A stretch of 41,171 bases of DNA from Syntrophomonadaceae bacterium (GTDB taxonomy: Bacteria > Bacillota > Dethiobacteria > DTU022 > PWGO01). The notes below the pieces were generated by a model. That model was not told the origin of the DNA. It did not search any database and saw nothing but the letters and a program-made list of their open reading frames with translations. This document shows, one piece after another, positions 1 through 41,171 of the stretch; position 1 is the first letter of the stretch; the number at the start of each line of letters is the position of its first letter. Location: NCBI GenBank assembly GCA_003550565.1, contig PUKQ01000011.1:1-41171 (forward strand), read 5' to 3'. The translations under genes and the position numbers were made by a program.

Positions 1-52
1 TTCTCTCCTCCCCTGGAGGTTAGACTCAGACTCCCAGAGTGAGGCTTAGGTT

Positions 53-124
53 CTCTCCTCCCCTGGCGGGAGGAGTTGGAGGAGGGGGTTTTTAAACACA
101 CCCCCAACCCGACCTTCCCCCGTC
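53..124. repeat. 72-bp GC-rich direct repeat, copy 1 (contains CTCCTCCC/GGGAGGAG inverted arms)
   Basis: ctctcctcccctggcgggaggagttggaggagggggtttttaaacacacccccaacccgaccttcccccgtc recurs identically at 241-312. Confidence 0.9.
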
Positions 125-240
125 GAGGGGGAAGGAGAAAACATCCGTCCCAACTCCCTCAGGGAAAAGGGGAAAACGTCCGTTCCAACTCCCTCAGGGG
201 GAAGGAGAAAGATAAAAGGCACCCCTGGAAATCCTAAAAA

Positions 241-312
241 CTCTCCTCCCCTGGCGGGAGGAGTTGGAGGAGGGGGTTTTTAAACACACCCCCAACCCGA
301 CCTTCCCCCGTC
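241..312. repeat. 72-bp GC-rich direct repeat, copy 2
   Basis: Identical to 53-124 by direct reading. Confidence 0.9.
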
Positions 313-509
313 AGGGGGAAGGGGAAAGAATAGGACTTCCCGGTTATTTACCCTCTGAATATTTACGAGAATAGATTTATTATATATTCGGAAAGAGAAA
401 TTGGAAAGCTCTCAAAAAAGCATTGCAGAAGATTATGCTAATATAAAAATGAGAGTTTTCAATTTGTTGACTAGTTCCTCGGGGTTGTGATATACTTTGA
501 AATGCACCC

Positions 510-596
510 GGAGGGGTGTCCGAGTGGCTTAAGGAGCCGGTCTTGAAAACCGGTGACCCGAGAGGGCCGTGGGTTCGAATCCCACCCCCTCCGCCA
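510..596 (+). tRNA. tRNA-Ser(TGA)
   Basis: GGAGGGG acceptor pairs with CCCCTCC before GCCA; anticodon loop cTTGAAA; long variable arm; GGTTCGAATCC T-loop. Confidence 0.96.
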
Positions 597-622
597 AATA
601 TAAGTCATGTAGAATTGCTTGC

Positions 623-715
623 GGAGAGATGGCCGAGTGGTCGAAGGCGGTCGCCTGCTAAGCGATTAAGCGGTGAAGAGCCGCTTCGTGGGTTCGAATC
701 CCACTCTCTCCGCCA
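623..715 (+). tRNA. tRNA-Ser(GCT)
   Basis: GGAGAGA acceptor pairs with TCTCTCC; GCT anticodon; long variable arm; encoded CCA. Confidence 0.96.
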
Positions 716-719
716 ATGT

Positions 720-755
720 AAAAGCGCCCGCAGCTCCCGCGGGCGTATTTTTTTA
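720..755 (+). terminator. Rho-independent terminator after the tRNA-Ser pair
   Basis: cgcccgc-agctcc-gcgggcg stem followed by a T-run. Confidence 0.8.
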
Positions 756-886
756 AGAAGTGGATGAAATGCTATCTGTTATCCGAATATTTACAGATAG
801 TAAGGCTTTAATTACGGAACAAAAAAGACAGTATTCCAAAGGATAGGAGCTTTTCTGTCGAATAGTAAAGGGCGGAGGTGCGGTTG

Positions 887-2647
887 ATGTATAGGAAAGT
901 AAATACACAGGGTCATGAGGTTAAACAAAGCAGCAAGCGAAATTGGCGCTTAATTATTGGAATAATTATCTTTTTTTTGTTAATAGTGGTAATAGGTGTG
1001 TTTATCTATATACTACCGGGCTTTCAGCAGGCAAACTGGGGTGAAAGTACTGTCCTGGTAGTGGGCATGGAAAGAGCCGGTGAAGGACTCGTGGAAGTTG
1101 ATGAGGGAGAAATATACATCAAATTAGAAAGTATGCAGGAGTACATAGATCCAGGTCTTTTTTGGGATGAGAGCGAAAAAACAGCGATAATTACCACCGA
1201 AGATCGTTTAGTGCACATGCAGAGTGAGGATCAAACAGCCCATATTAACTTACGCCCAGTAGAAATGGAATTTCCATTAAGGGAGACAGAAGGATATTTT
1301 TATATACCCTTACTTTTTGGGGAAGAGTTTTATGCGATGAATATTAATTATCATCCTCCTTCTGACACGGTTGTAATTGAACGGGAGGAAGATAATGCAA
1401 TATCGGGAAAAGTTAAACAGGATTCGCTTCGCTTAAGGGAAAAACCTTCTTGGCGAGGCCCTACATTAGACATTTTAAATGCCGAAGATGAGCTAATAAT
1501 TACTACCGGTTCTGTTGAGGACGAAGAATCTGATTGGTACTTTGTGCGCACCGAAGAGGGCATGCTTGGCTTTGTGCATGAGCGCAATGTGGAACTAACC
1601 GGTGACCACGAACCGGCGACGGAGAGGGAAGAGTTGCCTCCCAAACGAGAGAAAACGGAAATTGAACACCCCATAACCCTGGTGTGGGAATTTGCATATA
1701 TCTCTCCGGATACAAGTAAAATTGGGGAGATGGAACCGGTGGATGTAGTTTCTCCCACCTGGTTCCATGTTGACGATAAAGAAGGTAATATTCGTGACAT
1801 TGCTGATCCTGCTTATGTGGAATGGGCTCGAGAGCGGGGCTATCAGGTTTGGGCATTGGTGACAAACTCCTTTGATCCGGAGTTAACCGCTGCTGTATTA
1901 ACTAGCTCATCAAAAAGGAAACATATAATTAACCAATTGGTAACTTTAGCTAACGAATACAACCTGGACGGTATCAACATAGACTTTGAAAATTTCCACT
2001 ATGATTATCGGGATTATTTTACTCAGTTTATGCGGGAACTTGCTCCCCTATGTAGGGAACAGGGATTGGTTTTATCGGTAGATGTAACCATCAAATCCCT
2101 TTCCGAGTACTATGGGCTGAGTTATGATCGGGAGGCCCTGGCTGGTCTTGTGGATTATGTTGCCCTGATGGCTTATGATGAGCATTGGGGCAATTCTCCG
2201 GTGGCCGGCTCGGTATCCTCATTGCCCTGGGTAGAAAAGGGTATAGAGCTTACGCTAGAAGAGGTGCCGCCGGAAAAGTTACTACTGGGTGTACCATTTT
2301 ATACCAGGTTGTGGGAAATTGAAGAAGTTGAAGAGGAGGAGGAGGAAGAAGAAAACGACCAAAAGGTTTCTTCCAATGCTTATTCCATGATGCGCATTGA
2401 CGAAATATTGTCTGAGCAAGATGATGTGGAAATAGAGTGGGACAAAGAAGCCAAACAAAACCTGGCTGTTTATGAGGATGATGATAAAACTTATAAAGTG
2501 TGGCTGGAAGACGAAGATTCCATGCGGCAAAGAATAGAATTTATTAATGAGCATAACCTCGCCGGCGTAGCAGCTTGGAGGCGGGGTTTTGAAAAACCGG
2601 CTATATGGAAACTAATTAATGAAGTATTAGCAGATTATGAACCTTGA
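887..2647 (+). CDS. Spore/cell-wall GH18 glycosidase (YaaH/SleL-like): N-terminal TM, copper amine oxidase-N-like region, SH3b domain, GH18 barrel
   Basis: DGINIDFEN matches the GH18 DxxDxDxE motif; VKQDSLRLREKPSWRGPTLDIL is SH3b-like; GGAGG 8 nt before ATG 887 (the track starts at GTG 878). Confidence 0.88.
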   Translation: MYRKVNTQGHEVKQSSKRNWRLIIGIIIFFLLIVVIGVFIYILPGFQQANWGESTVLVVGMERAGEGLVEVDEGEIYIKLESMQEYIDPGLFWDESEKTAIITTEDRLVHMQSEDQTAHINLRPVEMEFPLRETEGYFYIPLLFGEEFYAMNINYHPPSDTVVIEREEDNAISGKVKQDSLRLREKPSWRGPTLDILNAEDELIITTGSVEDEESDWYFVRTEEGMLGFVHERNVELTGDHEPATEREELPPKREKTEIEHPITLVWEFAYISPDTSKIGEMEPVDVVSPTWFHVDDKEGNIRDIADPAYVEWARERGYQVWALVTNSFDPELTAAVLTSSSKRKHIINQLVTLANEYNLDGINIDFENFHYDYRDYFTQFMRELAPLCREQGLVLSVDVTIKSLSEYYGLSYDREALAGLVDYVALMAYDEHWGNSPVAGSVSSLPWVEKGIELTLEEVPPEKLLLGVPFYTRLWEIEEVEEEEEEEENDQKVSSNAYSMMRIDEILSEQDDVEIEWDKEAKQNLAVYEDDDKTYKVWLEDEDSMRQRIEFINEHNLAGVAAWRRGFEKPAIWKLINEVLADYEP

Positions 2648-2884
2648 CAATAATGAATTATAAATAAAATATGCAATAATTATTTAAGGCGTGGGCTAAA
2701 GTTGGTACTTTTAGGAAAATATTAACCATGCTTGTAGATTATAACTGAATTATCGCGGTACATTGACATACATATTATTTTGTAGCATAATAATAATTGC
2801 CGTTGGCAGGAAAAAATGAATTTGTAAAGCACGAATTACTTTGCAGGCAGTAAGCAAAAATTGAAATAACGATAAAAGCCTTGC

Positions 2885-2961
2885 GCGCCCGTAGCTCAGT
2901 GGATTAGAGCGACTGACTACGGATCAGTAGGTCGGGGGTTCGAATCCTCCCGGGCGTGCCA
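2885..2961 (+). tRNA. tRNA-Arg(ACG)
   Basis: GCGCCCG acceptor, loop ctACGga, T-loop GGTTCGAATCC, encoded CCA. Confidence 0.95.
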
Positions 2962-2962
2962 T

Positions 2963-3002
2963 GAGTGGCAGGGTTCTCAGAGACTCTGCCACTATTTTTT
3001 TA
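2963..3002 (+). terminator. Rho-independent terminator after tRNA-Arg
   Basis: agtggcaga/g-type stem (gagtggcagggttctcagagactctgccact) followed by T7. Confidence 0.85.
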
Positions 3003-3336
3003 TTAACTGCCAGCCTATTTAACTTTTTCCGGGTGCGCTAAAGCCGGAGGCCTTAAAAAAAGTATTTCCGGCTTATATTTTTCCTCATCCTTTAGTTTCC
3101 TTTCTTTAGGTAATGTAAATGATACATTTCCATATTTTAAGCTCTTCTAAAAAACTCTGGTTTAAATTTGTTTCAGTGCAGGAAGATATATGAGTGCGTA
3201 GAATTATTTTATGAGAGAAAAAAAAGTTTTTGATGGTAACGGTGATTAAATAATTTAATTTTTATGGTTTTAGTTCCTGGCTGAGAATTAATAATGCAAT
3301 AATAAATATAAAAATGATATAAATATTGGTCAATTT

Positions 3337-3609
3337 TTGCAAGAAAGGATGTTCCCATCATTGGCAAAATTAACAAAAGGTACGGGGTTGCTGGTATTGT
3401 TATTAGTAATTGGAGGAATTTTCGGAACCCTTATTGGGTATTATTTTGGTGATACCGTTTCTTTTTTAGGCTTTGGAAGTTCTATTGGTGTGAATCCGAC
3501 AACTATTGATCTATTGGTAATTAAATTAACTTTAGGGTTTATACTAGAGATTAATATAGCCACGATAATTGGTTTTTTTATAGCGCTATTTATTTATTAT
3601 CGCCTTTAA
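3337..3609 (+). CDS. Small membrane protein, DUF4321-like
   Basis: Two hydrophobic segments and a LLLVIGGIFGTLIGYYFG pattern. The true start may be TTG 3361 or ATG 3349. Confidence 0.7.
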   Translation: MQERMFPSLAKLTKGTGLLVLLLVIGGIFGTLIGYYFGDTVSFLGFGSSIGVNPTTIDLLVIKLTLGFILEINIATIIGFFIALFIYYRL

Positions 3610-3728
3610 AGGTTATTTAATATTTCTCATTTGCTTTTTTAAAAGGATTTGAGGCCAATTTTATAGAATGTAAGAGATCAAGTTTTTAAATATAAGTATT
3701 TGAAGTTTTATCTAAGGAGGTTATCTTC

Positions 3729-4418
3729 CTGATAGAGCTTAAGGAACTAACCAAGAAGTATGAGGGCAGTAACGTGCCGGCACTTTCTGATATTAATTTG
3801 AATATTGAAAGTGGTGAATTAGTTTTTTTAGTAGGCTTAAGTGGGGTTGGAAAGACTACTCTCATCAAGCTTATTTTTCGAGAAATTTCTCCTACATCCG
3901 GATCCGTCTTTTTTCGGGGAAGAAATATATCTCGCTTCAAGCCTCGAGAATTGCTGGGTTATCGCCGTAATATAGGCATGGTTTTCCAAGATTTTCGATT
4001 AATAAAAAGTAAAACTATTTACGAAAACGTAGCTTTTGCTTTAGAAGTAATAGGTGAATCCCGCCGTGAAATTGACAAAAAAGTTCCTGCAGCTTTAGAT
4101 ATGGTGGACTTATCTCATAAGCTGGATGTTTTTCCCAACCAACTTTCCGGAGGTGAGCAGCAACGGGTGGGTATTGCCCGTGCTATTGTGAAAAACCCCC
4201 AATTAATTTTGGCTGATGAACCTACTGGCAATGTGGACCCGCGCACAGCGCGGGAAATCATGAATCTTTTCGATAAAATTAACCAGGGGGGAACCACTGT
4301 TATTATTGCTACTCATGCTTGGGAACTGGTGAACGAGATGAAGAAGAGAGTTATTTCCTTAGAAGATGGCTTTTTGAAAAAAGATAACAAACAGGAAGAG
4401 GGTTACTGTGTTACTTAA
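3729..4418 (+). CDS. ftsE: Cell division ABC transporter ATP-binding protein FtsE
   Basis: Walker [24 protein letters not shown] signature, DEPTGNVDP; adjacent ftsX. Homology ([23 protein letters not shown]) extends upstream of the track start to a CTG 8 nt after AAGGAGG. Confidence 0.93.
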
Positions 4419-5292
4419 TTTATTGCGCTATAATTTTCGCCAATGCTTTATATCCTTATCACGTAATATTGGCTTGGCTTTAGCATCTATGGGTATTATA
4501 GCCATATCTTTGATCATATTAGGTGCTTTTATCTTAGTGGCTGTAAATATGGAACAGATGGCAAGCGGCTTGGAATCAAGCGTGGAAGTGGCCGTTTTTT
4601 TAGAAGATGATGCTGAGGAAGAAGCCGTGGAAGAGGAATTGAGACATCTGGAAGGTGTGGAAAGTTATACCTTTGTATCGCGCCATGAAGGTTTGGAAGA
4701 TATTAGCCGTGAGCTTGGCGATGAAGATCTTCTAAGTGAGGTAGAAGGTGAACATAATCCCCTTCCAGATGCTTTTCGAGTAAGTGCTTTAGATGCTGAA
4801 ATAGTCCCGGAGCTTGCTGCCCAAATAGAAAATTTTACGGGTGTTGAAAAAACTGATTACGGGGGAGAGCTTTTGAATTGGATGCTCCGCTTTGGGCAGT
4901 GGGTTAACATAATATCCGTAGGGGTGGCTCTAATTTTAATTGCCGCAGCAGTTTTCCTCATTGTAACAACTATCCGATTATCTCTTCTTTCGCGTCAGGA
5001 AGAAGTGGGAATCATGAAGTATCTGGGCGCTAGCAATTGGTTTATCAGGTTTCCGTTTCTTTTGGAAGGAATGATAATCGGATTAGTGGGCACTTTAGTT
5101 TCAGTAATAATTTTAGTATTGGTTTATTATAATCTGGCATCTTACCTGCATGATTTGGAACTGGTTTTCTTTTGGCGCCCGGTTACCGAACCGGCAATAC
5201 TTATGCCAATTTGGGTGGGATTGTTAGTTTTGGGAACATTAATAGGTGGAATGGGAAGCTTATTTTCTTTGCGTAAGTTCTTAAAAGTTTAA
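4408..5292 (+). CDS. ftsX: Cell division protein FtsX
   Basis: Overlaps the ftsE 3' end; four-TM FtsX layout; SRQEEVGIMKYLGASNWFIRFPFLLEG motif. Confidence 0.93.
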   Translation: MLLNLLRYNFRQCFISLSRNIGLALASMGIIAISLIILGAFILVAVNMEQMASGLESSVEVAVFLEDDAEEEAVEEELRHLEGVESYTFVSRHEGLEDISRELGDEDLLSEVEGEHNPLPDAFRVSALDAEIVPELAAQIENFTGVEKTDYGGELLNWMLRFGQWVNIISVGVALILIAAAVFLIVTTIRLSLLSRQEEVGIMKYLGASNWFIRFPFLLEGMIIGLVGTLVSVIILVLVYYNLASYLHDLELVFFWRPVTEPAILMPIWVGLLVLGTLIGGMGSLFSLRKFLKV

Positions 5293-5327
5293 TTTTTTAA
5301 GAACAAAGAAAGAGGAGGTGCAAGAGA

Positions 5328-6749
5328 GTGAACCGTCATCATAAACTAAGACAAGTAGCTTTTATTGCCCTATTAATAGTATTATCAACGGTATTTGTTG
5401 TTGCATCTGTTTCGGGAGAAGACGAGTGGGAAGAAGTAGAAGAAAAGCGGGAAGAAATAGAAGAATTGGAACAAGCTATTATAGAAATGGAATCTTCCGT
5501 TCGAGCTCAAGAAAACCGAGTCCGAGAGTTAGAGGCAAAACTACAACAGGAGGAAGATCGTTTAGAACGGGCAGAAGAAGGGCTGGAAAAATCTCGGCAA
5601 AGGCTGGCAGAGCACAGAGAGTTATTTGGGAAAAGGGTTCGCAGTGTCTATATGAATGGGTCTTTTTCTTTTGTCCAGCTGTTTTTTAAAGCGGATAACT
5701 TTGGGGATATAATAATTTGGACAGAATATTTTATTAGTATATTCCAGCAAGACTCTCAACTGGTGGAAGAATTGAGCGCAGAGAGGGACTATGTTCAAAA
5801 GGCAAAAGAAGAGATAGACGAAGACCGCAAAAAAGTAAAGAAACTTTATGAAGAAGCAAAGGAAGAAAGAGAAAATTTGAAGGTTGCCCGTCAACAAAAA
5901 GAAGAAATGTTGTATGAAGCCCAGGATACACTTAAGAGGCGTTTAGCGCAGATATCAACGCGTGCAGAGGCGCCACCGGTTTACGGGGTGGCCATAGATA
6001 ACCATAGGCGTGCTCGGCCTCAGGAGGGCTTTGCGCAGGCACAGAGGGTTTATGAATACGAAGTTGAAGGAGGGCTTACCCGCTATCTGGCCCTGTATGC
6101 AGAATTTCCCACGGAAGTGGGGCCAGTCCGCAGTGCCCGGCAGCATAGCATTATTTTGGCCTTGGAAAACGGTGTCCATTTCGTCCACAGCGGAAGTTCT
6201 GCTGATAATCTCCGGAGGATGGATAATTTGGGTATTAGCTATACAGATGGTCGTTACCATGACGCTTTTTGGAGGAGCGATGACAGAAGCAGTCCCCATA
6301 ACCTTTATGGTAATATTGCTTCTCTTGGCAAGGTAGCTCCTCCTGATGAATCTGACGTCAGGCCTATATATCCTGAGCAAACGGGTACTACCGCTCATAA
6401 TGTTTCTTTTACCTTAAGCAGTGGAAGAAATGTGAGATATGTGTATGATTCGGAAGAAGAAATATATTGGCGTTATTTGGATGGTTCTCTCCATCGTGAT
6501 GCCGGAGGGAATATTATTAGTGCCCGGAATATTATTATTCAGTATGTAGACTATTATAGAGATGCAAGGAACAGGCCTACAGCTAATCTCATAGGTGAAG
6601 GAAGAATTGACTTTTATTCTAACGGTCAGCATTTTCAGGGAACCTGGAAGAAGGAAAGTAAGGGGTCTCCTACACGCTACTATTATGAAAATGGAGAAGA
6701 GATAGAAATACCTTATGGATCTACATGGATCCAGCTTCAACGCCGATAG
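5328..6749 (+). CDS. Signal peptide + PcsB/EnvC-type coiled coil + DUF3048 (YerB-like) domain protein
   Basis: Long heptad coiled coil with GKRVRSVYMNGSFSFVQLFFKADNFGDIIIWTEYF typical of PcsB/EnvC N-domains; then VYGVAIDNHRRARPQEGFAQAQRVYEYEVEGGLTRYLALYAEFPTEVGPVRSARQHSI typical of DUF3048; strong SD agaggaggtg. Confidence 0.85.
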   Translation: MNRHHKLRQVAFIALLIVLSTVFVVASVSGEDEWEEVEEKREEIEELEQAIIEMESSVRAQENRVRELEAKLQQEEDRLERAEEGLEKSRQRLAEHRELFGKRVRSVYMNGSFSFVQLFFKADNFGDIIIWTEYFISIFQQDSQLVEELSAERDYVQKAKEEIDEDRKKVKKLYEEAKEERENLKVARQQKEEMLYEAQDTLKRRLAQISTRAEAPPVYGVAIDNHRRARPQEGFAQAQRVYEYEVEGGLTRYLALYAEFPTEVGPVRSARQHSIILALENGVHFVHSGSSADNLRRMDNLGISYTDGRYHDAFWRSDDRSSPHNLYGNIASLGKVAPPDESDVRPIYPEQTGTTAHNVSFTLSSGRNVRYVYDSEEEIYWRYLDGSLHRDAGGNIISARNIIIQYVDYYRDARNRPTANLIGEGRIDFYSNGQHFQGTWKKESKGSPTRYYYENGEEIEIPYGSTWIQLQRR

Positions 6750-6944
6750 GTGAAAGTAACCTTATGTCGGAGGGTTATTAATTTTATTTGTTTTTTTGTT
6801 TTACATTGGTTGAAATAGAATTTGCTATCAATGAAGAATTAACATGAAAGTACCCTGTAAGTAGTTGTCTTAATATAGAAATTTTCCGCAAGCGATTTCT
6901 ATTAGTAAGTATTACCGCAAGTAAGGAGAGTGTAACTTGAGATC

Positions 6945-7592
6945 ATGAAAATAAATAAGTATATTGATCACACTCTTTTAAAAGCTGAAGCAACTGAAGA
7001 ACAAATAAAACAAGTTTGTGAGGAAGCTATAGAATATAGTTTTGCTACTGTATGTGTAAATCCTTATTATATTCCTTTGGTTAGCAGCGAACTGAAACAT
7101 AGTGATGTAGAGCCATGCTCGGTAGTAGGATTTCCATTGGGAGCCAGCGAGTCTAAGGTTAAAATAATGGAAACTGAGCTTGCGTTGGTGAACGGGGCAA
7201 AGGAGATTGACATGGTGGTTAACCTGGGAGCATTGAAAAGTGGCAGGATGGACATAATAGCTGAAGAAATAAATAACATAGCTGCTGTTACCGGTAATAA
7301 TGCCATATTGAAAGTTATCATTGAGTGCTGTCTTCTTGAGGAAGAAGAAAAGGCAGCAGTATGCCGGACAGCACTTGATAATGGCGCAGATTATGTAAAA
7401 ACTTCTACCGGTTTTAATTCCGGTGGTGCCAAAGTGGAAGATGTTCGCTTAATGAGGCAAGCAGTGGGTTCAAAGGTGGGGATTAAGGCTGCGGGAGGAA
7501 TTAAGGACTACCACACTGCAGTTAAGTTCATCGAAGCAGGGGCTAACCGCATTGGGACAAGTTCTGGAGTTGCTTTGGTGAAAGAAACATAG
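6945..7592 (+). CDS. deoC: Deoxyribose-phosphate aldolase
   Basis: IDHTLLKAEATEEQI, FVKTSTGF-like YVKTSTGFNSGGA, VGIKAAGGIKDY. Confidence 0.96.
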   Translation: MKINKYIDHTLLKAEATEEQIKQVCEEAIEYSFATVCVNPYYIPLVSSELKHSDVEPCSVVGFPLGASESKVKIMETELALVNGAKEIDMVVNLGALKSGRMDIIAEEINNIAAVTGNNAILKVIIECCLLEEEEKAAVCRTALDNGADYVKTSTGFNSGGAKVEDVRLMRQAVGSKVGIKAAGGIKDYHTAVKFIEAGANRIGTSSGVALVKET

Positions 7593-7659
7593 AAACTCCA
7601 AAGAGTGATGACATTAATTTATAAGGTTAAACGAATAGGTTATTGGTAGGAGGGGAAAA

Positions 7660-9552
7660 ATGATTAAAATAAATAATTCCTGCTTTTGCGATGAATACGG
7701 GCGTCGTTTAACTTTAAGAGGGGTCAATTTAAGCGGAAGTTCCAAAGTTCCGACTAACCCTAATATAGGGACTTACTTGCGGGAAGGGTTTTTTGATCAT
7801 AGAAATGTTTCTTTTGTAGGAAGGCCCTTTCCCCTGGAGGAGGCAGACGAACATTTTTCCCGGTTAAAATCCTGGGGACTTGATTTTTTGCGGTTTCTTG
7901 TGACCTGGGAAGCCATAGAGCACAGTGGTCCGGGAATATATGATGAAGAATACCTTGATTATATTTACCAGGTAGTAAAAAAGGCGGCAGAGTATGAAAT
8001 TAATATGTTTATTGATCCTCATCAAGATGTGTGGAGCCGTTTTTCCGGTGGTGACGGGGCACCGGGGTGGACTTTTGAACCAGCCGGTATGGATATAACC
8101 CAATTTGCGGAGACGGGAGCGGCAATTGTCCATAATACGCACGGAGATCCTTTTCCCAGGATGATTTGGGGAACCAACTACACAAAATTGGCCGCAGCGA
8201 CTATGTTTACTCTTTTTTTTGGAGGCAATGACTTTGCACCTAAAACTCGGGTAGACAAAGAACCTATCCAGGAATATTTGCAAAGACATTACATTGATGC
8301 CGTAAAGCAAGTAGCTTATCGCTTGCGAGATTTACCTAACGTGGTAGGGTATGACATACTTAATGAATTGTCCAGCGGGTTTATCGGGTGGCCTGATCTC
8401 AGTAAACTTAAGGCGTTCAATCGTAAGGGAATGATGCCAACGCCTTTCCAGGGAATGGTTCTGGGCGAAAGTTATTCCCAAGAAGTGGAAGAATGGGACA
8501 TTGGTTTCACAGGGGTTAGAAAAAAAGGGAGCAGGTTGTGTGATCCTCAGGGAAAAAGAGCCTGGTTGGATGGGCATGATTGCATTTGGAAAGAACACGG
8601 AGTATGGGACGTAGATGCTTCCGGAAATCCATGCCTGCTTAAACCTCAATATTTTAAAGAAATTAACGGCCGAGCAGTGGATTTTAACCAGGACTATTTG
8701 AAACCTTTTATTAACAGATTTACTCGGGAAATTCGAGAAATAGTGCCGGATGCTTTTATTTTTGTAGAGCATGAAGTGATGGACAAGCCTCCGCAGCTTA
8801 CGCCCGAAGAGAGTAACAATATGGTCTACGCTCAACATTGGTATGATATAGTTACCTTAATGATGAAAAAATATTTACACTGGGTGGCTGTTGATGTAGA
8901 TAAGAAAATGCCTGTTTTCGGGCCCCGGCAGATTGTCAGATCTTTTGCCCGGCAATTAGGTAATATTTATAAGCGTGGACAGAAAGCTTTAAATGTCGCA
9001 CCTACTTTAATTGGGGAAATTGGTATTGCTTATGACTTGGATGGAAAAAAAGCATATCAAACGGGTAATTTTTCTGCCCAGGTTAAGGCTATGAATCGAA
9101 GCCTACAAGCAGTAGAAATTAACAATTTGCATTCTACTATTTGGAATTATACACCGGATAATACCAATGAGCGAGGAGACCATTGGAATGATGAAGACCT
9201 TTCTATTTTTAGCCGGGATCAACAAGATGATCCTGCTGATATAAATTCAGGAGGGCGGGCCTTGAAGGCAGTTATCAGGCCGTATGCACGAAAAATTGCC
9301 GGAGATCCCATATATACTCATTTTGAACCTTATCAGCGTCTTTTTATATTTATCTTTCAGCATGATTCTCAAGTTCATAAGCCCACGGAAATTTTCCTTC
9401 CTTCGTATCATTATGGCAACGGTTGTAAAGTGGAAGTTTCTGATGGGACATATGAGATAAATCATGAAAAGCAATCTTTAATATATCATCATAATACAAA
9501 AAAGAAGATGCATCGTATAAAAATTGAAGCCAAACGAACGGCTGGCAAATAA
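7660..9552 (+). CDS. GH5-type glycoside hydrolase, endoglycoceramidase/steryl-glucosidase-like
   Basis: LRGVNLSGSSKVP, DFLRFLVTWEAIEHSGPGIYDEEYL, FIDPHQDVWSR, GYDILNELSSGFIG (NE acid/base), LIGEIGIAYDLDG (nucleophile region); SD taggagggg. Confidence 0.82.
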   Translation: MIKINNSCFCDEYGRRLTLRGVNLSGSSKVPTNPNIGTYLREGFFDHRNVSFVGRPFPLEEADEHFSRLKSWGLDFLRFLVTWEAIEHSGPGIYDEEYLDYIYQVVKKAAEYEINMFIDPHQDVWSRFSGGDGAPGWTFEPAGMDITQFAETGAAIVHNTHGDPFPRMIWGTNYTKLAAATMFTLFFGGNDFAPKTRVDKEPIQEYLQRHYIDAVKQVAYRLRDLPNVVGYDILNELSSGFIGWPDLSKLKAFNRKGMMPTPFQGMVLGESYSQEVEEWDIGFTGVRKKGSRLCDPQGKRAWLDGHDCIWKEHGVWDVDASGNPCLLKPQYFKEINGRAVDFNQDYLKPFINRFTREIREIVPDAFIFVEHEVMDKPPQLTPEESNNMVYAQHWYDIVTLMMKKYLHWVAVDVDKKMPVFGPRQIVRSFARQLGNIYKRGQKALNVAPTLIGEIGIAYDLDGKKAYQTGNFSAQVKAMNRSLQAVEINNLHSTIWNYTPDNTNERGDHWNDEDLSIFSRDQQDDPADINSGGRALKAVIRPYARKIAGDPIYTHFEPYQRLFIFIFQHDSQVHKPTEIFLPSYHYGNGCKVEVSDGTYEINHEKQSLIYHHNTKKKMHRIKIEAKRTAGK

Positions 9553-9645
9553 AAAGAACTTTGCCTGTTTGGGAAAATAAAAGCATTGTCCAAAAGAAAA
9601 TTATATTACCATTTTTATGACTTATAAAAGGAGGGAATACTAAAA

Positions 9646-10233
9646 ATGCCTAATTCAGGAGATAAACGCTATTCAATGCCCGAATTCGACTTGCAAAGGT
9701 TACATAGTTTTATGGCGGAGCATGCTTTTAAAGTGGGCAAGTTTCAGCTAAGTTCCGGTAAGACAAGTAAATATTATTTTAATAGTAAAATGGTTGTACT
9801 TTCTGCTGAAGGAGCTTATCTAGTCGCCAGGGCTATGTTGGAAAAAATAAAAACCGATGATGTGGATGCCGTTGGTGGTGCAGCTTTAGGAGCAGTTCCC
9901 CTGGCTGGTGCTTTGGCCTCTTTGTGTTTTTTAGAAGGGCTAGATCATATTTCTTTTTTTGTTGATCGTAAAGAAGCTAAGAAGCATGGAGACAAACGAA
10001 GGGTGGAAGGTCCTGACCTTAAGCCAGGTTCACGCATAATAGTGGTGGAAGATGTGGTAACTACTGGCAGTTCTGCTTTGAGCACAGCTTCGTATATGCG
10101 AGAGCAGGGCCATGAGATTATTAAGGTTATTGCTATTTTAGACAGGAAAGAAGGGGCGGCAGAAGCTTTCAAGGAAGAAAATTTTGTATTTGATCCCATA
10201 TTTACCATTGATGATTTTGACCTGCGAAAGTAA
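9646..10233 (+). CDS. pyrE: Orotate phosphoribosyltransferase
   Basis: FQLSSGKTSKYYFNSK and PRPP-binding motif IIVVEDVVTTGSSA. Confidence 0.93.
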   Translation: MPNSGDKRYSMPEFDLQRLHSFMAEHAFKVGKFQLSSGKTSKYYFNSKMVVLSAEGAYLVARAMLEKIKTDDVDAVGGAALGAVPLAGALASLCFLEGLDHISFFVDRKEAKKHGDKRRVEGPDLKPGSRIIVVEDVVTTGSSALSTASYMREQGHEIIKVIAILDRKEGAAEAFKEENFVFDPIFTIDDFDLRK

Positions 10234-10346
10234 TTAAGTATTAACTAAGTATGTTGATAAAACTAAAATTGATAAAAGAACCTCTTAAAAACTAATGGGG
10301 AATTAGTTATATCTTATTTCTCAGCTGTAGGAAAGGATGGAGTTTA

Positions 10347-10799
10347 ATTTTTAAAGAAGAAGAATATATGCGCATGGCCTTAGAAGAAGCGGAAAAAGCT
10401 TTTTCCATGGGAGAAGTACCCATAGGGGCAGTTTTAGTACGGAATGGAGGTCCTATAGCCCGTGCACATAATCGGCGGGAAACCTGGGGAGATGCAACCG
10501 CCCATGCAGAAATTCTTGCTTTAAAAGAAGGCTGCCGGCAAGTGGGAGGGTGGAGGCTGACAGACTCTTCTTTATATGTTACACTTGAGCCGTGCCCTAT
10601 GTGTGCGGGAGCATTACTGCAGGCAAGAGTAGAGCGTCTGGTATATGGAGCAGACGACCCAAAAGCAGGTGCTGTGCGCAGCCTTTATACATTATTGGAA
10701 GATGAGCGCTTGAACCATTGTGTGGATGTAAAGGCTGGTTTGTTGAAAGATGAATGCAGCCAAATATTGCAACGGTTTTTTAATATGCGCCGGAGATAA
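10347..10799 (+). CDS. tadA: tRNA-specific adenosine deaminase
   Basis: GEVPIGAVLV, HAEILAL, TLEPCPMCAGAL. The track start is ATG 10368, but FKEEEYMRMALEEA homology extends upstream to a possible ATT start at 10347. Confidence 0.94.
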   Translation: MFKEEEYMRMALEEAEKAFSMGEVPIGAVLVRNGGPIARAHNRRETWGDATAHAEILALKEGCRQVGGWRLTDSSLYVTLEPCPMCAGALLQARVERLVYGADDPKAGAVRSLYTLLEDERLNHCVDVKAGLLKDECSQILQRFFNMRRR

Positions 10800-10804
10800 A
10801 ACGT

Positions 10805-10893
10805 GGAGAGATGGCCGAGTGGACGAAGGCGCTCGACTCGAAATCGAGTGACGGTAATCCCGTCCGTGGGTTCGAATCCCACTCTCTCCGCCA
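10805..10893 (+). tRNA. tRNA-Ser(CGA)
   Basis: GGAGAGA acceptor, anticodon loop ctCGAaa, long variable arm, encoded CCA. Confidence 0.96.
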
Positions 10894-11055
10894 CTCAAGC
10901 CCCTAATCATATAATTATACCTAATGATAATAAATTTTTCTTAATTTACCTGTTCTAAAATAAGTTCCAGTAAAGAATTGAAAGCTTCATAATTTTTATT
11001 TTCCGCATCTGCAGTGCGAAATATTTGAGAACTGCCTCCTTTCGCTTAAATTAAA

Positions 11056-11250
11056 TTAATCCGTTATTTTTTGCCATGGCCGGGCTTCTTCAAGCTCATA
11101 TGCAAGTTGCAAAAGGAGGGCTTCGGTTACTTGTGCCGACTGAAGCTGGATTCCGATGGGAACTCCTTGAGAGTCTGTTCCGAGTGGCAAAGAAATGGCA
11201 GGACTTCCGGAAGCGTTGTTGAGGGGTGTGAAAGAAACATAATGTATTAA
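11056..11250 (-). pseudogene. C-terminal remnant of an amidase-signature (AS) family protein
   Basis: Reverse-strand reading YVSFTPLNNASGSPAISLPLGTDSQGVPIGIQLQSAQVTEALLLQLAYELEEARPWQKITD*; only the C-terminal tail is present. Confidence 0.8.
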
Positions 11251-11373
11251 GCGCCAGCTAAATCAAATTTTGCATTGACAATTGTTAGGAAAAAGGGAAG
11301 AGTTATTCCGGACTTAAGCAAACAAGTTTGCTGGTGGGGCGGTTAATATCCTGGCAAAACCTTTTTCTCTTTC

Positions 11374-13782
11374 CTATGGTGTTAACGAGAGGACACGTTC
11401 CTTTTCTTTTATTTCCGCTTCATCGAAAATCATGGGTACATATTCAAAATCCAGCCACTTTTCCAGCATATCGTCATAATGAGAGCTTCGAAAGTGACCG
11501 GAGTTACCGATGGCCAGTATTTCATATGCTTCATGGTCGGACATATCTATCACATAGCGCCAGGGAGCCGCAGAACGAACTTCGAATGGCAGTTCCAGTT
11601 TCCGATCATAGCCCAGTGAAGAAGGCGTGTTGTTACTTCCCCCGGTGGGGAAGGGTCCGCGATCATAATTTGACGGGCTGAATTCTGTGCCGATATAGTG
11701 ATTGAAGGTAAGCTGGTGGATTTCCCCCCAGTGCCACTCATTGATATTGTCTCCGTAATAGTCTTTCAGCTTGGCTATTGTCTCACGGAAACTGTTTTCC
11801 ACCAGGCGGTCACGATCGTCAAACCATTTTGATTCCTCGTTGATAATCATAGAATCGAGAATGTTGTGGGAATAGTTTACCATCCTGTTAAACAGTTCGT
11901 TGGAAACTTGCTCCTCAAACATGTTCTTTGCCAGCTTGGTATAAAGGACGTGAAACACAGAGGGAGCCACGGCATCCACTTCTTCTTCCGGTTCTTCGCC
12001 CCACTCTGCCATAATATGCAAAACTTCCTGTTCCTGTTCATCCAAATCTGCCCGGTTCAGTATTTCCGTAAATACCGGCACCATCTCTTCAGCATGGCTG
12101 TTGTATATACACGACTGCCCCGCCTTCATATCCTCCAGAGTAAGGTCATCTCTTCCTTCAAGATGGCGCATAATGGACATGGCCCGTGAGGGGTGGGCCC
12201 ACTCGTAACTCAGGAAATGAGGATACTCATCCCCCACTACTTTATTGTTGGCGGTAACAATAATACCTTCGGGAGGGTTGTAAAGGTAGGGAATTTCATC
12301 CCAAGGAACAAAACCCGTCCACTCATATTCATCGGTCCAGCCGGGCACCGGGAGCAATCCGTTGCCCGCCTGCCTGTGGGCTTCGCTGCGAATTGGGAAT
12401 AATCCGTTACCCAGATAACCTATATTTCCCTCCACGTCGGCGTAAACAAAGTTCTGCGCCGGCGCCATGAAGTTCTGCAACGATTCCCGAAACTCTTCAA
12501 AGTTGGTAGCCCGCATCATCCCCAGCATTGCTTCTGCCTCCTGGGTTGCATCCAAACCAGTCCAACGTAGACTCAGCGGATATTCACCGGGTTGCAGTTC
12601 CACCACATCGGTAATAACCGGGCCGTGCCGGGTTTCCCGCACCTGCAGCTTCTCATCCTCCTCTCCTCTGACCTTGATTACTTCTTCAATTATCTCCGCT
12701 TCAACCCATTCTTCGTTATACAGGTAGAGGCTGTCATCATCTTCCTTAAACTTCATCTGGTAAAGATCCATCACATCGGGACCCAGGTTAGTTTCACCCC
12801 AGGCAATATGGTCGTTATACCCGGCAATCACTCCGGGAATACCGGGAAACATCACGCCGGTAATGTTCTCGCCGGGAAGGGAAAGATGGTTCATATACCA
12901 GATGGGCGGTAAATCAAGCGTAAGGTGCATGTCACTGGCCAGGATTGCTCCTCCGGAAGCAGTGTGTTCACCGCTTACCACCCAGTTGTTGGAACCTATG
13001 CCGTTTCTTCCGGTAACACTGCCGGCATTGCTTCCCATGTCTATCAGGGTAGTAGCAGCACTGCTGCTAATTCCTTCCGGAACTTCTTTAATAATTGTCT
13101 TACCGTCATCGGGATATGTAGGAAATAACTCCTGCGCTTTCGCCTCTCCCACTTCTTCAATCAGCGACGCCAGGAAAAGTTCAGTTCCCATATTGCCTCC
13201 CAGTTCCCATGCCATCAATTTGGAAATAGCCAGGGAATCCACCGGCTTCCAGGGTTCTGGTTCATAACCCAACAACAAAAATTCCGGGGGAAGATTGTCA
13301 ATATTTTCCTCAATATAATCATTAACCCCTTCTGTATAAGCGTCAAGAAGAGATCTTGTATCAGGGCTCATGGCCTCCAGAGCAAGCTCCGCCGCCCGGT
13401 AAAAGCCTACTGTTCGGTTAAAACGATCGTCTTCCACAAAATCCGGCCCGGCAATTTCAGAAAGGCGGCCGGCGATTAAGCGTCTGGTGAAATCCATTTG
13501 CAACAGACGCTCCATGGCTTGCACGTAGCCCTGGGCATAAGTCATATCCCGCTCGCTTTCAGCAAAAATATGAGGCACTCCATACTCACCAAAGTAAATA
13601 TTCACCGGTTCTTCAACCCCGGCCTCAATTGTGTCACTATATATTGGTAATCCACTTTCTTTGTTAAAATACCACCTCAGCCAATCCAGTGCTGCCGGCT
13701 GCGCAGAAAAAACACTGTGTAAAACAACCACGAGAGAGAGCACCAGAATAACACAGATTAAAACTATAGCTACTTTTTTCAT
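11374..13782 (-). CDS. Penicillin acylase-type Ntn hydrolase (S45 family), secreted or membrane-anchored
   Basis: N-terminal hydrophobic segment; DFTRRLIAGRLSEIAG; IGSNNWVVSGEHTASGGAILASDMHL (Ser nucleophile after G); MLGMMRATNFEEFRESLQNFMAPAQNFVYADVEGNIGY. Confidence 0.93.
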   Translation of the reverse strand: MKKVAIVLICVILVLSLVVVLHSVFSAQPAALDWLRWYFNKESGLPIYSDTIEAGVEEPVNIYFGEYGVPHIFAESERDMTYAQGYVQAMERLLQMDFTRRLIAGRLSEIAGPDFVEDDRFNRTVGFYRAAELALEAMSPDTRSLLDAYTEGVNDYIEENIDNLPPEFLLLGYEPEPWKPVDSLAISKLMAWELGGNMGTELFLASLIEEVGEAKAQELFPTYPDDGKTIIKEVPEGISSSAATTLIDMGSNAGSVTGRNGIGSNNWVVSGEHTASGGAILASDMHLTLDLPPIWYMNHLSLPGENITGVMFPGIPGVIAGYNDHIAWGETNLGPDVMDLYQMKFKEDDDSLYLYNEEWVEAEIIEEVIKVRGEEDEKLQVRETRHGPVITDVVELQPGEYPLSLRWTGLDATQEAEAMLGMMRATNFEEFRESLQNFMAPAQNFVYADVEGNIGYLGNGLFPIRSEAHRQAGNGLLPVPGWTDEYEWTGFVPWDEIPYLYNPPEGIIVTANNKVVGDEYPHFLSYEWAHPSRAMSIMRHLEGRDDLTLEDMKAGQSCIYNSHAEEMVPVFTEILNRADLDEQEQEVLHIMAEWGEEPEEEVDAVAPSVFHVLYTKLAKNMFEEQVSNELFNRMVNYSHNILDSMIINEESKWFDDRDRLVENSFRETIAKLKDYYGDNINEWHWGEIHQLTFNHYIGTEFSPSNYDRGPFPTGGSNNTPSSLGYDRKLELPFEVRSAAPWRYVIDMSDHEAYEILAIGNSGHFRSSHYDDMLEKWLDFEYVPMIFDEAEIKEKERVLSLTP

Positions 13783-13918
13783 GTTTTAATCTCCTCTTCA
13801 GTATGTGCCTTATTATTTCTATATAAACATTTATTTTCCTTTTTGGTGTTTATGATTTCAAAGTGGTTCCGGGGCACTAATCAAGATTGAGTGGAATTTA
13901 GGCATCTAAGCATTAGGA

Positions 13919-14686
13919 TCATTTGCGTTTTTCAGACATACGGCTGAGCAAGTCCCGCTTTTTTGACCTCTTGGCACTCTCGTAATGTTGCTCGATTTCT
14001 TCAGTAATGGCAGTGGAAAAATCGTGGCTTTCAAGCTCCTGTCGGAATTCGGTTAAAAGACCGTGAAATTTCTTATCAACGCTTTCTTCGAGCATCCTTC
14101 CCGCTTGGATATACTTGTTTGCCAGTTTGAACCTGTCCAGGGTCCCCTCTTTCTTCTGCTGTCTGTATTCTTTAATGGCTTCGTTGAATAAAATCTCCAG
14201 TCTATCCTTGGCTTGTGCTTCCAGGGACCCAAATTTCGGCTTGTATTCTGCTAAAATGTCAACCCTGGCTACAGTGGAATCATCGGGAGGCTTCGTTTCG
14301 TCCGGTTTTTCTTCTGGATCTTCCGTAGGTGGTTTTTCGTGTTTACTATCCGGTTTTTCCTCCGAATTCTCCGCAGATGAGTTTTCGCCTTTGTTGTCCG
14401 GGCTGTCCTGGTGGTCTTCCTCAGGCGTTTTTTTCGGTGAGCTGTCCGAGTTGCCCCAGTCGGCATCCATATCAAGGGTAAGTGGACGATCCGGATCAAG
14501 GGTGAAGGGCTTATCCAGGTCAAAGTGATAGAAAAAATCTTCGCCAAATTGCTCTAAAAGTTGGATTTCAATCTGGCGGTCTTCAGCAAAAAGTGCATTG
14601 TAGAACCACAACCCTGTCCCGGCCAGGATGAGAGCGAAAATAATTAAAATAATCGGCAGTACATTATTGGGTAATTTTTTAGACAT
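13919..14686 (-). CDS. Membrane-anchored protein with D/E/P/K/S-rich linker and C-terminal helical domain, unknown function
   Basis: N-terminal TM LPIILIIFALILAGTGLWFY; repetitive EENSEEKPDSKHEKPPTEDPEEKPDETKPPDD linker; SD before ATG 14686. Confidence 0.7.
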   Translation of the reverse strand: MSKKLPNNVLPIILIIFALILAGTGLWFYNALFAEDRQIEIQLLEQFGEDFFYHFDLDKPFTLDPDRPLTLDMDADWGNSDSSPKKTPEEDHQDSPDNKGENSSAENSEEKPDSKHEKPPTEDPEEKPDETKPPDDSTVARVDILAEYKPKFGSLEAQAKDRLEILFNEAIKEYRQQKKEGTLDRFKLANKYIQAGRMLEESVDKKFHGLLTEFRQELESHDFSTAITEEIEQHYESAKRSKKRDLLSRMSEKRK

Positions 14687-14778
14687 TTTAACCACCCTTT
14701 TAAGGTAGACCTCAAGGACTTGATTGATAAAAATTAGCCTGCTTCTTTTATTTAATTCGTATGCGTCGGAAGGAACCC

Positions 14779-16569
14779 TTAATCTTTCTCTAAGACAGTG
14801 TCGGAAACAGCAGCGGGTCCTCCCAGGATATAAAGCAGGGTTTCACTGTCTGCGATGCTGTGGTAGTATTCATCTACAACTTCCGGTAATTGATCTTTTT
14901 GCGCATAGAGAACTGGGGCTTTTAGAATCGCCCCAAGGTAGCCGCCGGACAGGGCGTCAACCAGGGTCAGGCCGTTGCCTAATAGCACATATTGGGGATC
15001 TGGATCACTGAAAAATCTCTGGGCAACGTTTACGCTGGTGTCAAATCGATTTGCTCCCCGGAGCCTCTCCACTTTGCCGTCAATCAACTGTTCCAAGTCA
15101 GTCTCTACGTCTTCGCTGACCACCGTGCTACCGCCAATTATAATCAATTCATCGATGCCCAATTCGTTAATAGCTTCCTTTGTTACTTCCGGAATGCTGT
15201 CTTCTGCAACCAGCAAAATCGGGTAACTGCGCCCGGACGCAACCGGCCCTGCTACTAGTGAATCAGCCATGGCCGTACCGCTGACGATAAAAGCCGTAGT
15301 GGGGAAATTGTTTCCTAGCCTATCTGCTGTTGATTGCGCCATTTTGGCGGCCGTACTGTAGCGATCATCTCCCGAAATCCTTCTGACCGTGAGGCCCATA
15401 TCCTCCAAATCTTTTTTTACCTTATTAGAGATAGCCGATGTTCCACCCAGGAGCTTTACTTTTGTCACTTCCAGAACTAAAAGGGCTTCAGCGGTGGCTT
15501 CGGATAAAACATCGGATCCGGTTAGCAGAAGTGGCGCTTCCAGAGCGCCGGCCAGCGCGCTGCTGCCAAGCCCGTCGACGAAAACGTCGCCTCGAGCCAG
15601 CAGCGCCGTATCTGCTCCTTCGGGATAAGCATACGACGCAATATGCGCCGACGTTTCGAAGCGGCTTTCTCCGGCAAGGCGGATCCATGGTAATTTTAAG
15701 CCCAGATCAGCAAGAATTCTGGTGGTCTCACTCTGATCCAGGTAGTAGTAACCCGGCATGGGGTCTATTTCATATTCGCCGGGCAAAACAAACGCAGGGA
15801 TTTTTTCAGGGTCCTGATCGTACAAGATATTGCCCACTTCAGCTACATCCCAATCACTCATGCTGGTAAACAAGCTTGTCCCCAACATCTCGTAATAAAT
15901 ATCATATAATTCTTCTTCAGGCAGAGTTTTTAGCTGATGCATAAGAGCATTGAGCATGCGCTGGTTTCGACGCACGCGGTCGCCATCAGAGTGGTCTGAA
16001 CCTTCTTCGGGAACTCGGGGCAAGCGATGCGTAACGTAAGTATGGGCCTGGTCACCGTCCAGCCGATTTAAACCGTAAGGCAGGTCGGTAACTTCGGCTA
16101 GCCCCTCACATACATATATTTCTACTCCCCCGATAAGTTCCACAAATTCGGAGAAGCCTTCCTCTTTGAGGGTAATATAATGGTGCAGGGGAATACCTAA
16201 CAGCTCTTCTACTGTTTTCTTTGTAAATAGACCTGCTTCGTTATAATCATAATCGTTGTTTGTTAAACCATAATGATGGGCAAAAGCCAAATGATATTCA
16301 TCGGGTTCGGATGACCAGGTTTGAAAATCAACGTAGGTGCTTCTCGAAACAGAAATAACCGAACTTTCATAGGTGGTATTATCGAAAGAAAAGATCATCA
16401 CGGTATCGGCCATCGCCCTACCTTCATCCACCCCCAAAAGCAGGATATTTGTGTGCGAATCGCTGTCGGACGAGGCAGCAGTATGCTCGTGACTGTTGGA
16501 GCCGACTATCAGGAAAAGAGCTGCCAAAAGAAAGAGCAGCAGCACCGAAAGCGAGTTTTTTAGACCCAT
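14779..16569 (-). CDS. LytR-CpsA-Psr (LCP) domain protein fused to C-terminal cell wall binding repeat 2 (CWB2) repeats
   Basis: NILLLGVDEGRAMADTVMIFSFD...VSRSTYVDF...GGVEIYVCEGLAEVTDLPYGLNRLDGDQAHTYVTHRLPRVPEEGSDHSDGDRVRRNQRML = LCP; RLAGESRFETSAHIASYAYPEGADTALLARGDVFVDGLGSSALAGALEAPLLLT etc. = CWB2. SD agaagggaga before ATG 16569. Confidence 0.9.
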   Translation of the reverse strand: MGLKNSLSVLLLFLLAALFLIVGSNSHEHTAASSDSDSHTNILLLGVDEGRAMADTVMIFSFDNTTYESSVISVSRSTYVDFQTWSSEPDEYHLAFAHHYGLTNNDYDYNEAGLFTKKTVEELLGIPLHHYITLKEEGFSEFVELIGGVEIYVCEGLAEVTDLPYGLNRLDGDQAHTYVTHRLPRVPEEGSDHSDGDRVRRNQRMLNALMHQLKTLPEEELYDIYYEMLGTSLFTSMSDWDVAEVGNILYDQDPEKIPAFVLPGEYEIDPMPGYYYLDQSETTRILADLGLKLPWIRLAGESRFETSAHIASYAYPEGADTALLARGDVFVDGLGSSALAGALEAPLLLTGSDVLSEATAEALLVLEVTKVKLLGGTSAISNKVKKDLEDMGLTVRRISGDDRYSTAAKMAQSTADRLGNNFPTTAFIVSGTAMADSLVAGPVASGRSYPILLVAEDSIPEVTKEAINELGIDELIIIGGSTVVSEDVETDLEQLIDGKVERLRGANRFDTSVNVAQRFFSDPDPQYVLLGNGLTLVDALSGGYLGAILKAPVLYAQKDQLPEVVDEYYHSIADSETLLYILGGPAAVSDTVLEKD

Positions 16570-16686
16570 TATTATTTCTCCCTTCTTGCTTCTAAGTGAT
16601 TTTTCAATCTTATTATATCCTCCCAAACCCTCACCCTCTGATATTCTCAGCATTCGATTTGGGAAAATATGTTTTTCTTGTGAAAA

Positions 16687-16732
16687 AAGGCTTAACTGTT
16701 ATTTTTTTGATATGTTAAGCCTTTTTATTTCG
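16687..16732. terminator. Bidirectional hairpin terminator between the CWB2 gene and LCP gene
   Basis: AAGGCTTAAC...GTTAAGCCTT stem flanked by A/T runs. Confidence 0.8.
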
Positions 16733-16800
16733 CACATCTTAATGTGGTTGGCGCATGTGAAAACGTCTGTTTAGCCTTGAATGCCGGTTCAGTGCTGAAC

Positions 16801-17829
16801 TTAAGGGCTCTTATCAGGATGCAAGCCTATGTAGATAGCTTCCTCGCAATCTTCACTCACGGCAGCCGTTCCACCCAAGATGTAAGCCATGGTATCTTGG
16901 GTAACAATGGTATAAAAGTAATTAAGTGCAACGGAATCGTCGGTGCGGCCGTGGCAGTATAGAATGGGCGCATCCAACATTCCTCCCAGGTAGCTGCCCG
17001 CCATGGCATCAACTAGGTTTTCATCTAAACCGCCGGCAAATATCACCGTCTCTGGCGGATGAAAGTACTCTTTGGCGACTTCGACGCTGGTTTCAAGGCG
17101 GTTAGCGCCGTAAACACGTCTGGTATCGGGAAGCTTATCTTCGACCTCGTCACTGACCACGGCGGGTCCGCCGATAATTGTAGTTTTGGTAAGTTCCAGT
17201 TCATTCATCACTTCATCGGTTTCTTCAGGTACCCCGTCCGGGCGTACCAGCAGGATAGGTTTTCCACTCGCGGATGCATAGGAACCGATCGTAAGAGCGT
17301 CAGGAATAACAATGCCGCTGACAATAAAAGCTTCATCGCCAAAGTCCTCGTCGAGTTCATCGGCCACCCCCCGGGCAATTTCTGCCGCTGTTTCAAAACG
17401 ATTTTCGCCCTCGTACCTCCTTACATCCATTTCAAAATCTTCATCCAGCCTCTCAAACACCGGTTGCGAGACAGCGGCTTCCCCACCGAGAATAACCGCG
17501 TTTGCTGCGCCGAGCTCAGCGATTGCTTCTTGCGTTCTTCCAGGCAGGTTTTCAGGCATAGTCAGCAGTATGGGCGCATCAAGTGCTCCGGCCAGGGTGC
17601 TTCCGGCCAGGGCATCAAACAGCACATCGCCACGCGCAATAATTACCGTATCAGCCTGATCATATGCATAAAGTGAAATTACTTTGGCCGTTTCAAAGCG
17701 GTCTTCTCCGTATAGGCGGGTTAGCCTATCATAAACATCATTAGCCATGGCAGTCCCGATAAAAGCGGAAATAATAATGGCCATTACCGCCAGGATCAAT
17801 AAAAACCGAAAAATTATTTTTCTCTTCAA
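16801..17829 (-). CDS. Secreted cell wall binding repeat 2 (CWB2) protein
   Basis: Three CWB2-like repeats (RLYGEDRFETAKVISLYAYDQADTVIIARGD; RYEGENRFETAAEIARGVADEL; RVYGANRLETSVEVAKEYF); N-terminal hydrophobic signal; SD GGAGGG before TTG 17829. Confidence 0.87.
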   Translation of the reverse strand: MKRKIIFRFLLILAVMAIIISAFIGTAMANDVYDRLTRLYGEDRFETAKVISLYAYDQADTVIIARGDVLFDALAGSTLAGALDAPILLTMPENLPGRTQEAIAELGAANAVILGGEAAVSQPVFERLDEDFEMDVRRYEGENRFETAAEIARGVADELDEDFGDEAFIVSGIVIPDALTIGSYASASGKPILLVRPDGVPEETDEVMNELELTKTTIIGGPAVVSDEVEDKLPDTRRVYGANRLETSVEVAKEYFHPPETVIFAGGLDENLVDAMAGSYLGGMLDAPILYCHGRTDDSVALNYFYTIVTQDTMAYILGGTAAVSEDCEEAIYIGLHPDKSP

Positions 17830-18077
17830 TTGCCTCACCCTCCATATAATAGATTTATTAATTGATCTGCCCAGGTTTAAGTAAAAAGACAATTCTCTTA
17901 AGTGGGTTGTTGCAACCATACCACATCCCTTTTAAAAAATATATAAAAAATAATAATTGCTGCATTTGAAGTTATGTAGGGTTATGTGTTTGTAAAAAAC
18001 TATTATTCTATAAACATGCCTAAAAGTCCTGCTAAATTTCAAAAATCAAAATTTTGGGAAAGATTAGGGCATATTTC

Positions 18078-18150
18078 AATAATTCTTAATGTGTTCTCAA
18101 ATTATCATCCTTAAATTTTTAATAATTCTTAATGTGTCCCCATGTTATCA
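18078..18150. repeat. Two degenerate direct repeats, AATAATTCTTAATGTGTYCYCA
   Basis: aataattcttaatgtgttctcaaattatca and aataattcttaatgtgtccccatgttatca about 43 bp apart. Confidence 0.75.
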
Positions 18151-18206
18151 GTAATATATGCTATCCTGTAATAAAGAAAAGTGGCAGGTAAGGAGAGTTG
18201 CACAGG

Positions 18207-18698
18207 TTGGAAACCCCTGAATTTATTCTACCCATAGCCGAAACATTTAATTATTTGACCGTTAAATACGGATTGTTAGGAATAGCTCTTTCTATGACAG
18301 CTGAAAATGTAGGTGTGCCTTTTGCATCAAGTGTTGTTGTTTTAACGGCAGGGCAATTGATAATGACGGGAGAGGTATCATGGGCTCTGGTTATACTGCT
18401 TTCAACGATGGGAATAGTTGTAGGGAGCATAATCAGTTATTTGATTGGTTATTTTGGGAGGAATATGATAAAGCGAAAAATGAATAAGTTCAGCGAATTT
18501 TTTAGCCGCTATGGTAAGTATTCCATATTTATGGCTCAATTGTATGGCACTAGCCGCACATTTATTTCTTTGCCTGCTGGATTATCCCGAATGAAATTTC
18601 TTCAATTTACAATATATACAGCGCTAGGGGGGCTGGTTTTTAGCTCAGGATTAGTGTTTTTTAGCTTTATCGTTTATCAAACTGTTGACTTCCTATAA
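18207..18698 (+). CDS. DedA/SNARE-associated family membrane protein
   Basis: GLLGIALSMTAENVGVPFASSVVVLTAGQL and GRNMIKRKMNKFSEFFSRYGKYSIFMAQLYGTSRTFISLPAGLSRM; aaggagag SD before TTG 18207. Confidence 0.87.
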   Translation: METPEFILPIAETFNYLTVKYGLLGIALSMTAENVGVPFASSVVVLTAGQLIMTGEVSWALVILLSTMGIVVGSIISYLIGYFGRNMIKRKMNKFSEFFSRYGKYSIFMAQLYGTSRTFISLPAGLSRMKFLQFTIYTALGGLVFSSGLVFFSFIVYQTVDFL

Positions 18699-18716
18699 AT
18701 GCTTATAATAATTTCT

Positions 18717-18929
18717 GGACACATTAAAAAATATTAGGTTTATGTGTCCACGTATTTTTTTAAGCATTCATTTATGCACTTCCATGTATCTTTCGGATCA
18801 CGCTTTTCCGGTCTGAAATTCAAAACAAACTCTTTTTCTACATCAGTACGAAGCTTTGTCTTCCAAAAAACAAACCTGAACAAACAGGATTAAGTTCAAT
18901 TAATCGGACAGCTAACTATTAATGTGTCC
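18717..18929. mobile_element. MITE/IS-remnant-like element bounded by 11-bp perfect inverted repeats GGACACATTAA...TTAATGTGTCC
   Basis: GGACACATTAA at 18717-18727 and TTAATGTGTCC at 18919-18929; contains a 49-codon open fragment on the minus strand (18740-18889). Confidence 0.55.
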
Positions 18930-19011
18930 CGAAAGATTTCTGATTGCTTTAATCCATAATTGCAAAATTTAGACGATTATTATATAATCTTGTCGCTTAT
19001 GGAATCAGGAG

Positions 19012-19857
19012 GTGAGTTTCATAATTAAAGTAATAAGAAAACGCAAGTCCGTAAGAACATATACCGGGGAGGATCTAAAGGAAGAAACACTACTTAAGAT
19101 CGGTGAAATAGTAAAGTCTTTTAACCGTGGTCCTTTTGGTAATGAAATAAGATTTTCCTTGTTGGATTTTAAAGATATGAAAAAGGACGATATTAAACCG
19201 CCGGGCACTTATGGCATTATCAGGGGAGCAAATCTTTTCATTGCCGGAGCGGTGGTGGATAGCCCAAAAGCTATGGAAGATTTTGGCTATTGCATGGAAA
19301 GGGTTATTCTTGCACTTACTGAATTAGGCCTGGGAACATGCTGGATGGCCGGGACCTTCCAAAGAGGCGCATTTGCCAGGGAAATAAACCTTGCCGAAAA
19401 TGAGTTGCTTCCTGCAATTACTCCCGTGGGTTACAACAAAGACAAGAGGTCTTTTGTGGATCGTTCGCTGAGGGTTCTTGGGGGGTCCGATAATAGAAAA
19501 AAATGGGAGGAACTCTTCTTCCTGAATGATATTAACACTCCCCTGCAAAAGCAAGATGCGGGAGATTACCTTGATATTATTGAATCGGTAAGGCTGGGCC
19601 CTTCGGCATCTAATAGGCAGCCCTGGAGAATTATAAAAGAGAATAACCAAAACGTATTTCATTTTTACCTTAAAAGGACAAAAGGTTACCCCGCTAAGAT
19701 AGGCAAAGTAAAAGTACAGAATATAGATATGGGAATAGCCCTATGCCATTTTGATCTTGCTGCCGCTGAGATGGGAAAGCAAGGTAAATGGATTAATAAT
19801 AAACCGGCGGTGGATCTTAGAGAAATGGAATATATAGCAACCTGGTCTGAATATTGA
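19012..19857 (+). CDS. Nitroreductase-family protein (putative TM-nitroreductase type)
   Basis: IKVIRKRKSVRTYTGEDL, GTCWMAGTFQRGAFAREINL, LGPSASNRQPWRII. GTG 19012 overlaps AGGAGG, so the true start is probably ATA 19021. Confidence 0.82.
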   Translation: MSFIIKVIRKRKSVRTYTGEDLKEETLLKIGEIVKSFNRGPFGNEIRFSLLDFKDMKKDDIKPPGTYGIIRGANLFIAGAVVDSPKAMEDFGYCMERVILALTELGLGTCWMAGTFQRGAFAREINLAENELLPAITPVGYNKDKRSFVDRSLRVLGGSDNRKKWEELFFLNDINTPLQKQDAGDYLDIIESVRLGPSASNRQPWRIIKENNQNVFHFYLKRTKGYPAKIGKVKVQNIDMGIALCHFDLAAAEMGKQGKWINNKPAVDLREMEYIATWSEY

Positions 19858-20143
19858 AAAACAAATATCTGGAGTGGGGGGATCTCCAATTTGTTCTGCC
19901 GGGGTAAGATGTGATACATGCCATCATGGTTGTTTGCAGGTTCTTTCTTGCAAGCGCCTTTATTAACGCCCTTTCTGCCATCAGGAGTGGTTAGAGGAGT
20001 GTGTAGCATGGTTGTATATAGAAGTATTAATTATTTAAACTACAGTTAGTTGGCATTCAATGTTTTCCAAAATGTTTAATGATAATTATAATGTATGACC
20101 GCAGGCTAATGGTCAATTACTGGGAGAGGGAAGGCACAATAGA

Positions 20144-21037
20144 ATGACAAAAAAAAGGAATGTGCTAGAAAAGTCAAAAACCGTGAGTATGGTATCAGAT
20201 ATGAACATCAGCAGTATGGTTGTAACCGGTGCCGGCTCCGGCCTGGGAAGATCAATTTCCCTGGTTTTTGCCAGGGCGGGATGTGTTGTTGGTGCTGCCG
20301 ATATTAATCTGGCAACGGCAGAAGAAACGGTTCGGCTGATTAAAGAAGCCGGGGGAAATGCCTTGGCTTTTCACGTGGATGTCAGTGATCCTGTAAGTGT
20401 GGAAAAAATGGCGACTTACTTTTACCAAGAATGGGGCCGTGTTGATCTTATGGTAAACAATGCGGGTATCGCCAACGTGGGGTTGGTAGGTGAAGTAACG
20501 CCTGATGACTGGAAACAAATTATTGACATCAATCAGCTTGGTATGATCTACGGTTGCCACACTTTTATTCCTCGCATGAAAAAGCAGGGAGGTGGTCATA
20601 TAGTTAATGTGGCCTCTGCCGGAGGTTTGATATGCTTGCCCCAAATGTCTCCCTACAATGTTTCAAAGGCAGCTGTGATTGCCCTTTCCGAAACCCTGAA
20701 GCAGGAACTTGCTTCCTTTAATATTCATATCACCGTATTATGTCCTTCTTTTTTTAAAACCAATTTAACCGATGAAATGAAATATACAGATAAATTCCAG
20801 CTGGAGTTCACCGGGGCTGCTTTTAATAATGCCAGGATTACCTCCGATATGGTTGCGGAATCTTTGCTGAAGGCAGTGCGGAAAAGAAAACTGTACTGCA
20901 TACCCCAGTTTCCCGCTAAAAGCCTGTGGTTTTTAAAACGCATGATGCCTTCTGTCTATCACGGAGGCATGGCCTTAGTCTACCGAAGCGGAGGGGAAAG
21001 ATTGGCTTTATGGCTTGCTAAGAAAGGACTGGTTTAA
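20144..21037 (+). CDS. Short-chain dehydrogenase/reductase (SDR)
   Basis: VTGAGSGLGRSI, VNNAGIAN, S...SPYNVSKAAV catalytic YxxxK. Confidence 0.94.
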   Translation: MTKKRNVLEKSKTVSMVSDMNISSMVVTGAGSGLGRSISLVFARAGCVVGAADINLATAEETVRLIKEAGGNALAFHVDVSDPVSVEKMATYFYQEWGRVDLMVNNAGIANVGLVGEVTPDDWKQIIDINQLGMIYGCHTFIPRMKKQGGGHIVNVASAGGLICLPQMSPYNVSKAAVIALSETLKQELASFNIHITVLCPSFFKTNLTDEMKYTDKFQLEFTGAAFNNARITSDMVAESLLKAVRKRKLYCIPQFPAKSLWFLKRMMPSVYHGGMALVYRSGGERLALWLAKKGLV

Positions 21038-21063
21038 AAGCTCTACCTTATGTAGTAGCTAAT

Positions 21064-21588
21064 ATGGATCCGTATGAGTTTTTTGAACGTCTTGCCCACC
21101 TGATGAAAGACAACCCTCCGGCACTTGAAGACGTGCCTATACTTGATCAATTAGCCATTGCCGGAATAAGCCCGGGGGAAGATTACGATTTGGAGGAGTT
21201 TGGCTTTATTGCCCGTGTAGCTGTTAAACTGGGTGTCAGAATGGCAAGAGGGATGCTTGATGAGGCTGTAAGTGAAGGAGGAGCGGCAACGCAGGAGGGC
21301 TGGGAACTAAATGATAGTTTTGATGTCATGGGATCACTGGATCAGGTGAAGAACCGTAACGACTGGTCAGCTGTCCTTGAAAATATGGGAGATTACGGTG
21401 TTAATTATGCTTTCCGAGCAGGTGTTGCCTTAATAGGCTTAGGGGCAAACCTGCCGGAAGATGCAGTTTATTATAATACCGGTATTGACAAGGACGGTAA
21501 TCCTTTGGATTCCGATAAAAGCTATATCATGCATTTTTTCCTATTTTTAAACATAGCTTTTATTGATCGGGGTGAAGAGGTGTGTTAA
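21064..21588 (+). pseudogene. Truncated DUF1254/DUF1214-type ORF
   Basis: FFERLAHLMKDNPPALEDVPILDQLAIAGISPGEDYD and GDYGVNYAFRAGVALIGLGANLPEDAVYYNTGIDKDGNPLDSDKSYIMHF resemble the middle of DUF1254-DUF1214 proteins; no clear SD, and no N-domain or C-terminal FWSLTxYD segment. Confidence 0.6.
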
Positions 21589-21667
21589 AATATGAATGAA
21601 ATTTCATACTTATTTGGCAATTTTTTTTATGATATCAGTTGCCGCATGATGAGAAAGAGGTGTCTTT

Positions 21668-24154
21668 ATGCAGGAGCATACCCGATTGCACCGGGAGCGT
21701 ATACTTGCGGCTCCTTATAGTATTTGTATTGAACGAGCTCGTTATTACACCCACTCTTTTCGTGCCACCGAGGGTGAACATCCTGCTATACGCGCCGCCA
21801 AGGCTTTTGCCCATACCCTGGATAATATGAGTATTTATATATTGGATGAAGAAAAGATTGCAGGGAACAGGGCTTCTAAGCCATTGGCGGTGGTTATCCC
21901 CGTGGAGCGGGGTGATATTAATTCAGTGCTCGAGCTTGACCTGGACTTATTAACCGGGCGTGAACAAAACCCATTTCATATAACCGAAAAAGACAAGCAG
22001 GAACTGTTTGAAGAGATACTCCCTTACTGGCGTGGTAGAACCCTGGCAGACCGAAAAAAAACACTGTTTAAGGAGAACGGGTTATACTTTTCCCTGGCTA
22101 TGGACCCGGTTAGCCTGTATCGGCGCAGGAAAAGCTTGGATATGCGTAAAATATGGAACTTTTTAAAGACGCAACGCAGTATTCCAAAGAAAGTAGATTA
22201 TGCTCTGAAAGGATCGGAAGGACTGCTTTTTAACAACCCGGCCTTATTAACCAATGTTTTTGATACCCAGGGGCATTTGATCTTAGGACACAAAAATATA
22301 CTGCAGAAAGGTTTTCATGGGATAAAAGAAGAAGCTGAAACTGCCATAGATGAGAGTGACAGAGAAAGCCTTGCTTTCTATAAAGCTGTTATTATTAGTT
22401 GTGAAGCAATGCAACGCTTTGCGGAGAGATATGCCACCATGGCTGACCAGTTAGCTCAGGAATCTGCTGATGCTGACAGGAGGGAGGAGCTTAAGCGGAT
22501 TGCCGCTCAATGTAGGCATGTGCCTTATTATCCACCCCGCACGTTCCATGAAGCCGTGCAGGCTATGTGGTTGACCCAGGTGGCAGCTCACGTATCTTAC
22601 GGGACGGTGGGAATTTTTGCAACGGGGAGGATTGACCAGCACTTATATCCTTATTTTGCCGCTGACAAGGCGGAAAGGAATATTACTGATGCAGAGGCTA
22701 TAGCTTCTCTGGAAGAGCTGCTTCTTAAGTTAAGCTGTGGTATGCTGCTTATCCCCATGGTAGGCAAAAATACCGGTAGTGAAATGGGGAGTGATATTGC
22801 TTCTCCTACCATTGGAGGCTTAAACCGCCGGGGTGAAGATGCGGTCAATGAAGTGTCTTATCTGGTTCTGAATGCATTTAATAATATCAAATCCATGGCC
22901 AATAGTTTTACTATTCGCCTTTCTAACCAGAATCCTCCTGAATTCTGGCACAAAGCACTGAAGACTTACTGCTACACGTCCGGTGCGGCTCTTTACAATG
23001 ATGAAATAACGGTCAAGGCTTTGCAGCAATGCGGCTACAGCCGGGAGGACGCTCATGATTACGGGGTAATTGGATGCGTAGAGCCAACGGGTGACGGAGA
23101 TACATTTGGGTGTACCTCAGGTAATGATCTTTCCATCGTGGCAGCTTTGGAAATGGCCCTATTGGACGGACATTTGCATATCATGGGGAAAAAGATAGGC
23201 CCCAGTACCGGAAATCCCCGCACTTTTAAAAGTTTTACGGAGTTCTGGGAAGCATTCCAAAAACAACTTTCCTTCTTGATCCGGGTGGTGGCCAGAGGGG
23301 TAAATTTGAAGGATGAAGCTTACCGCGAGGGTTTTCCTAATCCTTATGTTTCATCAACTCTTAGCGGATGTTTAGAAAACGGACGGGATATGACCGCTGG
23401 AGGGGCAAAATATAATTTTGAATCTATAGGTGGGCGAGGAATTGGAACCACAGTTGATTCCCTTGTAGCGATAAAATATTTTGTTTATGACCGGCAGGAA
23501 ATATCTATGGACCAACTTTTACGAGCTTTGGAACGTAACTTCAAAGGAGAGGAAAAAATGAGGTCTATTTTAGAGACAAAAGGACCTAAATATGGTTGTG
23601 GCAACGACTATGCCGATGACTTAGCCCGCGAGGTTACGGAATATTTCTGCCGGGAGGTTTCCAGCCAAATTAATATCCACGGTAAACCTTTCCGGCCGGG
23701 TTTCTTTTCGTATGGCATGCATGTATTGGATGGTTTATTGTTGGGAGCAACGCCAAACGGCAGGCGGGCCGGTGAACCTATTAGCAACAGTTTCAGTCCT
23801 TCCAACGGCTCGGAGCTAAATGGCCCTACAGGAGTGCTCCGTTCTGTAGCTGCAAATGACCACACACTCATTTCCAATGGCTGTGCCCTGAATCTCCGGT
23901 TGTCACCTTATATGTTTAGGGAAGAAGAGCAGGTAGATAAAAGCCGGGCCCTGGTGCAGTCTTTCTTTAATATGGGTGGTATGGAGATACAGTTTAATGT
24001 GGTGGATAATGCTACGCTGAGAGAAGCCCAGCAAAACCCTGCATCTTACCGAGATTTAGTAGTCAGGGTTTCGGGTTATTCGGCTTTCTTTACTGACTTG
24101 GGACGCCCCCTACAAGACGAAATTATCAGCAGGACAGAGTTTACTTCCTTCTAA
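21668..24154 (+). CDS. Glycyl radical enzyme (PFL/diol dehydratase-like superfamily), substrate unknown
   Basis: Active-site GVIGCVEPTGDGDTFG; C-terminal glycyl loop LVVRVSGYSAFFTDL; about 830 aa. Confidence 0.94.
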   Translation: MQEHTRLHRERILAAPYSICIERARYYTHSFRATEGEHPAIRAAKAFAHTLDNMSIYILDEEKIAGNRASKPLAVVIPVERGDINSVLELDLDLLTGREQNPFHITEKDKQELFEEILPYWRGRTLADRKKTLFKENGLYFSLAMDPVSLYRRRKSLDMRKIWNFLKTQRSIPKKVDYALKGSEGLLFNNPALLTNVFDTQGHLILGHKNILQKGFHGIKEEAETAIDESDRESLAFYKAVIISCEAMQRFAERYATMADQLAQESADADRREELKRIAAQCRHVPYYPPRTFHEAVQAMWLTQVAAHVSYGTVGIFATGRIDQHLYPYFAADKAERNITDAEAIASLEELLLKLSCGMLLIPMVGKNTGSEMGSDIASPTIGGLNRRGEDAVNEVSYLVLNAFNNIKSMANSFTIRLSNQNPPEFWHKALKTYCYTSGAALYNDEITVKALQQCGYSREDAHDYGVIGCVEPTGDGDTFGCTSGNDLSIVAALEMALLDGHLHIMGKKIGPSTGNPRTFKSFTEFWEAFQKQLSFLIRVVARGVNLKDEAYREGFPNPYVSSTLSGCLENGRDMTAGGAKYNFESIGGRGIGTTVDSLVAIKYFVYDRQEISMDQLLRALERNFKGEEKMRSILETKGPKYGCGNDYADDLAREVTEYFCREVSSQINIHGKPFRPGFFSYGMHVLDGLLLGATPNGRRAGEPISNSFSPSNGSELNGPTGVLRSVAANDHTLISNGCALNLRLSPYMFREEEQVDKSRALVQSFFNMGGMEIQFNVVDNATLREAQQNPASYRDLVVRVSGYSAFFTDLGRPLQDEIISRTEFTSF

Positions 24155-24288
24155 AAATTTTTTACCCGATTGTTTTGCTATTCCATAAGGTGCTGCAAAG
24201 GTATTTCTTGGTTGACAATTTAGAACCGGAACAATAAAATTACCTTAGATTAGCGAGAGATTTTATGTAGACAAGGGGAAAAAAGCAT

Positions 24289-24693
24289 ATGGAGGAGAAA
24301 GAAAAATTAACTTACAGTACTGAAATATATACCGCATTAAGGTTAATAAAAAAAAAGTTTGAAGCGGCTGGCCTGGAACTTGACAGGCGGTACTTAGACT
24401 ATTTTGGCGAGATGTGTCCGCGCTGTGGCGGCGCATTTAAGGTCTACCGGAACGAGGTAAAAGATGTGGCAACGGTATCTGCTTTTTTGAATATGGAGCA
24501 ACAGAAAGGAATTGCTTATTGCCTATGTAAAAAATGTGTCAAAGAGTTCTCTACGTATACTGCCTCAAAAGATGCGGAAGTAACTGAGAGGCGAATTTTT
24601 GAAAAGGTCCCCGATTTAAAGCGATCGCAGAAACCGAGCCGAAAGGAGATTGAACTGGAAAAACGGATACTCAAGAAAATTTACGGTTTTTAA
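24289..24693 (+). CDS. Zinc-ribbon hypothetical protein
   Basis: CPRCGG...CLCKKC pair; complete 134-aa ORF 3' of the GRE gene. Confidence 0.65.
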   Translation: MEEKEKLTYSTEIYTALRLIKKKFEAAGLELDRRYLDYFGEMCPRCGGAFKVYRNEVKDVATVSAFLNMEQQKGIAYCLCKKCVKEFSTYTASKDAEVTERRIFEKVPDLKRSQKPSRKEIELEKRILKKIYGF

Positions 24694-24984
24694 CCTCAAT
24701 TTTAGATATTCTGTTAACCAGAGGAGCGATAAAACCTCCGATACTATAAAATTTTCTCTCTGTTATTTTTAGGGAATTAAAATTCTTGAGCTACTACTCA
24801 TATGTGGAAACCTGGCGTGTTGCGCATTTTGCCATATCAGCTGGTAAGATAAACCGGATGAATAATAATATGGTAACGAGATGTAGTGCGCTAGAAACCG
24901 ATTCCTAAATACCTTGATTCATAGTGTGCTAAATTCATAGTTAAAGATACTGGCTTTGATTAATTGAAGGGATGATTTACTTAA

Positions 24985-25950
24985 ATGAAGGCTCTGGTAT
25001 TTGAAGATAGACTGTTTATGGAAGATAATATGCCTAAACCGGTTCCCGTCCAAAGAGAGGCTTTAGTGAAGGTGAAAATGGCTGGAATCTGTAAAACCGA
25101 CCTGGAAATAGAAAAAGGTTACATGGGGTTTAAAGGAATTCCCGGACACGAATTTGTGGGTGTAGTTGAAGAATCTAAAGATGGTGATCAGTCTCTTTTG
25201 GGAAAAAGGGTAGTGGGAGAAATAAACTGCGGCTGCAAAGTTTGTAATTATTGTTTGCAGGGATTGGAAACCCACTGTCCGGAGCGTACTACTTTGGGAA
25301 TTGACGGGAGGGACGGATGCTTTGCTGAATATCTAACTCTGCCTGTTGCTAACCTTATAGAGGTTCCCGAAGGGATCACCAACGAGGAAGCTGTTTTTAC
25401 CGAGCCGTTGGCAGCAGCTTTTGAGATAATGAACCAGGTGCATATTAAGCCAAGTGATCAGGTCTGTGTTCTTGGGGACGGAAAGCTTGGCCTGTTAATT
25501 GCGCTAGCCCTTAACTTGAGCCAGTCGGAGCTACTACTTGTAGGGAAATATCCAGTAAAACTTAACATTGCTGAAAAACAGCATATAAAAACAGCCTTGT
25601 TGGAAGATTTATCTTCTAAAAGGCAATTTGACCTGGTTGTAGAAGCAACTGGTAGTGTAGATGGTTTTGAACTGGCTCGAAAAGTAGTGAGACCCCGAGG
25701 CAAGGTTGTTTTGAAGAGCACCATAGCCGGGAATAAGGAACTTAACCTTACTTCCCTGGTTCTTGATGAAATAACCATGATTGGTAGTAGGTGCGGGGCA
25801 TTTAATCCTGCCCTCAAAGCACTGGAGAGAAAAATGCTTAATGTTAAACCGCTGATATCCGGAATTTACTCCCTGGATAAAATTATTGAAGCTTATGAGG
25901 CAAGCAAAAGAAAAGATGCCTTAAAGGTTCTTATTGATTTTACCCTTTAA
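24985..25950 (+). CDS. Zinc-dependent MDR alcohol dehydrogenase
   Basis: GICKTDLEIEKGYMGFKGIPGHEFVG; structural zinc CGCKVCNYCLQGLETHC; LGDGKLGLLIA nucleotide-binding. Confidence 0.93.
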   Translation: MKALVFEDRLFMEDNMPKPVPVQREALVKVKMAGICKTDLEIEKGYMGFKGIPGHEFVGVVEESKDGDQSLLGKRVVGEINCGCKVCNYCLQGLETHCPERTTLGIDGRDGCFAEYLTLPVANLIEVPEGITNEEAVFTEPLAAAFEIMNQVHIKPSDQVCVLGDGKLGLLIALALNLSQSELLLVGKYPVKLNIAEKQHIKTALLEDLSSKRQFDLVVEATGSVDGFELARKVVRPRGKVVLKSTIAGNKELNLTSLVLDEITMIGSRCGAFNPALKALERKMLNVKPLISGIYSLDKIIEAYEASKRKDALKVLIDFTL

Positions 25951-26002
25951 TCTCCGTTGCCGGTATAAAAAAAGTTTTTTGCATAAAATACTGAAGAGTT
26001 AT

Positions 26003-26045
26003 AAAAAAAAAGACAAACTACTTATCAAAGTAGTTTGCATTTACT
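26003..26045. terminator. Bidirectional terminator between convergent ADH and dehydratase genes
   Basis: CAAACTACTT-atca-AAGTAGTTTG stem flanked by A9 on the left, which is a T-run on the minus strand. Confidence 0.85.
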
Positions 26046-26106
26046 AATTATTTCATTATAAGATATCTCAGATATCTCCTCAAAAATCCCGCTAAACTAG
26101 TTTGCT

Positions 26107-27354
26107 TTAAACTGATTTTTCTCTTAAAGTCTCCATAAAAGCGTCTATTCGGTTTTCTATTTGTCCCTCGCTGAAGTTCCGTTCATCGACCATGTCAGCT
26201 TCAAAAATGAGGACAGGGAGTCCTGTTTCTTTGGTAATTATCCTGCTCAGGTCATATTGTCCTAAAGAATATGGCTTGCAGCTTCGGTTTGAATGCATGA
26301 CAATTCCGTCGGCATCATACTTTGCTTTTAAATTTTTAAAGTTCTCTACCATATTATCAATGGATACATTTAAGTACACACTGGAATATGCTATGGCAGT
26401 TGATTCCAGGAAATTATCTTCATCAATTAAATGAAAACATCCGCTCCAAGCTGCAGTATAAGAATCTGCTACCAGACTTGCTCCATGGGAAGCAAACTTT
26501 TCCGAAAACCATTTTGTTCTGTACCAAACCGGTAAATTGTCCCATAAAAGCCGGTAGCGTTCATTGGAAACCATGCCTATCCCGGCTTCGATCCTTTCAT
26601 TCATTTCATCCAGTAAGTTTTGATAGTAGTCTACTGCCTGTTGAGTTCCTCTTAGAGTAACTATTAGGGCAAGGTGAAAAAAGGCATCAAAAGCCGTCAT
26701 AGGTGCAGGCTTTGTCATGGCTGTATCAAGAACTTTTTGCCATAATTTTTGCGCCTCTAATGAACGTTGGGCCACTTCATATAATATATCTGCCTCCATG
26801 GGTTTCTCACATATTTTTTCTAAAAAAGAAATATAATTATTCATCTGGGTAGAAACATAACGCTTCGATTCTTCAGGCATTGCTCTATGAATAAACGGAG
26901 TATCTAGAATAAACAGGGGTACGTTATAATACCTGGCTTGTATTTCGTACCACTTGAGCACGGTGCCACATATGTTGTTGCAGCATACCAAAAAATCCGG
27001 ATCGGGCAAACCGCCGATAGGCCCACCATTGGTAACTGAAGCGCCAATGTCAGACCTGGCGTAAGAACAAAGGTCTCTGGAATAGCCCATTTCTTCAGCT
27101 TTGTTACATAAATCAACGCCCATTTTTGAAGCACCGATCATTGCTCCGTGATTCTCCGGATACACCGGGATCACATCCATGGCTATTAGGGGTTCTACCG
27201 GCCCTCCACTGGTGATCCAGGCCACTTTTTTGTTGTTTATAGAAGCATTTTTGGCAGCAATATAATATTCGGTCATTATTTCTTTCATTTGTTTGACCGT
27301 CTTGATCTTTTTTCTTTCTTTTTCAGCGTCTTTGTTAGTATCTTTCTCCGACAT
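26107..27354 (-). CDS. 2-hydroxyacyl-CoA dehydratase / benzoyl-CoA reductase-like subunit (HgdA/BcrB family)
   Basis: LCSYARSDIGA...GGLPDPDFLVCCNNICGTVLKWYEIQARYYNVPLFILDTPF; HSNRSCKPYSLGQYDL; SD GGAGG before ATG 27354. Confidence 0.9.
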   Translation of the reverse strand: MSEKDTNKDAEKERKKIKTVKQMKEIMTEYYIAAKNASINNKKVAWITSGGPVEPLIAMDVIPVYPENHGAMIGASKMGVDLCNKAEEMGYSRDLCSYARSDIGASVTNGGPIGGLPDPDFLVCCNNICGTVLKWYEIQARYYNVPLFILDTPFIHRAMPEESKRYVSTQMNNYISFLEKICEKPMEADILYEVAQRSLEAQKLWQKVLDTAMTKPAPMTAFDAFFHLALIVTLRGTQQAVDYYQNLLDEMNERIEAGIGMVSNERYRLLWDNLPVWYRTKWFSEKFASHGASLVADSYTAAWSGCFHLIDEDNFLESTAIAYSSVYLNVSIDNMVENFKNLKAKYDADGIVMHSNRSCKPYSLGQYDLSRIITKETGLPVLIFEADMVDERNFSEGQIENRIDAFMETLREKSV

Positions 27355-27408
27355 TTTTAACCTCCACAATGAATTAATTTAAAATAAAAAAAGTTACTAT
27401 TTAGCATT

Positions 27409-28533
27409 TCAACTTAGCATTTCAACAAAAGTTTCTAACCGTGTTCGTACGGTTTCCCCGGCTTTAGTTGGCTCTTCTATTTCAAGATATAAAGAGGAAA
27501 TGTTTTCTTGATCAAGATGTTCCTTAATATATGGATAATCAAAAGAGTGGGGGTCACAAAATTTAAGCTGTAATATAATAACCCCCTGGGGTTTATGTTC
27601 CTTGATAAGAGCGCTAAGATTTTCATATCGAGATTTTATCCCCCTGTGTTTTGCCGGGCATTCCATACGCTCAAAGTACCGTTTGGTAATTGATTCCATG
27701 GGGGGAATATTTTCGTCAAGGTTTCCGTTAAAGGATCTATAACCGGAACAAAGGTCATCCCACATAATGTAAGCCCCTGCCTCTTCAAGAATAGAATATA
27801 AATCAGGGTGGTCGCAAATACCGCCGGTCATAATTATGCCCACAGGCGCTTTTACAGCCGGATAATCTGTGTCTTTATTGAGTTCATGGATAAATTCTTC
27901 AAGCTGAGATGCAAATTCTTCCCGATCCATGGTCATGGAGGCACGTGACACATAATAAATATCTTCTCCGCTAATGAGATATGGTTTTTCTTTTCTAATT
28001 TCATAGAGCTCTTTTAGTTTGCTGCGCAGCTTGTTAAAAATTTTTATAGACTCAGAAAGATCTTTATCACTTATATCTTTTCCCAGGGCTTTACCGAGTT
28101 CATTCCTAAATCGTTCTAAAACAGCATACATATAATCACGGGACTCGGGCGTATTAAGTTTAACGGGATGGACAACGTCAAAATGAAAACTCATGTCGGC
28201 ATTAAGCCGCCATATATCTGAAAGGCGTTGAATTGAGTCGCAGGTATGGGGAAAGACCATACCATCGAGAAAATTCAGGTCTCCTTCCAATGCTTCTCCT
28301 AGCGCGCTTCTCACCAGGGAACATGAATAAGCTTGGAGGTGGTGATCTGCACTGCTCGCCCGATTTGTATTACCAAAAATACGATAGGGCATCACCCCTG
28401 CTGCATGCATGATTTCTTCGGGAGTATAAGTACATAAATAGCCCAAAACTTTTTTATCGTTTTGGTTCTTCCATTCGGATATTTTGGGGGCAGGGTTTTC
28501 TGCTTGTTCTTTAAAAGGATTGCTATTATGCAT
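27409..28533 (-). CDS. 2-hydroxyacyl-CoA dehydratase / benzoyl-CoA reductase-like subunit (HgdB/BcrC family)
   Basis: GYLCTYTPEEIMHAAGVMPYRIFG; YSCSLVRSALGEALEGDLNFLDGMVFPHTCDSIQRL; LQLKFCDPHSFDYPYIK; SD aaggag. Confidence 0.9.
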   Translation of the reverse strand: MHNSNPFKEQAENPAPKISEWKNQNDKKVLGYLCTYTPEEIMHAAGVMPYRIFGNTNRASSADHHLQAYSCSLVRSALGEALEGDLNFLDGMVFPHTCDSIQRLSDIWRLNADMSFHFDVVHPVKLNTPESRDYMYAVLERFRNELGKALGKDISDKDLSESIKIFNKLRSKLKELYEIRKEKPYLISGEDIYYVSRASMTMDREEFASQLEEFIHELNKDTDYPAVKAPVGIIMTGGICDHPDLYSILEEAGAYIMWDDLCSGYRSFNGNLDENIPPMESITKRYFERMECPAKHRGIKSRYENLSALIKEHKPQGVIILQLKFCDPHSFDYPYIKEHLDQENISSLYLEIEEPTKAGETVRTRLETFVEMLS

Positions 28534-28621
28534 AAGTATTTTCTCCTTAAATTAAAATAATAATTTAGATTAAGAGAGCTACATAAAAACTTTTCTCAAG
28601 GGCTCTTGTAACTTTTATTAC

Positions 28622-28649
28622 ATTATCACAGTTGTGATTTTTTTGTCAA
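28622..28649 (-). promoter_or_regulatory. Sigma-A-type promoter with overlapping palindromic operator for the dehydratase operon
   Basis: Minus strand TTGACA-16 nt-GATAAT with extended -10 TGT; ATCACAACTGTGAT palindrome (28625-28638) overlaps spacer and -10. Confidence 0.6.
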
Positions 28650-28918
28650 CTTTCCCAATAAAGGGGCTGCCTCCTTTGCTTGGGTTGATTTCTTTAACAT
28701 TTCGGAGGTTCTGCTCTTATTCCCTTTCTAACTCTACCATTAACCAGGATAATTTTACTCATACAAAAACTTTTTTTATATAGTCATTTTGAGTTTTCTT
28801 GGGCTTTTTGGCCGGCAGATTATTGCTGCCATCATCTTAATAACTAATATATACAGAAAAAAAATGCTCTCAATAGGCAATTAATACTTTTATGGCAAAT
28901 ATTGCAAAGGTTAAATTC

Positions 28919-28956
28919 AAAAAAAAGAAACATTGTTTTTTCCCAATGCTTCTTTT
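28919..28956 (-). terminator. Terminator downstream of the FMN-binding-like lipoprotein gene
   Basis: Minus-strand AGAAGCATTG-ggaaaaaa-CAATGTTTCT followed by a T-run. Confidence 0.7.
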
Positions 28957-28988
28957 TCCGCTTCTAAAATATAACTTAAAACCTTAAT

Positions 28989-29519
28989 TTAGTAGATTCC
29001 GCGGTTAAGCCCATCTCTGATAGCGGAAATAATTTTAGTTCCTCTCACTGTGGCTGCAGTCCAGGTGTCAACCATTTCTCCGCTGCCTTCCATGTCTTCA
29101 GCTGCTATTTCTGGTTCATACAGATCAGATATATCGGTAATATCCCGACCCTCTAAGTATTCTATAAGCTGTTTATGTTGATCAGCCAGAGCTTCCAGAT
29201 CTTCTTGGTTCCACTCATTGCCTTCATACCCCGGTTCTAAGTAGTCATTTCCACCGTGTGATAGGACTCTAAAGCTTATGTCATAAAGCTCGTTGTCCTC
29301 CAGGTGAAACTGTATTCCTATCTGTTGATCTGCTCTGTCAATAAAAGCTCCGCGGTATCTGCCATCAGGATAATCTCCATGCTCTTCGGCAGGCAGTACC
29401 TCTTCATTCTGTTCTCCCAATGCCTCATCATCAGTATCATTTTCCGCTTCACACCCCACAACAATTAGCAGTCCAAACAACATTACCACCGCTACCATCC
29501 ATATTGCCCATATCCTCAT
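28989..29519 (-). CDS. Lipoprotein with FMN-binding-domain-like C-terminal region
   Basis: Lipobox-like LLIVVGCEAEND; DGRYRGAFIDRADQQIGIQFHLEDNELYDISFRVL ... DTWTAATVRGTKIISAIRDGLNRGIY. Confidence 0.7.
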   Translation of the reverse strand: MRIWAIWMVAVVMLFGLLIVVGCEAENDTDDEALGEQNEEVLPAEEHGDYPDGRYRGAFIDRADQQIGIQFHLEDNELYDISFRVLSHGGNDYLEPGYEGNEWNQEDLEALADQHKQLIEYLEGRDITDISDLYEPEIAAEDMEGSGEMVDTWTAATVRGTKIISAIRDGLNRGIY

Positions 29520-30128
29520 TCACTTTCACCTCTTTTTATTTTTTAATTATAAAACAAAAAAAATTTTTACACAAACAAAAAGTTCTTTCCCCCAAGCAGA
29601 ATCGAACCATCTCCTTTCTTGCATAAATTTTTTATTGCTTTTTTCTCTTACCATAATATTATGGCAAAGAAGTTTAATCTATTAGGTAAAATGCCTATTT
29701 TATTATCAGGGTTTCCCCTTATATTTACGTCTGCCACTATGCTAGGTTATCATATCATGCTGAAGTTTATGCCACAAAATTATTTCGAAAGACAAACAGT
29801 TCAAAAAATAAATCAATCAAAGCACTTGCCAACATAGTTTCTCAAGCATGTTATTAGTAAATTAGAGATAATTTTTTAGGTGGTGAATAACGCGTAGAAC
29901 CTTGGGGGAAATCCCCAAGCCCCAAAATAAGGGAAGCTTCCCATAGACCCGGGCAATTTTATCATTTAATCTTTAATTAAAGAATTATTAATTTGTGGTG
30001 TTATTTGTGAAAGTGAGCTCAAGCTCGAGTATTTTTATTTTAGAATACGATGTGTAGAGTCAGTAACAATTATTGAGTAGGTTATCCTGAATCAAATAAT
30101 CAAATCTTATAAGTGAGGTGTTTTATAA

Positions 30129-30968
30129 ATGAGAAAAGATGTTTTTAAAAACTCATTGGCTCTGACGGCAACGCTGGTAGTAGCCGCCCTGGTGCTTACT
30201 GGTGTTTATAACTGGATTTCACCCATAATGGAAATCAGCGCGGAAAAGCATCGAGTAGAAGAATTTTTTCCCGGGTATAATTTTGAAAAAGTCGGATTAG
30301 GCCATAATCCTATTACCTTAGTAGTTTATGATTCTGCTGGAGAAGAAAAAGGCTATGTGGTAGAAAATTCCACCGACGGTTACGGAGGAAGCATACGTTA
30401 TTACATGGGCATTGATAATGAAGGGCGTATAAAAGGAATAAACATTATTGAACATGCCGAAACAGTGGGCTTGGGAGATATAATAAAAAGCGAAAGCTTT
30501 CAGGAACAGTTTATCGGGAAACACTACGATGACACTATTGCCTCAGAAGTAGATACGGTCAGCGGTGCTACTGTCTCGACCCAGTCTATGATAGCTTCAA
30601 TTCAAAGTACCCTTGATAAAACTGTCAAAGATTTCTTGGGTGTGGAAGAGGAAGAAGTTAAATTGGCGGAGATACCTGATGGAAGTTATTATGGCACGGC
30701 TACCGGACAAATGGGCAGTATAGAAGTGGAAGTAACTGTAGAGAATGAATCCATTCAAAACATTGAAATTGTTGAACATGAAGAAACTCCGGACTACTTT
30801 GCCGAAGTAAAAGAAGAAGTTCCCCAGCGGATTAAATCCGAACAAAAACTGGAAGTAGATACAGTAAGTGGGGCAACCGGGAGTAGCGAAGGAATCAAGG
30901 ATGCAGTAGAAGATGCTCTTAATGAGGCAGTTGAAGATGTAGAAACGGAGGAAAAGACAACCAATTAA
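30129..30968 (+). CDS. RnfG-like protein with two FMN-binding domains
   Basis: N-terminal TM; VDTVSGATVSTQSMIASI and VDTVSGATGSSEGIKDAV SGAT motifs; SD aagtgaggtg. Confidence 0.85.
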   Translation: MRKDVFKNSLALTATLVVAALVLTGVYNWISPIMEISAEKHRVEEFFPGYNFEKVGLGHNPITLVVYDSAGEEKGYVVENSTDGYGGSIRYYMGIDNEGRIKGINIIEHAETVGLGDIIKSESFQEQFIGKHYDDTIASEVDTVSGATVSTQSMIASIQSTLDKTVKDFLGVEEEEVKLAEIPDGSYYGTATGQMGSIEVEVTVENESIQNIEIVEHEETPDYFAEVKEEVPQRIKSEQKLEVDTVSGATGSSEGIKDAVEDALNEAVEDVETEEKTTN

Positions 30969-31086
30969 TATTTCAATAAATGTCAAATTGACGTGCCTAT
31001 ATTCACTTGGCACAAATCTCATGCATCTAATGAAGAGTTGTTGGGTGGTTTTTTGAACAAATAATTTTATGGAGGCGACATTTTTG

Positions 31087-31716
31087 ATGCCTTTTAGAGG
31101 AACACCGCAAACAATGGTCAAGAGGCTTCCGGTATACCTGCGAACCCTTGATAGCCTGATTCTCCACGGCGTTGATATTGTTTCCTCCCATAGGTTAAGT
31201 GAGGAAGCAGGTTATACCGCGGAGCAAATCCGTAAAGATTTGGCTTTTTTTGGAGCTTTTGGAACCCGTGGCTCGGGTTATGAGACGATAGAATTAAGAG
31301 ATCAGCTCTTAAGGATCATGGGACTGCAGCAGCAGAGAAAAGTTATCTTAATTGGTGCAGGGCAGTTGGGTACCGCCCTGGCCCGCTATACCATGGAAAA
31401 AAATCCCTATGTAATACTTGAGGGAATTTTTGATAAAGCTCCGGAAGTAATAGATAGGGAAATTATGGGTAAAAAAGTAAGAGATGTTTTGGAGCTCCCA
31501 GATTTTATTATGAATACAGGGATTAAATTGGCTATCGTAAGTGTTCCCTCTCATGAGGCAGAGGACGTAATTAACTTGTTGGTTGAAGCCGGTATTAACG
31601 CCATTCTTAATTTTGCCCCTATTAGACCTAAGGTCCCCGAAGGGGTTCATTTGCAAAACGTAGACCTTACCCTTGAGCTGCAAAGTTTAATTTATCATAT
31701 TACCTCTAAGGATTAA
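31087..31716 (+). CDS. rex: Redox-sensing transcriptional repressor Rex
   Basis: VKRLPVYLRTLDSL winged helix N-term; RKDLAFFGAFGTRGSGY; VILIGAGQLGTALARY Rossmann; NFAPIRPKVPEGVHLQNVDL; SD tggaggcga places the start at ATG 31087 (the track starts at 31069). Confidence 0.95.
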   Translation: MPFRGTPQTMVKRLPVYLRTLDSLILHGVDIVSSHRLSEEAGYTAEQIRKDLAFFGAFGTRGSGYETIELRDQLLRIMGLQQQRKVILIGAGQLGTALARYTMEKNPYVILEGIFDKAPEVIDREIMGKKVRDVLELPDFIMNTGIKLAIVSVPSHEAEDVINLLVEAGINAILNFAPIRPKVPEGVHLQNVDLTLELQSLIYHITSKD

Positions 31717-31764
31717 GAAATTATGGAAGCTTAATAATTAAAAACCTGTTTTCTTAAGTGAATC

Positions 31765-31813
31765 AAAAAAGCCCTGTCACCATTTATAAATTTGAGTGAT
31801 AGGGCTTTTTTAC
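31765..31813 (+). terminator. Rho-independent terminator downstream of rex
   Basis: AAAAAAGCCCTGTCAC...GTGATAGGGCTTTTTT stem-loop with T-run. Confidence 0.88.
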
Positions 31814-31848
31814 CTTAATTCTTGGGTAAATTTGCTTTAACTACCATA

Positions 31849-32040
31849 CTATAGGTTAAAAGATCCATGCTCTATCTCTTTTAAGTAATCGTATCTTGTT
31901 AATTTCTGCTTGTTTCTAGCTGAATAGTTCCTTAAGTTTTGCATGTATTGCTCCGGATTGTTCTGCCAGATGCTCAGTCCCATAATGCCTGCAAAGAGTG
32001 CAGAAAAGGAAAGTTGGCTCAAGTCAAACATTTTATTCAC
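31849..32040 (-). CDS. 63-aa small protein, unknown function
   Basis: Strong SD GGGAGGTGA 5 nt before ATG; complete ORF between rex and the two-component operon. Confidence 0.55.
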   Translation of the reverse strand: MNKMFDLSQLSFSALFAGIMGLSIWQNNPEQYMQNLRNYSARNKQKLTRYDYLKEIEHGSFNL

Positions 32041-32236
32041 CTCCCATCAAGAATTTTTGTGAAATGTTGCACAGCTTTTTTGAATCTTCAGAACTTTTAG
32101 CTTAAAAAAATATAACCTTAATTGTTAACTGTGATTTTAGTTTAAAATATAGGGACTTTTCTGTCTATTAGGGGAATTCTTAATTTTGCATCAGTGAATT
32201 CCCTTATTAGGAAGGTGATTTATAAGCGGAAGAGCC

Positions 32237-32920
32237 CTACTCATCCCTGGATTTGCCCAGGTTTACCAGCCCGTTTTCCAGGGCATAACGAACCAGTTCG
32301 TGGCGGCGGGTCAGGTTCAATTTTTCCATAATATTAGATTTATGTTTTTCCACAGTCTTGGGACTTACTATTAGTAGGTCGGCAATTTCCTGATTGGTAT
32401 ATCCCAGGCAAACATACTGTAGAACTTCTTTTTCCCTTTCAGTTAGAATATTTTCACTTCCGGAAACTTCCCCTTCACTTTCTTTCCGGGCTCCTTTAAC
32501 CAGAACCTTAACCAGTTTAGGGTGGATAACTATTTCTCCTTCCATTACATCATGAATAGCTGATACAAGCTCGGTACTGGCAGCTTCTTTTAGAATGTAA
32601 CCGGAAGCATTTGCCTCCATTGCTTTAAATAGGTAAGGTTCATCGTCGTGCATGGTTAACATGATAATCTTTATAAATGGTTGTTTTTCCTTGATAAACT
32701 GGGTGGCTGTTATACCATCCATTCCCGGTAGCCCAATATCCATAAGCACTACATCAACTTGATATTTGTTCAGCATCTCCAGTGCTTCTTCAGCGCTTTT
32801 TGCTTCTCTAACTTCGCCCACAATTTCTTCCTTTTCCAATAAAGCTTTGATCCCGGAAAGGAAAAGGGCATGGTCATCTACTAATAAAACATCAACTGTT
32901 TTGGATGAAATTTTCATCAC
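32237..32920 (-). CDS. NarL/LuxR-type response regulator
   Basis: REC domain VLLVDDHALFLSGI/VVLMDIGLPGMDGI; LTEREKEVLQYVCLGYTNQEIADLLIVSPKTVEKHKSNIMEKL. Confidence 0.95.
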   Translation of the reverse strand: MMKISSKTVDVLLVDDHALFLSGIKALLEKEEIVGEVREAKSAEEALEMLNKYQVDVVLMDIGLPGMDGITATQFIKEKQPFIKIIMLTMHDDEPYLFKAMEANASGYILKEAASTELVSAIHDVMEGEIVIHPKLVKVLVKGARKESEGEVSGSENILTEREKEVLQYVCLGYTNQEIADLLIVSPKTVEKHKSNIMEKLNLTRRHELVRYALENGLVNLGKSRDE

Positions 32921-34331
32921 CTCCCTTCTCCGAAAGAGGTATTTCTATCTTAATAGCAGTTCCCTGATTTGGTGAAGATTCCAGGAAGAAAGTTCCTCCT
33001 ACAAGCTCAATCCTTTCTTGCATGGAAGTAAGCCCCATTCCTATCTTGCTTTCCCGGTTAAAATTTTCCAGATCTATTCCGATGCCGTTATCCTCTATAA
33101 CTACTTCTGCCATATCGGTAGTAGCATTGATGAAGATCCATACTTTACTAGCCTGTGCATGCTTGTAAATATTGGTTAAGGCCTCCTGGACGACCCGATA
33201 AATAGAAACCTCAATCTCCGACGGCAGCCTTCTTTCGTCCAGCCCATGTATTTGTAGGTTTATTTCCCAACCTTCTTGGTTTCTCCAGTATCTATCAATA
33301 AAAGACTCGAGAGCCGCTTTTAATCCCAGGTCTACCAAAAGGGTGGGAGTTAGCTTCCAAGCCAGGAGTCGGACCTGTTCCAGAGATTGCATAAGTAGCT
33401 GGCGAAAATCCTCGATTTTTTCTTTTAATTCTGCCGTATCTTTTGAGTCTTCCATAAATTTTAAAGAAATCATTAGTGTACTTAAAGTGGGGCCTGTTTC
33501 ATCATGGAGTTCCCGGGCTACCCGCTGCCGCTCCTCCTCCTGAGAATTAATTATCTTACCCAAAAGAGAATCGCGTGTTTTTTTGGTTTGTGAAAGACGC
33601 TGAGTCATAGAATTAAAGGCATCGGCCAGTTCACTTAACTCATCGCCGGTATTTACTTTTACCTGCTGGGACAAATCTCCTTCGGAAACAGCCTTTACCG
33701 AATTAAGGAGAGAATTAATTGGCTTAATAAAGGTAACCGTGGAAATAAAATAAACGCCGGTGCCGGTAACCAGAAAAGTAAGCAGCGAAATAAGCAAAAT
33801 CTGCCATGTGGTATCCGAGATAGCGGATTGTACGCTATAATCAATTACTCCCAGACGAACCATAATTTCCGGATCGGGTCCTTCAAAGACAGGAGCGGCA
33901 ACATCTCGCAGAATTCCTTTTTCCGTGGTGAATTTTTGCACATCAACTGATTCGCTTCCGCTTAAAGTATGCTCCACCTGAAAGAGATCCGGAGGGAAAT
34001 AATCTTGAAATGTATGCACTAAAATATTTTCTTCGTTGTCCACCATCAAAACGTAAAACACGTCCTGGTTGCCTTCCTTGGTGCTATAAGCCAGGTCATA
34101 GAGGTCAAAGATATTATTAGTTAAAGCCGGTTCCACGCTTCTGGCTGCCAGGTTTTGAGCCATGGAAACACTTTTTTCATTAAGCTGTTCTTCCAGACGG
34201 GCCCTTAATGCCGTGTGGGCGTAAACCATGGTAATAAGAGTAAGAATCAGAGTAATTCCTAACACAATAGCTATAATTTTTACACGTATTCCCGGCAAAT
34301 ATTTTTTGAAATAATTAGGCAGCCTTTTCAA
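32892..34331 (-). CDS. Sensor histidine kinase (HAMP, HisKA_3, HATPase), NarX/LiaS type
   Basis: RVARELHDETGPTLSTLMISLKFM; EVVIEDNGIGID; IGMGLTSMQERIELVGG; two TM segments flanking an extracytoplasmic domain. Confidence 0.94.
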   Translation of the reverse strand: MKRLPNYFKKYLPGIRVKIIAIVLGITLILTLITMVYAHTALRARLEEQLNEKSVSMAQNLAARSVEPALTNNIFDLYDLAYSTKEGNQDVFYVLMVDNEENILVHTFQDYFPPDLFQVEHTLSGSESVDVQKFTTEKGILRDVAAPVFEGPDPEIMVRLGVIDYSVQSAISDTTWQILLISLLTFLVTGTGVYFISTVTFIKPINSLLNSVKAVSEGDLSQQVKVNTGDELSELADAFNSMTQRLSQTKKTRDSLLGKIINSQEEERQRVARELHDETGPTLSTLMISLKFMEDSKDTAELKEKIEDFRQLLMQSLEQVRLLAWKLTPTLLVDLGLKAALESFIDRYWRNQEGWEINLQIHGLDERRLPSEIEVSIYRVVQEALTNIYKHAQASKVWIFINATTDMAEVVIEDNGIGIDLENFNRESKIGMGLTSMQERIELVGGTFFLESSPNQGTAIKIEIPLSEKGGDENFIQNS

Positions 34332-35296
34332 TTGAGATCCTCCCAGATTTCCCGTAATTGATTAAAAAATTCATAATCAACCTCCCCTGGAGAAAGAAAG
34401 CGTTCCATTCTCAACTCTGCCAATGCTTTTCGACCATCTTCTTCTCTGTGCATCTCCAATAAAACATTTTGCAGTTTTTCCTTTAGTTCTTCCGGTAAAT
34501 TTTTATTTACAACAAGAGGTACATATCCTACCCGGGAGGAACTTTCGATTATTTGCAGATTTTCTTTCAATTCCGGATTATTCTCCACCAGATAATCGAA
34601 AACCAGGCTATTTACTGCACCTCCTCCTATCCAACCCTCTGCTACTGCCAGGACAGAGTTTTCAGGGTTGTAGCTGTAAAAATAATCTGCAAAAAAAGTG
34701 CCAGGATCGTCTCCAGCCTGTTCCAGTAGATGTATCGGATATAAATTCCCGGAAAAGGAAAGGGGATCTGTAAATACAAAAGTTTCTCCCTGTAAGTCTT
34801 TAAAGCGGTCAAAATTATCTTTTGCAGAAGCTATTATGTGGGTCTTGTAAAATATCTGCCCCTCTACTTGAGGAATTGCCAGTACTTCATATTCTTCCGT
34901 CTCTTTAATTTCCATATAAGAAGCCGGACATAATAGTGCCACATCCACCATGTTCTGCTTCAAAAGTTGGGTTACTTCCCCATGAGAAGAGCGCATTACC
35001 AGTTCCACCGGATGTTCTATTTTTTCCGGCAGGTAAGAAAGTAAAGTTCGGTAACTTTCCCGCGACTGAGGAGAAGAAAATACTGGTGCTATAGTTATGC
35101 GAAGGTAAGGCTTATCTTCGTAAAATGAATTATCATCCTGAGGTTCATAATGTGGAGTAGGTGTTGTAACTATATCTTCCTCCTCCGAGGGTTCCAGGCT
35201 AATTTCCGGATAGCTTGGCTGGCAACCCGAGGTGCATAGCAATAGGAAAATAATTGTCAAAAAAATAATTTGCAGGTTAAAATTTTTAATTATCAT
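34328..35296 (-). CDS. PhnD-like phosphate/phosphonate-type periplasmic binding lipoprotein
   Basis: Lipobox LLLCTSGCQP; RITIAPVFSSPQSRESYRTLLSYLPEKIEHPVELVMRSSHGEVTQLLKQNMVDVALLCPASYMEI; stop overlaps the kinase start. Confidence 0.87.
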   Translation of the reverse strand: MIIKNFNLQIIFLTIIFLLLCTSGCQPSYPEISLEPSEEEDIVTTPTPHYEPQDDNSFYEDKPYLRITIAPVFSSPQSRESYRTLLSYLPEKIEHPVELVMRSSHGEVTQLLKQNMVDVALLCPASYMEIKETEEYEVLAIPQVEGQIFYKTHIIASAKDNFDRFKDLQGETFVFTDPLSFSGNLYPIHLLEQAGDDPGTFFADYFYSYNPENSVLAVAEGWIGGGAVNSLVFDYLVENNPELKENLQIIESSSRVGYVPLVVNKNLPEELKEKLQNVLLEMHREEDGRKALAELRMERFLSPGEVDYEFFNQLREIWEDLN

Positions 35297-35646
35297 TAGT
35301 GGACAATCCTTTTTAAAAGTTCTATTATAAGCATTATACCAGAAGATTAAAACTTTCCCAATTAAGGCAAATCCCTTATTATTTATGAGGGAATTCCCTG
35401 ATTTTGTGATTAACATATGTTAATTAAATTATAAAAATATAATATAACTATGGTGGGCGCTGATATTCTAAGAGCTCGAGCTTTTTTAGATAAGGGTGGG
35501 GCTTAGATCTTAGGAGTATGTTAAAATTATATTATACAAGGAGTTACATGACCCCTGTTTATGGTTTTTTAACATAAAAGAATTATAATTACATCTAATT
35601 ATTTTTTTGCGTATAATTATACAAAGAAAAAATGGGAGAAATAAAT

Positions 35647-36786
35647 ATGACACAAAGCATAGAACTGATTGCCACGGCTACTTTTGGGTTAGAGGCTGTG
35701 GTTGCTCAGGAAATTAAAGATTTGGGTTATGAAAACGTTAAAGTAGAAAACGGAAGGGTTGTTTATGCTGCGGACATGAAAGCTATTTGTCGCTCAAATC
35801 TTTGGTTGCGGTCAGCAGATAGAGTTCGCTTAAAAGTCGGTGAATTTAAGGCAACTACTTTTGATGAACTGTTTGAAAATACCAAAGCATTGCCCTGGAC
35901 TGAGATTATACCAGCAAATGCAGCGTTTCCTGTTGATGGAAAGTCTGTGAAATCTACTCTGTATAGTATTTCTGACTGTCAGGCAATTGTAAAAAAAGCT
36001 GTGGTAGAAAGCATGCGAACCTCATTTAATAAAGAATGGTTTGAAGAAAGTGGTCCACTTTATAGAATTGAGGTAGCACTATGGAAAGACATTGCTACGT
36101 TAACCATTGACACGAGTGGCCCCGGATTACATAAGCGCGGTTATCGGATAGAGAAAAGTTCTTCTCCTTTAAGGGAAAACCTGGCAGCAGCTATGATTAT
36201 GTTGGCTCGTTGGAATCCGCATATTCCTTTAATCGATCCTTTTTGCGGTGCCGGTACTATTCCCATAGAAGCTGCGTTAATGGGACGTAATATTGCCCCG
36301 GGGATGCAGCGTAATTTTGTTTCAGAAGCATGGCCTAATATATCGAAAAGCTTTTGGAAAGAAGCTAGAGAAGAAGCCTCTAACTCAGCGACTAAAGATA
36401 TTAGCTTGTATATTATGGGGATGGACAGCGATCCTCGGGTGTTGAAAAATGCCAGAAAAAATGCCCATGCAGCGGGAGTAGAAAATGATATACATTTTCA
36501 AGAATCTTCATTTAATAAAATAAGTTCACGGAAAAAATATGGGAAAATTATATGTAATCCTCCCTATGGTGAGCGCCAGGGGGACTTGCAAGAAGTGGAA
36601 GGTCTTTATAAAGAAATGGGGAAAATTTTTAGCGAGCTGGACACCTGGTCATTCTACATATTGTCCCCACATTCGAAATTTGAGCAATTATTTGGCAAAA
36701 AAGCTACCAAAAAAAGGAAGCTATACAACGGCAATATCAAAGTCCATTATTATCAGTTTTTTGGGCCAGCTCCCCCTACTAAGTAA
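35647..36786 (+). CDS. THUMP-domain class I SAM-dependent RNA (guanine-N2) methyltransferase, RlmL/YpsC-like
   Basis: IATATFGLEAVVAQEIKDLGYENVKVENGRVVY; LIDPFCGAGTIPIEAALMGRNIAPG; IICNPPYGERQGD. Confidence 0.93.
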   Translation: MTQSIELIATATFGLEAVVAQEIKDLGYENVKVENGRVVYAADMKAICRSNLWLRSADRVRLKVGEFKATTFDELFENTKALPWTEIIPANAAFPVDGKSVKSTLYSISDCQAIVKKAVVESMRTSFNKEWFEESGPLYRIEVALWKDIATLTIDTSGPGLHKRGYRIEKSSSPLRENLAAAMIMLARWNPHIPLIDPFCGAGTIPIEAALMGRNIAPGMQRNFVSEAWPNISKSFWKEAREEASNSATKDISLYIMGMDSDPRVLKNARKNAHAAGVENDIHFQESSFNKISSRKKYGKIICNPPYGERQGDLQEVEGLYKEMGKIFSELDTWSFYILSPHSKFEQLFGKKATKKRKLYNGNIKVHYYQFFGPAPPTK

Positions 36787-37076
36787 AATTTGTTGCTCGG
36801 TGAAAGGAGTTTTGAGAATAATTATTTTATATAATAAAGATATCTAACTACATATATAAACTGTAGAATATCTTGCAAAAATTTGATGTATTATAGCATT
36901 TTCACTTATTGAATCTAGCTAGAGAAAATGATATACTTTGCGTACGCGGCGGGAAAGGTAAAAGCCTTAGGAAATATAATATGCAAAAATAAGTGGTTAT
37001 ATAATCTATTATTAAAGAAGAGAACTAGCCAGCGAAAATGTTAACAAATAAGTTTTAAGGTAAAACCTTACTGCGT

Positions 37077-37171
37077 GGAGAGATGGCTGAGTGGTCGAAG
37101 GCGCTCGCCTGGAAAGCGAGTAGGCGGGGCAAAACCTCGCCTCGAGGGTTCGAATCCCTCTCTCTCCGCCA
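37077..37171 (+). tRNA. tRNA-Ser(GGA)
   Basis: GGAGAGA acceptor, anticodon loop ctGGAaa, long variable arm, encoded CCA. Confidence 0.96.
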
Positions 37172-37183
37172 TTTTTAATTTTA

Positions 37184-37452
37184 GGCCGTGCTAGACGGGA
37201 AGATAGCGGTGTCCTGAACCCGCAATCCGCTACAGCGGGGTTGAATTCCTGCCCGCGGCCTTTTAGTTCTCAGGGCTGCTTCAAGAAAGTGGTGAAGAAA
37301 GTTTGGTCCTGTGCGGCGCAACCTCATGAACCCCGTCAGATCCGGGAGGAAGCAGCGGTAAGTGAGTAGTTGCGGGTGCCACGGGGTTGCCGAACCGGAG
37401 CTAACTGCTTGAATTCCGCCTGAGAACGAAGGTCAACGGTAGGTGCACGGCC
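37184..37452 (+). ncRNA. ffs: Signal recognition particle RNA (large, Bacillus/Clostridia type)
   Basis: GGCCGTGC...GCACGGCC closing pair; TAGCGGTGTCCTGAACCCGCAATCCGCTA Alu-domain-like segment; core GTCAGATCCGGGAGGAAGCAGCGGTAA. Confidence 0.95.
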
Positions 37453-37534
37453 TAATTTATTTAATTTTGTTCCTCAAGTATTAATGATCATTCAGGGAAA
37501 AAGGTAATAAAGATCTTAGGAAGGAGATAAAAGG

Positions 37535-39436
37535 TTGTCTTACCAGAGTTTATACCGCAGATGGCGGCCAATGCAGTTTAGTGAAGTTGTTGGACAGGAA
37601 CATATTACCAGAACCTTGCAAAATGCCATAGCCCGCCATAATGTTTCCCATGCTTATCTTTTTTGTGGCCCTCGTGGAACAGGTAAAACTACCGTGGCCA
37701 AAATCTTGGCCCGGGCGGCAAATTGTAATAATTTAACAATGGCGGAGCCATGTGGAGAATGTGATTCTTGCCAGCAGATTCTAACCGGTTCATCTATGGA
37801 TGTTTTTGAACTTGATGCTGCTTCTAACCGTGGTATAGATGAAGTACGGGATTTAAGGGAAAGAACGCGCTATGCACCCAGTGAAGGACAAAATAATGTA
37901 TATATAATTGATGAAGTACATATGCTTACTCAGGAAGCTTTTAATGCCTTATTGAAAACATTAGAAGAACCTCCTTCAGGAGTTCTTTTTATACTTGCCA
38001 CTACTGAGCCCTACAAATTGCCATCTACTGTTGTTTCCCGCTGTCAACGGCTAGATTTTCGCCTTTTAACTGCCTCAGAAGTAAAAGAGAGGCTTAAAGA
38101 AATTGCATCTGTAGAAGAATGGAATTATGAAGAAGAGGCAATTGCGTTGATAGCCCAGCTTTCTGAAGGCGCTATTCGTGACGCACTGGGCTTATTGGAG
38201 CAGGCGTGTGCTTTTGGCGAAGGTCATGTTACTGCTGAAATGGTGTACACTCTTGCCGGATTAGCTAGAGAAGAAACAGTTAAGCAAATGGTAGAAGCAT
38301 TAGCTGAGGAAGATATTGTGAAAGGGCTGAAAGTAATTCGCGATGTAACTTTTGGCGGAAAAGATTTATACTTATTCCTAAAAGAACAGATTTTGTTTCT
38401 TAAACAGTTACTGGTAGCGCAGGCGGCAGGCCCGGATGTAATTGAGGAGCAAAGATACCGAGAATCTGCTCTGGAATATAAAGATAGATTCCATCGCAAT
38501 TCGCTCCTGGAAATGATTTCTATTCTTCACCAGGCAAGTGGGGAGATACGTTTTACCGAGCATGCTCATTTTATATTGGAAATAGCCTTTTTAAATTTAC
38601 TAAGAGCCGCTAAAGCTGCTTCAGATGGTGTATCGGAAAGTTTAGAGGAAAAAGCAGAGAAGATAGAAGACAGCCGGGCATTTAAAAAAGAAAGAAAAGA
38701 TAATGGTGATCTTTCAAGTTCAGAACAAACAGGCCATGAAGATCATCAAAATTTAGGTGAAAGGAAAGAAAGTAATTTTTACGAGGATGATGATCCTCCC
38801 GGGGAAGAGGTTTCCAATAATGAGGATGAGGCTGTTTCATCTACTGAGCAAGGTGAACCTGCTACAACGGAAAAAATGTGGGCTCTTATTTTAGAATCTT
38901 TTCAAAAAGATCAAAGTACTCTTGCTTTACTTCAATCATTACGGGTAAAAAAAATGGAGAACAACATTTTTTATGTGAGCTGTGAGCAAAATAAATATCA
39001 TTTTATAAAAAAAATGTTTGCTGATTCAAGTAAGCGCAGGTATATTGAAAAAGAGGCCAGTGAAGTAGCCGGAAAAGACATTCGCCTAATGCTGGTGTCA
39101 TCAGATGGGCAGGAAAATGATAATTCTGAATTGAATAGTGAATCAGGGAAGGTTCAATTAGAGAAAAATGTAGAGGAATCCAATGCAGAAAAACCTCATC
39201 TGGAAAAAACATTACAAGAAGATAATCAAAGTAAAGAAGTGGGTGAGCCGGAAGAAAACAGCTTGCCTTACGATGATCTTTTAGAGGGACAATCCGAGCA
39301 ACTTGAGACAAAGGACGAAGATGTGAACAATAAAAATGACAATGAATCGTCTCGAAATTTCCAACATGATGAAGTTATTATAAAAGAGGCTTTAAGATTG
39401 TTTGAGGGCAGTGAAATAATTGAAAATGAGAATTAA
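37535..39436 (+). CDS. dnaX: DNA polymerase III subunit gamma/tau
   Basis: SYQSLYRRWRPMQFSEVVGQEHI; GPRGTGKTTVAKILA; four-Cys zinc module; TTG start after aaggagat. Confidence 0.97.
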   Translation: MSYQSLYRRWRPMQFSEVVGQEHITRTLQNAIARHNVSHAYLFCGPRGTGKTTVAKILARAANCNNLTMAEPCGECDSCQQILTGSSMDVFELDAASNRGIDEVRDLRERTRYAPSEGQNNVYIIDEVHMLTQEAFNALLKTLEEPPSGVLFILATTEPYKLPSTVVSRCQRLDFRLLTASEVKERLKEIASVEEWNYEEEAIALIAQLSEGAIRDALGLLEQACAFGEGHVTAEMVYTLAGLAREETVKQMVEALAEEDIVKGLKVIRDVTFGGKDLYLFLKEQILFLKQLLVAQAAGPDVIEEQRYRESALEYKDRFHRNSLLEMISILHQASGEIRFTEHAHFILEIAFLNLLRAAKAASDGVSESLEEKAEKIEDSRAFKKERKDNGDLSSSEQTGHEDHQNLGERKESNFYEDDDPPGEEVSNNEDEAVSSTEQGEPATTEKMWALILESFQKDQSTLALLQSLRVKKMENNIFYVSCEQNKYHFIKKMFADSSKRRYIEKEASEVAGKDIRLMLVSSDGQENDNSELNSESGKVQLEKNVEESNAEKPHLEKTLQEDNQSKEVGEPEENSLPYDDLLEGQSEQLETKDEDVNNKNDNESSRNFQHDEVIIKEALRLFEGSEIIENEN

Positions 39437-39452
39437 TTAAGGAGGAGAAAAA

Positions 39453-39767
39453 ATGGCGGATTTTAGTAAAATGATGAAGCAGGTTCAAAAAATGCAGAAT
39501 CAAATGGCAAAATTGCAGGAAGAATTAGCACAAAGAGAATTAGAAGCTACCAGTGGAGGTGGTGCCGTTCGTGCGGTAGCTAATGGTAAAAAGCAACTGC
39601 TTTCCATTGAAATTTCTCCGGAAGTTATAGATCCCGAAGATAAAGATATGTTAGAAGATATGGTTGTAGCTGCTGTCAATGAAGTAATGGAACGTGTGGA
39701 TGACATGACTTCTGAAGAAATGAAAAAAGTTACAGGAGGGCTGGACTTGCCTCCTGGTTTGATGTAG
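39453..39767 (+). CDS. YbaB/EbfC family nucleoid-associated protein
   Basis: MMKQVQKMQNQMAKLQEELAQRELEATSGGGAVRAVANGKKQLLSIEISPEVIDPEDKDMLEDMVVAAVNEV; between dnaX and recR. Confidence 0.96.
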   Translation: MADFSKMMKQVQKMQNQMAKLQEELAQRELEATSGGGAVRAVANGKKQLLSIEISPEVIDPEDKDMLEDMVVAAVNEVMERVDDMTSEEMKKVTGGLDLPPGLM

Positions 39768-39797
39768 GTGCTTAGATAATTTGAAGGAGGAGCTTCA

Positions 39798-40394
39798 TTG
39801 AGTTATCCACCGGCTTTGGAGGAATTAATCGAGGTTTTTCGCCTTTTCCCGGGAATAGGGGCAAAAACGGCTCAAAGGCTTTCCTTTTTTCTTCTATCTC
39901 AATCTTCTGAAGAAGTAGAACAGATGGCGAGAACCATGGTTTATGCGAAAAGAAGGATAAGTTATTGTTCCGAATGTGCCAGTTTTACGGAAAAAGATCC
40001 CTGTAATATATGTACCGACCCAAAGCGTGAGCAAGAAGTAATATGTGTGGTTCAATTTCCCCGCGATGTGCTTGTTTTGGAAAAAACAGGGCAATACCGA
40101 GGCCTTTATCATGTTTTGCATGGTGCCCTTTCTCCCATTGACGGTATTGGCCCGGAGGAACTTAAAATACCACAGTTAAAGAAAAAAGTAGAAGAAAAAG
40201 GCATCAAGGAAGTGGTAATTGCTACGAATCCCAATGTTGAAGGTGATGCTACTGCAAGCTATCTTTCACGTTTGATTAAACCCTTGGGAGTCAGGGTAAC
40301 ACGGATAGGCTTTGGTCTGCCGGTGGGAGGCGATTTGGAATATGCCGATGAGCTAACTTTGGGAAGGGCTCTGGATGGAAGAATGGATTTATAA
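39798..40394 (+). CDS. recR: Recombination protein RecR
   Basis: FPGIGAKTAQRLSFFLL; C4 zinc finger CSECASFTEKDPCNIC; TOPRIM region; TTG start with SD aaggagga. Confidence 0.96.
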   Translation: MSYPPALEELIEVFRLFPGIGAKTAQRLSFFLLSQSSEEVEQMARTMVYAKRRISYCSECASFTEKDPCNICTDPKREQEVICVVQFPRDVLVLEKTGQYRGLYHVLHGALSPIDGIGPEELKIPQLKKKVEEKGIKEVVIATNPNVEGDATASYLSRLIKPLGVRVTRIGFGLPVGGDLEYADELTLGRALDGRMDL

Positions 40395-40418
40395 GAATTA
40401 ATTTAAGGGTGTTTAATT

Positions 40419-40946
40419 ATGGATTTTAAAGATTTGGCCAAGAAACGCCGAAGTGTGCGTAGCTTTAAAGAAGATCTTTTGCCCCGGGATTTATTGCGTG
40501 ATTTATTGGAGACGGCTCTTAATGCTCCCAGTGCCGGTAATGTTCAACCATGGAAGTTTACGGTTATCCAATCAAGCCATATAAAAGAAAAATTAGCAGC
40601 TGCAGCTTTAAATCAGAGATGGATATTAGAAGCTCCGGTAGTAGTGGTGGTTCAGATTGACCTGGAGCGTGCATTTAAGACTTACGGCCAACGCGGCTCT
40701 TCGCTTTATGCTATACAGGATACTGCGGCTGCTATTCAGACTTTACTTTTATATGCTACCGATAAAGGAGTTGCTTCTTGCTGGGTAGGTGCATTTGTTG
40801 AAAAAGAGGTTTCGAAGATATTATCACTTTCATCTCATTTGAGACCGGTAGCTTTAATCTCACTAGGGTATGCTGCAGAAGCCCCACCTCCTCCACCCCG
40901 TAGATCTTCGGAAGATGTTATCGATTTTGAAGAAGATATTACCTAA
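40419..40946 (+). CDS. Nitroreductase family protein
   Basis: KKRRSVRSFKEDLLPRDLLRDLLETALNAPSAGNVQPWKF; VASCWVGAF; LISLGYAAEAPPPPPRRSSEDVI. Confidence 0.93.
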   Translation: MDFKDLAKKRRSVRSFKEDLLPRDLLRDLLETALNAPSAGNVQPWKFTVIQSSHIKEKLAAAALNQRWILEAPVVVVVQIDLERAFKTYGQRGSSLYAIQDTAAAIQTLLLYATDKGVASCWVGAFVEKEVSKILSLSSHLRPVALISLGYAAEAPPPPPRRSSEDVIDFEEDIT

Positions 40947-41030
40947 ATTAATTCATTAAAATTGTTTGAGCTCATATTCAATGAAACATAGCTATTGGAA
41001 TGATTTGGGCAATTAAAGAAATTTTTTTGA

Positions 41031-41171
41031 TTAAGAGTTAACCTTTAATTCTTTAATTACTAATCCCGGTAAATGGGCATAATCTTCTGTGGGAAGATAA
41101 GATGAAGCTTGGGCATCGTATAGTATATTTGCTGTGGGCGAAAATTCTTTATCCCCCGGGTGAAGAATAAA
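41031..41171 (-). CDS. C-terminal end of a CDS running off the window, unknown function
   Basis: Reverse-strand reading FILHPGDKEFSPTANILYDAQASSYLPTEDYAHLPGLVIKELKVNS* fills the 141 bp to the window edge. Confidence 0.55.
   Translation of the reverse strand, partial: FILHPGDKEFSPTANILYDAQASSYLPTEDYAHLPGLVIKELKVNS

Follow-up and report, generated by a model that had tools for sequence, protein, structure and literature searches.

To our knowledge, C. difficile is the only bacterium using CWB2 modules in which the polymer handled by LCP enzymes has been established. There, LcpA and LcpB anchor PSII to peptidoglycan (PMC10100865), CWB2 modules need PSII (PMC4973711), and the LCP and CWB2 parts are separate proteins, with the LCP genes lying in the polymer locus (PMC5065235). 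Unlike that arrangement, a gene in the window analysed here (the whole 41,171-nucleotide stretch of contig PUKQ01000011.1 of a Syntrophomonadaceae bacterium) was read in a first-pass annotation as an LCP phosphotransferase domain joined to CWB2 repeats in one chain. The locus raises the question of whether such a chain is a working glycopolymer transferase with a hold on the wall, and where its two halves came from.

Both domains of the fusion are real, with matches far beyond chance. The open frame runs uninterrupted on the minus strand over 14779–16653 (624 amino acids, here P0001). A ribosome-binding site (AAGGGAG) lies upstream of the ATG at 16569 and none precedes the ATG at 16653, so 16569 is the likely start and the gene limits of the first-pass annotation hold. 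The parts of the gene are as follows.

14779–16569, minus strand: LCP-CWB2 fusion protein gene, its frame open to the ATG at 16653
16498–16554, minus strand: one hydrophobic segment, SLSVLLLFLLAALFLIVGS, preceded by an n-region of five residues; either a signal peptide or a signal anchor
15694–16473, minus strand: LCP domain, P0001 residues 61–320 (Pfam match 82–242), with unfused relatives ending at 320
14794–15684, minus strand: three CWB2 repeats, P0001 residues ~324–620

The LCP family PF03816 matches P0001 residues 82–242 with E = 1.1e-19 (71.5 bits against a curated cut-off of 24.6), and the CWB2 family PF04122 matches three stretches with E = 1.9e-50 (169.8 bits, above cut-off). An AlphaFold2 model of the whole chain, built from 8 sequences and of modest confidence (pLDDT 70, pTM 0.50), was compared with the PDB using Foldseek: its N-terminal half resembles TagT, Cps2A and S. 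aureus LcpA (E from 1e-12 to 1e-11, TMt to 0.69) and also matches A. oris LcpA, and its C-terminal half resembles C. difficile Cwp6, Cwp8 and SlpA/SlpH (E to 1e-22). Pfam, fold prediction and PDB comparison are thus in agreement on an LCP domain fused to CWB2 repeats. The LCP fold extends in full to residue 320, and the junction with the CWB2 part is clean.

The origin of this architecture is best seen from the closest LCP proteins, which share 40–49% identity over the LCP domain and are found at ten or so loci of a family (f3) of the same order. These unfused proteins (among them L064–L068, L080, L090, L093 and L094) carry no CWB2, and their open frames of 321–387 amino acids end exactly at the position of fusion residue 320, where CWB2 begins. 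In the tree, the fusion and nine unfused LCPs form one clade (support 100/98), with the fusion sister to the other nine. Downstream of the LCP gene, nearly all other clade loci checked share with the window a gene that we call orfX.

13919–14695, minus strand: orfX, membrane-anchored three-helix protein with no Pfam family, conserved downstream partner of the LCP subfamily
L065:6547–7146, L066:9675–10253, L067:152–718 and L080:965–1555: orfX relatives at loci of unfused LCPs

The orfX of the window is 50% identical to its relatives over 118 residues, and the lone clade locus without orfX (L084/L068) has only ~570 bases left on its contig. The LCP and orfX frames overlap by ~4 bases in most relatives and stand 83 bases apart in the window. 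Members of the orfX family occur in 17 of the 98 genomes of the class, and a fold search against the PDB gave no significant match. The fusion thus has its origin in an LCP-orfX unit; most simply, a CWB2-coding piece became attached to the 3' end of the LCP gene within that existing unit. CWB2 is present in 5 of the 71 genomes of the order and, at the threshold used, in none of those holding the unfused clade; because the genomes of the unfused relatives mostly lack CWB2, the LCP subfamily was not built around CWB2 and the pairing is secondary.

Several further features of these loci can be recorded. The linker of the window's orfX (14300–14401) contains a 48-bp tandem repeat that encodes an acidic, proline-rich insert absent from the relatives. 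Paralogues of orfX situated away from the LCP gene (L284, L285, L287, L288 and L291) have an N-terminal Cys-rich, zinc-ribbon-like stretch and adjoin a conserved open reading frame of 171–173 amino acids, and at some orfX-paralogue loci a divergent neighbour shows, by eye, a motif HGxGYxTYYA like that of M23-type peptidases close to its end. A gene for a small secreted protein with a Big_2 (Ig-like) domain lies upstream of several unfused LCP genes, where the window has a CWB2-only gene. The C-terminus of these Big_2 proteins resembles a sorting signal, with PPTGG or a similar motif followed by a hydrophobic helix and basic residues.

L064:1495–2049, L065:4878–5390, L066:7969–8478 and L067:1954–2970: Big_2 proteins upstream of unfused LCPs

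The N-terminus and the active site of the fusion depart from those of its relatives. The unfused LCPs examined have an Arg-rich cytoplasmic tail and a membrane anchor; in the fusion this tail is reduced to MGLKN, followed by one hydrophobic stretch of 18–19 residues that could serve as either a signal peptide or an anchor. A precedent for such an N-terminus is C. difficile LcpA, which has a signal peptide only (PMC10100865). For the active site, the LCP half was aligned with TagT, 3QFI and 122 other LCP domains (124 others in all), which locates the two departures listed here.

16339–16344, minus strand: R104-S105 in place of the otherwise invariant Arg-Asp pair (TagT R118-D119), by alignment
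16024–16032, minus strand: T208-H-R210, with TagT R217 changed to Thr and R219 kept, by alignment

The arginines essential in TagT and the Mg-binding aspartates are in place. With B. subtilis TagT, the wall-teichoic-acid ligase (PDB 6MPS/6UF5), the fusion shares the LCP fold, the counterparts of the Mg-binding D82 and D97 (P0001 D76 and D83), those of R118 and R219 (R104 and R210), and an Arg at the R227 position in either register of a local alignment ambiguity of two residues (R226 or R228). Each of the TagT substitutions R118A, R219A and R227A abolishes transfer (PMC11337229). The fusion differs from TagT in its C-terminal CWB2 triplet and short N-terminus, and in two active-site positions at which the unfused relatives, unlike the fusion, keep the RD pair and R217. 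The Asp that follows R118 (TagT D119) is Ser105 in the fusion and Asp in 124 of 124 other LCPs compared, and a single sequencing error does not explain the replacement, because a change from an Asp codon (GAC or GAT) to AGC needs at least two base changes. TagT R217 corresponds to Thr208, a position occupied by Arg in 111 of the 124 others. We found no report that the counterpart of D119 or R217 is required for LCP activity. As judged from the alignment, the active site is unusual and activity may have been lost.

The strongest alternative to a working enzyme is therefore a degenerate LCP domain, its transferase activity lost or much reduced, in a structural wall protein with two polymer-binding parts. 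The loss of an Asp that none of the 124 others lacks, together with that of R217, points in this direction, as do the long branch on which the fusion sits beside the unfused clade and a score of 57 bits with the NCBIfam LCP model TIGR00350, just below its cut-off of 62.3, which marks the LCP half as divergent. The genome also has two further LCP genes, both more canonical and without CWB2, so that the fusion is the only one of three to carry it. Retention of the three Arg essential in TagT and of both Mg-binding Asp in an intact frame argues against decay, and R217 is replaced in 13 of the 124 other LCPs as well. Weighing these points, we regard degeneration as a serious but distinctly less probable reading, and favour a wall-tethered transferase over it.

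The CWB2 half has its kin within the same genome, which contains 54 CWB2 matches in roughly 17–20 proteins. In the tree, its array groups with four other arrays of the genome with support of 100/100: that of the CWB2-only gene next door, and those of one LRR, one InlB-repeat and one cohesin-like protein. Among the genome's other CWB2 proteins, the partner parts are glucosaminidase, LRR, beta-helix or cohesin, and since CWB2 is joined to so many unrelated parts it appears to act as a general wall-retention tag in this organism. The fold and the number of repeats are those of the C. difficile Cwp6, Cwp8 and SlpA modules (PDB 5J72, 5J6Q and 7ACY), and anchoring in C. difficile needs three CWB2 repeats (PMC4973711); the C. 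difficile modules are partnered with amidase or S-layer parts and that of the fusion with an LCP domain. The motif P[ILV][ILV][LV], described for each CWB2 repeat (PMC4973711), appears in the fusion as PLLL, PILL and PVLY, a strict match in two of three repeats; the third differs from the C. difficile modules in its Tyr, a form that recurs in related arrays of this genome. The adjacent gene was considered as donor of the fusion's CWB2 part and set aside: it ranks best by bit score and second by identity, with the order inside the group of five arrays unsettled in the tree. A match of the LCP tail in the LRR protein on contig C44 was likewise discarded as a chance extension, its alignment starting at residue 309, just before the CWB2 array.

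The first-pass annotation had proposed the gene next door as a candidate client of the fusion. This gene and the sequence between the two are described here.

16801–17829, minus strand: CWB2-only secreted protein (signal peptide and three repeats), sharing 46% identity with the fusion's CWB2 part
16683–16728 (approximate): hairpin of 12 bp with flanking runs of A and T, terminator-like on both strands, separating the two CWB2 genes

The neighbour starts at a TTG with a GGAGGG ribosome-binding site, and the hairpin (z of -5.1 on the minus, coding, strand and -7.0 on the plus strand) is terminator-like, so the fusion and its neighbour are probably transcribed apart. Separated in this way, composed of CWB2 only and one of about 17–20 CWB2 proteins in the genome, the neighbour is a paralogue more than an obvious client, and the proposal is not supported in that form. 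These observations bear on a second alternative, in which the fusion glycosylates CWB2 surface proteins, be it this neighbour or its own CWB2 part. A. oris LcpA glycosylates the genetically linked surface protein GspA (PMC6381275), a precedent in that an LCP enzyme is linked to a surface-protein gene as in the fusion, although it is neither fused to its target nor associated with CWB2; the CWB2-only gene moreover adjoins the fusion on the same strand. Given the intervening hairpin, the lack of an identified acceptor motif and LCP relatives that have no CWB2 neighbour, we consider protein modification improbable.

The architecture is not a common one in the genome collections searched. An LCP-domain query of the 71 genomes of the order gave no other LCP-CWB2 fusion, and neither did a query of LCP plus one CWB2 repeat in a 399-genome sample of the phylum, for which the best 4 candidates of a first look were scored in CWB2-rich genomes. 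None was found among the longest LCP open reading frames (mostly above 480 amino acids) of 28 genomes picked for CWB2-type hits (27 with CWB2, and G241 without) and of a few other genomes, and a class-level LCP query gave no further fusion among the matches listed. Plasmid records held no place covering both the LCP and the CWB2 parts, and a full-text literature search did not find the architecture. The parts of the fusion are thus known ones in a new combination, which is seen in a single metagenome-assembled genome (MAG) of one uncultured species.

Separate LCP and CWB2 genes do lie close together more often than expected. Across the 27 CWB2-bearing genomes, 12 of 65 LCP open reading frames have a CWB2 open reading frame no more than 5 kb away, where CWB2 density predicts 2.45; some of the genomes are congeneric, so that not every event is independent. 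Clustering of wall genes may have causes other than a tie between LCP and CWB2. The excess in CWB2-bearing Bacillota supports a link. In one distant member of the Bacillota (G479), two LCP genes on different contigs (C40 and C26; L214 and L220) each start 177 bp after a same-strand CWB2 gene. The excess tells against a third alternative, in which the CWB2 part was gained by chance recombination and the LCP domain attaches another polymer, with no functional tie between the halves. Such a passive acquisition would fit the attachment of CWB2 to many unrelated parts in this genome and an LCP subfamily that resides mostly in genomes without CWB2. The co-localization above chance and the C. difficile case, in which the LCP product is the CWB2 ligand (PMC10100865, PMC4973711), make it, in our view, equally improbable.

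The window makes up the whole of contig C223. The MAG to which this contig belongs comprises 2.65 Mb in 279 contigs, with an estimated completeness of 96.5% and contamination of 6.4%. Of all genomes searched, the two of the same family have the dnaX proteins nearest to that of the window (59% and 58%), and the contig is for this reason regarded as native to the genome. A chimeric join of two genes at CWB2 repeats is a very remote prospect: the MAG is fragmented and contaminated, has 54 CWB2 matches and is the only genome with the fusion, but a misjoin by repeat is unlikely, since none of the other complete arrays compared is more than 48% identical to that of the fusion. The reading frame also continues unbroken through the junction, and apart from the CWB2 segment the gene order is the conserved one, with the orfX partner expected for this LCP downstream.

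Besides the fusion, the window contains ftsE, ftsX, GH18 and GH5 hydrolases, penicillin amidase and metabolic genes, and no polymer-biosynthesis genes among the open reading frames scanned. Two other segments are of separate interest.

3774–6749, plus strand: ftsE and ftsX, then a protein with a PcsB-type coiled coil fused to DUF3048 in place of a known hydrolase domain
37077–39436, plus strand: tRNA gene, large bacterial SRP RNA and dnaX in a row

The coiled-coil protein of the first may be an FtsX partner whose output differs; the second is an ordinary Bacillota arrangement. The named LCP relatives come from MAGs labelled Syntrophomonadaceae or Bacillota with the isolate codes CSSed and B1Sed, which we take to resemble those of hypersaline soda-lake sediment studies and which suggest a soda-lake origin of the bacterium.

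Taken together, the evidence leads us to favour, at roughly even odds, a divergent, wall-tethered LCP glycopolymer transferase whose gene has captured a CWB2 triplet at its 3' end. In this model, the chain would be exported via its N-terminal hydrophobic segment, and the LCP domain would bind an undecaprenyl-pyrophosphate-linked polymer with Mg2+ and transfer the polymer to a wall acceptor. The CWB2 array would hold the enzyme beside the polymer-bearing wall, instead of by membrane anchorage only, and retention would be through the anionic polymer that CWB2 modules bind. We infer the catalytic activity, the identity of the polymer and that it is the same one to which the CWB2 part binds. Counted against the transferase reading are Ser105, Thr208, the reduced N-terminal tail, a window free of polymer genes and the occurrence in one MAG only; in addition, an enzyme tethered in the wall could have difficulty in reaching the LCP substrate, which is located in the membrane. 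The first-pass suggestion that the enzyme builds or binds the polymer anchoring CWB2 surface proteins accordingly stands as plausible and partly supported: the proximity of LCP and CWB2 genes speaks for it, and the window without polymer genes, the hairpin separating the putative client, the lost active-site Asp and an LCP subfamily that did not evolve to serve CWB2 proteins speak against it.

A narrower version of the wall-tethered transferase, in which the LCP enzyme carries a binding module for the very polymer that it attaches, is tentative and somewhat less probable than degeneration. If this self-anchoring were true, existing polymer would recruit more ligase, resulting in positive feedback or processive decoration, and LCP activity would have moved from the membrane towards the wall in this lineage. 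Like C. difficile, the host of the fusion has an LCP in an organism with CWB2 anchoring, and one chain with an attaching enzyme and a polymer-binding module would tie both activities together and allow a compact test of the idea that, outside C. difficile too, the CWB2 ligand is an LCP product. For the LCP family more broadly, the fusion indicates that a wall-binding domain can be added to the C-terminus of an LCP protein, and it provides a case of an LCP active site in which an otherwise invariant Asp has been replaced.
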